Source: Deltaproteobacteria bacterium (GTDB lineage Bacteria > Desulfobacterota > Syntrophobacteria > Syntrophobacterales > Thermodesulforhabdaceae). Taken from it: a stretch of DNA of 64,000 nt. Under the pieces are notes generated by a model. It was not told the origin of the DNA. It did no database searches and saw only the letters and a program-made list of their open reading frames with translations. The translations under genes and the position numbers were made by a program. Every line of letters starts with the position of its first letter. The stretch's first letter is position 1. The stretch spans positions 1 through 64,000 of the forward strand of contig JAFDGW010000008.1 of NCBI GenBank assembly GCA_019309115.1. The letters are read 5' to 3'. Below are positions 1 to 64,000 of this stretch, piece after piece.

Positions 1-113
1 CATCTCTGCAGTTGTAATCTATACTCACAGTTGTTTAGTTTCAAGGTGCTAACGCACCTGCGGGCTTTCATCCCCTCCCTTACGGAAGGGGTCTTCCCGC
101 CCGCAAAAGATAA
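1..113 (-). repeat. 113-bp repeat, copy 1 (possible IS200/IS605-type end relic)
   Basis: This stretch is the reverse complement of 61663-61775, aligned without gaps over 113 bp with 9 mismatches. It holds a small hairpin (AGGTGC/GCACCT around TAAC, about 46-61) and a larger one with GCGGG/CCCGC arms around an inner CCCTT/AAGGG stem. Read on the minus strand it is open and resembles the last ~35 residues of a TnpB-like protein (AGGK, SVREGMKA, CVSTLKLNN) overlapping a terminal hairpin. IS200/IS605 elements are known to overlap the tnpB 3' end with a structured right end. The family assignment is inference. The copy may continue to the left of the window. Confidence 0.5.
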
Positions 114-126
114 ACCAATCGTAATA

Positions 127-142
127 TCTTTACATGTAAAGA
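127..142. promoter_or_regulatory. 16-bp perfect palindrome, operator-like
   Basis: TCTTTACATGTAAAGA is a perfect inverted repeat in an AT-rich, gene-free stretch between the repeat copy and the primase remnant. A partial echo (GCGTAAAGATTA) follows about 20 bp later. It looks like a binding site for a dimeric regulator, but no regulator gene is adjacent. No other function is visible in 114-264. Confidence 0.25.
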
Positions 143-264
143 CTATACAATATAGCTTTAAGCGTAAAGATTAACATTAGTCCATTCCCCCAGAAGCTTG
201 GTGGATAGCTCACGTACGCTATGTCATTGTCCGCGCAAAATTCAATACCAAAGGTTCAGGAGCC

Positions 265-1175
265 TTACCTTCTAGGGCAGAGAGACGGCTGTAAGTCACT
301 CAACAGCTCGCAGGCAAGTTTTTTCGCGCCCGATGGGGTTAAATGTGCAATATCCACGAGGGACATTTCGTATCCCGACATTAAGGCTTCGTTGGGATCC
401 TTGTGTGGCCCAAAATCAACACTGTATATTTTATCTACCGACAGTCTCTTAAGCAGGTACTGCACGGCCTCCTGCCCCGCCTGGTCTCGGTCCAGAGCCA
501 ACACTGCAGTCGCCTGGCGTAGTTTAGCAAACAAAGCAGGAACTTCTACAGCATTAGCGGTACCGCCCAGAATTACAAACCTTCTAAAGCCGAAAAACCG
601 ACGCAGAGAGAGCGCATCAAATAAACCCTCTACAACAACCGTACATTTTCGTTGCCGTGTCCTCCTTTAAAGGCGAAGCCGTCTCCCGACACAACTGCTG
701 GTCCGCCCGCAAGCAAGAAAGCCTTCCAATGCGGCGATCAAATTTGCCAGCTGCCTTTGACAGTTCTAACACCTAGCGAGTAATATACCTTGCCGTCCAT
801 GACGTAGTGAACTTCTTTTAGCCACTCGGGCAAATCTCCAACAGGAGTACCGCGGGCATGCAAATATTTCTCAAGGGCCGCGTTTGTCACTCGCGAAACC
901 CGTAGGATTTTTGTTTCACGACGGTCGGCGTTCGCCTTGTGAGGATGCGGCAACGAAAACTGTGTTTGTGGTAGAGAGTAGAGCAGATCCCGCAACTCTC
1001 GAACGGCCTCTGCATAGGTGCAATTCCGGACTGTCATTACCAGGTCAATCCAGGTTCCACCACTATGGAGCCATCCGCGTGGTACACCGTGATCGCGCCA
1101 AACCCAGTGCCGTAGAGAGTTCTGTTGTATGCTTACCGAGGCTCGGCTTTTCCCTCGCCACACAGCGAGAGCCAT
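265..1175 (-). pseudogene. Broken Toprim-domain primase of a mobile element
   Basis: Two reading frames together spell a DnaG/plasmid-type primase. The upstream part (738-1175) has a primase-N-terminal-like region (NSLRHWVWRDHG, GGTWIDLVM) and ends at TGA 738-740, where comparison suggests a Trp codon (KGSWQI-stop-SPHWKAF). The same frame then stays open to about 630 (FLLAGGPAVVSGDGFAFKGG). A frameshift is then needed to enter the Toprim part: VVVEGLFDALSL, ALDRDQAGQEAV with the acidic DxD-like motif, and DFGPHKDPNEAL. The gene therefore has at least one nonsense mutation and one frameshift, and its 5' end is also abnormal. It is probably dead cargo of the element whose integrase remnant lies just upstream. 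Confidence 0.65.
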
Positions 1176-1783
1176 GATTTAAGCTCCGCAACGGCGAAAA
1201 GGGATACCCAGGTGCTGCAGTACGAGCTCATGTAATATGTATTGTCTTGTTCCCCTGCGTTCTCCTCTGCGTTTACGTTGATTTGCTGTAGCTCCTGTAG
1301 CAAATAGGGCAGGTAATCTATTTCCGCCGCGCCCTCTTTTGCCTTCATTTGGTTGCTCAAAGACTGAAGATATTTAATTGTAGGAAGTCTTCCTATTTTT
1401 TTGACTGCATACTTATTCATTCTGTACCACACCTTGTTCGCGTGCGCTTTCGTCCATCTGTGTTTCACGTTTTCGTACCATTCGTTTGCCACACGAGCGA
1501 AAGTGACTAGCCTGGCGCTTTTTCGTTTCTGCCTCTCAATACTCGGATCTATTCCCTCAAGAAGCATTTGGCTCGCTTCATTCCTTTTTTCTCTCGCCTT
1601 TGCCAGACTCACGACTGGATATCTTCCAAGCGAAATCAACTTGTGTTTCCCAGCGAAGATGTACTTAAAGCGCCACAGCTTTGATCCATTTGGGTAAACC
1701 TGTAAAAAGAGCCCATGCGAATCGTATAGCTTGTAGGGTTTCTCCTTGGGTTTGGCGTTTCTGATCTTCAATTCCGTAAGCAT
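1133..1783 (-). pseudogene. Truncated P4-type tyrosine integrase fused to foreign tail
   Basis: Residues 1-~135 are the N-terminal DUF4102/arm-binding region typical of P4-like integrases (KIRNAKPKEKPYKLYDSHGL, LWRFKY, LGRYPVVSLAKAR, ARVANEWYENVKHRW). The usual ~400-residue protein should continue with a core and a catalytic domain carrying R-H-R-Y residues. Here the sequence changes abruptly near residue 138 to an unrelated, Cys-containing tail that runs into the primase remnant. An internal deletion most likely fused the integrase 5' end to the primase 5' region. A good Shine-Dalgarno (CAGGAGG) precedes the ATG. It lies about 210 bp downstream of a tRNA gene in the same orientation, the classical position for an integrase at its attachment site. 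Confidence 0.7.
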
Positions 1784-1992
1784 GGTATAAACCTCCTGAC
1801 AGCGGAATCTCCCCGGCCAAAAGAACTGGGGTAAGTCTCACCCTTGTAAATAGCGGTTACCCCAAGGGCATACCCCACAGGTGGGAAAAATTTTTTGATA
1901 TTAAGGTGGTCAAAAACGCCCGGAAAAGAACGCTTAAAATGGGAGTTTTTCAGGAGATGAAAACAGGATTGAAAAAACAGATGTAATATTAA

Positions 1993-2068
1993 TGGTGGGC
2001 CCACCTGGCCTCGAACCAGGGACCTACCGGTTATGAGCCGGTGGCTCTACCAACTGAGCTATGGGCCC
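1993..2068 (-). tRNA. tRNA with CAT anticodon (Met or Ile2)
   Basis: A full cloverleaf is visible on the minus strand: acceptor GGGCCCA/TGGGCCC, D-arm AGCTCAGTTGGTAGAGC, anticodon stem ACCGG/CCGGT with loop CTCATAA, T-arm with GGTTCGAGG, and an encoded CCA. The anticodon CAT fits elongator tRNA-Met or, after lysidine modification, tRNA-Ile2; sequence alone does not settle this. The integrase remnant downstream suggests its 3' part served as the attachment site of the mobile island. Confidence 0.92.
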
Positions 2069-2080
2069 ACAGGCAAGATA

Positions 2081-2110
2081 AATATACTACTGAGCCTCTG
2101 CAAAAGTCAA
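2081..2110 (-). promoter_or_regulatory. sigma70-type promoter of the CAT tRNA
   Basis: On the minus strand TTGACT (2110-2105) and TATATT (2086-2081) are separated by 18 bp, and predicted initiation lies a few bases before the tRNA 5' end at 2068. The position and the near-consensus -35 support it. Confidence 0.5.
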
Positions 2111-2142
2111 TTCTATTTGATGTTGGGTTGTTCGAAAAATCT

Positions 2143-3963
2143 TTACCGATTGTTGTTTTCGGTCATGGCATGGATAGATGGTAGTTCTATTATCTTCGGC
2201 CGTATGAAAATAAAAAGCTCTTTATTCTCGCTCTGAATAAAACGATTGCGGAATAAATTGCCGAATATGGGTATAGATGCAAGCCCGGGCACGCGGCTTC
2301 TTGCTTGTTTCTCCTCTTTTTCTAAAATTCCACCCAGAACCACCACCGCACCGTCATCCACCAAAAGCTCCGTTTTGATGTCGCTCGTATTTATGGGTGG
2401 CTCTTTCACCTCCTCCCCCAAAATCGGAACCGAATCTTTTTTTATAGAAATTTTCATGTTTACCCGGCCATCAGGCGTTATTATGGGTGTTACTGTCATT
2501 CGTAATTCTGCTCTCTTGAATTCTGTAATTGTGTTGCCTGCTTCGTCTAAGGTGTGGTACGGAATATCTACACCCTGACTTATAGTAGCCTCACTGTTGT
2601 TCATGGTGTGTACTTTTGGAGCCGATATAAGCTTTGCGAGGCTTTTTTCCACGCCAGCATTTAGCATGAAGTCAAGGTTAAAAGCGCTCTGGCCTTTTAA
2701 AAGCCCCCATGTTAATCCCAATGTTCCCCTACTAATTCTACCAGGTGTGTTTATCTCAAAAGATGGTCTGAATCTGTGATTTCCCTGATTTTCATAGGAA
2801 AAACCCCAAGTTACTCCTAAGCTTTTTAAATAATCTCGATCAATTTTAACTATTTTAGCATCCAGCAACACCTGATCTGTTGGCTTATCCAGTGCAGCGA
2901 TAAGCTTTTTGGCTTCTTCGATTCTCGGCCTGTAGTCGGTAAAAATAATTGTCCTCGTCCTTGTATCAACATCAATTTTACCATCATCACTTTTTATCGC
3001 TTTATCTATTTGATCTTTTAACTTTTCTATGTCACTATAATTAACCACCAGGTAAGCTGTCTCCATAGGCCCCATATTACGTCTTTTTCTGGACAGTTCA
3101 GCCTGTTTTTCAATTAAATCCTTTTGCTTTTCTATTAGTTTTTCCTGCTCTTCCAACTCTTTTCTTAATTTATCCTTTCTTGCCACTCGTATAACATTTC
3201 CATGTTTCTCCATTCCAAGATCGTTGGCTTTTAGAATCATATCAAAAATCTGATCCCACGGCACATTTTCCACTCTTAAAGTCACCGAGCCTTTAACATC
3301 CTGGTCTATTATTATGTTCATGTTTACTATTTCTGCCAATAATCTTATAACGTTTTTTAAGTCGGCATCGACAAGATCCAGGCTTATGGGTTTGCCAGTA
3401 TAAATTTTCCTTGCGAAGGGGCTTTCGATAGCTTCTGTAGATCCTTCGCCAGGCAAAGGTCCCAGGCTTTTTAACAGGTTTTCCAGTTCCTGAATATCCG
3501 GTTTCAGATCCACAACGGGTGTCAGGCTTGCCCCGCCGGGTTCGGAGGTAGCTTGGGGAACCAATGGGTCCTCATCTTTGAATCTTATCTCGATTTGTAT
3601 GCGTTTGTCATCTTTTTTGGAAACGTAGCTACTCCATGAGCGAGTCAATCTGCCAGCTACCAGTATGCCGCTGTCTTGTCTTTCCAGCTTGATCCTTGGG
3701 ATAAACCTGGAAAGCGTTGGTACGGAAGCGACGGAGGTTTTCATATTGACACCGTGCAAAAAAAGCTTGAAGTTGCGATGGTTTTTATCGGGCAAGAATT
3801 CAAAAGCTTTTATGTCCTCGGTTGTGCTCATTTCAATTCTGACAGTAAATGGACCCGTGTCTTTAATGTGGATTTTCTCCAGGTCAGCGTAAACAACGGA
3901 TGTTCCGAATAGCAAGGCAGTAAAAAATGCTCTCAAAAATAGCCTTTTAGCCGATCCTTGCAT
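2143..3963 (-). CDS. pilQ: Type IV pilus secretin PilQ
   Basis: The 606-residue product forms the outer-membrane channel through which type IV pili extend. A signal peptide (hydrophobic residues ~8-25) is followed by an AMIN domain (about 30-140) that would bind peptidoglycan. Next come an STN/secretin N0 domain (about 190-260, LDLVDADLKNVIRLLAEI), a charged linker rich in E/K/Q (about 265-300), an N1 domain, and the C-terminal secretin domain ending with VPGLASIPIFGNLFR and LFIFIRPKII. It has one AMIN domain, where many PilQ proteins have two. A strong ribosome-binding site (GGGGGAG) precedes the ATG. It is the last gene of the pilM-N-O-Q operon; a pilP gene, usually just upstream, is not present. 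Confidence 0.93.
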   Translation of the reverse strand: MQGSAKRLFLRAFFTALLFGTSVVYADLEKIHIKDTGPFTVRIEMSTTEDIKAFEFLPDKNHRNFKLFLHGVNMKTSVASVPTLSRFIPRIKLERQDSGILVAGRLTRSWSSYVSKKDDKRIQIEIRFKDEDPLVPQATSEPGGASLTPVVDLKPDIQELENLLKSLGPLPGEGSTEAIESPFARKIYTGKPISLDLVDADLKNVIRLLAEIVNMNIIIDQDVKGSVTLRVENVPWDQIFDMILKANDLGMEKHGNVIRVARKDKLRKELEEQEKLIEKQKDLIEKQAELSRKRRNMGPMETAYLVVNYSDIEKLKDQIDKAIKSDDGKIDVDTRTRTIIFTDYRPRIEEAKKLIAALDKPTDQVLLDAKIVKIDRDYLKSLGVTWGFSYENQGNHRFRPSFEINTPGRISRGTLGLTWGLLKGQSAFNLDFMLNAGVEKSLAKLISAPKVHTMNNSEATISQGVDIPYHTLDEAGNTITEFKRAELRMTVTPIITPDGRVNMKISIKKDSVPILGEEVKEPPINTSDIKTELLVDDGAVVVLGGILEKEEKQARSRVPGLASIPIFGNLFRNRFIQSENKELFIFIRPKIIELPSIHAMTENNNR

Positions 3964-4014
3964 ATTTTTGCTCCCCCAGCCTCGGTATTATTCTTCAGCA
4001 TAATCCATTTATTC

Positions 4015-4671
4015 CTACCTTTTTCTTTTCTTTTTGCCCTTGGAGGTAGCTTTTACACGTTCAATTTCTTCTGGTGTAAGGAACCTGTATGTTTCAAGGG
4101 TTGTTCTAACTTCCAGAAGATGCCTCGATTGTGCTTTTGATTTCTGGCGAGTCATCTCAAGAGATTTTACCCTTATGACTCTTGGCAAATTAGCAAGTTT
4201 CGTGAAGAAAATTCCGAAGTTATGATAACTGCCCGCCAAACGTAGTTTTATCCCGATGACTGCGTAGAAATCTCGAATTTCCTCTTTTTCCGGTTCGAAT
4301 AAAAGTTGTTGTAGACCCGAATCAGATCTGAGCTGAGTTATCTGGTATAACAATGCTGGAATTTCTTTTGCTTGAGGAAAGTATCTACTAATTTCTTCAA
4401 ATTCACTTTCCAACATCGCAATTTGCTCTTGGAATTTTTCGTAGTTACGCTTCGTCATTTTCAATTTTGCAATACGCTTGTGCAGGTTTTCTATGTCGCG
4501 ATTTAAGTTGTCAATCTTTTGAACAGTCTTCTGATAACCGAAGTACCAGTAACCACCTCCGATGAGAGCCACGGTTAAAGCCAATACGAGAATTTTACGA
4601 GCTGGCGAGAGGGTCTTTAGGTTTTCTTCTATTCTGTCTCTCAGCTGGTTTACTTGTATGGTCAATGCCAT
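4015..4671 (-). CDS. pilO: Type IV pilus inner-membrane assembly protein PilO
   Basis: The 218-residue protein has a single transmembrane segment (about residues 27-46, ILVLALTVALIGGGYWYFGY), a coiled coil (about 50-95) and a C-terminal ferredoxin-like periplasmic domain. This is the PilO layout; PilO pairs with PilN to form the alignment complex linking the motor to the secretin. The C-terminus is unusually basic (KGKKKRKR). In other genomes pilP follows pilO; here only about 50 bp separate it from pilQ, with no room for a pilP. Confidence 0.88.
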   Translation of the reverse strand: MALTIQVNQLRDRIEENLKTLSPARKILVLALTVALIGGGYWYFGYQKTVQKIDNLNRDIENLHKRIAKLKMTKRNYEKFQEQIAMLESEFEEISRYFPQAKEIPALLYQITQLRSDSGLQQLLFEPEKEEIRDFYAVIGIKLRLAGSYHNFGIFFTKLANLPRVIRVKSLEMTRQKSKAQSRHLLEVRTTLETYRFLTPEEIERVKATSKGKKKRKR

Positions 4672-4694
4672 TATCCTTTACAGCGCTCCCTTCT

Positions 4695-5273
4695 TTACAT
4701 ACCTTTTTCTGCCATCAGAATGCTTGAATAAGGTTTAACCGGAAAGTTCATTTCGAATTGTTTTAAACCGACACCATGGTACACTTTGGTTTCCGTTCGC
4801 ACCAGATTAACCCTGTCTCTACCAACATAAGGTGTGCTCTCCAGAGATCTTATAAACTCTACCACCGATTCATCGTTTTTCGCATAACCCCTTATGGTTG
4901 CTTTGTTGTCAGAGAAAGTCAGTCTTTCGATCCAAACTTTGCCTTCGGGCACTTCAACGGTCAACAACGCTAGTAGCCTAACGACGTTGTCTCTATCTCT
5001 AACCAGTTGAGCAACAATGGCTTTTTTACGATCTAGTTCTGCTTTTTTCTTCTTGAAGTCTTTCAATAGCTTTTCGTACTTTGCGTACATTTTGGCTTCT
5101 CTGTTTAGCCGAGCTTTTTCCTGTTCGAGTTTGTTTATTTTCCCCGTCTGTGTCCAGTGGATATACCCGGCGCATCCAATGACTAGCACAACTGTTCCGA
5201 CATAAAGCCAGAACTGCCACATTAAACTTGGGGGTTTCCTCAACTCTTCACGCAGCAGGTTTATGCGTATCAT
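4695..5273 (-). CDS. pilN: Type IV pilus assembly protein PilN
   Basis: From the ATG at 5273 the product is 192 residues and begins MIRINLLRE, the conserved PilN N-terminus that binds the groove of PilM. It continues with a transmembrane helix (about 20-40), a coiled coil and a periplasmic domain. A longer reading from 5315 would add 14 unrelated residues. The chosen start overlaps the pilM stop by four bases (ATGA), indicating translational coupling. Confidence 0.9.
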   Translation of the reverse strand: MIRINLLREELRKPPSLMWQFWLYVGTVVLVIGCAGYIHWTQTGKINKLEQEKARLNREAKMYAKYEKLLKDFKKKKAELDRKKAIVAQLVRDRDNVVRLLALLTVEVPEGKVWIERLTFSDNKATIRGYAKNDESVVEFIRSLESTPYVGRDRVNLVRTETKVYHGVGLKQFEMNFPVKPYSSILMAEKGM

Positions 5274-6349
5274 AGCTTTTTGTCTCCCGTGCGTCTCATG
5301 GCAATGCCAAAGCAAACCGCCATTTGAGGTCCCACGGCTTGAACATAATCTGGATCGATTGCTTTTTTCAGCCTAACTTTTTCCAATGGATTCAAGATCC
5401 TGCACGGGACACTCATCTCTTCTTCTATCATCTCGTCCAGGCCACTTGCACAAGCAGGACCACCGGATGCATAGATCAGATCTATTGAATCAACACCTTG
5501 CATATTTACAAAATATTCTACATTGTGTTTGATTTCGCTTAGCCACTGGCTAAAAACGAACTTAACGATATCTGCTACATCATGTTCGTCTATGTTGATG
5601 TTATCCGGTTTTTCACCCCGGATTATTGAAGTAGCCGAATAATGGTCAAGTCCCAGATTATCACCGAGTTGGAATATTATCTCCTCGACACCGCTACTAA
5701 CTGTGCGAAAAAAAACAGGCATTCCGTCGTGAATAATTACAATATTTATCTTTGAATGACCAAAGTCTAAAAGGACAATTGTTTGTTCAGGATCGGGCGG
5801 CCCATAGGCTGCCTCGAAGGCATTGTATAGGGCAAAGTAGTCGATATCCACAATAGAAACTTTAATACCTGTTCTCTCTACTATTTCCCTGAAATCCGTC
5901 AAGATTGCTTTTTTGACGCACGCTAAGATTATCGAACTTGTCCCAGATTCTTTGTCGGTCGTGGTGGAAAGCATGTCACAATCGAAGAATATTTCCTCAA
6001 GGGGATAGTGTAAATACTCCCCGGCATGTGACACTATATAATCGTAGACTGCGTCCTTTTCCACACCTTCCAGCTGTATAATATCGACGATTACTTCGCG
6101 ACCTGGTACAGCAAATGCGGCTGGAGTTTTCTTGAATTCTAGGTTATCCCACAAATTTCTGAGGGTTTTGGATACTGCATTAATGTCGAGGATTCCGTTA
6201 TGAAATGAGCCAGGCGGCAAATCCGCAACACCCATTTTTTCCAGCGCATAAGTTTTGCCTGCTCGTTTTAAATACATCGCCTTAATACTACCACAGCCGA
6301 TGTCAATACCTACAACATCAGATTGTCGCCGCAGAGAAAGGATGCTCAT
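5270..6349 (-). CDS. pilM: Type IV pilus assembly ATPase-fold protein PilM
   Basis: This is a cytoplasmic actin-like protein (SHS2/FtsA fold). VGIDIGCGSIKAM is the first phosphate-binding loop, VLLDFGHSKINIVI the second, and YASGGPACASG the adenosine motif. It binds the PilN N-terminus and helps couple the pilus motor to the envelope complex. The start MSILSLRR at 6349 (359 residues) matches family length; the frame is open to 6445, but those extra residues look non-coding. No strong Shine-Dalgarno is seen. The 6350-6638 gap lies between divergent genes and must hold both promoters. TTGACT near 6435 on the minus strand is a possible -35. Confidence 0.9.
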   Translation of the reverse strand: MSILSLRRQSDVVGIDIGCGSIKAMYLKRAGKTYALEKMGVADLPPGSFHNGILDINAVSKTLRNLWDNLEFKKTPAAFAVPGREVIVDIIQLEGVEKDAVYDYIVSHAGEYLHYPLEEIFFDCDMLSTTTDKESGTSSIILACVKKAILTDFREIVERTGIKVSIVDIDYFALYNAFEAAYGPPDPEQTIVLLDFGHSKINIVIIHDGMPVFFRTVSSGVEEIIFQLGDNLGLDHYSATSIIRGEKPDNINIDEHDVADIVKFVFSQWLSEIKHNVEYFVNMQGVDSIDLIYASGGPACASGLDEMIEEEMSVPCRILNPLEKVRLKKAIDPDYVQAVGPQMAVCFGIAMRRTGDKKL

Positions 6350-6638
6350 TTCCAAACCCATACCAGTTTTTATGGTTGCATCCACCATAATTTTGAGCCC
6401 CAAACAACTGCTTCTACCAATAACCGTGATTGAGATGATAGTCAACCTTGAGTTCTGATATCATTAAAAGGTAACTTAATTGTCCCTTGGAACATGTGAT
6501 TCGATCACTGGAAGCGTGACATAATGGGGTTCCAATGTGCCGTTGGTTGCAATAACTAGATGTTGTACTAAATAAAGGTGACTCTAACTGTGAAGAGCAA
6601 GCGGCTTTGTCCAGTCCCATAAAGAGGAGGTAGGCACT

Positions 6639-7160
6639 ATGACGAAAGGCTATGCTGAAGGAAAATACTTTGGCGTGATTATGCTGATCTCGATTTTTTT
6701 AGTATTATCCTCAATCTTGTGTATTGCCGGAGACAAAGTGGGCATTCACGAAAACATGGGAGGCTGGGAGCGGGGTGGCAAGTATGATTCGCTTTACAAA
6801 CCCGAAGAACGTGAAAAATTCAAGGGAGTGGTAGTGGACATTAGAAAAGTTGTGCCTCTTCCGGGGATGTATCCAGGGGTTGCGATCGTTGTCAGGGATA
6901 GAGACGGCGAAGAAGTGCTAGTGCATCTGGGACCAAGGTGGTTCATTAATCCGGCCAGGATGGGAATACGAAAGGGTGATAAAGTCAAGGTTTACGGCGT
7001 TTGGGCTGAAATTGACGACCAAGATGTTTTTATAGCCAGCAAGATAAAAAAAGGAGACCATTTTCAGTTCAAGGTTAGAAGGACGAGGGATGGTATGCCT
7101 TACTGGGCCATGAGCCCTGATGAGCTTGCCAAAGAAAAAGAGGACAACCAAGAGCCATAA
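6639..7160 (+). CDS. Exported OB-fold-like protein of unknown function
   Basis: The 173-residue product has a basic N-terminus and a hydrophobic stretch (about residues 10-29) that looks like a signal peptide or anchor. A compact beta-rich domain follows (about 58-140). The pattern FKGVVVDIRKVV, GVAIVVRDRDGEEVLVHLGP, GDKVKVYGVWAEI and VFIASKIKKG suggests a small OB-type barrel that would sit in the periplasm. The acidic tail (DELAKEKEDNQEP) looks unstructured. I do not recognise a named family. It stands alone, divergent from pilM and convergent with aapP. The Shine-Dalgarno AAAGAGGAGG supports the ATG. Confidence 0.75.
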   Translation: MTKGYAEGKYFGVIMLISIFLVLSSILCIAGDKVGIHENMGGWERGGKYDSLYKPEEREKFKGVVVDIRKVVPLPGMYPGVAIVVRDRDGEEVLVHLGPRWFINPARMGIRKGDKVKVYGVWAEIDDQDVFIASKIKKGDHFQFKVRRTRDGMPYWAMSPDELAKEKEDNQEP

Positions 7161-7221
7161 ACAAACGTCAAAGATTTGTAATGCTACCCTTGAGATTCTT
7201 TAGAATAGCCTTGATGAAAGT

Positions 7222-7974
7222 TTAATGAAGAATCTGACTTAAAAAGAGTTTTGTACGTTCATGCCTTGGGTTCGAAAAAAACTCTTCGGGAGGATTACTT
7301 TCGACTATAACACCTCCGTCCATGAACATAACTCGGTGTGCCACCTTTTTCGCAAACCCCATTTCATGCGTTACTACAATCATGGTCATGCCTTCTTGAG
7401 CCAGTTCGATCATAACATCCAGCACTTCCTTTATCATTTCCGGATCAAGGGCCGATGTTGGCTCGTCGAAAAGCATGATTTTAGGGGACATACATAGACT
7501 GCGTGCAATTGCAACACGCTGTTGTTGTCCCCCCGATAATTGTCCAGGATACTTATGAGCCTGGTCGACTATGTGTACTTTTTCGAGGAAGTGCATCGCT
7601 ATTTCTTCGGCTTCTTTCTTAGGCATTTTCCGAACCCAAATAGGGCCTAGGGTCAAATTCTCGAGTACCGTCAGGTGAGGGAAAAGATTAAAGTGCTGAA
7701 AAACCATTCCCACTTCAGATCGGATTTTTTCTATGTTCTTCACATTGTTTGTGAGTTCTATACCGTCTACAATTATTTTTCCTTTTTGGTGTTCTTCCAA
7801 TCTGTTGATGCAACGTATAAGGGTGGATTTACCGGAACCTGATGGTCCACATATTACTATACGTTCTCCCCTGTGGACATGGAGATTTATTCCTTTTAAA
7901 ACATGAAAACTTCCGAACCACTTATGAAGGTCGATAATTTCAACGATAATGTTCTTATCATGTGAATAAGCCAT
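7222..7974 (-). CDS. aapP: Amino-acid ABC transporter ATPase (AapP/GlnQ type)
   Basis: This is the cytoplasmic ATP-binding subunit powering polar amino-acid uptake with AapQ and AapM. It shows Walker [11 protein letters not shown]-loop [13 protein letters not shown], signature [15 protein letters not shown], Walker [15 protein letters not shown] and switch His VTHEMGFA. At 250 residues it is standard for the family. The ATG at 7974 is preceded by GGAGG; a GTG at 7998 overlapping aapM is also open but less well placed. It is the last gene of the aapJQMP operon. Confidence 0.93.
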
Positions 7975-7994
7975 AGACGTCTCGCCTCCGTTCT

Positions 7995-9071
7995 TCACCT
8001 TTCTATGTTAAGCTCTCTTTCCAGCTTTCGGCTGGTTTGGGACATGGAAAAGCATCCGAGAAAATACAAAATGGCCAGAAAAATGTAAGCTTCCCTGCTG
8101 AAGCCCATCCAGTGAGGGTCGGAAAGCACCGTCTGGGTTGTTTTCAGCACATCGTAAAGTGCTATTATAACAACAAGAGATGTGTCCTTAAATGCCGAAA
8201 TCAGAACGCTAACAGTAGGGGGTATCACGATTTTCAAGGCCTGAGGCAAAACGACAAGGCGCATGGTCTGATAGTAGTTCAGGCCGAGAGACGCGGCAGC
8301 CTCGTATTGTCCTTTAGGAATAGCCTGTAATCCCCCGCGAACTACCTCTGCAATATACGCGGCCGTGAAAAGTATTATCGCCACCTGCGCTCGAAGAATC
8401 TTGCTTATCGTGATTCCCTCAGGTAAAAAAAGAGGAAAGATTATGGAGCCCATAAAGAGCAAGCTGATAAGAGGGACACCTCGTATTAGTTCTATATAAA
8501 CTATGCTTAACACCTTGACTGCCGGCATTTTTGATTGCCTTCCCAGCGCCAGAATTACCCCAAGAGGATAAGCAGCCGTTAGGCCGAAGACGGACAGAAG
8601 GAGTGTAAGAGGAAGGCCACTCCATTTTGTGCTTTCAACCGAAGTAAGGCCGAATATGCCACCCTTCATGAGGATTGCCATTATCGTGAGGCCCACACCC
8701 CAATAATAGATTAACCTTCGGTTCCACCGGTGGCGTTCTTTGCTGTAATAGAGGAGTCCAAATAGAACGAGCATTGCAACTAGTGGCCGCCACTGTTGGT
8801 CGTAAGGGAAAAAACCGAAAAGAATAAATCGGATGTTTTTAGTAATTACAGACCAGCAGGCACCGTCTATGTTTCTGCACATCTGAGGGGGAGTAAACCA
8901 AGCGGAGTCTAAAAACGCCCATTTAACAAAGGGAGGAATTGTTTTCCATAAATAATAAAGGGTGATAATGGTCAAAAAGGAATTTAATTTGGTACTAAAG
9001 AGATTTTTTTTAAGCCATCCAGCAATAGTTGTATCAGATATTGGGGGTTTTACTTCGGCTCCTTTCTCCAT
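7995..9071 (-). CDS. aapM: General amino-acid ABC permease AapM
   Basis: The 358-residue membrane protein has the HisM/AapM architecture. N-terminal helices and a periplasmic loop precede the conserved permease core, which carries the EAA loop ([19 protein letters not shown]) contacting the ATPase. The long N-terminal extension (about 130 residues) distinguishes AapM/AapQ permeases from the short GlnP type. It lies 7 bp downstream of aapQ and runs into aapP, as expected for a co-transcribed heteromeric transporter. Confidence 0.9.
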
Positions 9072-9078
9072 TTCCTTA

Positions 9079-10281
9079 TCACCGTTCCACCAGTTTTACC
9101 TTTTTGTTATACCAGTTCATGAAAGCAGACGTGGACAAGCTGAAAGTTAGATATACCAGCATAATTAATGCTACGCCTTCTATTGCCTGGCCCGTTTGAT
9201 TTATAGTTGTGTTGGCTACCGAGACAAAATCCGGATAACCAATTGCCACGGCAAGCGAGCTGTTCTTTGTTAGGTTTAGCATTTGACTTGTCAGGGGAGG
9301 AACGATCACTCGTAGAGCCTGAGGCAATACCACCAGTCTAAGCACCTGAGCATGTGAAAGGCCAAGAGCCAGAGCTGCTTCCCACTGGCCTTTGCTCACC
9401 GATTGGATACCGGCCCGAACTATTTCGGCTACAAAGGCAGAAGTGTAGAGAACAAGTCCCAATAGCAAAGCCATGAATTCCGGCGATAAAGATGCACCTC
9501 CGGTAAAGTTAAAACCTCTAATTTTGGGCACATCCATCATTATTGGTGCTCCAAACGCAATCCAAACAGCAACAGGAAAGCCGATGACCATTGCCAGAGA
9601 TACTCTAAATAGTGGAAATGTTTTGCCTGTAGCTTCTTGCCTTTTCCTTGCCCATTTTCTCAGCAGCCAAATCCCAATACATGTTATTCCAAGCATGGTC
9701 AGAGCGTACCCATAGGCAGGGTGGTATTCTAATCGTGGGAAGATAATTCCACGGTTACAAAGATATACGCCCTTTATTGGAGATATTGCATGCCTAGGGG
9801 GTGGTAGATTTTCGTAAAATATAGCATACCAGAAAAAAAGCTGAAGCAGAACCGGGATATCCTGCATGACTTCAATGTAGGTGGCTGCCAGTTTCGACAC
9901 CAGCCAATTGCTACTCAGCCTTGCTATTCCAATAAAAGTGCCGAGAATTACTGTTACTACAATTCCTATGAAGGACACCTTCAGCGTATTGAGTGCCCCG
10001 ACAAAAAGCGCTTTTGCATATGTATCGGAAGAACTATAAGGAATAGGAGACTCACCGATTTCAAAAGAAGCAGGCTTATGTAAAAATCCAAACCCTGTCG
10101 CAATTTTTTGTTTGTGCAGATTTTCAATGGTGTTCGATGCAAGATACCAGACTATAACCCCTACGATGAGAAGTACCAGAATTTGAAAAAAGATAGCTCG
10201 CTTTTTAGTATCGAGCCAGAAGGGCACGCTTTCTTCTCTAACCGTCTCTATTTCGATGCTTTGCTTGCTGACGGCAATCAC
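9079..10281 (-). CDS. aapQ: General amino-acid ABC permease AapQ
   Basis: The 400-residue permease pairs with AapM. It has about eight membrane segments, with the EAA-type loop (GIQSVSKGQWEAALALGLS) near residues 290-308. A large insertion between the first and second core helices is typical of AapQ. The start is GTG directly after a run of G residues that can serve as Shine-Dalgarno. A strong stem-loop between this gene and aapJ probably lets the binding protein be made in excess. Confidence 0.9.
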   Translation of the reverse strand: MIAVSKQSIEIETVREESVPFWLDTKKRAIFFQILVLLIVGVIVWYLASNTIENLHKQKIATGFGFLHKPASFEIGESPIPYSSSDTYAKALFVGALNTLKVSFIGIVVTVILGTFIGIARLSSNWLVSKLAATYIEVMQDIPVLLQLFFWYAIFYENLPPPRHAISPIKGVYLCNRGIIFPRLEYHPAYGYALTMLGITCIGIWLLRKWARKRQEATGKTFPLFRVSLAMVIGFPVAVWIAFGAPIMMDVPKIRGFNFTGGASLSPEFMALLLGLVLYTSAFVAEIVRAGIQSVSKGQWEAALALGLSHAQVLRLVVLPQALRVIVPPLTSQMLNLTKNSSLAVAIGYPDFVSVANTTINQTGQAIEGVALIMLVYLTFSLSTSAFMNWYNKKVKLVER

Positions 10282-10301
10282 CCCCCATTAATTTTAATAG
10301 T

Positions 10302-10326
10302 ATCGGGGGATTTTATTTCCCCCGAT
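10302..10326 (-). promoter_or_regulatory. Intercistronic stem-loop between aapJ and aapQ
   Basis: ATCGGGGGA and TCCCCCGAT form a perfect 9-bp stem with a 7-base loop. No T-run follows on the minus strand, so it is more likely an mRNA-stabilising or attenuating hairpin than a complete terminator. Such hairpins commonly sit between a binding-protein gene and its permease genes and raise the binding-protein message. Confidence 0.6.
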
Positions 10327-10348
10327 ATGTACTCTTCAGCAGAATGGA

Positions 10349-11362
10349 TTAACGAAATGGAGCCGCATACATCAACCCCCCCTGTGTCCACAGAGCGTTA
10401 AGCCCTCTTGGTAACCCCAGGGGAGTTTTAGGGCCTACATTACGCTCGAATATTTCTCCATAATTCCCTACCTGTTTAATAATATTGTAGGCCCACTTAT
10501 CATCTAGCCCTAGTGCGCTCCCAAGTCCTGGTGTAACTCCAAGAAACCTCTGAATTGCTGGGTCCTGACTTTTCAACATTTCATCTACATTTTTAGAGGT
10601 GATACCAAACTCTTCCGCTTGAATAAGGGCCATTACCGTCCAGTTTACAATGTCGAACCACTGATCATCTCCATGACGTACAACGGGAGCGAGAGGTTCT
10701 TTTGATATGATTTCCGGTAGAATCACATAATCGTCCGGGTTAGGAGCAACTGCGCGATGTGCGGCCAATTGAGACGTGTCAGATGTTAGAACATCACATC
10801 GTCCGGAGAAAAAGGCTTTATTAAGTTCCGTAGCTTGCTCAATAACAACTGGTTTCCACTTCATGTTATTTTTTTTGAAGAAGTCGGCGGCGTTAAGCTC
10901 TGTAGTGGTTCCGGGTAGAACACAAACAGTCGCTCCGTCAAGCTCCTTGGCGCTTTTAACTCCTAGTTTTTTATGCACCATAAAACCTTGACCGTCATAG
11001 AAATTTACATGGGCGAAGTTTAGTCCGTTTACAGTATCGCGGGTGAGTGTGTGAGTAGTATTTCGACAGAGGACATCCACTTCTTTGGACTGCAAAGCAG
11101 GCAAACGCTGAACTGCCGTAAGGGGCACGAATTTGACTTTGCTAGCGTCTCCAAATATTGCAGCAGCTATGGCTCTGGCAGTATCAACATCCAAGCCTCT
11201 CCACACACCCTTTTCATCGGGCATACTGAAACCGAAAATGCTACCATTTACTCCTGCGATCAGATAACCTCTGGCTTTCACATCATCAAGAGTTCCCGCC
11301 TGTACGGCGGAAATGCTCAGAAATAATACACCTGCAATTGCTATTAATCGCCACATTCTCAT
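10349..11362 (-). CDS. aapJ: General amino-acid periplasmic binding protein AapJ
   Basis: The 337-residue precursor has a signal peptide (MRMWRLIAIAGVLFLS, cleavage after about AVQA) and a type II periplasmic-binding fold: GVNGSIFGFSMPDEKGVWRG at the ligand pocket, TVCVLPGTTTELNAADFF, and DVLTSDTSQLAAHR. The C-terminus (YGEIFERNVG, PRGLNALW) is characteristic of AapJ/BztA general L-amino-acid binders. The ATG at 11362 has GGAGG 9 bases upstream; a TTG at 11371 is also open. It heads the operon behind a long leader. Confidence 0.92.
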   Translation of the reverse strand: MRMWRLIAIAGVLFLSISAVQAGTLDDVKARGYLIAGVNGSIFGFSMPDEKGVWRGLDVDTARAIAAAIFGDASKVKFVPLTAVQRLPALQSKEVDVLCRNTTHTLTRDTVNGLNFAHVNFYDGQGFMVHKKLGVKSAKELDGATVCVLPGTTTELNAADFFKKNNMKWKPVVIEQATELNKAFFSGRCDVLTSDTSQLAAHRAVAPNPDDYVILPEIISKEPLAPVVRHGDDQWFDIVNWTVMALIQAEEFGITSKNVDEMLKSQDPAIQRFLGVTPGLGSALGLDDKWAYNIIKQVGNYGEIFERNVGPKTPLGLPRGLNALWTQGGLMYAAPFR

Positions 11363-11416
11363 GCTTCTCAACCTCCATGTTTAGAAGGTTCCTCCTAAGC
11401 TAACAGTACTCCATCG

Positions 11417-11460
11417 CTTCTCGAATTTACTTTCGGTCGTTTATCACCCCCTTCGAGAAG
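11417..11460 (-). promoter_or_regulatory. Leader hairpin upstream of aapJ
   Basis: CTTCTCGAA and TTCGAGAAG form a perfect 9-bp stem enclosing 26 bases that include GGGGGTGATAAACGACCGAAAG on the transcribed strand when read across the junction. It lies about 55 bases before the aapJ start, inside a leader of about 190 bases. It could be an attenuator, an RNA-binding site or a regulator operator; no known riboswitch class is recognised. The remainder of the gene-free stretch 11363-11741 shows only the promoter candidate at 11557-11586. Confidence 0.4.
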
Positions 11461-11556
11461 CTTCAGGACATTAACCACGTTAACATGAAAGCACTTTAGG
11501 TAGGGCCAAATAACGAGGTATTTCCCCTTCCAACACCCTGTTTGCACCCATTCAGC

Positions 11557-11586
11557 TTTGTACCAAAAAATGGAATATTTGGTCAA
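11557..11586 (-). promoter_or_regulatory. Candidate promoter of the aapJQMP operon
   Basis: On the minus strand TTGACC (11586-11581) and TACAAA (11562-11557) are 18 bp apart. Initiation near 11550 would give a leader of about 190 bases before aapJ. This is a motif match only. Confidence 0.35.
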
Positions 11587-11741
11587 TTCAGAAGCTTAGG
11601 TGATAGCAAAAAAAGCCTTTAGCCTTCGATAAGCGATAGTTCTTAATCAAAGATTTCAAGGTTGAGGGTATATCAAGTTGAACATATTATGCACAAATGC
11701 TTTATCTTAACAGATCCAATAGTAGAAGGTTGTCCTCTTTT

Positions 11742-14189
11742 TTAGCATATCTTTTCCGGGGCTTCTCGCTGGTCGTAAAATGTCCCATCGACTATCGGGA
11801 TTTCACCTTTTGGCTTCAGCTTTTCTGGTTCTGCCAGAGCTATATCGAGGACTTTGTCCATTCTATCGACAGGTATAACTTCAATATCCTCCAGTATTTC
11901 CGAAGGTATCTCCTTCAGGTCTTTTTCATTGTCTTTTGGAATCAGAACTTTTTTGATTCTTGCCCTGTGAGCGGCCAAAATCTTTTCCTTCAGTCCACCT
12001 ATTGGAAGTATACGACCACGGAGAGTGATTTCTCCAGTCATTGCCACATCATAACGAACCGGTATCCCCGTTAAAGCTGACACAATGGATGTGGCCATGG
12101 TGATTCCCGCAGAAGGACCGTCCTTTGGGATTGCGCCTTCAGGAACATGAACATGTATATCGACCTTACTGTGAAACTCCGGGTCTATGCCGAAAGATTT
12201 TGCTCTGGATCGGACATAACTCAGGGCAGCTTTTGCAGACTCCTGCATTACTTCACCTAGTTTTCCGGTAATCACAATCTTGCCCTGACCAGGCATCACC
12301 ACTGTTTCTATGCCAAGAATCTCTCCGCCAAACTCCGTCCATGCTAGTCCATTTGCCAGCCCAACTTCATCCTTTTCGTCTTCTCTCTGACCGTAACGGT
12401 ACTTTATAACTCCAAGGTATTCTTCAATCTTTGACTCATCCAGCTCAATTCTGACCTCAGGCCCTTCTGACACGACAGCTCGCGCCACCTTTCTACAAAT
12501 GGTGGCTATTTCCCTTTCGAGGTTCCTCACTCCAGCTTCTTTGGTATAATGGCGTATGAGGTAGAGAATTATATCATCTGAAAATATTACGTTATCCTGG
12601 GTGATACCGTGTTGTTCACACTGCTTCGGAATCAGGAAGTGTTTTGCTATTTGCAGTTTTTCCCATTCTGTATAACCAGGGATGCGTATAATTTCCATTC
12701 GATCCTGAAGGGGTAGAGGGATTGTATGTAAAGTATTTGCGGTGGTTATGAAGAAAACCTGTGATAGGTCATAATCCAGGTCAAGGTAATGGTCGTTAAA
12801 GGCATGATTTTGTTCTGGATCGAGCACTTCTAACAGTGCTGCGGCAGGGTCCCCTCGGAAATCCGAGCTGAGTTTATCTATTTCGTCCAAGCATATAACT
12901 GGATTTATCGTACCCGCTCTTTTCATACTATGAATAATTTTGCCAGGCAAAGCACCTATGTAGGTTCTCCTATGCCCTCTGATTTCTGCCTCGTCACGCA
13001 CTCCACCTAGCGACAACCTGACAAAGTTTCGATTCATAGCCCTAGCTATTGACTTAGCGAGGGAAGTTTTGCCAACTCCCGGTGGTCCAACGAAACATAA
13101 AATCGGCCCCTTCATCTTTTTTACCAGAGCTTGAACGGCTAAATAATCCAGGATGCGTTCTTTTGGTTTTTCCAGTCCGTAGTGATCTTCGTCGAGTATC
13201 CGAGCTGCCTCTTCTATGTTCAACTTATCTTTGGTTTTTTCGTACCAAGGCAGAGATAAAATCCAGTCGATATAGTTCCTAACCACCGTCGCTTCCGCAC
13301 TCATTGGAGACATGAATTTCAATTTCTTAAATTCGTGGCGAACCTTAGCAGCTGCTTCCTTTGGCAGCTTTTTTCGTTTTATACGTCTTTCCAGGTCCTG
13401 AAGCTCGGATCGAAAGTCATCCTTTTCACCCATTTCCTTTTGGATCGCTCGCATCTGCTCGTTAAGGTAGTACTCACGCTGAGTTTTTTCCATCTGCCGC
13501 CGGACGCGCCCTTTTATTCGTTCTTCTGTCTTGATTATTTCAATCTCACCGCGGAGGTGCCCAAATACAAGTTCAAGCAGTTTTGGCAGGTGCGTGGCTT
13601 CTAGGAGCTTTTGCTTAACTTCCAATTTGAAGGGCATATAAGCTGCTACGGTATCAGCCAGCTTTTGAGGGTCTTCAATAGACTGAATATTTTCTATGGC
13701 TTCCTGGCTTATTTTCTTATTGAAGCGAGCATATTCTTGAAATGCCTCGATGATTCCCCTGCAAAGTGCTTCAACTTCAACTCGTTCGGTGTCGGATATT
13801 TCCGAAGATTCGAGTATTTCCACCTTAACCATGAAGCATTCTTTTGATGGGATAAATTCAGCAACTCTGGCCCGGGTCTCACCTTCCACAAGAACCTTCA
13901 CGGTTCCATCCGGCAATCGAAGCACCTGAAGAATAGTTGCAATTGTTCCGACTCTGTAGATATCCGATTCCTTTGGATTATCAATTTTAGCCTTTTTCTG
14001 CGCTGCTAGAAAAATCCTCCTATCTCTGCTAAGTGCCAGCTCCAAAGCATTGATTGATCTATCTCTGCCCACAAAGAGCGGCATCGGTATGGATGGAAAT
14101 AGAACGATATCTCTTAAAGGAAGCAGCGGCAGTTCCAGTCTTTCCATCCCTTTTTCGCCCGTGGCTTTCGGTTTTATCAATTTAAACAT
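11742..14189 (-). CDS. lon: ATP-dependent protease Lon
   Basis: The 815-residue cytoplasmic AAA+ protease degrades damaged and regulatory proteins. An N-terminal LON substrate-recognition domain (about 18-210) and a coiled-coil linker precede the ATPase with Walker [10 protein letters not shown] and Walker B ICLDEID. The C-terminal protease domain has catalytic Ser in [12 protein letters not shown] and Lys in [13 protein letters not shown]. The ATG at 14189 has GAGGGA at good spacing; a GTG at 14204 overlapping the clpX stop is the alternative. It is translationally close to clpX. Confidence 0.96.
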
Positions 14190-14200
14190 TATCAGATCCC

Positions 14201-15460
14201 TCACGCACTTTCTCTACCCTGACCTTCGTATATCAGCATTGGATGCTCGCCCTTTAGTACCACGTCTTCATTTATTACGCATTCCTGTACTCCGGACATT
14301 GACGGTATTTCGTACATCACATCGAGCATTATATTTTCCATTATTGCCCGAAGGCCTCTGGCTCCTGATTTTCGCTCTAAGGCTTTTCTGGCTATGGCTC
14401 TAAGCGCACCTTCCGTGAATCTAAGCCGCACATCTTCCATTTCAAAAAGACGTTGATACTGTTTTACAAGGGCGTTTCTCGGTTCCACCAGGATTTTTAC
14501 TAATTCATCTTCAGTGAGTTCATCCAATGTTGCAATCACCGGAAGACGCCCGACAAACTCAGGAATCATGCCAAACTTAATCAAATCTTCAGGTTGCACC
14601 TGGGCCAGTATTTCTCCAATCCTTTTTTCCTGCTTACTTGGTATATGTGCTCCAAAGCCTAGGCCTTTTACCCCGATTCTGCGCTGGATTATCTGATCCA
14701 GATAGTTAAAGGCTCCACCACATATAAAAAGGATATTAGTGGTATCAATTTTGATAAAATCCTGCTGTGGATGTTTCCTTCCTCCCTTGGGAGGCACATT
14801 TGACACCGTACCTTCCAGTATTTTCAACAGTGCCTGCTGGACTCCTTCTCCCGATACATCTCTCGTTATGGAAGGGCTGTCTGACTTTTTGGCTATCTTG
14901 TCAATTTCGTCTATGTAAACAATTCCTTTGGACGCCCGTTCCACATCGTAGTCAGCCGCTTGGATGAGGCTAACCAGAATGTTTTCGACGTCTTCTCCCA
15001 CATATCCGGCTTCTGTCAGTGTTGTTGCATCAGCAATGGTGAAGGGAACGTTTAAAATTTTCGCGAGTGTTTGTGCCAGCAAAGTTTTACCTGATCCCGT
15101 GGGACCTATCATAAGGATGTTGCTTTTTTCGAGTTCAACCTCCCGTTTCTTTTTATCGCTCTTTGTTTCTATGCGCTTATAATGGTTATAGACCGCAACG
15201 GAAAGGACCTTTTTAGCCTGCTCTTGACCTATCACATATTGATCCAGGATTGCTTTTATCTCGGCTGGCTTGGGAAGCTGGGAAGCCCTTTCTGCTTCTT
15301 CTCGCTCGTTTTCTTCTGCAATAATGTCATTACATAGTTCAACACATTCATCGCAAATATAAACGGTCGGCCCAGCGATTAATTTGCGAACCTCATCTTG
15401 ACTTTTCCCACAAAAAGAACACCTCAATTCTCCGGGCCGATCATCTTTCTTACGTGCCAT
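14201..15460 (-). CDS. clpX: ATP-dependent Clp protease unfoldase ClpX
   Basis: The 419-residue AAA+ unfoldase recognises tagged substrates and feeds them to ClpP. It starts with the four-Cys zinc domain ([19 protein letters not shown]), followed by Walker [16 protein letters not shown], pore loop GYVGEDVEN, Walker [12 protein letters not shown] and the C-terminal sensor region. GGGAGGAG precedes the ATG. It is followed immediately by lon. No clpP or tig is found upstream, where they usually sit; only a gene-free stretch with a candidate structured RNA is present. Confidence 0.97.
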
Positions 15461-15673
15461 GCATTACTCCTCCCTGTCCATCAAAAGTATTGCAGCAAAG
15501 GGGAGCTCTCAATCCTATACTCCACCGAATTAAACCAAGCTCCCTTCTTTCTTCTCTGGCCATTATTATAAGCACATCTCTCTACCAAATCCAGTACGGT
15601 TATTAAAGACTTAACAATGTAACCGTTACCTTCTTCCTTGTCCACAGCTTCCTGCTTCCAATCAAATTAAATG

Positions 15674-15823
15674 GTTTCGGTGGGAAATTCCACGGTGGGC
15701 CGTGAACCCAGATATAACGACTCATGCTGCCCGGCACCCTTGAGGTCATGCCCCCCTCAGGTTGCCCACAGCCACCCTCGTTATGTTAACGGCTACATTG
15801 TAGCCCATCTTCCGAGCCGAAAC
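15674..15823 (-). ncRNA. Candidate structured RNA upstream of clpX (four-way junction)
   Basis: The sequence folds by eye into a closed four-way junction. Closing stem: GTTTCGG (15674-15680) with CCGAAAC (15817-15823). Hairpin A (15682-15709): GGG/CCC, TTC/GAA and ACGG/CCGT. Long irregular hairpin B (15714-15784): ATAACGA/TCGTTAT, GCTG/CAGC, GGCA/TGCC, CCT/AGG and GAGG/CCTC, separated by small internal loops. Hairpin C (15791-15805): GGCTAC/GTAGCC. About 45 base pairs fall in 150 nt. The size and the long arm recall 6S RNA, but I cannot confirm any family. The strand is not fixed by the pairing; minus is chosen because a promoter-like TTGATT-N17-TACATT lies upstream and clpX downstream. The flanks 15461-15673 and 15824-15984 hold no gene; a GGGAGCT/AGCTCCC pair lies near 15500-15545. 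Confidence 0.45.
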
Positions 15824-15984
15824 ACACCAAATTTTTTCTGCTATTCTTGGGCAATAGCCTATCCACGTAAGTAAATGTACTCGTGAAAAATCGTAAAATC
15901 AAGTAACAGCTTGCAACCCATTTTTACCATCAGTGACAGCAAGAATAGTGAGACAAACCTGTGCGATCCGCATGCTTTACAAAA

Positions 15985-16026
15985 TGGGAAAAATAAAAAC
16001 ACGGTATCCATCACAGGACACCGTGT
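15985..16026 (-). terminator. Rho-independent terminator of cytochrome c3
   Basis: ACACGGT-A-TCC and GGA-C-ACCGTGT form an 11-position stem with one mismatch. On the minus strand it is followed by TTTTTATTTTT. It lies about 30 bp after the cytochrome c3 stop. Confidence 0.8.
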
Positions 16027-16056
16027 CTATCCCTTGGGAGGATAAAATTACCTTCT

Positions 16057-16506
16057 TTACTGGGCTTTTTTCTTGGGATGGCACTTGCTACAGGTTGTAG
16101 GTGCTTTGGTTTCTTTGTTTTCTTTTTTAAGTTTCTTGTGACAACCGACGCAGTTATTATGAAATGCCAGTTTCAGGTTAAGCTTTTGCTGTTCCGGCGG
16201 AAGCTTCTTTTCGCCCTTAATAGTTGCATCAGTGTGGCACTTTTCGCACTTATCAACCGGATCACCTTCTTTCCACACGTTCTTACCATCTTTGTAAACA
16301 TGATGGCAATCCGTACAGGCTATTTTGTAATCTTCGGCATGTTTTTTGTGGGTAAACTGAACCAATCCCTTCGTGTGTTGTTGGTATATGCTTGAGTTTA
16401 TGGTTATTACATCCGGGACATCACCCGCCTGGACAAATGCCCCACACACTATTGCTGCGACAAAGGCTACTAAGACTCCTACCTCAACCTTCCATCTTTT
16501 CACCAT
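16057..16506 (-). CDS. Periplasmic tetraheme cytochrome c3
   Basis: The 149-residue precursor has a signal peptide (about 1-27, cleavage after FVQA). The mature part has four CxxCH heme sites (CTDCH, CEKCH, CVGCH, CSKCH) and additional His residues positioned as distal ligands (FTHKKHAEDYK, AFHNN). This fits a class III cytochrome c3, the small periplasmic electron carrier of sulfate reducers that takes electrons from hydrogenases and formate dehydrogenases. The tail is Lys-rich. It is monocistronic, with its own promoter candidate and terminator. Confidence 0.93.
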   Translation of the reverse strand: MVKRWKVEVGVLVAFVAAIVCGAFVQAGDVPDVITINSSIYQQHTKGLVQFTHKKHAEDYKIACTDCHHVYKDGKNVWKEGDPVDKCEKCHTDATIKGEKKLPPEQQKLNLKLAFHNNCVGCHKKLKKENKETKAPTTCSKCHPKKKAQ

Positions 16507-16579
16507 GATAACGTCCTCCCCTAGATTGAGAATTACTTCACTTTATTAACTAACACACTGACCATTAATTTTCGTCCTA

Positions 16580-16609
16580 AGTCTAGTGAAAAAATTCATA
16601 GAAAGTCAA
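16580..16609 (-). promoter_or_regulatory. Candidate promoter of cytochrome c3
   Basis: On the minus strand TTGACT (16609-16604) and TAGACT (16585-16580) are 18 bp apart, upstream of the GGGGAGG ribosome-binding site and ATG. The -35 is good and the -10 imperfect. Confidence 0.4.
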
Positions 16610-16735
16610 GAAAAGTTTGGGATGTACGGTAATCAACTAGGATATCCGAGAAAGTCGCGAGACCTAATAGTTTCCAAAAGGATGTTTTTCAATCGCAGCA
16701 GCACTGTAATTTTTCGACCCCCCTAAATTTCGCCC

Positions 16736-16764
16736 TTGACGCCAAGAGGCACTTTGATTATATG
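16736..16764 (+). promoter_or_regulatory. Promoter of tRNA-Gly
   Basis: TTGACG and TATATG are separated by exactly 17 bp, and the predicted start lies about 15 bases before the tRNA 5' end. Spacing and position are those expected of a sigma70 tRNA promoter. Confidence 0.6.
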
Positions 16765-16785
16765 TTGAGTTGGAAATTATGAGGA

Positions 16786-16860
<75 letters not shown>

Positions 16861-16877
16861 GTAATGAGAATTAAAGT

Positions 16878-16904
16878 AGCGGTTGAATAAACCGCTTTTT
16901 TTTT
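16878..16904 (+). terminator. Rho-independent terminator after tRNA-Gly
   Basis: AGCGGTT and AACCGCT form a 7-bp stem with a short loop, followed by nine T residues. It ends only about 10 bp before the start codon of the next gene, so any transcript of that gene from the tRNA promoter must read through it. Confidence 0.8.
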
Positions 16905-16913
16905 GTCTATGCC

Positions 16914-17942
16914 ATGAATGTAAGCCAGTTAAAAAGCCGAAAAGCCCGCCTGAATGCCTTTCTGGATATTTTTCAGCATGACGACCGGGTGGTGGTTGTG
17001 ATAGACGCAGATCCTGATGCTATAGGTTCGGCATGGGGTATTAAGCGATTGTTGTGGAGACATGTTGCCTGTACGACTATAGTGGCTATCCGTCCTATAC
17101 GAAGATTGAACAATATTTCATTGGTGAGATTGCTGAGAATTCCCATTGAGTATCTTGATGAGGATGGTGACTCCGAGGAATTCATTAATCTAGAGAAGTT
17201 TACGAAACGGATACTTGTTGATGGGCAACCTTATCACAATGACATATTCAGAAGAATAGATTTCGACGTTGTAATAGATCATCATCCAATACCTGAAAAA
17301 AGCAACATATTCAGGAATTCGATGGCTTTTATAGACATTCGCCCAAGTTATGGTTCGACGAGTACAATCCTCACCGAGTATTTGAGAGCAGCTCAGATTA
17401 AGCCGTCGGCATCTCTTGCTACCGCATTGCTTTACGGTATTAAAACGGACACGAGGAATTTTGAACGCCATACGGTAGAGGAAGATATTCGAGCCTTCCT
17501 GTATCTTTACCCTCTGGCCAATCACAACGTCCTGACAAAAATTGAGATCTCCGATATTTCCCTTCGAGACCTCGAATTTTTTGAAGAAGCCCTGAGGCGC
17601 AGAATCGTGGCGAAAAACAAGATACTAACTTATGTAGGTCGAGTGGACTCGCCTGACATACTTGTCGTAATTTCGGAATTTTTTTTGAAAGTTTACGACA
17701 TCTCTTGGAGTATTGCAGCAGGCATTTCAGATAGCACTCTGGTGGTTGTTGCTCGTAGTGATGGATATCGAAAGAATGCCGGGAAAGCCCTTGAACGTTC
17801 TTTTGCCTCTCTTGGTTCTGCCGGAGGGCATGCTGCAATGGCAAGAGCAGAAGTGCCTATCGATAAGTTACTTGAGCACATGGGTAAGCTTCGGTTGAAC
17901 AGGAGAACGGTGGAAAATTTCCTGATAAAACACCTTTTATAG
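16914..17942 (+). CDS. DHH-family phosphoesterase (NrnA-like)
   Basis: The 342-residue protein has the two-domain DHH/DHHA1 layout. Motif I is VVIDADPDAIGSAWG, motif III the diagnostic DHHP (VVIDHHPIPE), and the C-terminal DHHA1 domain ends with GSAGGHAAMARAEVP. Relatives are manganese-dependent nanoRNases or pAp/cyclic-dinucleotide phosphatases; which substrate applies here cannot be read from sequence. No Shine-Dalgarno precedes the ATG, which sits just after the T-tract of the tRNA-Gly terminator. It is followed by rnhA 9 bp later, suggesting a small nucleic-acid-turnover operon. Confidence 0.85.
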   Translation: MNVSQLKSRKARLNAFLDIFQHDDRVVVVIDADPDAIGSAWGIKRLLWRHVACTTIVAIRPIRRLNNISLVRLLRIPIEYLDEDGDSEEFINLEKFTKRILVDGQPYHNDIFRRIDFDVVIDHHPIPEKSNIFRNSMAFIDIRPSYGSTSTILTEYLRAAQIKPSASLATALLYGIKTDTRNFERHTVEEDIRAFLYLYPLANHNVLTKIEISDISLRDLEFFEEALRRRIVAKNKILTYVGRVDSPDILVVISEFFLKVYDISWSIAAGISDSTLVVVARSDGYRKNAGKALERSFASLGSAGGHAAMARAEVPIDKLLEHMGKLRLNRRTVENFLIKHLL

Positions 17943-17951
17943 GGGACATTT

Positions 17952-18392
17952 GTGACACCTGAGACTCCAACGGTGGAAATTTACACGGACGGGGCATGCA
18001 GAGGTAACCCTGGACCGGGGGGTTGGGCTGCAATCCTACGGTGGAGGGATCGGGAGAAGATTCTTTCTGGCTTTGAAAAACATACCACAAACAATCGTAT
18101 GGAACTTAAAGCCGTTATTGAAGCTTTTAAAGCTCTTAAGATGCCCTGTAAGGTGTTGGTTTATACCGACTCAACTTATCTTAAGAACGGAATAACCAGT
18201 TGGATTCAAAAATGGAAGCGAAATGGTTGGAAAACAGCAGAAGGAACCCCTGTGAAAAATCGCGACCTATGGGAGGAATTGGACAGGATTATTCAGAAGC
18301 ACCACGTTACGTGGATCTGGGTCAAAGGCCATAGCGGAAATCCTGAAAATGAAAGATGTGACAAGCTCGCGCGGGAAGTCATTAAAAACTAA
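17952..18392 (+). CDS. rnhA: Ribonuclease HI
   Basis: The 146-residue enzyme removes RNA from RNA-DNA hybrids. All hallmark motifs are present: [16 protein letters not shown] with the first catalytic Asp, NNRMELKAV with the Glu, [12 protein letters not shown] with the second Asp, and [17 protein letters not shown] with the flexible-loop His and last Asp. The start is GTG, with AGGGGA at good spacing. It is convergent with gspD, about 20 bp away. Confidence 0.96.
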
Positions 18393-18412
18393 GCCTGCTT
18401 TTTTGTTTTACG

Positions 18413-20611
18413 TTACTGTTGCCCCGCTGGGTGATCTGTACTCCCTGTTTCTTTCGTAATAATTTCTTTCAAGAGCTTGAGTTTCCTTAAAAATTCATAT
18501 GATGCCTCATTTGTCGAGTGTTCCACTATCCTAGGGGTTATAGCCAGCAGAAGTTCGGTGCGGTTAGATGTCACGCTTGTGGATGAGAACAGTGATCCGA
18601 GAAAAGGAATGCGGCTCAAGAAGGGTATTCCTGTTCTGGTGGAATTATCTTTTTGCTGGATAATTCCGCCTAGTACGACAGTTGTTCCATCCTTTGCCAG
18701 GAGTGTAGTGCTTATCTTTCTTTCGGTAAAGGCGGGCGAGTCTATACCAGATACAGTGTTTTGCACCGCATCTCGAATAGTTTGCTCCACTTCCAGTCGA
18801 ACAATACCTCCTTCGTTAATGTGAGGGGTTACGGTCAGTATTATACCGGTGTCAACGTACTGAACCGTGTTTATCAGCGTGCTCCCAGATGTTTCAACCG
18901 ATTGTTGGCTAACTATCGGGGTACTTCCACCCACTGTGATTGAAGCTTCCTGGTTGTCGGTGGCCAAAATCGTGGGTGCCGAAAGAACCTTGAAATGAGA
19001 AAAGCTGGCCAGGAGGTTAATAAGAGAAGCTATGTCTCCTTCAATACTTCCCCAGAATAGGGAAAGCCCCTGAGATGTGGCAGTTCCCAGATCAAAGTTT
19101 CTTTCAAAGGGGACCCCATAATTCTGGGTGATGCTATAAGTACCCTCCTTATAACCGCCAATATTCATGCCTTTGTTCTTCAAATACCATTCCACACCGT
19201 AAGCGGTTTCGTCATTTAGGGTTATTTCAGCTATGAGCATTTCTATAATGACAGCTCGAGGAAGAACGTCTAACGCCTCAATTGCCTTCCTGATTTTTTC
19301 GTAGTCCTGAGGCAAGGCCTTCACGATAATGGCGTTGTTCGTTTCATCAGCAATTATGGAAATTTCCCCTTTAAGCTTTGCACTTACACCCTCGCCGGCG
19401 ATGCTGGATTCTTTTTTCTTCTCTTCCGCCTTAACCACGTGCTGCTCCAGATGGGTTTCGCTTTCTGAGCCGGTAAAAACCTGCTTGAGAATATCTACAA
19501 TGTTTTTCGCAAGTCCATTTTTTACAAAATATACATAGAACTGTTCTTCGGAGCTTTCCCCTTCGACATCAAGCGCGGTGATCCATTCCTTTGCCGTACG
19601 GATTATGTTTCTATCGGGAGATACCAGAATCAAGGCACTTATTCGTGGTACGGGGATAACTACAAGGTTTCTGGAGATTGCGTTTTTGTAAGCGGGGCTT
19701 AGCTTCTTCGCTATCGTATCGAAAGCTTCAGAGGCCTCTTTTGGGTCCATGTATTTCAATTTAACGATTTCTATTCCCATTTTATTGAAGACGTTCACGT
19801 CCAGCAAATGCAACATTTCTACGAGAGTTTTGATATTTTCCACAGAGTCAACCATAACAAGGGTGTTGGTTATTGGTTCGAAGATCAATGGCCTGTTAGG
19901 AGACATAAAAGGTTTAATAAGGTTTTGTGCCTGCTGGGCGCTCAAAAACTGTAATCTGTAAAGGCAAATTGCTGGTTTAGTAAGGTCCTTTGCTTTCAGA
20001 TCTTCCGGGCGGATAATCTGTAGGCCAGTGCCAGGTGTTCTTGGCGCAAGTAATATATGATAAACGCCATTCTTTAAAACCACATCAATGCCATAAGCTT
20101 TGTACACCTGAGTAACCAAATGAAGGAGTTCTGTTTTTGTATAGTTGCCTTCAAGATAAAACGTAACAGGCATGCGCAGCGAAGGGTCCAGAACGTAGTT
20201 TACACCCAGAAGTCGTCCAAATATTTGCTGTGATACCTCCTGAATCTCAGCTTTATCAAAATTGAGCACTATTTTTTGCTTCTGCTTATCTGACGGTACT
20301 TCAGGTTCCTTCCCCGGAACGGCTTTGGGCCCCACTACCCCAAATTGCATCGAAGGCTTCTGAGAAGGAAAGGAAAGAGGTTTTGCAGGCTTCTCTAATT
20401 GTTCTTTTTGCGGGGATCTTACACCTCCTTTTGTAGCCTGAACCGCGGGTTTCGATGGATGTGTACTGGTTACAGCTTTTTTCAGCTGTTCAGGAAACAA
20501 ATACGAAGGTTTTGGAGACGATTGCTTTTTAAGAGAAGTGCATCCTGAAAACTGTAAGACAATGAGTGCGGCTCCAATCAATACGAATATACGTTTATGG
20601 ACTTTTCTCAT
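18413..20611 (-). CDS. gspD: Type II secretion secretin GspD (lipoprotein)
   Basis: The 732-residue outer-membrane channel of the type II secretion system. The N-terminus carries a lipoprotein signal (LIVLQFSGC, Cys at about 24), then a Pro/Lys-rich linker. An N0 domain (about 110-185) and three N1-type modules follow, and then the secretin domain with VGGSTPIV, VVLGGIIQQKDN, IPFLSRIPFLGSLF and LLLAITPRIV. A lipidated secretin may not need a separate pilotin. It is the last gene of the gsp operon, and gspC is absent. Confidence 0.93.
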   Translation of the reverse strand: MRKVHKRIFVLIGAALIVLQFSGCTSLKKQSSPKPSYLFPEQLKKAVTSTHPSKPAVQATKGGVRSPQKEQLEKPAKPLSFPSQKPSMQFGVVGPKAVPGKEPEVPSDKQKQKIVLNFDKAEIQEVSQQIFGRLLGVNYVLDPSLRMPVTFYLEGNYTKTELLHLVTQVYKAYGIDVVLKNGVYHILLAPRTPGTGLQIIRPEDLKAKDLTKPAICLYRLQFLSAQQAQNLIKPFMSPNRPLIFEPITNTLVMVDSVENIKTLVEMLHLLDVNVFNKMGIEIVKLKYMDPKEASEAFDTIAKKLSPAYKNAISRNLVVIPVPRISALILVSPDRNIIRTAKEWITALDVEGESSEEQFYVYFVKNGLAKNIVDILKQVFTGSESETHLEQHVVKAEEKKKESSIAGEGVSAKLKGEISIIADETNNAIIVKALPQDYEKIRKAIEALDVLPRAVIIEMLIAEITLNDETAYGVEWYLKNKGMNIGGYKEGTYSITQNYGVPFERNFDLGTATSQGLSLFWGSIEGDIASLINLLASFSHFKVLSAPTILATDNQEASITVGGSTPIVSQQSVETSGSTLINTVQYVDTGIILTVTPHINEGGIVRLEVEQTIRDAVQNTVSGIDSPAFTERKISTTLLAKDGTTVVLGGIIQQKDNSTRTGIPFLSRIPFLGSLFSSTSVTSNRTELLLAITPRIVEHSTNEASYEFLRKLKLLKEIITKETGSTDHPAGQQ

Positions 20612-20616
20612 GGCTT

Positions 20617-21180
20617 TCAGGTCCTTTTTTGTAGCAAAGCAGATATGGTTAGGTTAACCCTGAGCCCCGATCGTCCTTTGCCACGTGACATATAGCGAAT
20701 TTGAAGCTCTTTCACAATGACATAAGGCGATTGACTGAACCAGTTGGCAAGTTTGTAAAGCCCGTAGATGTCGGTTTCAAGAACAAACCTGAAGCGGACT
20801 TCGCTATACAAGCTATAATCCTTGGTCGATACAACCTGATAACTTCGGACCGTAACATTGCTTTTGGATATTCCTTCAAGTTTTGCTGCCAGTTCATAGG
20901 GATCCTTGCCGGGGAAGAGTTGCTTTTGTAAGCGTTGAAGCTCCTGCTGCTTTTGCTTTAGTTGCTCTTCAAGCGATTTCGCATTTTTCAACTTTTTTTC
21001 ATATTTCCCTAACAATAGCTTTTCTTGAATAATCCTGGATTTTAGCTCTTTTTTGGTGGTTATTAATGGATTGATCCAGAACAGAAATATTCCAACGCCC
21101 ACAATCAGCGTACAGATCGAAATCAGAAGCGTTGTTTTGTAACGTCTGATATGCTTTAAAAACTGTGAGATTGAATTCAT
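20617..21180 (-). CDS. gspM: Type II secretion protein GspM-like
   Basis: The 187-residue protein has a short cytoplasmic N-terminus, one transmembrane helix (about 16-36, LLISICTLIVGVGIFLFWI), a Lys/Gln-rich coiled coil (about 40-90) and a C-terminal ferredoxin-like domain. This is the GspM/PilO fold. It should pair with GspL to form the inner-membrane platform. It sits between gspL and gspD; the name rests on architecture and position more than on residue motifs. Confidence 0.75.
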   Translation of the reverse strand: MNSISQFLKHIRRYKTTLLISICTLIVGVGIFLFWINPLITTKKELKSRIIQEKLLLGKYEKKLKNAKSLEEQLKQKQQELQRLQKQLFPGKDPYELAAKLEGISKSNVTVRSYQVVSTKDYSLYSEVRFRFVLETDIYGLYKLANWFSQSPYVIVKELQIRYMSRGKGRSGLRVNLTISALLQKRT

Positions 21181-21198
21181 ATTCCCGAACTGTTCTGT

Positions 21199-22557
21199 TT
21201 AATCCTTGTTGGCGGCAAAATTCTTGCCAAGCGATTTTCGAAATTCGCCCCAGTCCACAGTAAATTTTATGTTGAAATACTCTTTATTGGTTCGCGGATT
21301 TTTACGAACAGGAGATGCGAAGCTTACCTTCTTAAATCCTGGAATTTTTGACAATATCCCCACGTATTGTACAGCTGACCGGCTTTCGCCTCGTAGCATA
21401 ACGAAGTTATTTTGGTTAACTGTAAGATAGTTCAACCAGGTGTCGGCAGGCGTTTTTTCTGTCAACACTTCAAGAAACGTTAACACAGGAATTCCCTGGC
21501 CAAGGAGATTCTGCAATGTTTTCTTGTCTGATTCCAGCTTTTCAACCGCCTTCAGTTGCTGTTCCAATGGCTTCCATTCCTTTTCCAGCTTCGCTTTCCG
21601 GGAAAGTACATTCGCCAGCTCTGTTTCCACCGCCTTCACAGAAGATTGCAAAAATATTCCATAGCCTAGCAAGGTAATCATCAACAAGATAGGGATGAAC
21701 ACACTTTTCGGAATTTCAGGATAATTGAGCCTCAGTTTGCCTTCAAAGCAACTGATCCATTCTTTATCAAGGACATGACGAACGGCAGAGGTAAAAAAAT
21801 CTTTCCTATCTATAACCAGATCGGGGTGTCTGTCTATATTAAACCGTGACAAAACTTCGGTATCTTCACCAACAAAGATTATCCTGTCAGCTTCATGTAA
21901 CTTCGCGTTTGTAATCTGTGCAATTGGTGACTGGTTGGATGTTATAATTAAAGATTCTATAATCTCGCCTTTACAAGCATGATAAACCCACAAGCAATCG
22001 CCCACGCTGTGCAAAAGCCAACTGTTACCATTAGCATTCCAGGATGAGTGGTCATGAATAAAATTTTGCACAAGCATGGTGTCTGGTGTGGTAAAAGTGT
22101 TTTTCAATTTATCGTTTACTATGGTGCGTAGGCGGTTAAGATTGTTCTTCTGAATCCATGCTACTGACGCAAGAAGCATATCTCCTTCTCGAACAAGAGA
22201 ACCTATGTTCATCACAGCGTCGTTTTTTAAAGGGGTTATCTCACTGCTTTCATAGTCAATAATTTTTTCGAGGTTGCCACGGACCCCGGCAGGATATATA
22301 GCTTTGGTGAAGCCGTAGGATTTGCGAGGTGCGACAATTAAAAAGATGTTGGAGTGTTTATCCACTGTCTTTCGCACTTGTTCGCCAAAATTCTCGATTT
22401 CAGAGATTAAAGGAGTTGATACTTCCCATTTTTTTCTTTTTCTGTTTGCGGCTATCCATATGATTTTTTCTCCTGCAGGATATGCGATTACTACATTTTG
22501 TGGAGGCAACCGGAATCTACCTCGATTGACAAGGTTTGGAAGTAGTTTCATAATCAA
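21199..22557 (-). CDS. gspL: Type II secretion protein GspL-like
   Basis: The 452-residue protein has an N-terminal actin-like cytoplasmic region (about 1-270), a transmembrane helix (about 285-305, SVFIPILLMITLLGYGIFL), a coiled coil (about 310-350) and a PilN-like C-terminal domain (ADTWLNYLTVNQNNFVMLRG). It resembles a PilM-PilN fusion, the GspL plan that recruits the GspE ATPase. It overlaps the gspK stop by four bases. Confidence 0.8.
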   Translation of the reverse strand: MIMKLLPNLVNRGRFRLPPQNVVIAYPAGEKIIWIAANRKRKKWEVSTPLISEIENFGEQVRKTVDKHSNIFLIVAPRKSYGFTKAIYPAGVRGNLEKIIDYESSEITPLKNDAVMNIGSLVREGDMLLASVAWIQKNNLNRLRTIVNDKLKNTFTTPDTMLVQNFIHDHSSWNANGNSWLLHSVGDCLWVYHACKGEIIESLIITSNQSPIAQITNAKLHEADRIIFVGEDTEVLSRFNIDRHPDLVIDRKDFFTSAVRHVLDKEWISCFEGKLRLNYPEIPKSVFIPILLMITLLGYGIFLQSSVKAVETELANVLSRKAKLEKEWKPLEQQLKAVEKLESDKKTLQNLLGQGIPVLTFLEVLTEKTPADTWLNYLTVNQNNFVMLRGESRSAVQYVGILSKIPGFKKVSFASPVRKNPRTNKEYFNIKFTVDWGEFRKSLGKNFAANKD

Positions 22558-23408
22558 ATAACTTCCTTCAACTTGATGATTTCGAAAGGAGGTGTTTTCG
22601 TTTTATCCAATCTAACTATTGCATATAGAACAACCGGCCTGTAATCTCCGCAAACTGCACCCGAGACGATACGATAAAGTGCTCCACTTTTCCAGGCTTT
22701 GTTTTCCGATTCATCCTGTTCTTCTACGAAGGTTTGCCTTTTACTGTAAACGCTCAGCACAGAAAAAAGTGAGTATTTCCCAGGAAGAATACCGTCGAAT
22801 TTGTTTTCATCCTTTTGCGGACCCTTCCAAAAAAGATTCCAGTTTATTCCAGGAATAAGAAGCAGAGATTCTATTGCTCCCAAGGGCCTGTTGAAGGGTA
22901 GGTATTTCATATTCCGGTTCTCGTAATCCCGCTTTTCGGCCCCCAGGTTGCGGGCTTCATCGTCGGGATCTATAAAGTCAGCTACGCGCTCTGCGATGAC
23001 TTCTGGCGCAATTTCTATTTCTTCATAGTTAGACTCGAGAAATGTTCTAAGAACTTCTGGAGGTACAGCGTTTACATTTACTTTTTTGTCTTCGCTGTCA
23101 ATGCGCACCCACACATTACAGCGGTTGTATGACACCTGGTGCTCTTTACCGTCTGGTAGCCACACATCGCCTTCGGATTCGGATGCTCCTTTCAGTGTTT
23201 CAACAGTGTTTGTTTCCACCAATTTCACCCGTCCAAGTGCTTCCATGATTCCGCCCACCGCGGCGTAATAACCTCTTATGCGAAGTACGGGTAAAACCTC
23301 TTGCGCGAACCTGTAACGGTATATAGCAGATGTTGCCATACTCAGCCACACAACAAGGCCACATATCCACAAACAAGCTATCAGTATAACGCCTCTTTGT
23401 CCCATCAT
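22554..23408 (-). CDS. gspK: Type II secretion minor pseudopilin GspK
   Basis: The 284-residue protein starts MMGQRG followed by VILIACLWICGLVVWLS. This is the GspK form of the class III prepilin leader, with Val at +1 and no Glu at +5. An alpha-helical domain insertion includes VRIDSEDKKVNVNAVPPEVL and DFIDPDDEARNLGAE, both typical of GspK. GspK caps the pseudopilus tip with GspI and GspJ. It overlaps gspJ and gspL by four bases each. Confidence 0.9.
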   Translation of the reverse strand: MMGQRGVILIACLWICGLVVWLSMATSAIYRYRFAQEVLPVLRIRGYYAAVGGIMEALGRVKLVETNTVETLKGASESEGDVWLPDGKEHQVSYNRCNVWVRIDSEDKKVNVNAVPPEVLRTFLESNYEEIEIAPEVIAERVADFIDPDDEARNLGAEKRDYENRNMKYLPFNRPLGAIESLLLIPGINWNLFWKGPQKDENKFDGILPGKYSLFSVLSVYSKRQTFVEEQDESENKAWKSGALYRIVSGAVCGDYRPVVLYAIVRLDKTKTPPFEIIKLKEVI

Positions 23409-24112
23409 TCGGAATTTTTTCCCTTAACGTAGAACCTCCCGATTTTTTCCATAAGCTTTAAATTCACAACTCTCACAACAGAAGCTCTTGCTCCTTTATG
23501 ATCAAAACTTAATCTGACTACATCGGGTAATTCACCTGTTTCACCTGTCCATGTTTTACGAAATGATGTCTCATCATCTTTACGGTACTCGAAGACAACC
23601 TTTTCCATGGGAATTTTCCGTTCTTCGATCCACCGTTCCATTTCTGTGGTAATGCGGCCTTCTAGAAAATTTCCGATAAAATCCTGAAAATCACCCCGGG
23701 GATTTAAAAGCATTTGTCGATATACTAGGATCTTTTCGTTGTCATCGAATCTCGCGCTGACAATTACGGAATTGTTTCTGAACAATCCAAGTAGAGAATA
23801 ATCGGTCACAAAAAGCAGTTCCCTTTCCTTTCCATAAAAAGCGGTGCGATTTCGACCTCTTGCAGGAATTGGCCTTTTTCTCAAGTGAAGCAGTTGATTT
23901 GCCAGCAAGTCAGCAATTTGAAATACCTGGAGCCTATCATTGCTTTTTCTGACCCGTTCCCAGTTGGCTACGCTCACGTGGAAAGCCGTGGCAATTATTG
24001 CCATTACCATGGCCCCAATAGTGATTGCTATCAGGAGTTCCATGAGCGTAAAGGCTTTCTCACTGAGCGACAGAGGGTATGATGATGCTAAATTCAATTG
24101 TTTCCCCGTCAA
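23405..24112 (-). CDS. gspJ: Type II secretion minor pseudopilin GspJ
   Basis: The 235-residue product carries the prepilin signature FTLMELLIAITIGAMVMAIIA near residue 20, followed by the beta-rich domain of GspJ. The residue before the cleavage point is Ala (LSEKA-FTLMELL) and not the usual Gly. The start is uncertain: the frame is entered only by TTG codons inside gspI (53-bp overlap from 24112), with no ATG before the signature. Confidence 0.82.
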   Translation of the reverse strand: MTGKQLNLASSYPLSLSEKAFTLMELLIAITIGAMVMAIIATAFHVSVANWERVRKSNDRLQVFQIADLLANQLLHLRKRPIPARGRNRTAFYGKERELLFVTDYSLLGLFRNNSVIVSARFDDNEKILVYRQMLLNPRGDFQDFIGNFLEGRITTEMERWIEERKIPMEKVVFEYRKDDETSFRKTWTGETGELPDVVRLSFDHKGARASVVRVVNLKLMEKIGRFYVKGKNSE

Positions 24113-24416
24113 AGGTTAACCTGACTCGCTTAAGTTCTCCATAAGATAGTTTTTTCTCCAGATGTGTGGTTATTAAAACTGTTGGGCTGTCCGGGTAATC
24201 TCTGATAACGATGGTTTTCTCGTCAGCTAATTCAGGCTTACGCAAAATTTCTTGAGCTGCCGTGTCCAATATAGGCAGTTTTCTTTCCAGTATAGCAAGG
24301 CGTTCCTGATTGCGAAGATGAATCCTAAAAAGAGCCATACTACTTCCCACAATCAAGAGAGTTACAATCAAGGCCACAAGAACTTCAACCAGAGTAAAAC
24401 CGTGCCTTTTCTTCAA
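24060..24416 (-). CDS. gspI: Type II secretion minor pseudopilin GspI
   Basis: The 118-residue prepilin has a short leader MKKRHG and the signature FTLVEVLVALIVTLLIVGSS, then a small globular domain. Position (after gspH, before gspJ) and size fit GspI, which nucleates the pseudopilus tip with GspJ and GspK. It overlaps gspH by four bases. Confidence 0.85.
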   Translation of the reverse strand: MKKRHGFTLVEVLVALIVTLLIVGSSMALFRIHLRNQERLAILERKLPILDTAAQEILRKPELADEKTIVIRDYPDSPTVLITTHLEKKLSYGELKRVRLTFDGETIEFSIIIPSVAQ

Positions 24417-24880
24417 CTTTTATTACCTCGTGTTTCTTCTTTCACACCGAAAAAAGGATCAACCAGGATAAAATATTGTACGTTATCGTTGAAGGTTATC
24501 TCCAGCTTTGTCGGCTTGCAGGATCCATCCGGGAAAAATCGAAGCACAAAAAGTCCTGCATCGGTCTGCTCGAGACCTCTTGAAAAAACATCTACATTTT
24601 CAGGGATTTTTTGACCCTTTTCGCTGTCCAGACCAAAGGTTCTGTTTTCCGGATTTATGTAAAAAACAGTTTCGTCCATAGTGGCCATACTTTTAAGCCT
24701 TGCTCTATTTATTTCGCGTACTACTGTCATGATAAATTTTTTTTCGGACATTCTGCGCTGTCCTCCACCTATTCGAGGCACAACCATACCAAGAGCTAGT
24801 GCCATTAGTATGATGACCACCATGAGCTCCATTAGCGTGAATCCATTATGCTTCCATTGCATCCGAGCTTTGTCACTCAT
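24413..24880 (-). CDS. gspH: Type II secretion pseudopilin GspH-like
   Basis: The 155-residue prepilin has leader MSDKARMQWKHNG and signature FTLMELMVVIILMALALG. The following domain (MSEKKFIMTVVREINRARLKS, FFPDGSCKPTKLEI) matches GspH/FimT pseudopilins rather than the major pseudopilin GspG, which has a conserved calcium-binding C-terminus not seen here. It directly follows gspF, the place normally taken by gspG. Confidence 0.82.
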   Translation of the reverse strand: MSDKARMQWKHNGFTLMELMVVIILMALALGMVVPRIGGGQRRMSEKKFIMTVVREINRARLKSMATMDETVFYINPENRTFGLDSEKGQKIPENVDVFSRGLEQTDAGLFVLRFFPDGSCKPTKLEITFNDNVQYFILVDPFFGVKEETRGNKS

Positions 24881-26067
24881 CAGAATTTGATGTCGCTTAT
24901 TCCTAAAATGGCGGAGAACATGCTCAAGACCATACTGCCTATGATGAGTCCAGTGCCAATTATGATAGTAGGTTCGAGGAAGGTAATGACTCTCTTTAAA
25001 ATCTTTTCCGTTTCTGATTCAAAGTAAGCTCCGAGCTCGATAAGAGTCTTGCCAAGCTCGCCTTTTTCTTCTGCCAGTTTGAGCATTGTTCCAACTCTTG
25101 GTGGAAAGAGGGGATCGGAAGCAAAAAAGCCACTAAGCGGCCTTCCTGCTTTGACCTCACCTTGTAAAGGTTGTACATGCTTTTTCAGTTCCCAGTTTGT
25201 GAGCACCTGAAACCCTAATGATATGGCCTTAAGTAAGGGAACTCCAGCATTTACCATTGTCCCCATGGCCAGGAAAAATCTGGAAAGGTCTGTACTCATT
25301 GTTAGTTTTGAAATGATGGGAACCGTCAACAATATTCTGTCCACGCGGTCTTTAAGCTTTCCTGACCGATATAGGGCTCTTCCCCCGAAAAAAATGACTC
25401 CGAGCATTATCGGGATGATCCACCCGTAACGATCCAAAGCGGCGCCTAGATGAAGCAAAAGTTGGGTGACGGTAGGAAGTTCCTGGTGTAGATCCTGAAA
25501 AATCTGGGCAAAGCGCGGAATTACATAAGTAAGAAGCACTATTACGGAAAAGAGGCTCATGACAAGTAGCAGAACCGGATAGATAGAAGCAGATAGCAAG
25601 CTTTGTTTGAATTGTCGTTTGCGTTCGAGGTAAAGGTTTAACTGTTTCAAGATTGAGTCAAGAGCTCCACTGGCTTCGCCTGCTCTTACCATGTGATGTA
25701 TCAGAGGGCCGAATATATCTTCATGTTTCTGCAGGGCATCGGAAAGGTTTGCACCTTGCTGCACTTCTCGAAAAATTTCATTAAGAACCTGCCGAAATAA
25801 GGAATGGGTTTCCTGTTTGGCCAGGAGGGCAAGACTTCTGTCCATTGGAAGACCTGATCTTAACAGGTCTGCCAGGTCTCCACAAAAGCCTATTACCGCT
25901 TCCTCTGGAACCCTTCGAAATCGACGCTTGCGAGTAGCTTTTACCTGGACGGGATAGAGTCTTTTGTCTTTGAGCTTCTTTACCGCTTCGTCCAATGATG
26001 CCGCTTCGATAATACCTTTATGAATGTGTCCGGTTATGTCTTGTGCTCGGTATACGAAAAAAGGCAT
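24880..26067 (-). CDS. gspF: Type II secretion inner-membrane platform GspF
   Basis: From MPFFVYRAQD the 395-residue protein has two T2SSF repeats (about 60-190 and 260-390) and three membrane segments. The motifs FCGDLADLLRSGLPMDRSL and MVRAGEASGALD are present. Longer readings into gspE are open to 26145 but lack family support. It connects the GspE motor to pseudopilin assembly. A 14-bp gap separates it from gspE. Confidence 0.93.
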   Translation of the reverse strand: MPFFVYRAQDITGHIHKGIIEAASLDEAVKKLKDKRLYPVQVKATRKRRFRRVPEEAVIGFCGDLADLLRSGLPMDRSLALLAKQETHSLFRQVLNEIFREVQQGANLSDALQKHEDIFGPLIHHMVRAGEASGALDSILKQLNLYLERKRQFKQSLLSASIYPVLLLVMSLFSVIVLLTYVIPRFAQIFQDLHQELPTVTQLLLHLGAALDRYGWIIPIMLGVIFFGGRALYRSGKLKDRVDRILLTVPIISKLTMSTDLSRFFLAMGTMVNAGVPLLKAISLGFQVLTNWELKKHVQPLQGEVKAGRPLSGFFASDPLFPPRVGTMLKLAEEKGELGKTLIELGAYFESETEKILKRVITFLEPTIIIGTGLIIGSMVLSMFSAILGISDIKF

Positions 26068-26081
26068 CTTATTGCCAGCCC

Positions 26082-27767
26082 TTAAACACTCGTTACTCGC
26101 AGGACTTCCGACAGAGTGGTAATCCCTTGCAGAACCTTCTGACAACCATGAAAAACAAGGGGGCGATAATCATAAGCTTCCGCCATCTTTGCCAATTCAC
26201 CGGCGTCTTTTCCTGCCACAATGGCTGAACGTATGCGATCTTGAACAGTAAAGAGTTCAAATATGCCCTGCCTTCCCCTGTAACCAGTGTAACCGCAAGC
26301 CTTGCAGCCCCTATGCTTATAAAGTGTGGGTCTTTCGCGAATTTCCGGCATCCATCTGCGGAGGACCTCCATGTCGGCGTCGGATGCTTCGTAAGGCTCT
26401 TTGCAGGAATTACATAGTACCCTGACAAGTCGTTGAGCCATAACTGCTAGTACTGAATCTGCGATCAGAAACGATTCAATTCCCAGATCTCGCAAGCGCG
26501 TGATAGCTCCTGGTGCATCATTTGTGTGCAAAGTTGAAAAAACCAGATGGCCCGTCAGAGCAGATTCTATGGCGATATCTGCCGTTTCATAATCTCGGAT
26601 CTCGCCAATGAGAAGCACGTCCGGGTCTTGCCGGACAAGGGATCGCAAAGCATTGGCGAAGGTAAGATTAATCTGAGGCTTTACCTGAATCTGATTTATT
26701 CCGTCTATTTGGTACTCAACAGGGTCTTCGACGGTGATTATCTTTTTGGTTGAGCGGTTCAGTCGTTTCAAGACTGCGTAGAGAGTAGTGGTCTTTCCCG
26801 ATCCGGTGGGACCCGTAACTAGTATCATACCGAAAGGGCGCTCGATCAGATCCAAAACCACTTTGAGGTGCTTATCACCCATGCCGAGTTTTTCTAGCTC
26901 GTACTCCACGGCTTCCTGGGATAGCAGCCTTAGAACAACGCTTTCGCCGTAAATGGTCGGTGCCGTGGATACACGAATGTCAACATCTCTGTGGCCAAAC
27001 CTCAGCTTTATGCGCCCGTCCTGAGGAAGCCTTCGTTCGGCAATGTCCATATTTGCCATAAGTTTCAGGCGGCTTATTATCGCAGGTTGCATAGTTTTGG
27101 GAGGTTTGTCCAGTTCGTAGAGTATCCCGTCAACCCTGCACCTGACCATGAAAGACTTTTCGGTCGGCTCAAAATGGATGTCCGAAGCGCGCATGTCAAG
27201 AGCCCTCGTAATGAGCACGTTTACAAGCCTAACCACCGGAGCTTCCTGAGCCAAACCCCTGAGGCGTTCAAGGTCTTCTTCGTAATCGTCCATATCCACA
27301 AGCTGAGCTTCTGACACGTTTTCCTCTGACTGAGGTGCACCATAAAGCCGGTCGATGGCTGTACGGATTTCATCGCTGTGTCCCAAAAAATAGCTAACCT
27401 TCGTTGCTGCAAGATAATTTTCCAGCGTATTGAGAGCGGGAGTATTCCACGGGTCGTTCATGACCACCACAATATGCGAATTTTCTCCCTGAAGTGGTAA
27501 AACCGTGTGTCTCCGAAGAAAATCAACGGAAATATCCTCAAGGAAAACCGGTTTTTCCGGGAATTCGTGGCTTTTAAGTATGGGAATGTTTAGGTAATCA
27601 GATAATACCCCAAGAATTTGGTCTTCATCGGTGATGCCTGCGTTTCGTAGAGCGTCCATCAAGGGCCAGTTTTTTTCGTATAAAAGTCGTTTCAAATTTT
27701 GTATGGCCTCATCATTGAGCCCAAAGTGCATGCCCATAACTTCTGCAATGTTTTGGCTTTGCATCAT
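26082..27767 (-). CDS. gspE: Type II secretion ATPase GspE
   Basis: The 561-residue cytoplasmic motor has an N-terminal GspE-N domain (about 1-150) and an N2 domain with ASDIHFEP and RVDGILYEL. The RecA-like ATPase follows, with Walker [16 protein letters not shown], Asp box ITVEDPVEYQ, Walker B DPDVLLIGEIRD and His box STLHTNDAP. The Cys4 zinc motif (CNSC and CKAC) typical of GspE/PilB is present. The start codon lies 2 bp after the upstream gene, so the two are co-translated. Confidence 0.95.
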   Translation of the reverse strand: MMQSQNIAEVMGMHFGLNDEAIQNLKRLLYEKNWPLMDALRNAGITDEDQILGVLSDYLNIPILKSHEFPEKPVFLEDISVDFLRRHTVLPLQGENSHIVVVMNDPWNTPALNTLENYLAATKVSYFLGHSDEIRTAIDRLYGAPQSEENVSEAQLVDMDDYEEDLERLRGLAQEAPVVRLVNVLITRALDMRASDIHFEPTEKSFMVRCRVDGILYELDKPPKTMQPAIISRLKLMANMDIAERRLPQDGRIKLRFGHRDVDIRVSTAPTIYGESVVLRLLSQEAVEYELEKLGMGDKHLKVVLDLIERPFGMILVTGPTGSGKTTTLYAVLKRLNRSTKKIITVEDPVEYQIDGINQIQVKPQINLTFANALRSLVRQDPDVLLIGEIRDYETADIAIESALTGHLVFSTLHTNDAPGAITRLRDLGIESFLIADSVLAVMAQRLVRVLCNSCKEPYEASDADMEVLRRWMPEIRERPTLYKHRGCKACGYTGYRGRQGIFELFTVQDRIRSAIVAGKDAGELAKMAEAYDYRPLVFHGCQKVLQGITTLSEVLRVTSV

Positions 27768-27769
27768 TT

Positions 27770-28879
27770 TCAGTCTTCCACAATTCTTTCGTCTATAATA
27801 AGCATAGGAGCAGGAGTATAGTCGAAAACGGTATTTTTCGCCTTCAAAATGCGAGTTTCAAGGGCGCCACAGGATACACAGGGGTGATAAAAAACCGACA
27901 GTTCAATGAAAGAAGCTGGCACAATTCCCATGGAGCCAAATATATCATTAAGTGTTTGCGAAAAGGTGTGACCCATTTCTTTGAGATTTATCAACGTGCT
28001 TTCCCCTTCGGGGTCGTTCACGTAGGCTTCAAGGGTGTTCCAGAATCGGGGACGGTTGAAATCGGATAGGCGATCGCGAGAGCGCTCAAAATCTGCACCT
28101 GATATGTAGTCAAGCACATTTGGCATAGAAACTATCGTTTCTTCAGTAGCGGTCCATTTTTCTTGTTTTTCTTTTTCATATTTGGTGCGAATCGGATCAA
28201 TGACTTCATCTGCAACATCTTTTGTGATGCAGGTCAAAATCGGTGTCTTAGCAGGTGGATTGTGAGACATAAGCCTGAACCATGCTTCTATCCGTTTTTT
28301 TACCAGATAGCCGAAGTAACTGCGCCTTGGAAGCGCTTCTGCCGTTACCCTTATGGCATCTTCCACCTCCGTTTCGCTTTCGTCCAACCCTAAGGCTTCC
28401 CTGAATTTGTCTTCCAGTGAGTGTATCTGTACCAGATCCATGTCGAGTTCTATATCCTTTTCATCCAGATCCCTTGCTAACTCAAGTAATAGGGCCGACT
28501 CCAGAATAGATACCCATTCATCGGAAAGTTTAGATTCTTCCCCTTCCTTAATAACCCTTTTGAGATGAAACCGCGATTCATGCCATTGCTCGTCCAGCTT
28601 GGCCAAGGAAAGGGTTTCTAGGAGATGTTTTTCACCGTGTATTTTGGCGTAATCCTGGTAACCTCGGTAAATTTCCTGGATCTTTTTCACATGGTTATCG
28701 TCTCTGAAAATTGGGTAACCCTGAATTTCACCAACTGCCCAAGCAGGTTTGTATACAGGTCGCATAATCTGCAGGATTTTTATGGCCGGAAGAGTAATGC
28801 TGATAAAACGGTAATAAGATTCCGGTAGCACCGTAAAGGGAAGCAAAAAAGTGTTTTCCGTGAGAAGCTTCTTGTCCAT
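27770..28879 (-). CDS. Unknown protein heading the gsp operon
   Basis: I do not recognise this 369-residue protein. It has no signal peptide or clear membrane segment. It is rich in Glu, Asp and Arg and mostly helical in character. Its C-terminal part has a possible metal-binding pair (HPCVSCGALETRI) followed by a beta-like end (PAPMLIIDERIVED). Shine-Dalgarno AGAGGT supports the ATG. It ends 2 bp before gspE, so it is very probably translated with the secretion ATPase and may be a cytoplasmic partner of it; that role is inference from position. Confidence 0.75.
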   Translation of the reverse strand: MDKKLLTENTFLLPFTVLPESYYRFISITLPAIKILQIMRPVYKPAWAVGEIQGYPIFRDDNHVKKIQEIYRGYQDYAKIHGEKHLLETLSLAKLDEQWHESRFHLKRVIKEGEESKLSDEWVSILESALLLELARDLDEKDIELDMDLVQIHSLEDKFREALGLDESETEVEDAIRVTAEALPRRSYFGYLVKKRIEAWFRLMSHNPPAKTPILTCITKDVADEVIDPIRTKYEKEKQEKWTATEETIVSMPNVLDYISGADFERSRDRLSDFNRPRFWNTLEAYVNDPEGESTLINLKEMGHTFSQTLNDIFGSMGIVPASFIELSVFYHPCVSCGALETRILKAKNTVFDYTPAPMLIIDERIVED

Positions 28880-28970
28880 CTTTTACCTCTGTTTTTGTTC
28901 TAAAGTTGATTGCGTCCAAACCTTAGTCCGGCTGTGATAATGGGTCAATCGTAGGCCGTTTACAATCATT

Positions 28971-29807
28971 TTATTCATCCCAAAAGATCGGTATGTTCGG
29001 TGGTTCAATATTAAAACACCGGCAGGCGCTGAAGATAAGATGCTTTATGGCTTCTTTACCCTCAGCACCAAGATCAACCGTAAAAGGTGTTACGAATGCC
29101 TCAATGTGTTTGTCGATTATCAAATCATCCATTTCTTGAGCGTGATTTTTTATAAAGGGTTTGACCTCGTCGGGGCATCTTCGGGCAAAATCTATACTTG
29201 CTCGTATGCTATTTTCAAAGAGAGGTGCAATTTCTGGAGCAAATGAGCGTTTTACAGCGATTACACCAAGGGGCAGTGGAAGACCAGTTGTCTCTTCCCA
29301 GTACTTACCAAGGTCTTTAACCATGGTCAGACCGTATTGCCCGTAAGTCCACCGGCCTTCGTGGATAACCACTCCGGCGTCAACCTTACCTGATACAACG
29401 GATGGCATAACTTCGTGAAAGATCATTTCAATTCGCCGTCCTTTATGGAGATTTAAGTATTCCAGCAAAAAATGGGCAGTTGTCATTTTACCAGGTATCG
29501 CTACTGTTGCCTTTTGGATTTCTTCGGGTGTTAGGTCACGTCGAGCGACCAGAATGGGACCACATCCCTTTCCAATTGCTCCTCCACAGTTCAAAAGAAC
29601 ATAATCTCGCCATGCGGAAAGGTATGCAAAAACGGAAATCTTCGATATGTCCAGTTCTTTCTTTGCGGTTTTTTTGTTAAGTTCTTCGACATCGGCTATA
29701 TACGGATTTACGGGAATTTCCGGTTTGACTTTTCCCATCAACAGTGCACTGAAAATGTACGTGTCGTTAGGACAAGGTGATATACCGAGAGTTAATTTTT
29801 CTTTCAT
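28971..29807 (-). CDS. mqnD: 1,4-dihydroxy-6-naphthoate synthase MqnD
   Basis: The 278-residue enzyme converts cyclic de-hypoxanthine futalosine to 1,4-dihydroxy-6-naphthoate in the futalosine route to menaquinone. LGISPCPNDTYIF at the N-terminus and KISVFAYLSAW, GVVIHEGRWTYGQYGL and LPLPLGVIAVKR are the family hallmarks; the fold is periplasmic-binding-like but cytoplasmic. Its ATG overlaps the mqnB stop (ATGA), so the two pathway genes are coupled. Confidence 0.93.
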   Translation of the reverse strand: MKEKLTLGISPCPNDTYIFSALLMGKVKPEIPVNPYIADVEELNKKTAKKELDISKISVFAYLSAWRDYVLLNCGGAIGKGCGPILVARRDLTPEEIQKATVAIPGKMTTAHFLLEYLNLHKGRRIEMIFHEVMPSVVSGKVDAGVVIHEGRWTYGQYGLTMVKDLGKYWEETTGLPLPLGVIAVKRSFAPEIAPLFENSIRASIDFARRCPDEVKPFIKNHAQEMDDLIIDKHIEAFVTPFTVDLGAEGKEAIKHLIFSACRCFNIEPPNIPIFWDE

Positions 29808-30598
29808 TGTTGTATGGTTCTCCTATGCTGCCTTGTTTGTCCTAAGGGTACAAGATCATCAACATGCTCTACCAGTCGGACCACTATTGATGTGGCATTC
29901 TGTAGAGCCAAATCAGTTTTCCACTCGCTTTTGTTCCTGTCTCCCGCGTAGTTGCTAACTCCTCGTACCGCTACGGCCGGTATAAGGGCTTTAGCAGCGC
30001 CAAGAAGTACAGCCGAGGTTTCCATATCCTCCGCAATTGCACCGTACATGTCAAAGCGCATCTTCGCAACATTTTCTGAGCCGCTGGTCATCGATACGGA
30101 ACAAATCGTGCCATGTTTCAGGGTAAAATTTCCATATTGCCCCTCAGGTACAATTTTTTTTGCCGCCGAAAGGGTAAAATGATCAGGACGAATGGATTCG
30201 TAAATTTTTTCACCGCCTGAACATCTGAGCACAGGAATGCCAATGTCCTGGTAGTCCGCAATTTTTTGATTTTCATACAAAACCCCTTCGTCCGCAAAAA
30301 TCGAGCGAGTGACAAGAATGACATCTCCAGGATGCAAATTGCTGGAAGGATAGGCTCCGCAAATACCAAAATGAATAACTAAGCGAATGTGATTCATGGA
30401 ACAAATTGCCCCTATAGCAAATGCGGCATTGACCTTACCAATGCCACTTACCACGAGAAGGTCCTTTCTCTTACCAAGCTTTACCTGCCACATAGTCAAT
30501 TCATAGCGTGAGGGCAATTTTTGATATGTTATGCGGCGCAACAAGGTTTTAGCCTCTACTTCAGTTGGAACGAGAAAACAAATACCATCGTCGGCCAT
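29804..30598 (-). CDS. mqnB: Futalosine hydrolase MqnB
   Basis: The 264-residue protein is a nucleoside-phosphorylase-fold hydrolase: VVSGIGKVNAAFAIGAI, HFGICGAYPSSNLHPGDVIL, the catalytic region AEDMETSAVLLGA and AVRGVSNYAGDR. In context with mqnD the substrate is most likely futalosine or de-hypoxanthine futalosine. The ~264-residue length is somewhat longer than a minimal MTA nucleosidase. Menaquinone is the expected acceptor of the Qmo and Nuo complexes encoded further on. Confidence 0.9.
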   Translation of the reverse strand: MADDGICFLVPTEVEAKTLLRRITYQKLPSRYELTMWQVKLGKRKDLLVVSGIGKVNAAFAIGAICSMNHIRLVIHFGICGAYPSSNLHPGDVILVTRSIFADEGVLYENQKIADYQDIGIPVLRCSGGEKIYESIRPDHFTLSAAKKIVPEGQYGNFTLKHGTICSVSMTSGSENVAKMRFDMYGAIAEDMETSAVLLGAAKALIPAVAVRGVSNYAGDRNKSEWKTDLALQNATSIVVRLVEHVDDLVPLGQTRQHRRTIQQ

Positions 30599-30678
30599 TG
30601 TTTTATCCCTTCCTGACTTGTAAAAGTTTCTTTATTATAGGCCAAACTTGCAGCGGAATAGATACAGGATTTTCGAAG

Positions 30679-31755
30679 ATGAAGATAGGTGATCAAATTT
30701 TCAGTGTTCCTGTCATGATGGCTCCGATGGCAGGGGTCACTAACCCAGAATTCCGATGGCTGGTTGCCAGTTACGGCGCGTCCATCGTTGTATCCGAAAT
30801 GATAAGCGTGGAGGGACTTGTTAGAAAAGATAGGCGTACGTGGCATTACCTTAGGTCTTTCAGAAAAGTGGAAGGTGTTTCTCTAAAGAATATCTCAGCA
30901 GTTGAATTTTTTCAGCTTTTTGGTAGCAGGCCCGACAGCTTTGCAGAAGCTGCGAAGATCTTACAGGGCGAAGGCATAAACCATATCGACATTAATGCTG
31001 GTTGTCCAGTGCCCAAGGTGGTGCGCCAGGGAGCCGGTTCTGCTTTGCTGAAAAACCCTGATCGGTTGGTGCGCATAGTTGACACTGTCAGAAATTCCGC
31101 GCCAGATGCTGTGGTAACGGTTAAACTCAGACTTGGCTGGGACAATGCCTCTATAAACATTCTAAAGGTGGCTTCAGACCTTGCCGAACTCGACATAGCT
31201 GCCATAATAGTTCACGCTCGTACCGCAAAACAAATGTATTCAGGCAAGGCTTGCTGGGAATGGGTGAAGAAGCTTAAGGCTCTTGTAAAAATTCCTATAA
31301 TCGGAAACGGTGATATATTCTCTCCCAATGACGTCGTGGCGCGCATGAAGGAGACGGGTTGTGACGGTGTTATGATCGGTCGCGGGGCACTTGGGAACCC
31401 ATGGTTCTTCCAGGCCCTGGCCGCCTACTTTGATCCAGCATCGTGGAAGATGCCGGAAGATAACTGGGAAGATTTAGTATCTGTCGTAGAAGCGTTTACG
31501 AGGTTGCTTGAAAGGGCAGGGTACAATATAGGGTTTATTCGCAAAAATATGATGTGGTTTTCCCGGGGATGTCCTCGGTCCGCATTGTTTCGAGGCGAGA
31601 TTATCAAACGAAACACTGTCGATGATATGCTCAGGTGTTTCCGGAGGTGGATCGAATTGACGGTGTTGCAAAGTGGTGTGTCTTTCCTAGATGCCAAAGG
31701 ATTGAGGGGAGTGCGAAATGGAGGTCAAGGTTGCCAAAACGGCGGGTTTTTGTAA
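30679..31755 (+). CDS. dusB: tRNA-dihydrouridine synthase DusB-like
   Basis: The 358-residue FMN enzyme reduces uridines in tRNA D-loops. VMMAPMAGVTNPEFR is the FMN-binding start, INAGCPVPKVVRQGAGSALL carries the catalytic Cys, and HARTAKQMYSG, IIGNGDIFS and GVMIGRGALGNPW complete the barrel motifs. The ATG at 30679 matches the family start; the frame is open to 30565, but those residues are unrelated and overlap divergent mqnB. The 3' end overlaps ispH by 38 bp. Confidence 0.9.
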   Translation: MKIGDQIFSVPVMMAPMAGVTNPEFRWLVASYGASIVVSEMISVEGLVRKDRRTWHYLRSFRKVEGVSLKNISAVEFFQLFGSRPDSFAEAAKILQGEGINHIDINAGCPVPKVVRQGAGSALLKNPDRLVRIVDTVRNSAPDAVVTVKLRLGWDNASINILKVASDLAELDIAAIIVHARTAKQMYSGKACWEWVKKLKALVKIPIIGNGDIFSPNDVVARMKETGCDGVMIGRGALGNPWFFQALAAYFDPASWKMPEDNWEDLVSVVEAFTRLLERAGYNIGFIRKNMMWFSRGCPRSALFRGEIIKRNTVDDMLRCFRRWIELTVLQSGVSFLDAKGLRGVRNGGQGCQNGGFL

Positions 31756-32560
31756 CGGGGTTCGCTATGCCCTTGAGATGACACTAAGGGCAATTCGCGA
31801 AAAAAAGGATGACGAAGTTATATGTACTTACGGTCCTTTAATTCACAATCACCAGGTTCTGATGATGCTCAGAGAGCGCGGTGTGGAAGAGGTACGCAGA
31901 CCAGAAGACACCAGAGGCAAGGTTGTCGTAATACGAGCTCATGGGGTTCCGCCTGAAGTAAGGCGAGCTTTGTATAAGAATGCTTCCAGAGTGATAAATG
32001 CAACCTGTAAGAGAGTTGCCAGGGTTCAGGCCGTAATTAAACAGCATGCCATGAAGGGGTATTTTACAGTAATTGTGGGTGATGAAGACCATGCCGAAGT
32101 AATAGGATTAAAAGGATACACTGCCGGCCGAGGTGTGGTGATCCACAGTCCCGAAGATGTGGAAAAATTACCTCAGGAATGGGACAAAGTACTTCTGGTT
32201 GCACAAACCACCCAGAACGAGAAGATATTCCAGGAAATAGAAAGCAGGTTTTTTAAGAAATATCCCAATGGCGTGGTTAAAAAAACAATATGCGGTGCTA
32301 CGAAAGAGCGGCAGCAGGAAGTGAAAAGCCTTGCTGCTTGTGTGGACGCTATGGTCATCGTCGGAGGTTATCATAGTGGCAATACTGTTAGGCTGGTTGA
32401 GGTTGCCCGATCCACGGGCATTCCCACTTACCACGTTGAAACAGAGAATGACATAAACACAAGTGAAATGAGAAAGTATAAAACAGTTGGTGTTTCGGCC
32501 GGAGCGTCAACCCCTCAGTGGCTGATACACAAGGTGGTTACAACACTCCAAAGTATTTGA
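31718..32560 (+). CDS. ispH: HMBPP reductase IspH (LytB)
   Basis: The 280-residue [4Fe-4S] enzyme makes IPP and DMAPP in the final step of the MEP isoprenoid pathway. Cluster cysteines are visible in GFCNGVRYAL, NATCKRV and CGATKERQQEV. The substrate His motifs RAHGVP and GDEDHAEVIG are present, as is the C-terminal GGYHSGNT stretch (where SxN is usual). It starts inside the end of dusB. Confidence 0.94.
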   Translation: MEVKVAKTAGFCNGVRYALEMTLRAIREKKDDEVICTYGPLIHNHQVLMMLRERGVEEVRRPEDTRGKVVVIRAHGVPPEVRRALYKNASRVINATCKRVARVQAVIKQHAMKGYFTVIVGDEDHAEVIGLKGYTAGRGVVIHSPEDVEKLPQEWDKVLLVAQTTQNEKIFQEIESRFFKKYPNGVVKKTICGATKERQQEVKSLAACVDAMVIVGGYHSGNTVRLVEVARSTGIPTYHVETENDINTSEMRKYKTVGVSAGASTPQWLIHKVVTTLQSI

Positions 32561-32569
32561 TCATGAAGA

Positions 32570-33472
32570 ATGGGAATTCGGTCGGTTGTACCCGTAAGCG
32601 TAATCATCCCCACTTATAATCGGCAGGACTTTGTCAAAGAAGCCGTTGCGTCGGTATTAAGGCAGAATGAGGTGAAACCTCAGGAAGTTATCGTCGTGGA
32701 TGATGGTTCAACCGACGATACCGAAAAGGCGCTTAAAGATTTTGGCAAAGAAATCATCTATTTTTTCCAGAATAACCGAGGGGTTAGTTCTGCTCGTAAT
32801 GTAGGAATTTGCCTTGCGAAAGGTGAATGGATTGCGTTTTTGGATTCAGATGATTTGTGGCTACCGGGCAAGTTACGTGAGCACTGGCATTTCGTTCAGG
32901 AAAATAGTGGCATTCTGATATCTCAAACCGAAGAAATCTGGGTAAGGAGGGGTGTTAGAGTAAACCCTAAAAAATACCACGAAAAGCCCGAAGGAATGTG
33001 TCTAGATAGGCTGGTTGAAAGATGTTTGATCAGTCCGTCTGCGGTAATGATACATTCTTCTGTGTTTGAAAGAGTAGGCTTATTCGATGAAACTATGCCA
33101 GCCTGCGAAGACTACGACTTATGGCTCAGGATAGGGTGTAGGTATCCGATAGGGCTTGTGAGGAAACACCTTATTGTTAAAAGAGGTGGGCATTCAGATC
33201 AGTTGTCTTCAAAGATAGAAGCCCTGGATAAATACCGAATATATGCCCTTAAGAAGCTTCTCACGAGAGAAGAACTCAATAATCGTTACAGGCAAATTGT
33301 CTGCGAGGAATTAAGGCGAAAGTGCCTGATATTTGCGACTGGCTGTATTAAGCGAGGTAAGTTTGAAGAAGCCAGAAATTATTTGAGTTTGCCAGAAAAA
33401 CTATGTCTTGAAACCGTCAAGGCATTCAAATCAGCCGTTGTGAAAAGCCCATTTCTGAAAACTGCCAAATGA
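32570..33472 (+). CDS. Family 2 glycosyltransferase
   Basis: The 300-residue GT-A-fold enzyme has VSVIIPTYNRQDFVKEAV, EVIVVDDGSTDDTEKAL and FLDSDDLWLPGKL, with the metal-binding DxD-like acidic cluster. The PACEDYDLWLRIG motif comes later and is common in saccharide transferases. The acceptor sugar or lipid is unknown, and there is no surrounding polysaccharide cluster. Its last 94 bp overlap the end of the convergent gene on the other strand. Confidence 0.88.
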   Translation: MGIRSVVPVSVIIPTYNRQDFVKEAVASVLRQNEVKPQEVIVVDDGSTDDTEKALKDFGKEIIYFFQNNRGVSSARNVGICLAKGEWIAFLDSDDLWLPGKLREHWHFVQENSGILISQTEEIWVRRGVRVNPKKYHEKPEGMCLDRLVERCLISPSAVMIHSSVFERVGLFDETMPACEDYDLWLRIGCRYPIGLVRKHLIVKRGGHSDQLSSKIEALDKYRIYALKKLLTREELNNRYRQIVCEELRRKCLIFATGCIKRGKFEEARNYLSLPEKLCLETVKAFKSAVVKSPFLKTAK

Positions 33473-34566
33473 AAAGCATTACCTTTTATGCCATTTCTGT
33501 CCCACCTGTATCTTCCAGAAACCCCATAGTAAACTATAGTACTTGTTCCGCGATTTTCTGAGGCCTTGATAATTAAATTCATTGCATCATAGAAAACTGC
33601 GGCAACCCAGTTGGGGTTATCGAGGTATTTGTGCCTGTAAAGTTCGAGGAAACTCTTGTTTTCTTCTGAAGGGAAATCTGTTGTGTAAGGACGGAGAAAT
33701 ATAAAATTTTTAATATCGCCTTTTGGTATCTCTGAAGTAAAGTAGTAATCCATTAATCTCGGGACTAAAAAGAAACCTCTATATCCACGAGCTTTGATCT
33801 TGGTATAATTTGTTATTATCCATTCAGGATCACCACATAGCCATAGAAGTTGCAACCCTTGATTCAAAAAGGTGTCCAGCTCTTTTTCCTTTGCTTCTTT
33901 CCACCTTATATAAGGTATGCTTTCACCTTGCTCACCGATTGCATTCCGATAAGCACGGAAAATTACCTTTCCATATTCGGTATCGTTTACAATAATTCCA
34001 ATGGATGTCTTTTTGGATAAAGAAAGAAACAATCTAGCTACAAAACAGCCTTCGTCGCCCTCTGTGCCTATAAGGGATTGCACATTGGGCAATTTAGTCA
34101 GGATTTCGTTAGAAGTTGCAGGGGCAATTATAATAGAACCTTTGTGAACGGACGCGAAGTCGAAAAGAGTCTTACAGGGCATGTGGACGAGATAAAGAGT
34201 GTCGGGAGAAGAATGCTTTGTTAGTGTGTCAATGGGGGTTTTGGACCAGTCCACAAATCTTATGGCCAAAACATTTTTTTCTACCGAGTTTCGATGAGCC
34301 ACTGCCAGATCGATTCCTCGCTTTGCGGCAATACCCTCCTGTGTAAAAGGGCCGCTCAAAGGAAGTATCACAGTCACTTTCTTAAAAATTATCCCAGACC
34401 AGGACTTTCCTTTCTGCAACACTAGAGGCTTTACTACTGGTTTCTTTCTCTTTTGGGTTATTATGAAGAACGCGGCTGAAACGGCGCAAAATACAATAAT
34501 AATACGAAAAAAGCGACGATGCATTTGATTTTTGGGTGAATTCTTTCTAATTTTCCTCGTTTTCAC
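33379..34566 (-). CDS. Membrane-anchored periplasmic-binding-fold protein
   Basis: The 395-residue product has an N-terminal membrane anchor (about 20-38) followed by a type I periplasmic-binding (LivJ/LpoA-like) domain. The recognisable parts are VTVILPLSGPFTQEGIAAKRGIDLAV, split here as VILPLSGPF and AKRGIDLAV, then IIIAPATSNEIL, IGIIVNDTEYGKVIF, AVFYDAMNLIIKA and a final GVSGRYRWDRNG. It could be a peptidoglycan-synthase activator-like lipoprotein relative or a sensor of amino acids. No transporter genes are adjacent. The start is uncertain: GTG at 34566 overlaps der by 20 bp and has a poorly spaced ribosome site; ATG at 34524 is an alternative. Confidence 0.7.
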   Translation of the reverse strand: MKTRKIRKNSPKNQMHRRFFRIIIVFCAVSAAFFIITQKRKKPVVKPLVLQKGKSWSGIIFKKVTVILPLSGPFTQEGIAAKRGIDLAVAHRNSVEKNVLAIRFVDWSKTPIDTLTKHSSPDTLYLVHMPCKTLFDFASVHKGSIIIAPATSNEILTKLPNVQSLIGTEGDEGCFVARLFLSLSKKTSIGIIVNDTEYGKVIFRAYRNAIGEQGESIPYIRWKEAKEKELDTFLNQGLQLLWLCGDPEWIITNYTKIKARGYRGFFLVPRLMDYYFTSEIPKGDIKNFIFLRPYTTDFPSEENKSFLELYRHKYLDNPNWVAAVFYDAMNLIIKASENRGTSTIVYYGVSGRYRWDRNGIKGNAFHLAVFRNGLFTTADLNALTVSRHSFSGKLK

Positions 34567-35875
34567 TCCTCCCTCGAAATATCAATCGGATAGGTGTTCT
34601 TTCCAGATGGAAGGCCTCTCTGAACCTGTTGACAAGATAACGCTCATAGGAAAAGTGTATGTCCTCTGGGCGATTGCAAAAAAGTACAAACGTGGGAGGT
34701 CTTATCTCTGGCTGGGTTATGTAGTAAAATTTCAACATTCGACCACCTCTAGCTGGAGGAGGATGTTTGGCCAGTATTTTCCGGAAGGTTCTGTTGAGTA
34801 AACCTGTGTTAACCCGTGTTACATATTGTTTGAAGATCTCCATAGTTAGGGGTAGCAGTTTATTTACATTTTTCCCTGTGTGGGCGGACATTGTCACCAT
34901 TGGAGCAAATGGTAAAAACTGAAAACGCCGTTTTGTATCTTCGAGCATGAATTTAACGTAGGATTTATCTTTTTGAACGAGATCCCACTTGTTTATACAG
35001 ATTATACAGCCTTTGTATCTTTTCTGAATGAATCCTCCTATATGCAGGTCCTGATCGGTTGGACCTTCTTCGGCATTGATTAGGAGCACGGCAATGTCGG
35101 CGTGTTGCACGCTTTCCAAGGCCTTAATTACGCTTATTTTTTCAAGCTTTTCCTTTACGCGTCCTTTACGTCTTACCCCCGGGGTGTCCACAATAATATA
35201 TCTACGATTGTTCACCGTTAGTTCTATGTCCACAGCATCCCGTGTGGTTCCGGGGATTTCGCTTACCATTACACGCGGGAATCCTACCAATTTGTTCACT
35301 AGCGTGGATTTCCCAACGTTAGGGCGGCCAACTATGGCTATGCGTACGGTAGTCTCATCTTCAATGTCTTTAGGAGTTGGTTCGTCGGGCAGGCAAACAA
35401 TCAAATCTTCCATGAGTTCCCGTATCCCAGCGCCGTGAATGGCGCTGAGTGGATAAACTTTATCTAGGCCTAGTTCGTAAAATTCGGGTAAGGCAAGCTC
35501 TTGCCTGGCACCATCCACTTTATTCACCGCAAGGAAGACAGGCTTTCCAGATTTCCTGAGCAAACTGGCTATATGCTTGTCTTCGGGATGCAGGCCTGCT
35601 TTGGCGTCAACAAGAAAAATAATAGCTGTGGCTTCTTGAATTGCAAAGTCCACCTGTTCTTGAGCTCCAGATTCAAGCGGATCTTCCGTTTCTAAAAGCA
35701 AACCCGCAGTGTCGACAAGAATGAATCGCTTATTGTTCCATTCTATGTAAGCATACAAGCGATCTCTGGTTACACCAGGTATGTCGTCCACTATGGCCCG
35801 CCTGCTCCTGGACAGCTTGTTAAAGAGAGTTGATTTTCCAACGTTGGGGCGTCCGATAATCGCTACTATTGCCAT
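34547..35875 (-). CDS. der: Ribosome-assembly GTPase Der (EngA)
   Basis: The 442-residue protein has the double GTPase layout unique to Der. The first G domain has GRPNVGKSTLFNKLS, DTAGLL and NKVDG; the second has GRPNVGKSTLVNKLVG, DTPGVRRKGRVKEK and NKWDLVQKD. A C-terminal KH-like domain ends PIRLIFRGR. It acts in 50S subunit maturation. It lies 10 bp downstream of rho. Confidence 0.96.
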   Translation of the reverse strand: MAIVAIIGRPNVGKSTLFNKLSRSRRAIVDDIPGVTRDRLYAYIEWNNKRFILVDTAGLLLETEDPLESGAQEQVDFAIQEATAIIFLVDAKAGLHPEDKHIASLLRKSGKPVFLAVNKVDGARQELALPEFYELGLDKVYPLSAIHGAGIRELMEDLIVCLPDEPTPKDIEDETTVRIAIVGRPNVGKSTLVNKLVGFPRVMVSEIPGTTRDAVDIELTVNNRRYIIVDTPGVRRKGRVKEKLEKISVIKALESVQHADIAVLLINAEEGPTDQDLHIGGFIQKRYKGCIICINKWDLVQKDKSYVKFMLEDTKRRFQFLPFAPMVTMSAHTGKNVNKLLPLTMEIFKQYVTRVNTGLLNRTFRKILAKHPPPARGGRMLKFYYITQPEIRPPTFVLFCNRPEDIHFSYERYLVNRFREAFHLERTPIRLIFRGRSENEEN

Positions 35876-35885
35876 AGTTATGAGC

Positions 35886-37214
35886 TTACTGATTCATCGA
35901 CGCAAGAAATTCCACATTATTTTCGGTACCTTGCATTTTATCGAGTAAAAACTCCATAGCGTCCACGGGATTCAACGGTGATAGCAATTTCCTGAGTATC
36001 CAGATTCGGTTGAGTATCTCAGGTGGAACAAGAAGCTCTTCTTTGCGAGTGCCCGATTTGTTTATGTCTATGGCCGGGAATATGCGTCTATCAGCGAGTC
36101 GGCGATCTAGCACTATTTCCATGTTTCCAGTACCCTTAAATTCTTCGAAAATGACCTCGTCCATGCGGCTACCAGTCTCAATAAGGGCGGTTGCAACTAT
36201 CGTTAAACTACCTCCTTCCTCGATGTTTCTTGCAGCTCCAAAAAATCGTTTTGGGCGATTCAACGCATTTGAATCAAGTCCTCCCGACAGAATCTTGCCG
36301 CTAGGTGGAACCACGGTATTATATGCCCTGGCAAGCCTGGTAATACTGTCCAGCAAAATGACAACATCTCTTTTATGCTCAACCAACCTTTTCGCCTTTT
36401 CAATAACCATTTCGGCTACCTGAACATGGCGCTGGGCCGGCTCATCGAAGGTAGAGCTAACCACTTCCGCTCTTACGTTCCTTTCCATGTCTGTTACTTC
36501 TTCCGGGCGTTCGTCAATCAAGAGAACAATCAAGTACGCTTCGGGATGGTTAATGGATATAGCGTTAGCGATGTTCTGGAGCAACATGGTTTTTCCGGTT
36601 CTAGGAGGTGCCACAATCAAACCGCGCTGTCCAAAACCTATTGGGGTGAGTAGGTCCATCACCCGCGTGGAATAATTATAGGAATCGGTCTCGAGGTGTA
36701 TTCTGCGGTCTGGGTATATTGGGGTTAAGTTATCAAAAAGGATCTTGTCTTTGGCAATCTCTGGTGATTCATAGTTTATTGCTTCCACCTTCAGCAAAGC
36801 AAAGTATCTTTCATTGTCTTTGGGAGGACGAATCTGACCGGAAACGGTATCACCAGTTCGCAAGTTGAACCGCCTGATTTGTGAGGGGGACACATAGATA
36901 TCATCAGGGCCTGGCAGATAGTTGTAATCCTGTGTTCTGAGAAATCCAAATCCGTCTGGCAAAACTTCAAGTACACCTTCTCCATATATTATCCCGTTTC
37001 TTTCTGCATGCGCTTGAAGAAGTGAGAAAATGAGTTCCTGCTTCCGCATGGATGACGCACCTTCTATTCCATAGTGGTGTGCCAACACCAGTAAGCTCTT
37101 AATGCTCTGCTTCTTAAGGTCTGCCAAGTTAAGTACAGTCCCCTGGGGAAATGTGGCTTCCGATGCTTCCGTATAACCATTTTCCCTGTCGTTCAATTCA
37201 TTTGTATGACTCAT
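35886..37214 (-). CDS. rho: Transcription termination factor Rho
   Basis: The 442-residue hexameric RNA helicase. It has an N-terminal helical domain (about 28-70), a cold-shock-type RNA-binding domain (about 75-150, [16 protein letters not shown]), and the ATPase with Walker [14 protein letters not shown], the [13 protein letters not shown] motif, Walker [15 protein letters not shown] and Q-loop region [10 protein letters not shown]. The ATG at 37214 follows GAAGGAGAAGG; an upstream frame extension to 37256 is less likely. Confidence 0.97.
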
Positions 37215-37336
37215 GGTACGTCCTTCTCCTTCAAAATTAACGTCCAACTCGCCCATAAGTTCCTGCTAGCTTTTGCTACAGGGCTTACCCAGGTAAATTT
37301 TGGCGGCTGGATATTTAACCGGAAATCTGGTGGATT

Positions 37337-38089
37337 TTAAAACCCCAGCTTTGACCAGACACTGGGTCTATTAACACCCTTCTCAACTTCTTTGTTACAT
37401 TTCCTGAGCAGCTTTTCAACCTCATTTAATTTTCCTATTGAATTTAGTTCCGCCAGATATTCACTTAGAGCCCTCTCCAGACGCTTTTTTGCAGCCAAGT
37501 ATTTTCCTCGTCTCATGTAAAACTTGGCAACATATAACTCATATTGAGCCAGACGATGTCGACATTCCTGGGCCTTCTGCTTTGCTTTTTCTGCCCATAT
37601 CGTTCCAGGATAAACCTGAGAAATCCTATTGAAAACACCGAGAGCTTTCAAGAGTTGTTCATGATCCCTGTCTATAGATCCGGACATTTCAAAATAACAT
37701 AGTCCTAATTGGTACAACACATAGGGTACAACAGGATGACTCGGATGCAATCGGGCAAACTGCTCGTAAGCTACTGCCGCTTCTGAATATTTTTCATCCA
37801 AGAAGTAAGCATCGGCCAGTTTAAGCTCTGCTAGAACCACATACTTGCTATAAGGATACTGCTCAATAATCTTTCGAAAAGCCTTCTGTGCATCGCCGTA
37901 ATCCTTATCTTGAATAGCTTGAAGCCCATTCCAGACCAGATGTTCCGGTGTGGATTCAATCTCTTTGCCGGAGCCGAACAAATCTTCGAAATAAAACTCC
38001 ATTAGGTTGGTACCGCAACCGCTTAAAACCAACAAGAACATCAACACAACAATCAAGCCCGTGAGCTTAACAACGGATGAATAAATCAT
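37337..38089 (-). CDS. bamD: Outer-membrane assembly lipoprotein BamD
   Basis: The 250-residue lipoprotein has signal VVLMFLLVLSGC with the lipid-acceptor Cys near residue 24. Five TPR-like helical pairs follow: QAIQDKDYGDAQKAFRKII, ADAYFLDEKYSEAAVAYEQF, YQLGLCYFEM and AKFYMRRGKYLAAKKRLE. BamD is the essential TPR scaffold of the BAM complex that inserts beta-barrel proteins such as the secretins here. The start is unsettled: ATG at 38173, with GGGAAGG close by, would add 28 residues before the signal. Confidence 0.88.
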   Translation of the reverse strand: MIYSSVVKLTGLIVVLMFLLVLSGCGTNLMEFYFEDLFGSGKEIESTPEHLVWNGLQAIQDKDYGDAQKAFRKIIEQYPYSKYVVLAELKLADAYFLDEKYSEAAVAYEQFARLHPSHPVVPYVLYQLGLCYFEMSGSIDRDHEQLLKALGVFNRISQVYPGTIWAEKAKQKAQECRHRLAQYELYVAKFYMRRGKYLAAKKRLERALSEYLAELNSIGKLNEVEKLLRKCNKEVEKGVNRPSVWSKLGF

Positions 38090-38243
38090 TACATTTGGTC
38101 TAATTGATTTCCCTCCGCCGATATACTTTCTAGAAGGCTTTGCTAATTTAAAAACTTCATTATTATATGACATCGCCTTCCCATTTGTTCCTAATTTGCG
38201 TTGAGCGAAGGGAACATGGCTGCTGATAAATGGCAAGCGTGAA

Positions 38244-39197
38244 TTAACTCCACAAACGGGAATTCTCGTCAATATAACGGTGTGCTGACACAGCCGCTAT
38301 GGCTCCATCACTGGTAGCTGTAACAATTTGCCGAAGATTTTTGGATCTAACATCACCGGCAGCATAAACCCCCATCACAGATGTTTCCATGTTTTCGTTA
38401 GTTATCACAAAGCCCTTCTCGTCGGTGCCTATTGCAGCCGGAACGAAATGGGTATTAGGGGAAAAACCGACAAAGACAAATATTCCTTGTACAGAAAGGT
38501 TAAATTCCCTATCGTCCTTTTTATTGTAAAGCTTTAAGCCTTCTACTCCCGCTTCTCCTCCGTGGATTTCCTGCACCACGGTGTTCCAAATAACATCAAC
38601 CTTATCATTGTTCAACAGGCGATCCTGAAGATCTTGAGCTGCCCTTAGTTTATCCCTTCTATGAATGAGATACACTCTGTTAGCAAACCTAGTAAGGTAC
38701 ATTGCTTCTTCTACGGCAGTATCTCCACCTCCAACGACGGCAACATCTTGATCGCGGAAAAAGGGAGCATCACACACGGCACAATAAGACACACCCCGCC
38801 CCTCAAATTCCCGCTCTCCTGACACACCTAGCGTTTTTGGGGCGGCCCCGGAAGCTATGATTATCGTCTTAGTTTCCAGTGTTGCCTCTGATGTGATAAC
38901 CCGCTTAACCGGTCCCGAAACATCCAACTGCTGCACTTCTGCCGACAACCTTTCCACACCAAACGCATCCACATGGTCATTGAAACGCTTGGCCAACTCA
39001 AAAGCAGCTATAGGCTCCGGAAAACCCGGATAATTTTCAACCCTTTCATAATTAAGCAATTTGCCACCCGGGGCAAAACGTTCAATTAAAAGGGTCCTGA
39101 GCTTGGCCCTCCGGGCGTAAATACCCGCCGAACACCCCGCAGGGCCAGATCCTATTATTATGATATCGTATAAATCGGAGTTTGATGTTTTTACCAT
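38244..39197 (-). CDS. trxB: Thioredoxin reductase
   Basis: The 317-residue FAD/NAD(P)H enzyme. FAD loop IIIGSGPAGCSAGIYA, redox pair CAVC (VSYCAVCDAPFF), nucleotide loop VAVVGGGDTAVEEA and the C-terminal FAD motif GVYAAGDVRSKNLRQ are all present. The second dinucleotide site continues into HRRDKLRAA, the basic patch associated with NADPH preference. It follows trxA by 10 bp and recycles it. Confidence 0.95.
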   Translation of the reverse strand: MVKTSNSDLYDIIIIGSGPAGCSAGIYARRAKLRTLLIERFAPGGKLLNYERVENYPGFPEPIAAFELAKRFNDHVDAFGVERLSAEVQQLDVSGPVKRVITSEATLETKTIIIASGAAPKTLGVSGEREFEGRGVSYCAVCDAPFFRDQDVAVVGGGDTAVEEAMYLTRFANRVYLIHRRDKLRAAQDLQDRLLNNDKVDVIWNTVVQEIHGGEAGVEGLKLYNKKDDREFNLSVQGIFVFVGFSPNTHFVPAAIGTDEKGFVITNENMETSVMGVYAAGDVRSKNLRQIVTATSDGAIAAVSAHRYIDENSRLWS

Positions 39198-39207
39198 GTC
39201 AGTCAAC

Positions 39208-39540
39208 CTACGATAACACTCTGTCGATAACTGCAACAATTTGAGATTTCGCAACAGCTCCTGTGATTTGCTCGACTACTGAGCCGTTTTTGAAGAAAAT
39301 CAATGTCGGAATCGCCCTGATACCAAAGCGAGACGGGGTTTTCGGGTTTTCATCGACATTGCACTTCCCAACCTTGATTTTTCCTGCATAGTCCTGAGCT
39401 ATTTCCTCAATGACTGGGGCAATGGCCCGGCAGGGACCGCACCATGCAGCCCAGAAATCAACGAGCACTGGGATATTGGAGTTAACAACTTCCTGCTCGA
39501 AATTGCTATCCGTTACTTCAACAATGTTCTTTCCCGCCAT
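39208..39540 (-). CDS. trxA: Thioredoxin
   Basis: The 110-residue cytoplasmic thioredoxin has the active site [14 protein letters not shown] and the cis-Pro region [15 protein letters not shown]. The ATG at 39540 begins [18 protein letters not shown], the canonical start; the frame is open to 39588. It is co-transcribed with trxB. Confidence 0.96.
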
Positions 39541-39725
39541 GTCAGTTTCTCCTATGCCTTTTTCTCTACCGTAATGATGCAACACCATTCTAACGTTCCG
39601 TGGGACTATATCTGGCTACAGGACCAATGTCAACGGTCTTCAGAGCACAGAATTACCTGGTTTGTGGAACCTTAATGGATCAGGTGGGAAATGCCAGTTT
39701 GCGTCAAAACCTAACATCGCTGAAC

Positions 39726-39764
39726 AAAAAAGAGCGGCGCCAATATTTAACCTAGCCGCCGCTC
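39726..39764 (-). terminator. Rho-independent terminator of the 39781-39981 gene
   Basis: GAGCGGCG and CGCCGCTC form an 8-bp GC-rich stem. On the minus strand it is followed by TTTTTT. It lies about 17 bp after the stop of the small membrane-protein gene. Confidence 0.8.
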
Positions 39765-39780
39765 CGAATTTTCCGAAAAT

Positions 39781-39981
39781 CTAATCGGAAAAAAATTTGC
39801 TTTTAAGCTCTTCCCACGGGGCAAATACCATCACAACTACAGCCGTAATAATGTAGAAAGCAAAAAGCGATGCCGGAAAGGTCAGGTATAGAAAAGCATA
39901 CACGGGAAACACTGCAACACAGGACAAAACAAACTTAATAAGATACTCTAGCCATACCTTACGTTCTTTCCGATCTTCCAT
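39781..39981 (-). CDS. Small two-helix membrane protein
   Basis: The 66-residue protein has charged ends and two hydrophobic segments (about 13-32 and 36-53). The reading frame, the AGGAGAACC ribosome site and a dedicated terminator argue it is a real gene. No family is recognised. It is transcribed divergently from qmoA, and the roughly 280 bp between them hold the qmo promoter candidate. Confidence 0.65.
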   Translation of the reverse strand: MEDRKERKVWLEYLIKFVLSCVAVFPVYAFLYLTFPASLFAFYIITAVVVMVFAPWEELKSKFFSD

Positions 39982-40103
39982 GGTTCTCCTCGTTTGTACT
40001 GGTATCTATTAAAAAATCGCTCCCAAGGTGAACTTTTTTTCACGAGCTACTTACTACCCGGCAAATCTTTCTAATGTCAAGCTAATAAATCACTATTTTT
40101 TGT

Positions 40104-40132
40104 TTGCGTGGGCAAATGTCTTTGTGTATATA
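40104..40132 (+). promoter_or_regulatory. Candidate promoter of qmoABC
   Basis: TTGCGT and TATATA are separated by 17 bp, leaving a leader of about 120 bases before qmoA. The -10 is strong and the -35 moderate. Confidence 0.4.
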
Positions 40133-40261
40133 AGCACATGGAGTGGATTTGCGAGCCTTTTCACAAGCATTTGCGTGAGGCGCTGCATACAAATTTCCGT
40201 GTGCAGATCATAAAAGTGGCTCATCGTTGCTTATTTTCATAAAAATCCAGGGAGGATGGTG

Positions 40262-41524
40262 ATGGGTGGTCCGGTAAGTCAAAGTATTCTCGTTGTGGGA
40301 GGCGGTATGAGCGGCATGACGGCCGCTATAGAAGCCGCCGAGGCAGGATATGAGGTCTTTCTGGTAGAAAAAAATTCTTATCTCGGCGGCCGAGTGGCGC
40401 AGCTGAATCAATACTTTCCCAAGCTGTGTCCCCCTTACTGTGGTCTGGAAATTAATTTCAGGCGCATTAAGAACAACCCTAAAATTAAGGTTTTCACCCT
40501 TGCCACGGTGGAATCTATTGCGGGGCAAGAGGGCGAGTTTGATGTGGCGATTCTTCAGAGACCGAGGTACGTTAATGAAAAGTGTACCTGCTGTGGTAAG
40601 TGTGCTGAGGCTACGACGATGGAGATAGATAATCCATTCAACTATGGAATGGATAAAATCAAGGCTGCATATCTGCCTCACGACATGGCTTTTCCCATGA
40701 GGTATGTGATAGACCCGGCGTTGGTTCAAAGTCCGGAAGCGCAAAAGGTCAAAGAGGCGTGTCCATATGACGCCATTGACCTAGATATGCAGCCTCAGAA
40801 GATTGAACTGAAGGTTGGGGCTATCATTTGGGCGACAGGCTGGAATCCATACGACGCAAGGAAACTGGATACCTATGGGTTTGGAGTATATCCGGATGTT
40901 ATTACCAATGTAATGATGGAAAGAATGGCGTCTTGGAATGGACCGACACAGGGCAAAATAATACGACCTTCCAACGGAGAACCTCCGAAGACAGTAGCCT
41001 TTGTGCAATGTGCCGGTTCTAGAGATGAAAATCATCTGCCCTTTTGTTCTGGCGTTTGTTGTCTTGCTTCCATGAAACAAGCCACATATGTGCGGGAACA
41101 GATACCCGATGCGAAGATTTACATTTTCTACATAGATATCAGGGCCAAGGATCGCTACGAGGACTTTTATAACAGGGTCAAAGAAGACGAAAACGTTATT
41201 TTCTTTAAGGGGAAAGTTGCCAAAATAGAACAACAGGAAGGTTCTGATCAGCTGGTTCTTCGTGTCGAGAACACCATGACCGAAGAGCTTCATGAAATAG
41301 CTGCGGATCTTGTGGTTTTGGCAACAGGTATGGAGCCGACAACGGCTACCGAACCACTGCCAATTCCGGTTGCTTATGATGATTATCAATTCCTACCTGG
41401 CCTGGTGGTTCAACCGGGGATATATGCGGCCGGGTGCGTGAGAACACCCACGAATGTCGCCGAGGTCGTACAGGATGGAACGGCAGCGGCATTGAAGGCC
41501 ATTCAGTCGATTTCAAGGAGGTAA
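40262..41524 (+). CDS. qmoA: Qmo complex flavoprotein subunit QmoA
   Basis: The 420-residue soluble subunit of the quinone-interacting membrane-bound oxidoreductase that passes electrons from menaquinol to APS reductase. It is HdrA-like: FAD loop ILVVGGGMSGMTAAIEAAEAG, CTCCGKC cluster region, ATGWNPYD, QCAGSRD and a terminal GIYAAGCVRTPTNVAEVV. The ATG at 40262 has GGAGG at ideal spacing; the ATG at 40256 sits within the ribosome site. Confidence 0.95.
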   Translation: MGGPVSQSILVVGGGMSGMTAAIEAAEAGYEVFLVEKNSYLGGRVAQLNQYFPKLCPPYCGLEINFRRIKNNPKIKVFTLATVESIAGQEGEFDVAILQRPRYVNEKCTCCGKCAEATTMEIDNPFNYGMDKIKAAYLPHDMAFPMRYVIDPALVQSPEAQKVKEACPYDAIDLDMQPQKIELKVGAIIWATGWNPYDARKLDTYGFGVYPDVITNVMMERMASWNGPTQGKIIRPSNGEPPKTVAFVQCAGSRDENHLPFCSGVCCLASMKQATYVREQIPDAKIYIFYIDIRAKDRYEDFYNRVKEDENVIFFKGKVAKIEQQEGSDQLVLRVENTMTEELHEIAADLVVLATGMEPTTATEPLPIPVAYDDYQFLPGLVVQPGIYAAGCVRTPTNVAEVVQDGTAAALKAIQSISRR

Positions 41525-41528
41525 GCTC

Positions 41529-43742
41529 ATGGAAAAGAAGATCGGTGTATATATCTGTTCAGGGTGTGGCATAGGAGACGCCCTTGATGTAGAGCAGCTT
41601 GCCAACATTGCTCAAGAAGAGTTCAGCGTACCGGTTTGTAAGACTCACGCTTTCTTGTGCAGTGCCGAGGGCGTCGCCGAAATTAAGAAAGATATAGAGA
41701 ATGAAGGCGTCAACGCTGTAGTCATAGCTGCATGTTCTCCTAGGGTGATGCATGATGTTTTTAATTTTGATGGCTGTGTCTTGGATCGGGTTAATATTCG
41801 TGAACAGGTTGCTTGGTGTCAGCCCCCAGGTGAGGAAGATACGCAAATGATGGCGGAGGATTATCTCCGCATGGGCATTACCAAGGTTCAGGCTATGGAA
41901 CTTCCGGAGCCTTACATGCCGGAAGAAGAAATGTCAAAGGATATTCTGGTGGTAGGGGGAGGCGCCTCGGGCCTTGCGGCGGCGGTTGCTGCGGCCGACG
42001 CTGGATATAAGGTGACGCTGGTAGAGAAAGAAAAAGAACTTGGTGGTTTCTTCAAAAAAGTAAAGAGGGCTGCCGTTCCGCCTTATAAAACCTTTGTAGA
42101 AGGTTACTTGGACGAGCTTATACAGAAGGCTCAGTCACATGAAAACATAACCGTTTATACAGGTGCCAAAGTTGAAAAAACAGCGGGTGGCCCCGGGCTT
42201 TTCGATGTAACCATCTCGCAGAATGGTTCCACCGTCCAGCATCGCTTTGGAGCCATTGTGCTTGCTGCTGGGTGGGTTCCCTATGATCCGAATAAGCTGG
42301 ATAAAAAGCTGGGCTATGGCAAATACCCTAACGTAATTACCGGGGTGCAGCTTGAGGAAATGCTTGCTTCCGGCAAAGTGAAAAAGCCCAGCGATGGTGG
42401 CGATGTTAAGAATGTCGCCTTTTTGCTGTGTGCTGGTTCCAGAGATCCGGAGCATTTGCCCTATTGCTCGACCGTGTGCTGCATAGCTTCAGTTAAGCAG
42501 GCTTTGGAGCTAAAAGAAGCAGATCCAGAAGCAAATGTTTATGTGGTTTACAAGGAAATGAGAACGCCCGGTCAGGCGGAGGACCTTTACAGGAAGGCTC
42601 AGGAAGCTGGAGTGATTTTCCTCCGCTGTCAAGATCCTGAGGTTGAAAGTGGGGCTACGGGATTGATTGTGCGGGGCGAAGAGGATCTTATCGGTGAAGA
42701 GGTAACGGTAGAGGATCTAGATCTGGTGGTGCTTGCTACCGGGATTGTTCCTGTGACGGCCTTCGGTGAAGAAGTAAACCCACCTCAGGAAGATGAAGAG
42801 AGTCAGGAAGAGCCGGCACCTACTGACATCATCTTGAAGTCCGATGTGCTCAATCTGGAATATCGTCAGGGCCCCGAAGTTCCCATACTGAAATATGGTT
42901 TCCCGGATTCTCACTTCATTTGCTTTCCCTATGAAAGCCGAAGAACGGGTATATATGCTGCGGGTTGTGTGCGCCGCCCGATGAACGTTTCCACGGCCGT
43001 CGACGACGGAGTTGGAGCGGCGATGAAGGCCATTCAATGCATTGAGCTGGTTCACAAGGGAGCGGCAGTGCATCCAAGGGCCGGAGATTTGTCGTTTCCC
43101 GAATTTTTCATGCAAAGGTGTACCCAGTGCAAGAGGTGCACCGTTGAGTGTCCCTTTGGTGCCATAAACGAAGACGAAAAGGGTAATCCGCTGCCAAATC
43201 CGACTCGATGTCGACGCTGCGGTGTTTGTATGGGCGCCTGCCCCGAACGAATTATCTCCTTTAAGAATTACTCAGTGGGCATGATTGGGGATATGGTTAA
43301 GGCAATCAATGTTCCGGATGAGTATGAAGAAAAACCAAGAATACTTGTGTTTGCCTGCGAAAACGACGCTTATCCTGCCTTGGATATGGCCGGAATGCGC
43401 CGCATGAAATACAACCCGTGGGTTAGAGTAATTCCGTTAAGGTGCCTCGGTTCAATGAACATCATCTGGATTGCGGATGCTTTGTCATCGGGTATCGATG
43501 GGGTGTTGCTACTCGGATGCAAATATGGCGACGATTATCAGTGTCATTTCATCCGAGGGAGTGAGCTTGCCAATATTAGGCTTGGAAAGATTAAAGAAAC
43601 GCTAGATAGGCTCGTGCTTGAGGCGGAAAGAGTTCGGTTCGAGACAGTGACAATGTCAGATTATGCAAAACTTCCTGAGATGTTGGATGACTTTGCTGCA
43701 AAAATCGAAGAGATTGGGCCTAATCCGTATAAGGGATTCTAG
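41529..43742 (+). CDS. qmoB: Qmo complex flavoprotein subunit QmoB
   Basis: The 737-residue HdrA/MvhD-like subunit has an N-terminal cysteine motif (YICSGCGIGDAL), FAD domain (ILVVGGGASGLAAAVAAADAG), two [4Fe-4S] motifs (CTQCKRCTVECP and CRRCGVCMGACP) and a C-terminal MvhD-like domain (LVFACENDAYP, VIPLRCLGSMN, LLGCKYGDDYQCHF). QmoA and QmoB are thought to form the soluble electron-handling part that meets AprAB. It starts 4 bp after qmoA, with AGGAGG. Confidence 0.95.
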   Translation: MEKKIGVYICSGCGIGDALDVEQLANIAQEEFSVPVCKTHAFLCSAEGVAEIKKDIENEGVNAVVIAACSPRVMHDVFNFDGCVLDRVNIREQVAWCQPPGEEDTQMMAEDYLRMGITKVQAMELPEPYMPEEEMSKDILVVGGGASGLAAAVAAADAGYKVTLVEKEKELGGFFKKVKRAAVPPYKTFVEGYLDELIQKAQSHENITVYTGAKVEKTAGGPGLFDVTISQNGSTVQHRFGAIVLAAGWVPYDPNKLDKKLGYGKYPNVITGVQLEEMLASGKVKKPSDGGDVKNVAFLLCAGSRDPEHLPYCSTVCCIASVKQALELKEADPEANVYVVYKEMRTPGQAEDLYRKAQEAGVIFLRCQDPEVESGATGLIVRGEEDLIGEEVTVEDLDLVVLATGIVPVTAFGEEVNPPQEDEESQEEPAPTDIILKSDVLNLEYRQGPEVPILKYGFPDSHFICFPYESRRTGIYAAGCVRRPMNVSTAVDDGVGAAMKAIQCIELVHKGAAVHPRAGDLSFPEFFMQRCTQCKRCTVECPFGAINEDEKGNPLPNPTRCRRCGVCMGACPERIISFKNYSVGMIGDMVKAINVPDEYEEKPRILVFACENDAYPALDMAGMRRMKYNPWVRVIPLRCLGSMNIIWIADALSSGIDGVLLLGCKYGDDYQCHFIRGSELANIRLGKIKETLDRLVLEAERVRFETVTMSDYAKLPEMLDDFAAKIEEIGPNPYKGF

Positions 43743-43815
43743 GTGAAATTATGTGGGAAAGCCTTTTGAGGCTTTCCCAATTCGATTATTTGGAGATAAA
43801 GGCAAGGAGGCGGAT

Positions 43816-44973
43816 ATGAGCATCAAGGTCGATCCGGGTTTAATGAAAGAACTGGAAGTGTTTGGTTTGAAAGATGCAAAGAAGTGTTTTCATTGCGGTA
43901 ATTGCACGGCAGTGTGCCCTCTCTCGGAAGGAAAAACTCCATTCCCGAGAAAACTCATGAAGTACCTACAACTGGGTTTGAGGGATAAAATTTTAAAGAG
44001 TCCCGAACCATGGCTGTGTTATTACTGCGGTACCTGTTCGGAAAAGTGCCCTCGTGGGGCCGATCCAGGCGAGGCGATGATGGCCATTAGGCGGTATCTC
44101 ACAGCTCAGTATGACTGGACCGGATTTGCGCGAAGATTTTACACCAGCGAGCGGTTTGAGATTGTGGCGATTGTTATTGTGGCAATTCTTGTTGGGATTG
44201 GGCTTTTAATTTTCAATACCGGAAACCCCGATTGGGAGCACGCTCGCTTGAATTCTGTATGGCCAAAGGAAAAAATTGAGCTTGCCGACCTCATTATGGC
44301 CGCGGTTCTTTCGTTCCTGCTTTTGAGCAATGCCTACCGGTGCATAAAGTTCATTCTTGGAGACATGCTGTGGAGGATACCATTCAAGTATTACAAGGCC
44401 GAATTCAAAGAACTGATAGTAACCTTTCTTACTCAAAAGCGCTGGTCCAAGTGTGAAGACAAGATGCAATGGTTCGTACATCTTTTGATTATGACGGGTT
44501 ACAGCACCGCGTTTTTGCTGGTGGTGGGCATGATTCGACTTTTCCAGCGTGATGATATTTATCCTCTTTTGCACCCAATCAGGCTGCTCGGATATTATTC
44601 AACTGCTGCGATCCTCTATGGTTGTACCTACGCTTTGGTTGGTCGTATTAGAAAAAGTAAATCTCCCTATAAAAATTCGCATCCAACTGACTGGATGTTT
44701 CTAATCTTGCTAGAATTGACCACCCTTACTGGTATCTTCATTCACTTTACCAGACTCCTTGACTGGCCTATGGCTACCTATGCCCTTTACGTTATTCACT
44801 TGATGGTAGCGGTTCCCATGCTGGTGCTCGAAGTTCCATTCGCTAAGTGGGCTCATCTTGCCTATCGTCCCCTTGTTCTTTACGTTATGAGGGTGAAGGA
44901 TCGGTACTTGGAGGCTGAGGCTTCCGAAGTGCCGACTGATGAAACCGAGTCTGAAATAAAGGCAGTAACCTAA
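43816..44973 (+). CDS. qmoC: Qmo complex membrane subunit QmoC
   Basis: The 385-residue subunit fuses an HdrC-like ferredoxin domain (CFHCGNCTAVCPL and CYYCGTCSEKCPR) to an HdrE/NarI-like membrane domain with six hydrophobic segments that carries b-type hemes and the quinone site. Ribosome site CAAGGAGGCGG favours the ATG at 43816 over the open frame from 43753. It ends the qmo operon before a terminator. Confidence 0.94.
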   Translation: MSIKVDPGLMKELEVFGLKDAKKCFHCGNCTAVCPLSEGKTPFPRKLMKYLQLGLRDKILKSPEPWLCYYCGTCSEKCPRGADPGEAMMAIRRYLTAQYDWTGFARRFYTSERFEIVAIVIVAILVGIGLLIFNTGNPDWEHARLNSVWPKEKIELADLIMAAVLSFLLLSNAYRCIKFILGDMLWRIPFKYYKAEFKELIVTFLTQKRWSKCEDKMQWFVHLLIMTGYSTAFLLVVGMIRLFQRDDIYPLLHPIRLLGYYSTAAILYGCTYALVGRIRKSKSPYKNSHPTDWMFLILLELTTLTGIFIHFTRLLDWPMATYALYVIHLMVAVPMLVLEVPFAKWAHLAYRPLVLYVMRVKDRYLEAEASEVPTDETESEIKAVT

Positions 44974-45020
44974 CACTAGCGTTTCTACCGTAGCCAGCAT
45001 CAATCCTGTGACTGCCAAAA

Positions 45021-45043
45021 AGCGGGCTTTTGCCCGCTTTTTT
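45021..45043 (+). terminator. Rho-independent terminator of qmoABC
   Basis: AGCGGGC and GCCCGCT form a 7-bp GC-rich stem with a TTTT loop, followed by a T-tract. It directly abuts the sat promoter candidate. Confidence 0.85.
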
Positions 45044-45045
45044 GT

Positions 45046-45073
45046 TTGACAGTCAGTTAAATTGAGCTAAAAT
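45046..45073 (+). promoter_or_regulatory. Promoter of sat
   Basis: A perfect -35 TTGACA is followed after 16 bp by TAAAAT, immediately downstream of the qmo terminator and about 75 bp before the sat start. This makes sat independently transcribed from qmoABC. Confidence 0.6.
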
Positions 45074-45149
45074 TCACAATGGTTTGTGTGTATAGAGGCA
45101 CTAATTGTACTGGTAAGAGGTGTAAACATATTTAAGGAAAGGAGAGAAC

Positions 45150-46406
45150 ATGGCGGAAATAGGGCATGGTGGAAAGGAGATTGTTGAAAGGATTCTCGAG
45201 CCTTCTGAGGCGAAAGAGAAGATTAAAGGATTAAAGCAGATTCCGATTAGAAGCCAGATTGCCAATGAGGTAATAGACATTGCTTACGGTTTCTTCTGTC
45301 CACTTGAAGGCTTCATGAGCAAGGCGGATCTGGATTCAGTGTGCAAAAATATGAGGCTTGCCAGTGGGGTAGTGTGGAGTATTCCCATTTTGTTTGACAT
45401 GTCGGAGTCTGAGATCTCCGATTACGGAATCAAGGCAGGCGATTCCGTGGTGCTGACCTACCAGGATAATCCGCTAGCGCTTTTTGAAATTGAGGAAATT
45501 TATGATTACGATAAGAAAGCAATTTGTCAGGCTGTTTACGGGACTACGGAAGAAAAACATCCTGGTTGCGCCAGAACATATGCCTATAAGGACAAGTTCA
45601 TTGGTGGCAAAATTACTTTAGTAAATCGCCCCAAAATTAATCCTCCCTTTGAGCCTTATTTCATTCCTCCGCTGGAAATGAGAAAGAAATTTAAGGAAAA
45701 AGGGTGGGTGCGCGTGGTAGCCCACCAGACACGTAATGTACCTCATACCGGCCATGAATGGCTCATGAAGGGTGCATGGTTACAAACTTACGGGGAGCTC
45801 TCCATTGAGAAGCCACTGGTGGGCGTGTTGGTTAATGCCATTATAGGTGAGAAGCGCAAGGGTGATTACATAGACGAGGCTATTATCCTTTGCCAGGACG
45901 AGCTCAGGAAAGCTGGTTACTTCGGTGATCATAACCACATGACGTCTTTAACCTTTTGGGATATGCGCTATGCAGGTCCGAAGGAAGCTGTCTTTCATGC
46001 TATTTTAAGGACAAACTTGGGATTGACGCATCACATGTACGGTAGAGATCATGCTGGTGTTGGAACCTATTACGGTCCGTATGATGCTCACAGGCTTTTG
46101 GAAAGCATCAAAGACGAACTTAATATTACGCCTGTGTATTCGATGAACTGGCTCTATTGTCCGCACTGCGGTGAGGTTACTTCGGAAGGGCTGTGTAACC
46201 ATCGAGATGAGTGGCAGAAGTTCAGCGGGACGGTCATTCGGAGCATTGTTATGGATGGAGTGAAACCGCCTAGGCTGATTTTTAGACCTGAAGTCTTTGA
46301 TCTCGTAATGGAATGTGCAGAAAAGTATGGCTTTGGTTCGCCCTTCGTGACGGACGAATATCTCAAGAACAGAACGCCTGTATTCAGCGTTCCGCCGCTT
46401 GAATAA
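45150..46406 (+). CDS. sat: Dissimilatory ATP sulfurylase
   Basis: The 418-residue cytoplasmic enzyme activates sulfate to APS, the first step of sulfate reduction. It has the PUA-like N-terminal domain (FCPLEGFMSKADL) and catalytic motifs QTRNVPHTGHEWLM and GRDHAGVGTYYGPYD. A CPHC...C...H cluster (YCPHCGEVTSEGLCNH) follows, a zinc-like site seen in archaeal and sulfate-reducer Sat. Ribosome site AAAGGAGAG precedes the ATG. Confidence 0.96.
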   Translation: MAEIGHGGKEIVERILEPSEAKEKIKGLKQIPIRSQIANEVIDIAYGFFCPLEGFMSKADLDSVCKNMRLASGVVWSIPILFDMSESEISDYGIKAGDSVVLTYQDNPLALFEIEEIYDYDKKAICQAVYGTTEEKHPGCARTYAYKDKFIGGKITLVNRPKINPPFEPYFIPPLEMRKKFKEKGWVRVVAHQTRNVPHTGHEWLMKGAWLQTYGELSIEKPLVGVLVNAIIGEKRKGDYIDEAIILCQDELRKAGYFGDHNHMTSLTFWDMRYAGPKEAVFHAILRTNLGLTHHMYGRDHAGVGTYYGPYDAHRLLESIKDELNITPVYSMNWLYCPHCGEVTSEGLCNHRDEWQKFSGTVIRSIVMDGVKPPRLIFRPEVFDLVMECAEKYGFGSPFVTDEYLKNRTPVFSVPPLE

Positions 46407-46434
46407 TTTTTTAAACGGAAAGGGAGGCGTAAGA

Positions 46435-46734
46435 ATGGCAGAAGAAAGGTACCCCATTAATATCTGGGTTAATGAAGAGCGCTACGAAAAACTAAAAGAA
46501 GCTGGCCTTGCCGAGATGTGTGAAGAGATGCTGGCCGGTTTAAAGGTTATCAGGGTGTACGCAAACGATGCCCAGAAGGATAAGATACTCAAGGCATTTC
46601 CCACCGCTAAGTTTGACTCGGCTACGACGAAGAGCATCGAGTTGTTGCCGAAGGACGTGAAAGATAAGATGTTCGATCTTATTGTTCAGAAAAAATCTGT
46701 TGACATCCTTGATGAGTTTCTGAGCAATTACTAG
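46435..46734 (+). CDS. Small soluble protein co-transcribed with sat
   Basis: The 99-residue protein starts MAEERYPINIWVNEERYEKL after a good AGGGAGG site, 28 bp downstream of sat and before a shared terminator. It has no Cys or signal peptide and an alternating helix/strand character, with the tail VDILDEFLSNY. I cannot name a family. Its operon partnership suggests a role near sulfate activation; that is inference from position. Confidence 0.75.
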   Translation: MAEERYPINIWVNEERYEKLKEAGLAEMCEEMLAGLKVIRVYANDAQKDKILKAFPTAKFDSATTKSIELLPKDVKDKMFDLIVQKKSVDILDEFLSNY

Positions 46735-46758
46735 CAAGAATTCTCTGATGGCTTGAGG

Positions 46759-46795
46759 TCCGGAGTGCTGTATAGATAGCACTCCGGATTTTTTG
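46759..46795 (+). terminator. Rho-independent terminator of the sat operon
   Basis: TCCGGAGTGCT and AGCACTCCGGA form a perfect 11-bp stem with an 8-base loop, followed by TTTTTT. Confidence 0.92.
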
Positions 46796-46945
46796 TGCAT
46801 TGTTGGGTTGGGAATTTGTGTCCACTTCTTCTGATGTTGTTCGTCCATTTGTGCACATTGCCACATGGGCTACAAAATCAATGTCTATGACAGATCCCAT
46901 AGATTTCGCATCATCAAAAAACGAGATAATTTTCACAATTGCTAC

Positions 46946-46975
46946 TTGACAATACCTGTGCTTCTGGTCTATGTG
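46946..46975 (+). promoter_or_regulatory. Candidate promoter of the nuo operon
   Basis: TTGACA and TATGTG are 18 bp apart, about 60 bp upstream of nuoA. The -35 is perfect and the -10 weak. The rest of 46796-47038 shows no gene; two short related stretches (TTGTGTCCAC and TTTGTGCACA) could be regulator sites. Confidence 0.4.
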
Positions 46976-47038
46976 GAATTCGTAACTAGGTACGCGAGGC
47001 ATTGCTTATTTAACCATTAGCAGCCGAGGGGCGTGAGG

Positions 47039-47395
47039 ATGCTTGCTGGTTATTTGCCTGTCTTAATCCTTGCTATCATAGCTGTCCTGTTTGCAGCAGT
47101 TACGCTTTTTGTTTCCAATTTTATCGGGCATAAGAAGCCGTCTGAGGATAAATTGTTGCCTTATGAATGTGGTAATGTGCCCGTTGGGACGGCCAGGGAG
47201 CGTTTTCCCGTAAGGTTTTACATTTATGCGATGCTATTCATAGTTTTTGATGTTGAAGTGGCCTTTATGTTTCCCTGGGCTGTGTTGTTTAAGGGGCTTG
47301 GGCTGCTGGGCCTGATTGAAATGGCAGTTTTTGTACTAATTCTTTTGCTTGGGCTTCTATATGTTTGGGGCAAAGGAGCGTTAGAATGGGAATAG
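47039..47395 (+). CDS. nuoA: Complex I subunit NuoA
   Basis: The 118-residue membrane subunit has three helices and the conserved [10 protein letters not shown] loop, then [22 protein letters not shown]. It helps join the peripheral and membrane arms near the quinone channel. The ATG at 47039 has GAGGGG 7 bases upstream; a GTG at 47033 is open too. It is the first of twelve tightly spaced genes. Confidence 0.93.
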
Positions 47396-47859
47396 AAAGC
47401 CACCTTGGTATTGTTACTACCTGCCTTGACAAGGTTGTCAATTGGGCAAGAAAGAATTCTCCCTGGCCTATGACCTTTGGGCTTGCCTGTTGTGCCCTTG
47501 AGATGATGGTTACTGTTTCTGCGCGTCATGATATTGCTCGTTTTGGGGCGGAAGTCTATCGTGGATCTCCAAGGCAGGCGGATCTTTTAATAGTTCCCGG
47601 GACGCTTACGAAGAAGATGTTGCCCATGATACTTCGGCTTTATGAGCAGATGCCAGAGCCGAAGTGGGTCATTGCCTATGGTGCTTGTGCCTGCACTGGT
47701 GGGGTTTTTCGGACCTATAATGTTGTGCAGGGTATAGACCAGTACATTCCGGTGGATGTTTACATGGCTGGATGTCCACCAAAACCAGAAAGCCTGCTGA
47801 CAGCGATAATGAAGCTGAGGGAAAAGATAGACAGAGAGTCGCTGAGGGACAGGGGATAA
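47386..47859 (+). CDS. nuoB: Complex I subunit NuoB (cluster N2)
   Basis: The 157-residue subunit carries the terminal [4Fe-4S] cluster N2 that reduces quinone. The ligands are visible: the tandem pair in [20 protein letters not shown] and MAGCPPKPE. The ATG at 47386 follows AAAGGAG and overlaps nuoA by 10 bp. Confidence 0.95.
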
Positions 47860-47865
47860 AAGCTT

Positions 47866-48330
47866 ATGAATAAGAGAGAGCTTTTTCAGTATGTGCGTTC
47901 CGCTTCTCCTGTAACCCTGGAGGGGGCACGGGAGTGTCCGGATTGTGTGGAGGTTAGAGTTGATGCTAAGGATCTGTTGTCTTTCATGAGATTTCTCAAA
48001 ACCAATGATGTTCTAGCCTTTGATTTGATTTCCGACGTTACGGCCGTCGATCACTATACCAGCAGGAAACCAAGGTTTGACGTAGTTTATCATATCTTTT
48101 CGCTCAAAAATAGCCAGCGTATCCGTGTGAAGGTTGCGGTGGACGAGGGTGAAAGTGTGGTAAGTGTGACATCGGTGTGGCGAGGGGCAGAATGGCTTGA
48201 GCGGGAAGTGTATGACATGTTTGGCATCTGGTTTGACGATCACCCTGACATGAGGCGTATTCTCATGCCAGAGGATTACAAATATTTTCCTCTCAGGAAG
48301 GACTTTCCACTTGAAGGGATTGAGGACTGA
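47866..48330 (+). CDS. nuoC: Complex I subunit NuoC
   Basis: The 154-residue subunit shows the 30-kDa signature ERE(V/I)YDMFGIWFDDHPDMRRILMPEDY region (read as LEREVYDMFGI and HPDMRRILMPEDY). It is a stand-alone gene, not fused to nuoD as in enterobacteria. Confidence 0.93.
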   Translation: MNKRELFQYVRSASPVTLEGARECPDCVEVRVDAKDLLSFMRFLKTNDVLAFDLISDVTAVDHYTSRKPRFDVVYHIFSLKNSQRIRVKVAVDEGESVVSVTSVWRGAEWLEREVYDMFGIWFDDHPDMRRILMPEDYKYFPLRKDFPLEGIED

Positions 48331-48333
48331 GCG

Positions 48334-49524
48334 ATGACAGTGCCACTGGAAAAAGTTGGTGAGGAAATGATCCTTAACATGGGTCCGCAGCATCCGGCGA
48401 CCCATGGTGTTCTGAGGTTGGTACTTCAGTTGGAAGGGGAAGTTGTAAAGCGGATCGTGCCGATGATCGGTTACCTTCACAGGGGAATTGAAAAGCTGTG
48501 TGAAGAAAGAACTTACATACAGAATCTTGTTTTAACCGATCGTCTCGATTACACGGCCGCCATGAGCAATAATCTCTCCTATGCTCTAGCAGTGGAGCGT
48601 CTTTGTGGCATAGAAGTTCCGGAACGGGCTCAGGTTATTCGAGTTATTATGGCTGAGTTGTCTCGAATTGCGGCCCATCTCCTGTGGATAGGCACCTACG
48701 CTCTGGATATCGGAGCGATTACTCCGTTCTTTTACTGTTTCAGAGAGCGTGAAAAGGTTCTCGACATGTTCGAGATGATTTCTGGGCAGCGTATTACGCC
48801 TTCTTACATCTGTATAGGTGGGGTTCGCAAGGACATTACGCCTGAGTTTCTGGAGGCTTTGAAGTCTTTTACCGATACATTTGAAACTTATATTTTAGAC
48901 TATGAAGCTCTTTTGACAAAGAATCCGATATGGCTTTCTAGGACGCGTGATGTGGCGGTTTTATCGCGGGAAGAGGCTATAAATTGGGGAACGACGGGTC
49001 CTGTGTTGAGGGCGTCAGGGGTGCAATTCGATTTTCGAAAGGCCACTCCGTATTGTGGATACGAAAACTACGAGTTCGAGATTCCATACGGCACCAATGG
49101 GGATTGCTATGATCGCTACAGGGTGCGGATGGAGGAATTAAGGCAGTCGAATAGGATTATAAAACAGGCCATGGCTAATCTTCCAGATGGACCTATCCTT
49201 GCTGACGTGCCTTACGTAGTGATGCCCGATAAAAGCGATGTGCTCACTGATATAGAAGCTCTTATAAAGCATTTTAAGATAGCCTCAGGCGCTTTTCAGA
49301 TACCTAAGGGAGAGGTTTACAGTTCCATTGAGAATCCAAAAGGTGAGCTCGGCTTTTATATAGTATCGGACGGTTCGTCTCGGCCATATCGTATGAGGAT
49401 AAAGTCATCTTGCTTTGTAAATCTTTCCACTTTACCTGTGATGGTTGAGGGGCGGCACATGGTGGCTGATGTGGTGGCCGCCGTGGGAAGCATTGACATA
49501 GTGCTCGGTGAAGTTGACCGGTAA
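48334..49524 (+). CDS. nuoD: Complex I subunit NuoD
   Basis: The 396-residue 49-kDa subunit related to hydrogenase large subunits lines the quinone cavity. It opens with LNMGPQHPATHGVLRL, whose His residues contact quinone, and contains GYLHRGIEKLCEE and the C-terminal GSIDIVLGEVDR. Only 25 bp separate it from the formate dehydrogenase gene, the place where nuoE, nuoF and nuoG normally follow. Confidence 0.95.
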   Translation: MTVPLEKVGEEMILNMGPQHPATHGVLRLVLQLEGEVVKRIVPMIGYLHRGIEKLCEERTYIQNLVLTDRLDYTAAMSNNLSYALAVERLCGIEVPERAQVIRVIMAELSRIAAHLLWIGTYALDIGAITPFFYCFREREKVLDMFEMISGQRITPSYICIGGVRKDITPEFLEALKSFTDTFETYILDYEALLTKNPIWLSRTRDVAVLSREEAINWGTTGPVLRASGVQFDFRKATPYCGYENYEFEIPYGTNGDCYDRYRVRMEELRQSNRIIKQAMANLPDGPILADVPYVVMPDKSDVLTDIEALIKHFKIASGAFQIPKGEVYSSIENPKGELGFYIVSDGSSRPYRMRIKSSCFVNLSTLPVMVEGRHMVADVVAAVGSIDIVLGEVDR

Positions 49525-49549
49525 ATTTTTTTGAAGGAGCATTGCCGCA

Positions 49550-52228
49550 ATGGTTGTCACAATTAACGGCAGGCAATTCGAGGTAGAGCAAGGTCAGACG
49601 ATTCTTGATGTAGCTCGCGCAAATGACATTTACATACCCACGTTGTGTTATTTGGAAAAGGTAAGTCCCATAGGATCTTGCGGATTATGTGTGGTTGAAG
49701 TGGAGGGACAATCGGAGCCTGTTCAGGCATGTAGTACGTACGTTGAAGATGGCATGGTGATTATTACTGATAGCCCTTCGCTGTTTGAAACTCGAAGGAA
49801 GGTTCTCGAGCGAATTCTTGAGAGGCATCCACTGGATTGTCCGGTTTGCGATAAGGCCGGGGAATGTCGGCTGCAGGATCTGGTTTATGAGTTTGGTCTG
49901 GAAGGGCGTATTGCCGATCACAGGGTTGGAATTCCTCGATTGCAAGAGCCGCCAGTTACTTATTCTACGCCGGGCATTAAATATTACCCCAGTCGTTGTG
50001 TGCTTTGTCAGCGTTGTGTCCATGTGTGTATGGAGCATGTGGGCAGAGGGGTTCTGGTAGTGAACGAAGAGGGAGACAAGGCTCGCATAGAACCGCTCTA
50101 TGCTGATAATTGCATTTCGTGCGGGGAATGTCTTGCCGTTTGTCCGGTTGGAGCTCTTACCGAGAATGTGAGTCCGTTGAAAGCCAGGCCGTGGCAAAAG
50201 AAGGTGGTTCGGACGGTTTGTCCTTACTGTGGAGTGGGTTGCGTACTTGAGTTGAATGTAGCCAGAAACAAGGTCGTAAAAGTCACGGTTGATGATACAA
50301 TCCCCCCTAATCATGGAACGCTGTGTGTAAAAGGGCGGTTTGGTTTTGAGTTCATAAACAGCGAAGAACGCCTCAAGAAGCCGCTTCTTCGAAAAAATGG
50401 TGAATTTCAGGAAGTGAGCTGGGAAGAGGCGCTGGATTTTGTAGCCGATAAATTATCGTCCATAAAGAGTGAAGCCGGGTCTGATGCCATAGCTGGACTT
50501 GCATCGGCTAAATGCACGAATGAAGATAACTACGTGTTTCAGAAATTCATGAGAGCAGTGATCGGTACAAATAATGTCGATCACTGCGCCCGTCTCTGAC
50601 ACTCCTCCACCGTGGCAGGTCTTGCCGCGACGCTCGGTTCCGGTGCAATGACTAATTCGCTAGGAGATATTGAAGAGGCGGAAGTTATATTCTTAGTGGG
50701 TAGCAATACTACGGAGAATCACCCGGTATTGGGAATGAAACTGAGGCGTCTTGCTCGTTATGAGGGTAAAAAGTTTATTGTAGCTGATCCTAGAAAGATT
50801 GAGCTTGCTGAGCTTGCTACCCTTTATCTTCCCATAAGGCCTGGCACTGATATAGCTCTCATTAATGGTATGATGCATGTTATTTTGCGAGAGGGCTGGC
50901 ATGATCAGGAATTTATTCAGGAACAGACAGAGGGTTTTGAGGAGTTTCGCAAGGTAGTTGAGAAGTATACTCCAGAATATGTGGAAAGTATAACAGGGGT
51001 TCCGGCTTCCGACATAGAACAGGCCGCTAAGCTTTATGGGACAGCTCAGCGTGCTTCTATAATTTACTGCATGGGGATAACCCAGCATACTAAGGGTACA
51101 GATAACGTAAAGAGCTTGGCCAACCTTGCGTTGCTATGCGGAAATATTGGTAAGCCGGGAACGGGCATTAACCCGCTGAGGGGTCAGAACAATGTGCAGG
51201 GTGCTTGTGACATGGGAGGGCTTCCTGCCACGTTTCCGGGTTATCAGGCTGTGACCAACGAGGAGCTCCGGAAGAAGTTCGAAAGGGCTTGGGGTGTGTC
51301 GCTGCCGAGTAATGTTGGATTAACTGTGGTGGAAATGGGAGATGCGGCCGTCGATGGTCGTTTGAAGGCGCTGTATGTAATGGGAGAAAATCCCGTACTT
51401 AGTGACCCGAATCTCCATCATTTGGAAGAGGCGCTTTCCAAGCTTGAATTACTTGTCGTGCAGGACATTTTCTTCAACGATACGTGCAAATATGCCCATG
51501 TGGTTCTTCCTTCGGCCTGTTTTGCTGAAAAGGATGGAACCTTTACAAACACGGAACGACGTGTCCAGCGTGTTCGTAAGGCATTGGATCCTCCTGGAGA
51601 TGCAAAGGATGATTGGTGGATAATTTCTGAAGTTGCACGCCGCATGGGTTATGAGATGAATTATGGGAGCGCTGAGGAAATTTTTGAAGAGTTGCGAACT
51701 GTGACTCCTCAGTATGCTGGTATTACTTATCAGAGACTAGAGAAACAGGGGATTCAGTGGCCTTGCCCGACTGAGGATCATCCGGGAACGCCTATTCTGC
51801 ATGTTGGTAAGATTGCGAGAGGCAAGGGGTTGTTTACGCCTATTGAGTACAGGCCTGCAGCGGAACAGCCGGATGAAGAGTACTCGTTCGTGATGATGAC
51901 TGGCCGCAGCTATTATCATTATCATACCGGAACGATGACCCGTAAATGTGTTGTGTGTAATTATTTTGTTCCGGAGCCTTATCTTGAAATGAACCCTGAG
52001 GATGCTGGGGAGCTTGGCATTGAGGATGGTAATATTGTCAAGGTACTGAGTAGGCGTGGAGAGATTGAGTTAAAGGTTAAGTTAACGCCTCGGGTGAAGA
52101 GAGGTGAGGTTTTCTCGACTTTTCATTTCTCGGAGGCTAGGGTGAACCTTCTTACCGGGGCTTCGTTTGATCCGATTTGTAAGATTCCCGAGTTCAAGGT
52201 CACGGCGGTCAGAGTTGTAAAGCCATAG
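49550..52228 (+). CDS. fdhA: Selenocysteine formate dehydrogenase in the NuoG position
   Basis: One gene of 892 codons, read through TGA 50597-50599 as selenocysteine 350 (VDHCARL-U-HSSTVAGLA, the FDH active-site motif). N-terminal NuoG/FdsA-like electron domain: [2Fe-2S] ligands C33, C44, C47, C61; His-ligated [4Fe-4S] H93, C97, C100, C106; two ferredoxin clusters C150/C153/C156/C198 and C188/C191/C194/C160. The catalytic part has a [4Fe-4S] at C224/C227/C231/C259 with Lys 261. It also has RGQNNVQGACDMG, which supplies the active-site Arg next to Sec and His, and a C-terminal molybdopterin-dinucleotide domain. Expected reaction: formate to CO2, passing electrons to NuoI. A plain stop or sequencing error is unlikely because both halves are in frame and a SECIS-like hairpin follows. 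Partner and direction of electron flow are inference. Confidence 0.93.
50597..50635 (+). promoter_or_regulatory. Selenocysteine TGA codon and SECIS-like hairpin
   Basis: TGA at 50597-50599 is followed after 18 bases by a loop GGTCT (50618-50622), closed by GTGGCA (50612-50617) and TGCCGC (50623-50628). From memory, E. coli fdhF has the same 18-base spacing and the same GGUCU apical loop recognised by SelB. The flanking peptide continues in frame on both sides. Confidence 0.88.
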
Positions 52229-52234
52229 AAGGGG

Positions 52235-53239
52235 ATGCCTATGGATCTTGGGATGTTGGTTTTTATCGTCATAAAGATTTTGGTTGTTTTCGGTCTGGTA
52301 ATGCTCACGGTGGCCTATCTGACATTGTTGGAGCGGAAGGTTCTGGCCCACATGCAGGTTCGCGTGGGTCCGATGTTTGCGGGTCCTCATGGTATTCTTC
52401 AGCCTATCGCTGATGGTATTAAGCTCTTTTTTAAGGAAGATATTGTTACCAAACAGGCGGACAAGGTTTTTTACTTTCTTGCACCGGCCCTGAGTATTAT
52501 TCCTGTGCTTATGATTTTTGCTGTTATTCCTTTTGGGGACAAAACCACACTGTTCGGGTTGTTAAAAGAGCCGGTGGAGCTCAGAATTACGGGCCTCAGG
52601 ATTGATATTCTTTATGTCTTTGCCATGAGCGGGCTTGCAACTTACGGGGTTGTTTTTGGTGGTTGGTCTCAGAATAACAAATATGCTTTGATCGGTGGAA
52701 TCCGCGAGGCGGCACAGCTTATAAGCTACGAAGTGGCATTTACCTTGTCGATTTTTGGTGTGGTTATGGTAGCGGGGACGTTGCAGCTGGACAAAATTGT
52801 TGAAGCCCAGCGCAATGTATGGTTCATCGTTTATCAGCCCGTTGGTTTTCTTATCTTTCTGACCGCCTCGGTTGCAGAGCTCAAGCGAACTCCTTTTGAT
52901 CTCCCGGAAGCTGAGAGTGAGTTGGTTGCGGGCTTTCATGCCGATTACAGCAGTATGAAGTTTGCCATGTTTTTCATGGCTGAGTATGCCAGCATTGTAG
53001 TTTGTTCGTGCCTTGGAACGTTATTATTCCTTGGCGGCTGGTTGGGGCCATCTATCTTACCGCCTTTTGTGTGGTATCTCATAAAGGTCTTCGTTTTGAT
53101 TTTTGTAATTATATGGTTACGGGCAACATATCCTAGGCTTAGATATGATCAGCTTATGAAGTTTGGGTGGAAATTTCTGATTCCGGTTTCGTTTTTGAAC
53201 ATATTTGTAACGGCCATAGTGATACTTTTGGTGAGGTAA
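52235..53239 (+). CDS. nuoH: Complex I subunit NuoH
   Basis: The 334-residue membrane subunit with about eight helices forms the quinone tunnel with NuoB and NuoD. Conserved stretches are LLERKVLAHMQVRVGP, GILQPIADGIKLFFKED, REAAQLISYEVAF and FDLPEAESELVAGFHADYS. It starts 6 bp after the formate dehydrogenase gene, showing that the latter is an integral operon member. Confidence 0.96.
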   Translation: MPMDLGMLVFIVIKILVVFGLVMLTVAYLTLLERKVLAHMQVRVGPMFAGPHGILQPIADGIKLFFKEDIVTKQADKVFYFLAPALSIIPVLMIFAVIPFGDKTTLFGLLKEPVELRITGLRIDILYVFAMSGLATYGVVFGGWSQNNKYALIGGIREAAQLISYEVAFTLSIFGVVMVAGTLQLDKIVEAQRNVWFIVYQPVGFLIFLTASVAELKRTPFDLPEAESELVAGFHADYSSMKFAMFFMAEYASIVVCSCLGTLLFLGGWLGPSILPPFVWYLIKVFVLIFVIIWLRATYPRLRYDQLMKFGWKFLIPVSFLNIFVTAIVILLVR

Positions 53240-53245
53240 GCGATC

Positions 53246-53659
53246 ATGGTGGGACCGCTCATTAAGGGTTTGATGGTTACGCTGAAGTATTTCTTCACTC
53301 GCCCGATTACTGTTCAGTATCCCAAGAAAAAGGTTGGTAGCTTTGAGCGCTACAGGGGCTTGCAGGCGATTCGACGAAATAAAGACGGCACGATAAGGTG
53401 TGTAGCCTGTGGCTTGTGTGAAGCCGTTTGTCCTTCAAAGGCCATAACCATTGAAATAGGCGAAGACGAGCAGGGGAGGCGGTATCCCATTTCGTATATT
53501 CTCGACGGATATAGATGTATTTATTGTGGTTTCTGCGAAGACGTTTGTCCTGTTGATGCTATCTATCTGACGCGTGAATATGAAAATGTTCGTTATAAGA
53601 GGGAAGAGCTGTTGCTTGATAAGGACATCCTTATGCAAAGGGGAGAAGTGGTGAAATGA
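53246..53659 (+). CDS. nuoI: Complex I subunit NuoI
   Basis: The 137-residue ferredoxin-type subunit carries clusters N6a and N6b: CVACGLCEAVCP and CIYCGFCEDVCP. It relays electrons from the input module to NuoB. In this operon its upstream donor would be the formate dehydrogenase. It overlaps nuoJ by four bases. Confidence 0.95.
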   Translation: MVGPLIKGLMVTLKYFFTRPITVQYPKKKVGSFERYRGLQAIRRNKDGTIRCVACGLCEAVCPSKAITIEIGEDEQGRRYPISYILDGYRCIYCGFCEDVCPVDAIYLTREYENVRYKREELLLDKDILMQRGEVVK

Positions 53660-54162
53660 TTTCCACATATTTGGCTTATTTGTTTTCGGGTTTGGCGGTT
53701 TTATTTGCCATTTCAACCATCCTTCAGAGAAATCCAGTTTACAGCGCAGCTTCTCTTATAGGTGTGATGGTTATGCTTGCCTGTAACTATGTGCTGCTCA
53801 ATGCTGAATTCATAGCGGCGATTCAGATTATAGTTTACGTTGGTGCAATCATGGTGCTCTTTGTGTTCGTTATAATGCTTCTGAACCTCGAACGGGCAAA
53901 GCGGGAGAAACTTTTGATTTCGAGACGGGCTGTTGGTGTTCTACTTGGTCTTGCGTTGTCTTTAAAGCTAGCCATGGTAGGTTATGCCAGCAAGATATTG
54001 ATAGAGAGCGGTAGACTTAAGATTCCAGAGGGTATGGGTTCGACCCAGGTTATCGGTAAGTATTTGTTTTCGAATTACCTTTTGCCCTTTGAGGTAGCAT
54101 CCCTAGTGTTACTGGTAGGTCTTATAGGGGCTGTTGTTTTGGGAAAACGAGAGGCGAGTTGA
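53656..54162 (+). CDS. nuoJ: Complex I subunit NuoJ
   Basis: The 168-residue membrane subunit has five hydrophobic helices and the conserved third helix IIVYVGAIMVLFVFVIMLL that contains the pi-bulge region linked to coupling. The length and position before nuoK are standard. Confidence 0.92.
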   Translation: MISTYLAYLFSGLAVLFAISTILQRNPVYSAASLIGVMVMLACNYVLLNAEFIAAIQIIVYVGAIMVLFVFVIMLLNLERAKREKLLISRRAVGVLLGLALSLKLAMVGYASKILIESGRLKIPEGMGSTQVIGKYLFSNYLLPFEVASLVLLVGLIGAVVLGKREAS

Positions 54163-54183
54163 TTTTATAAGCAGGAGGGCTCG

Positions 54184-54495
54184 ATGCCTGTTATTGGGTT
54201 GCAAAATTTTTTTCTCCTGACTGGGGTGGTTCTTTTTTGTATAGGGGTTATTGGCTTTCTCATTCGGCGCAACCTTATCATCTGTTTCATGTGTATTGAA
54301 CTTATGTTAAATGGAGTAAATCTTGTGTTTATCACTTATGCTCATTATCTCAAGTCTGCCATTGGTATGATGTATGTTCTCTTTGTTATGGCAATTGCGG
54401 CGGCTGAGGTGTCCATCGGGCTGGCGATAATTCTGATGGTATTTAGGTTGAAAGCATCGGTGGATATGGACGAGCTAAACACGATGAGGGGTTAG
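54184..54495 (+). CDS. nuoK: Complex I subunit NuoK
   Basis: The 103-residue, three-helix subunit has the membrane glutamates of the proton path in FMCIELMLNGVNLVF and AIAAAEVSIGLAI. AGGAGGG precedes the ATG. Confidence 0.94.
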   Translation: MPVIGLQNFFLLTGVVLFCIGVIGFLIRRNLIICFMCIELMLNGVNLVFITYAHYLKSAIGMMYVLFVMAIAAAEVSIGLAIILMVFRLKASVDMDELNTMRG

Positions 54496-54499
54496 AGGT

Positions 54500-56569
54500 A
54501 TGTTCGATTACATAATTCTCGTCCCATTGTTTCCTCTGTTTGGAGCTTTTCTCAACGGCATATTTGGAGTTTTTGCGGATAAGTGGGAAAAGCGGCTGGT
54601 TCATGTTGTCTCGTCAGCTGCTATAGGTGTGGCATTTACGATTTTTCTATTCCTTTTATATCAGAGGGTTAGTTTCAGCATAGCTTTGGTTGCTTTAATT
54701 CCAGCTTTGGGAGCGTTTATAAACGTTCTTTTTGGTTATCGCTGGAACAAGACGCTAGTTCATTCTGTGGGGGTTGGTTCTGTAGGCATTGCCTTTTTGC
54801 TTTCTGCTCTAGCTTTCTATCAACTGTTGGGTTTACCCCCGCATGAGCGGTTCATCGAAGTGCCCTTTTACAAGTGGATGGTATCCGGCGGTCTATCGCT
54901 GGATATAGGCTTTCTTTTGGATCCTCTTAGCATGGTGATGATGCTTGCCGTGACGGGCGTCAGCTTTCTCATTCATGTTTACTCCATAGGTTATATGCAC
55001 GATGATCCTTCTTATGCTCGTTTCTTCTCCTACCTGAACCTCTTTGTGTTTTTCATGTTGATTCTCGTTATGGCCAATAGTTTTCCCGTGATGTTCGTTG
55101 GATGGGAAGGGGTAGGCCTTTGTTCGTATTTGCTAATTGGATTTTGGTTTGAAGACGATTACAACGCTTACGCCGGAAACAAGGCTTTTATAGTTAACAG
55201 AATTGGTGACTATGGCTTTCTTCTAGGAATGTTTCTGATTTTCGCTACTTTTCACAGCCTGAATTACTCTGACGTTTTCGAAAATGCCCAGCATGTGTTG
55301 ACCTATAATGGCTTTATAGCTACTGCCATTACTTTACTTCTCTTCATGGGAGCCACTGGAAAATCGGCACAGATACCGCTTTATGTGTGGCTTCCCGATG
55401 CCATGGCAGGTCCAACACCAGTGTCTGCACTCATTCATGCTGCTACCATGGTAACGGCTGGAGTTTACATGGTTGCTCGTTGCAACGCGCTTTTCACCAT
55501 GGCTCCTGTGTCTATGGCGGTTGTTGCTGCTGTAGGCGCTGCCACGGCGATTTTTGCAGCCAGCATGGGGTTTGCCCAGCGTGATATAAAGCGTATTCTT
55601 GCCTATTCCACGATAAGTCAGCTCGGTTATATGTTTCTTGCCGTGGGTGTTGGAGCATTTGCGGCGGGGATTTTTCACCTGGTAACCCACGCCTTCTTTA
55701 AAGCGTTACTATTTCTCAGTGCTGGTAGTGTCATCCATGCGATGGGTGGTGAACAGGATGTCATGAAAATGGGAGGGCTCCGAAAGTATATTCGGGCTAC
55801 TTTCGTGACAGCCTTCATTGCGACGCTTGCGATTTCGGGAATGCCCGGTTTTTCGGGATTTTTCAGCAAAGACGAAATCTTGTGGTATGCTTATTCCAGC
55901 CCTTATGGTAGTCCGATACTATGGTTTATCGGGGCAGTGACGGCGGGCATGACGGCCTTTTACATGTTCCGATGGCTATTTCTGATCTTTTATGGTGAGG
56001 AACGAATGGATGAAGAGACAAAGCATCACATTCATGAATCGCCTTATGTGATGTTAATACCTCTCTTTGTGCTTGCCTTTCTTTCGGTGGTAGGTGGTTA
56101 TATTGGTATTCCGGAAGCGTTGGGAGGCAAAAATCACCTTCATCATTTTTTGGAACCCATAACCGAGCATGCCTATAAGGTTGAATGGCACGAGTATCCA
56201 CACTTCCTTGAGTATGCCCTTATGGCTATTTCAACGGGCCTTGCCTTTCTGGGATTTCTTGCAGCTTACTGGTGTTACATAAAGGATCCGTCGTTGCCGG
56301 TTCGGTTTGCGGAAAAGTACCACAGGCTGTATGAAGTTGTGTATAATAAATATTTTGTCGATGAGATTTATAACGGTTCCTTTGTTAGGGGTGTTTTGGG
56401 TTCAGCTTTTTCGTCCAAGAAGTTTGATGAAGTGGTGGTTGACGGCGCCGTCAATGGCACGGGTAAATCCATATACCTGTTTGGTTCAATCTTAAGCAGG
56501 ATACAGACAGGATACATATATCATTACATTTGGGGAATTGTAATCGGACTGCTCATACTACTGGTGTAA
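54500..56569 (+). CDS. nuoL: Complex I antiporter-like subunit NuoL with N-terminal duplication
   Basis: The 689-residue distal proton-pumping subunit carries FVGWEGVGLCSYLLIGFW (TM5 Glu), GATGKSAQIPLYVWLPDAM (TM7 Lys), PTPVSALIHAATMVTAGVYM and a C-terminal lateral helix region. It is about 75 residues longer than E. coli NuoL. The excess includes an N-terminal repeat: residues ~10-54 (LFPLFGAFLNGIFG ... LVHVVSSAAIGVAF) resemble ~65-108 (LIPALGAFINVLFG ... LVHSVGVGSVGIAF), suggesting an added pair of helices. Confidence 0.95.
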   Translation: MFDYIILVPLFPLFGAFLNGIFGVFADKWEKRLVHVVSSAAIGVAFTIFLFLLYQRVSFSIALVALIPALGAFINVLFGYRWNKTLVHSVGVGSVGIAFLLSALAFYQLLGLPPHERFIEVPFYKWMVSGGLSLDIGFLLDPLSMVMMLAVTGVSFLIHVYSIGYMHDDPSYARFFSYLNLFVFFMLILVMANSFPVMFVGWEGVGLCSYLLIGFWFEDDYNAYAGNKAFIVNRIGDYGFLLGMFLIFATFHSLNYSDVFENAQHVLTYNGFIATAITLLLFMGATGKSAQIPLYVWLPDAMAGPTPVSALIHAATMVTAGVYMVARCNALFTMAPVSMAVVAAVGAATAIFAASMGFAQRDIKRILAYSTISQLGYMFLAVGVGAFAAGIFHLVTHAFFKALLFLSAGSVIHAMGGEQDVMKMGGLRKYIRATFVTAFIATLAISGMPGFSGFFSKDEILWYAYSSPYGSPILWFIGAVTAGMTAFYMFRWLFLIFYGEERMDEETKHHIHESPYVMLIPLFVLAFLSVVGGYIGIPEALGGKNHLHHFLEPITEHAYKVEWHEYPHFLEYALMAISTGLAFLGFLAAYWCYIKDPSLPVRFAEKYHRLYEVVYNKYFVDEIYNGSFVRGVLGSAFSSKKFDEVVVDGAVNGTGKSIYLFGSILSRIQTGYIYHYIWGIVIGLLILLV

Positions 56570-56579
56570 GAGGTAGAAA

Positions 56580-58124
56580 ATGGAAGGGATTCAGATTTTG
56601 ACAATAGTTACCTTTTTCCCGCTGGTGGGCGTTCCTCTGTTAATTCTGATTCGTCGCGAGAACGTGGAGTTGCTTAAAAACGTTGCTCTGGCTGTAACCG
56701 TGATTGACTTTTTGCTTTCTCTCTATTTGCTTTTCTATTTTGATTCTTCTGAGCCCGGCTTTCAGTTTGTTGAACGGCGACAGTGGATAAAGTCCATAGG
56801 GGCTCAGTACATTGTTGGTATAGATGGAATCTCGCTCTTTCTTTATCTTTTAACCACTTTTATTTGTCCAATATGTATTCTTTCTGCCTGGAAGTATATT
56901 GATAAGTATGAAAAAGAATTTTTAGTTTGTATGCTTGTTCTTGAAGTTGGCATGCTCGGCACTTTCTGCGCTCTTGACATGTTGCTTTTCTACGTTTTCT
57001 GGGAACTTATGCTCATCCCGATGTACTTTATCATAGGAGTATGGGGCGGCCCCAGGAGAGTATATGCAAGCATTAAGTTCGTTCTTTACACCTTTTTTGG
57101 AAGTGTTTTGATGCTTGCGGCAATTATTTTCTATTATCTTTACATCGGCAGAGTCACGGGCGAATACTCTTTCGATCTCATGAAGTGGTATGAAGTGCTG
57201 GCACCTTTTGGGATTCAGATATGGCTTTTTGCTGCTTTTGCGCTAGCCTTTGCTATAAAGGTCCCGATGTTCCCGTTTCATACATGGCTTCCCGATGCTC
57301 ACGTTGAAGCTCCAACACCCGGAAGTGTTATACTTGCTGGCATCCTTTTGAAGATGGGAACGTACGGTTTCATCAGATTCGCGATGCCTCTATTCCCCCA
57401 TGCCACTCATGCGATGCTGCCGCTTCTGGTCGCCCTTTCAATCATCGGAGTGGTCTACGGTGCCCTTGTTTCTATTGTTCAGCCAGACGTTAAGAAGCTG
57501 GTAGCTTTTTCATCGGTGAGTCACCTTGGAGCGGTCATGCTTGGTTTGTTTGCCCTGAACATGCAAGGTGTTGAGGGTTCCATTTATCAGATGCTGAATC
57601 ATGGTCTGAGCACGGGTGCTTTGTTTATCCTGGTCGGAATGCTCTATGAAAGGCGGCATTCCAGGTTGATCAAGGATTTCGGTGGAATAGCAAAGGTGAT
57701 ACCTCTTTTTGCAGCATTCTTTATGGTAACCGTTCTTTCATCGGTGGGACTTCCTGGTTTGAATGGTTTCGTCGGCGAGTTTCTTATTTTCCTGGGGGCT
57801 TTTAAAGCTAACCCATTGTGGGCGATTATAGCTGCAACCTGTGTAATCCTTGCGGCTGTTTACCTTTTGTGGATGTACAAAAGGGTCATGTATGGACCCA
57901 TTACTCACGAGGAAAACAAACACTTGCCTGATATGAACGCTCGTGAGGTTGGGTTAATGGTACCCATTGTGATTTTGTATGTTGTTATGGGTGTGTGTCC
58001 CAATTATTTCCTGAGCAAGATGCATGCGTCTGTAGAGGCGTTCATTGATAATTATCACAAGCGTGTAGTGATGACTGTTCATGAAAGGACTGAACCTCTT
58101 GCATTTATCAGAGGGGGTAAATAA
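56580..58124 (+). CDS. nuoM: Complex I antiporter-like subunit NuoM
   Basis: The 514-residue, about 14-helix pump subunit. VFWELMLIPMYFIIGVWGG carries the TM5 Glu, AIKVPMFPFHTWLPDAHVEA the TM7 Lys, and PTPGSVILAGILLKMGTYG and FSSVSHLGAVMLGLF follow. Its stop overlaps the nuoN start. Confidence 0.95.
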   Translation: MEGIQILTIVTFFPLVGVPLLILIRRENVELLKNVALAVTVIDFLLSLYLLFYFDSSEPGFQFVERRQWIKSIGAQYIVGIDGISLFLYLLTTFICPICILSAWKYIDKYEKEFLVCMLVLEVGMLGTFCALDMLLFYVFWELMLIPMYFIIGVWGGPRRVYASIKFVLYTFFGSVLMLAAIIFYYLYIGRVTGEYSFDLMKWYEVLAPFGIQIWLFAAFALAFAIKVPMFPFHTWLPDAHVEAPTPGSVILAGILLKMGTYGFIRFAMPLFPHATHAMLPLLVALSIIGVVYGALVSIVQPDVKKLVAFSSVSHLGAVMLGLFALNMQGVEGSIYQMLNHGLSTGALFILVGMLYERRHSRLIKDFGGIAKVIPLFAAFFMVTVLSSVGLPGLNGFVGEFLIFLGAFKANPLWAIIAATCVILAAVYLLWMYKRVMYGPITHEENKHLPDMNAREVGLMVPIVILYVVMGVCPNYFLSKMHASVEAFIDNYHKRVVMTVHERTEPLAFIRGGK

Positions 58125-59560
58125 TGGCGAACATTGATGTCCTCACAATCTTACCGGATCTAATACTCATCGGGTTCGCATTCGCGTTGTTGCTGGCTGG
58201 TGCGTTCAGTCGGGTGGAAAGGCAAGTTAACTTTAACATGGTTTCGGCGTTGGCTTTTGTCGTTGCCTTTACTGTTAACTGGTTTCAATATGGAGCAGAC
58301 AAGTTCGGTTTTTACAATATGTTCATGTACGATCAGGTAGCCGGTGTTTTCAGGTTCATTTTTTACGGCATTGGTTTTCTTGTATCTTTGATGTCAGAGC
58401 CCTACATTTGTGGACGAATAAAGCACAAGGGAGAATATTATGCGCTTATAATGCTTTCTACAGTGGGCATGAGCTTTATTGCGACTTCGTATGACCTCAT
58501 CATGCTAGTTCTGGGCCTGGAAGCAATGTCGCTTTCGGTTTACGTTTTAACGGGCATGTTCAAAACGGATGAACGATCTGTTGAAGCATCGATGAAATAT
58601 TTCCTGCTGGGAGCCTTTTCGTCGGCTATTATGCTGCTGGGTATAGCTTTTATTTATGGAACTCTGGGGACTACGAATTTTGGAGAGGTTCTAGAGTCCT
58701 TCAAGAGCGGCCTTGGAGGGACAAAGCCGCAGATATTGCTTGTTGGTGCGATGCTGGTTCTTGCGGGTGTTCTTTTTAAGGTTGCGGCCGTTCCTTTTCA
58801 CATGTGGACGCCGGATGTGTATGAAGGAGCACCAACCTCGGTTACGGCTTTCATGATTTCAGGAGTTAAAGCGGCATCGTTTATTATGCTTATCAGGGTA
58901 TTTGTGCTTGGATTGCAGATTGTGGTTTTTGACATCGTCACGGTAATCATGGTCATTTCTGCAATAACCATGACGTTAGGCAATGTGTGTGCTCTGATAC
59001 AGAAGAATGTGAAACGAATGCTTGCTTATTCCAGTATTGCTCATGCAGGTTATATCCTTGTTGGTTTTGTTGCCCTCAATCGCACGTCTCTTGGAGCAAT
59101 AATTTTTTATCTTATGGCTTATGCCCTTATGAATATCGGTGCTTTCGCAGTTCTTGCACTTTTTCAAGATCGGGGAAATTCGCTGGAGAGCCTTTCAGGT
59201 AGCGGGTTTAAATACCCCTTTCTGGGGCTGATGATGACCATTTTTATGTTTTCTATGGTCGGGCTACCACCAACAGCAGGTTTTATGGGCAAATTTTACA
59301 TTTTCAAGGGAGCGTTGGAAGCTGGTTATGTGTGGCTTGTTGTACTGGCGGTTTTGAATTCGGCGGTGTCGGCTTACTTTTACCTCAGAGTTTTGATATA
59401 CATGTTCTTTGAGGATTTTAAAGGAACGGTTCGACCTGCAATAAACGCTACGCCTACGGCTGTTGCGTTGCTTCTAACCTCGATCGGTATACTTTATTTG
59501 GGTGTATTTCCGCAGAATTTGTTTGAGTTGACTCGGAAGTGCATGACTTATATCCATTAG
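58124..59560 (+). CDS. nuoN: Complex I antiporter-like subunit NuoN
   Basis: The 478-residue pump subunit. LVLGLEAMSLSVYVLTGMF carries the conserved Glu, FKVAAVPFHMWTPDVYEGA the broken-helix Lys, and PTSVTAFMISGVKAASF and AYSSIAHAGYILVGFVAL follow. It is the last gene of the complex I operon. Confidence 0.95.
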   Translation: MANIDVLTILPDLILIGFAFALLLAGAFSRVERQVNFNMVSALAFVVAFTVNWFQYGADKFGFYNMFMYDQVAGVFRFIFYGIGFLVSLMSEPYICGRIKHKGEYYALIMLSTVGMSFIATSYDLIMLVLGLEAMSLSVYVLTGMFKTDERSVEASMKYFLLGAFSSAIMLLGIAFIYGTLGTTNFGEVLESFKSGLGGTKPQILLVGAMLVLAGVLFKVAAVPFHMWTPDVYEGAPTSVTAFMISGVKAASFIMLIRVFVLGLQIVVFDIVTVIMVISAITMTLGNVCALIQKNVKRMLAYSSIAHAGYILVGFVALNRTSLGAIIFYLMAYALMNIGAFAVLALFQDRGNSLESLSGSGFKYPFLGLMMTIFMFSMVGLPPTAGFMGKFYIFKGALEAGYVWLVVLAVLNSAVSAYFYLRVLIYMFFEDFKGTVRPAINATPTAVALLLTSIGILYLGVFPQNLFELTRKCMTYIH

Positions 59561-59710
59561 TAAGGTAGTGGGGCTTCGGCGGGCATGGCCATATTGATAG
59601 AGATATTTTCCTTTTTTAGTTTTTCTAGCTCCTTTTTCTTCTTTAGCGGCGGTTTAACATAGGCCGCCCATGGTGTAGAGCGACACCGTTCTAAACGGTG
59701 GAGAATAAAG

Positions 59711-59757
59711 AGGACCATGGGGATAGCGGAAAGCTCTCCATGGTCCTCAAATTTTTT
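59711..59757 (+). terminator. Rho-independent terminator of the nuo operon
   Basis: AGGACCATGG and CCATGGTCCT form a perfect 10-bp stem, followed by CAAATTTTTT. Two further hairpins precede it in the same gap: GGCGG/CCGCC near 59648-59669 and CACCGTT/AACGGTG at 59684-59700. The gap 59561-59771 thus holds three tandem stem-loops and no gene. Confidence 0.8.
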
Positions 59758-59771
59758 GGGGAGGGATGCGC

Positions 59772-61073
59772 ATGATCTACAATATGGAATTTGAAACTTT
59801 GCCAAGGGAAGCTCTTGAAGCCATACAGTTGAAACGTTTGAAAAACACTGTTGAACGAGTTTACGCGACGGTGCCTTTTTATCGTAGGAAATTTGACGAA
59901 GCTGGAGTTAAACCCGACCAAATTAAGAGCCTGGATGATCTGAAGCGCTTGCCTTTTACTACCAAGCAGGATTTAAGGGAAAATTATCCTTTTGGGCTTT
60001 TTGCAGTTCCTATGGAAAATGTTGTTCGGATTCATGCATCTTCGGGTACAACAGGAAAGCCTACCGTTGTTGGTTATACAGCACGAGATGTTGAAACGTG
60101 GGCCGAACTAATGGCAAGGGCTCTTTCTGCCGCTGGTGCCACAAGAGGTGATATTATTCACAATGCATACGGATATGGATTGTTTACAGGTGGGCTGGGT
60201 ATTCACTATGGAGCCGAAAAACTTGGGGCATCGGTTATTCCTATATCTGGTGGCAATACTAAACGGCAAATCATGATAATGAGAGATTTTGGTTCGACTA
60301 TTCTAACATGCACCCCTTCCTACGCTCTGCATCTTGCAGAGGTGGCAGTAGAAATGGGAATTGACCCGAGGAGCTTGAAATTGAAGGCTGGTCTTTTTGG
60401 AGCTGAACCCTGGTCTGAAAGGATGAGAGATGAGATAGAAAAGGCACTGGATCTTGTGGCGCTGGACATATACGGATTGAGCGAAATAATCGGCCCCGGT
60501 GTTTCCGTGGAGTGTCTCGAGGCAAAACGGGGATTGCACATTTTTGAGGATCATTTTATTCCGGAGATAATTGACCCTGAGACAGGTGAGAACTTGCCGT
60601 ATGGCGAGACAGGGGAGCTTGTCATAACGACCATAACAAAAGAGGCCTTTCCGGTGATTCGTTACAGAACCAGAGACATAACGTCTCTGAATCCCGAACC
60701 CTGCGTTTGTGGAAGGACCCACATCCGAATGAACAGAATCACGGGCAGGAGCGATGACATGCTCATTATCCGTGGTGTGAATGTCTTTCCATCTCAGATA
60801 GAAAGTGTTCTTATGGAAATTGAAGAAGTTGAGCCTCACTATCAATTAATAGTCGAGCGAGAGGGTAATCTGGATGTCCTGACGGTTATGGTTGAGGTGG
60901 GGGAGCAGGCATTTTCCGACGAGGTTAAGAAACTTCAGCAGTTGGAGAAGAAGATTGAAAAGAATATAAAAGAATATCTAGGAGTTTCGGCCAGGGTACA
61001 GCTGGTTGAACCCAAGTCGATTGAGAGAAGTGCAGGGAAGGCCAAGAGAGTAATTGATAAGAGAAAACTGTAA
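59772..61073 (+). CDS. paaK: Phenylacetate-CoA ligase-like enzyme (PaaK family)
   Basis: The 433-residue adenylate-forming ligase activates an aryl acid to its CoA thioester. It shows the P-loop [43 protein letters not shown] and [20 protein letters not shown], with a C-terminal lid domain. Anaerobes often use such enzymes for phenylacetate or indoleacetate made from aromatic amino acids; the substrate here is inferred. The ATG at 59772 has GGGGAGGG at proper distance; an ATG at 59766 abuts it. Confidence 0.9.
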
Positions 61074-61094
61074 AAGAGACCGGAGGTGGCCGGT

Positions 61095-61526
61095 ATGAAG
61101 GTTGAGCAAATTTCTATATTTCTGGAAAACAAGGCGGGACGTTTAGCCGAAGTAACGAGGGTGCTTGCCGAAGCTGGGATTAACATAAGGGCTCTGTCTC
61201 TTGCTGATACCTCTGACTTTGGAATCCTCAGGCTGATTGTAAACGACACGGAAAAGGCAAAGCAGACCCTTAAAGAAAATGGGTTTACTGTCGGAAAGAC
61301 TAACGTGGTTGCCGTTGAGGTGGAGGATAGACCAGGAGGGCTTCACCGTATCCTCGAAATTTTACGAAAGGCCGGAATCAATGTCGAGTACATGTATGCC
61401 TTTGTCCAGCAAAGCGGGAACAATGCTGTTTTAATCTTTCGGTTTGACAATACGGACGAGGCTATAAAAACCCTTCAACAGGAAGGCGTAAGAATAATCG
61501 AGGGGGCTCAGTTGTACTCGATGTAG
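61095..61526 (+). CDS. Tandem ACT-domain protein
   Basis: The 143-residue protein consists of two ACT domains: [20 protein letters not shown] with [16 protein letters not shown], and [20 protein letters not shown] with [18 protein letters not shown] pairs bind amino acids as allosteric sensors. It follows the paaK-like gene by 21 bp, a common pairing in Desulfobacterota, so it may tune that enzyme or its amino-acid-derived substrate. The ATG at 61095 has GGAGG at good spacing. Confidence 0.88.
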
Positions 61527-61549
61527 CCGAGATTCGTGGTTGCAAATGT

Positions 61550-61576
61550 AGGGTGCGCCGCGTATATGGCGCACCT
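61550..61576 (+). terminator. Stem-loop after the ACT gene
   Basis: GGTGCGCC and GGCGCACC form an 8-bp GC-rich stem with a GCGTATAT loop about 25 bp after the stop codon. No T-run follows, so it may be a Rho-assisted or bidirectional transcription barrier between the converging paaK-ACT and ftsI-murE units. Confidence 0.5.
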
Positions 61577-61662
61577 CGCTACTCTAAGTTTGCCAACTTT
61601 TCTCATTAATTTGTGTAAACCATTGAAGTAATTGAATTTTGCTATGTTAGCTTTTGTAAATC

Positions 61663-61775
61663 TTATCTTTTGCGGGCGGGAAGATTTTTTCCGTAAGGGA
61701 GGGGATGAAAGCCCGCAGATGCGTTAGCACCTTGAAACTAAACAACCGTGAATATACATTACAACCGCAGAGATG
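61663..61775 (+). repeat. 113-bp repeat, copy 2 (possible IS200/IS605-type end relic)
   Basis: This is the inverted copy of 1-113 (104 of 113 identical). On the plus strand it is open in a TnpB-C-terminus-like frame (AGGKIFSVREGMKA, CVSTLKLNN) whose stop falls at the right edge. The hairpin is weaker here because GGGG is replaced by AAAA. Its right edge overlaps the last bases of murE and supplies that gene's final codons and stop. Confidence 0.5.
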
Positions 61776-63309
61776 AAGACAAGTTGTTAATTTCTCTAAA
61801 ACATTCCAGTGCCACTTTGCGATCGTCAAATGGGTAGTGTTGGGTGCCTATGATCTGGTAAGTTTCATGGCCTTTTCCGCCGAGGAATACGGTATCATTC
61901 CTTTCTGCTATCGTAAGGGCTAATCGAATGGCTTCTTTTCTATCGGGAATTACAGTGTAGGATGATTTTCTTCCCTGGATAACAATCCTTTCCGGATCAA
62001 CATACTTCCAGTGTGACGGCATACCGGCAACTATGTGGTCAATGATTTGCTGCGGATCTTCCGTTCTGGGATTGTCGCTGGTTATTATTACCACATCGCC
62101 AAATCTTGTAGCTGCTTGAGCCATCAAAGGGCGCTTCGTTGGATCCCTGTCACCTCCGCAGCCGAAAACCACTATCAGCTTTCCTTCAGTCCATTCCCTG
62201 AGGCATTGAAGAACCTTTTCCATTGCGTCTGGCGTGTGGGCATAGTCTACAATCAAGTTGAAATCGGCTGGAATGGGCACGGGTTCGAGGCGTCCTTCGA
62301 CTTTAGTAACCTTACGGACTCCTTCTGCTATTGTTTCCCTTGGTATGCCAAGTACAACGCCTGCTGCCACAGATGCAAGGATGTTGTAAGCGTTAAGACT
62401 GCCGAGGAGCGAGGAATTGATGTAAATTTTTTGTGGGATTGGGCGCAACGTTTCTATTTCCATTTCCAGGCCACTTGTGGAGCAATCCATCATTGTAACT
62501 TTTACATCTGCCACTTTTGAGTCGATTCCGTAACTAATGACTTTTATGTTTAAATTTCGCAGGTCTTCGATTAGGCGTTTACCATAAGGGTCGTCTGCGT
62601 TAACGACAGCCCATCTGCTGGGCTTTAAATGTTCAAGGAAAAGCCGTTCTTTGGCAGTGAAATAATCTTCCATTGTTTTGTGGTAATCCAAGTGATCCTG
62701 GGAGAGATTGGTAAACAGGCACAGGTCGTACAAACAGCCGTGAATTCGATTTTGAGCCAGAGCATGAGATGACACTTCCATTACTACAGCCTCTACACCA
62801 TCATTTTTCATTTCGCTGAATATCTCTTGTAATATAACTGGATCCGGTGTTGTAAGAGATGCTTTTATGCTTCTGTGATTCCAGCAATATCCTAGAGTGC
62901 CTATCCTTCCTGTGTTAATGGCCCATGATTGGAGCATTTGTTCGATAAGTATTGCCGTAGTGGTCTTTCCGTTGGTGCCAGTAATACCGATGAGTTTCAT
63001 ATTTTTAGTTGGAAAGCTGTGGAAGGCTGCAGAAAGCAAGGCCAGGGCTTTTGCTGAATCGGGCACTATAACCGTCGTTGCAGGAAGTCTTTTTGGTGGA
63101 GGATCTTCACAAACTACAGCCGTTGCTCCATTTTTTACAGCCTCCTCAATAAAATTGTGACCGTCCATGCGGGTTCCTCTAACTGCCACGAATAGGGAAT
63201 CCGGCTGCACCTTTTTGCTATTGGTGCAAATAGTTTTTATGGGAATGTCGGTGTTGCCATTACATCGTATTCCGTCAATACATGAGATTAAATCTCGCAG
63301 GATTCTCAT
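61759..63309 (-). CDS. murE: UDP-MurNAc-tripeptide synthetase MurE
   Basis: The 516-residue cytoplasmic ligase adds the third stem-peptide residue in peptidoglycan synthesis. ATP loop GITGTNGKTTTAILIEQML, LTTPDPVILQ, SSHALAQNRI, YAHTPDAMEKVL and TSDNPRTEDP are present; the DNPR motif marks meso-diaminopimelate specificity. The start overlaps the ftsI stop (ATGA). The last four codons and the stop (SLRL-stop) lie in the 113-bp repeat, so the native C-terminus may have been replaced. murF, which usually follows, is absent. Confidence 0.95.
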   Translation of the reverse strand: MRILRDLISCIDGIRCNGNTDIPIKTICTNSKKVQPDSLFVAVRGTRMDGHNFIEEAVKNGATAVVCEDPPPKRLPATTVIVPDSAKALALLSAAFHSFPTKNMKLIGITGTNGKTTTAILIEQMLQSWAINTGRIGTLGYCWNHRSIKASLTTPDPVILQEIFSEMKNDGVEAVVMEVSSHALAQNRIHGCLYDLCLFTNLSQDHLDYHKTMEDYFTAKERLFLEHLKPSRWAVVNADDPYGKRLIEDLRNLNIKVISYGIDSKVADVKVTMMDCSTSGLEMEIETLRPIPQKIYINSSLLGSLNAYNILASVAAGVVLGIPRETIAEGVRKVTKVEGRLEPVPIPADFNLIVDYAHTPDAMEKVLQCLREWTEGKLIVVFGCGGDRDPTKRPLMAQAATRFGDVVIITSDNPRTEDPQQIIDHIVAGMPSHWKYVDPERIVIQGRKSSYTVIPDRKEAIRLALTIAERNDTVFLGGKGHETYQIIGTQHYPFDDRKVALECFREINNLSSSLRL

Positions 63310-64000
63310 CAGGTGTTCTCCACCTTGCTTTTTGGAAATATTCCAAGGTAAGGCAAAACATTCTGCACAATTTCCCTGAAAACAGGAGCAGCAACTACGC
63401 CTCCGAAAATAGCGCCGTGAGGCTCATGTACCACAACGGCGACAACTATTCTGGGATTATCGGCGGGTGCGAAACCAACAAATAGGGCAGTGTAACTTCC
63501 CCTGGAATATTTCCCCGTCCGAGGGTCAATCCTCTGAGCGGTCCCGGTTTTTCCACCCACCTTATAGCCTTCCGGAACAGCAGCTGCTCCTGTTCCACCT
63601 TTTTCGGCTACTCTAACCAGCATTTTTCTTATTTCACGAGCCGTTTCTCTGGACATTATTCGCCGACCTTCATTCTGCTTTATATGGTCTTTGATTATAA
63701 AAGGCTTTTTTATGATCCCATCGTTTGCTATGGCACCAAAGGTTACCGCAAGCTGAAGAACTGTAACCCCGATGCCCTGCCCAAATGCGGCAGTAGCCAG
63801 ATCAATGGGGCGCCAGGACTTCCAGTCTCGAATAATGCCTCTGGCTTCGCCGCTGAGGTCAATTCCTGTCTTGGAACCTAAACCGAACTTGCGGATGTAA
63901 TGGTAATAGCGTTCGGCTCCAAGCTGCATTGCCACCTTGGCGGCACCTATATTGCTGGAGAACTTGACAACATCGGAAAGGCTGAGCCATCCGTGAGGAT
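63309..64000 (-). CDS. ftsI: Septal peptidoglycan transpeptidase FtsI (PBP3), 3' part
   Basis: The C-terminal ~230 residues of the transpeptidase domain are in the window; the gene continues past 64000. SxN motif SSNIGAAKVAM and KTG motif GGKTGTAQRID are visible, with GIDLSGEARG and TAAFGQGIGVTVLQ typical of FtsI/PBP2b-type enzymes. The catalytic SxxK Ser is beyond the edge. It acts at the division septum and is coupled to murE, the usual dcw-cluster order. Confidence 0.93.
   Translation of the reverse strand, partial: PHGWLSLSDVVKFSSNIGAAKVAMQLGAERYYHYIRKFGLGSKTGIDLSGEARGIIRDWKSWRPIDLATAAFGQGIGVTVLQLAVTFGAIANDGIIKKPFIIKDHIKQNEGRRIMSRETAREIRKMLVRVAEKGGTGAAAVPEGYKVGGKTGTAQRIDPRTGKYSRGSYTALFVGFAPADNPRIVVAVVVHEPHGAIFGGVVAAPVFREIVQNVLPYLGIFPKSKVENT

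Follow-up and report, generated by a model that had tools for sequence, protein, structure and literature searches.

The question raised by positions 15674-15823 of the window (the whole stretch of DNA analysed here, 64,000 nucleotides long) is whether the sequence upstream of clpX encodes a structured RNA and, if so, of which kind. The initial annotation had counted about 45 base pairs in these 150 nt, drawn as a pair of side hairpins and a long arm closed by a 7-bp stem, with no convincing gene as far as the cytochrome terminator, and had interpreted them as a candidate four-way-junction RNA. As far as the fold itself is concerned, this description is borne out: the plus strand reaches -59.1 kcal/mol with 48 pairs in 150 nt (z = -4.55; none of 200 shuffles equally stable), in which a stem of 8 bp closes off two side hairpins and a single long arm, and no intact gene was found between clpX (15460) and the terminator (15997-16028). 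The minus strand, at -62.2 kcal/mol and z = -2.98, is of moderate fold strength, whereas the plus strand is better than all 200 shuffles. Rfam scans, at gathering or E<=10 thresholds, match no family to 15674-15823.

The fold, although real, covers merely the middle of a longer feature, namely a dispersed repeat of about 297 bp at 15623-15919, whose sense strand is the minus strand of the window, as established from the gene order of two related elements described below (C65 and G286). BLAST of 15674-15823 against its own genome detected partial copies on other contigs, and about 19 places were found when one of the other copies served as query. A profile built from 12 other genomic copies, the window being left out, matches 15919-15643 almost end to end (E = 7.7e-15), compared to a best E of 9.2 for the reversed window. 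Similarly, the covariance model R1, built on the conserved 78-nt core and again with the window left out, recovers the window core and 17 other places, i.e. 18 in this genome. Outside it, BLAST against 59 same-family to same-phylum relatives gave chance matches only and the covariance model gave no match in them; among a sample of 297 genomes of the phylum, G286 is the sole one with the core. Contigs C19, C21 and C65 end inside copies.

The aligned copies have defined ends in common, on the plus strand ACCGTTACCTTTTTCC...AAATCAAGTAACTGTTAATAACCC, and the window copy possesses both, at 15623 and 15919, correctly ordered and oriented. All copies that retain the two ends, that of the window included, show GG at both junctions and no target duplication, IS607 elements being known to insert at GG without such a duplication (PMC6188088). 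Over the core, BLAST gives the window copy no more than 71-74% identity to the others; internally it has about 80 bp that most copies lack, and it is the most diverged among the scored copies with both ends. Besides, copies C25 and C1 retain the left end (LE) and the first tnpA codons ahead of the core, a layout that would be expected of internal deletions.

A long copy of 2.1 kb on contig C65 reveals the likely parental organization: LE, IS607 TnpA, an interrupted tnpB, the core lying over the tnpB 3' end, and the right end (RE) exactly at the contig end. Its LE tip lies 53 nt ahead of tnpA, which encodes a 204-aa protein recognized as IS607 transposase (NF033518, 186 bits versus a cut-off of 110) with a MerR-type HTH and a resolvase domain. 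The C-terminal part of its TnpB matches PF07282 (67.8 bits), the guided_TnpB match being partial and below its cut-off. The same arrangement, with the core overlapping the tnpB end, occurs in G286. Scanning a collection of genome contigs with the C65 TnpA yielded distant TnpAs that lack the core and, at one contig end in the Deltaproteobacteria MAG B73_G16 (93% over 45 residues; L115:3949-4135), the same LE with a tnpA start. In the window's own genome, IS607 TnpA occurs in at least three lineages (C38/C10/C1; the C63-end/C20-end type; C65; loci L134, L135, L143; L144, L145; L077), several of the TnpA copies being cut by contig ends. One copy that lacks the right end, on C49 (L034:356-644), adjoins a C-terminal fragment of a different type of TnpB, which is truncated within the zinc-ribbon domain and probably belongs to another element; the IS200/IS605 (Y1) origin raised by this fragment was dropped once the IS607 parent had been found.

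The core conserved among the copies forms a three-way junction, with two hairpins on a closing stem of 11 pairs, and the window core folds into the same layout, with a 13-bp closing stem containing one bulge. In addition, the element terminates in GTAACGG, and these seven bases form a pseudoknot with the hairpin loop CCGTTAC. In C65, whose right-end tip reads GGTGACGG, and in G286, this pseudoknot is changed on both sides, from CCGUUAC/GUAACGG to CCGUCAC/GUGACGG, and the window copy keeps all seven pairs, two of them as G-U. The initial annotation had called for a covariation analysis of homologous upstream regions; the analysis run here covers 14 sequences of the family: 98.7% of the cells are paired, and 100% for the pseudoknot, and the covariation score of 0.154, carried by few and closely related co-varying sequences, exceeds that of all 500 shuffles (0.124+-0.007) and of slid versions (at most 0.068). 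Since in C65 the core coincides in part with the 3' end of tnpB, next to the right end, the core is, judging from sequence comparison, a TnpB right-end RNA (reRNA/omegaRNA) scaffold. TnpB reRNAs are described as RNAs of the right end that extend into the flank and have a guide-proximal pseudoknot, and the IS607 reRNA reads beyond the transposon boundary and includes a fixed flanking nucleotide (PMC8612924, PMC10711439). That the core sits at the right end of an element with tnpB is observed in C65 and G286 and extends to the window copy by homology, and the conserved scaffold with its pseudoknot adjoins the place of the guide.

What, then, becomes of the four-way junction? The exceptional stability of the plus strand stems from pairs present in the window copy alone, GTTTCGG/CCGAAAC and AUAUAACGA/UCGUUAUGU. 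In the alignment, no other copy has a counterpart of the former, the closing stem, or of the 10-bp helix in the long arm, and the homologous core by itself is of ordinary stability (z = -0.71). The four-way junction as drawn is therefore, from the alignment, a copy-specific fold laid over a conserved three-way junction, and the strong support for the core is comparative rather than thermodynamic. The proposal of a structured RNA-encoding sequence stands, the right strand being that of clpX (minus), with a three-way instead of a four-way junction as the conserved structure. The plus strand is the non-sense strand of the element and yet reaches its z of -4.55 through the copy-specific pairs, of which the transposon reading gives no account.

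Table 1. Features of the window element and its surroundings (window coordinates).
Feature	Position	Strand	Evidence
Very probable non-autonomous IS607-family element, whole	15623..15919	-	LE at 15919, RE at 15623, GG at both tips; profile E=7.7e-15, end alignment
Left end (LE), GGGTTGCAAGCTGTTACTTGATTTTACGATTTTT	15885..15919	-	LE shared with other copies, C65 parent and Deltaproteobacteria contig
Possible tnpA start remnant	15812..15866	-	GTG 53 nt from LE tip, spacing as for ATG in C65; collinear
Probable tnpB 3' end remnant	15776..15802	-	YNVAVNITR vs DYNAAVNIAK, RuvC-III region
Predicted reRNA/omegaRNA scaffold core, three-way junction	15694..15776	-	Model R1, 45.4 bits, E=9.6e-9; pair counts; same fold layout
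Loop side of pseudoknot, UCGUUAU	15714..15720	-	7/7 pairs with tip GUAACGG (5 Watson-Crick, 2 G-U)
Right end (RE), ...AGGAAGCTGTGGACAAGGAAGAAGGTAACGG	15623..15655	-	Final 7 nt form the other pseudoknot side
TATAAT, possible clpX -10 box	15565..15570	-	Between element and clpX; from sequence

As listed in Table 1, the arms of the window element hold what are probably tnpB and possibly tnpA remnants. For tnpB, shuffled sequences did as well in 1 of 300 cases over the immediate upstream region and in 5 of 300 over a longer one; the tnpA start is suggestive only, the best of four references being equalled in 32 of 500 shuffles. The initial annotation had held that a match to a decayed protein gene would speak against its proposal, and with these remnants in the arms that is partly the case. 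No ORF was found in the window copy, whose own intact tnpA is lacking; given this and the merely possible tnpA start, it is classified as a non-autonomous and not a complete IS607 element, even though its LE and RE are common to the TnpA-encoding element of C65. Taken together, the feature at 15623-15919 (minus strand) is very probably a divergent, decaying, non-autonomous IS607-family element that has kept both ends and the TnpB guide-RNA scaffold, tnpA and tnpB having been almost entirely lost by internal deletion. The direct observations behind this reading are the homology to the dispersed family, the parent with IS607 TnpA and TnpB, the three-way junction, the co-varying pseudoknot and the GG ends.

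Such an element would have arrived through the action in trans of a serine recombinase, TnpA, on a GG target, which before insertion would have read ...GGTAAAAAT-GG-TTACATTG...; the relatives have different genes upstream of clpX and hence offer no empty site for comparison. With a cognate TnpB present, an RNA running through the right end would carry about 16-20 nt of flank as guide, starting immediately beyond 15623, and the guided TnpB would cut the empty site, thereby favouring retention of the element. At present, the window copy is most likely a protein-less, divergent and decaying derivative, and it is probably inert, being the most diverged of the scored two-ended copies in a genome where the only tnpB found beside such a core, that of C65, is broken.

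The alternative that survives best, albeit as an improbable one, is that of a domesticated copy, in which the host would use the RNA or DNA structure under selection at this place, for instance as a guide RNA with TnpB or with a nuclease-dead TnpB in trans. The scaffold pairs can still be formed despite the divergence, with the once-bulged closing stem and the complete pseudoknot, and the plus-strand z score is low, in line with such a use; nevertheless, the relatives have no orthologue at the locus, hairpin B is closed by G-G in the window copy, against G-C in the other 13 sequences, and the broken tnpB of C65 also argues against it.

That the element acts in cis on clpX, as a regulatory RNA or as the leader envisaged by the initial annotation, is less probable still. 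It does fold well and, on the strand of clpX, precedes the start codon by about 160 bp. However, the family occupies 17 other places of the genome, and a TATAAT box stands between the element and clpX; a promoter scan found no full sigma-70 pair at this box (15570-15565), and G002 has a similar GCTTATAAT upstream of its clpX. Moreover, the same-family relatives that were read or compared lack the element upstream of clpX, where their neighbouring genes differ; by BLAST, it is absent there from G001-G004, G006, G009 and G011. The leader reading was rejected for the dispersal of the element in the genome and its absence from relatives, and at clpX it most likely is no more than a passenger.

As for 6S RNA, suggested by the general outline (a closing stem, a hairpin-bearing bubble and a long arm), the proposed Rfam/Infernal search makes it hardly credible: no RF00013 match exists within 15100-16100 even at E<=10. 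The true 6S gene of this genome lies outside the window, at C71:13892-14070 (99.9 bits; L031:1501-1679; G000). A chance fold of a G+C-rich intergenic stretch, with which the ordinary stability of the isolated core would agree, is just as negligible, given that none of the 200 shuffles reaches the plus-strand energy and that the homologous copies, with their covariation, profile and covariance-model matches, refute it.

Regarding the significance of these data, an RNA-looking intergenic fold may turn out to be a transposon guide-RNA scaffold that no Rfam model covers. The natural IS607 family concerned is small, with about 18 places in one genome and two in another, and most of its members are mini-elements that have lost both genes and kept the guide-RNA scaffold. 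If the copies are still transcribed, they would permit testing whether protein-less elements borrow TnpB in trans. It is conceivable, albeit unlikely, that the roughly 18 copies, with a common scaffold and differing flank guides, form a trans-encoded guide RNA set for a TnpB, active or nuclease-dead, located elsewhere in the genome; protein-less mini-elements would then share one nuclease for retention or gene control, the window copy doing so at clpX.

A limited search of the open literature turned up no account of precisely this family, but its kind is already known, of which this non-autonomous IS607 family with a TnpB guide-RNA scaffold is a further member. With the IS607 transposons, which combine the serine recombinase TnpA with TnpB, it has in common the ends, the GG junctions without target duplication and the guide-RNA scaffold at the right end, whereas the window copy differs by the lack of intact tnpA and tnpB and by its 297 bp, compared to 2.1 kb in C65. 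The TnpB reRNA/omegaRNA of ISDra2 and ISXfa1 resembles the core in its right-end position, in the overlap with the tnpB 3' end seen in the parent and in the pseudoknot between tip and hairpin loop, although the window scaffold is partly decayed; the likeness drawn here is one of position and structure. The RAGATH-18-derived reRNA of IS607 TnpBs (PMC11061315) is likewise a guide RNA of an IS607 TnpB, but that type is independent of the tnpB reading frame, which the present core overlaps, and the RAGATH-18 covariance model had no match in this stretch of the window in the Rfam scans. Finally, SMN1 of Sulfolobus (320 bp; PMC3718332) is similar as a short, protein-less and dispersed mini-element, presumably moved in trans; it belongs to a different mini-element family, and the present elements keep a guide-RNA scaffold.
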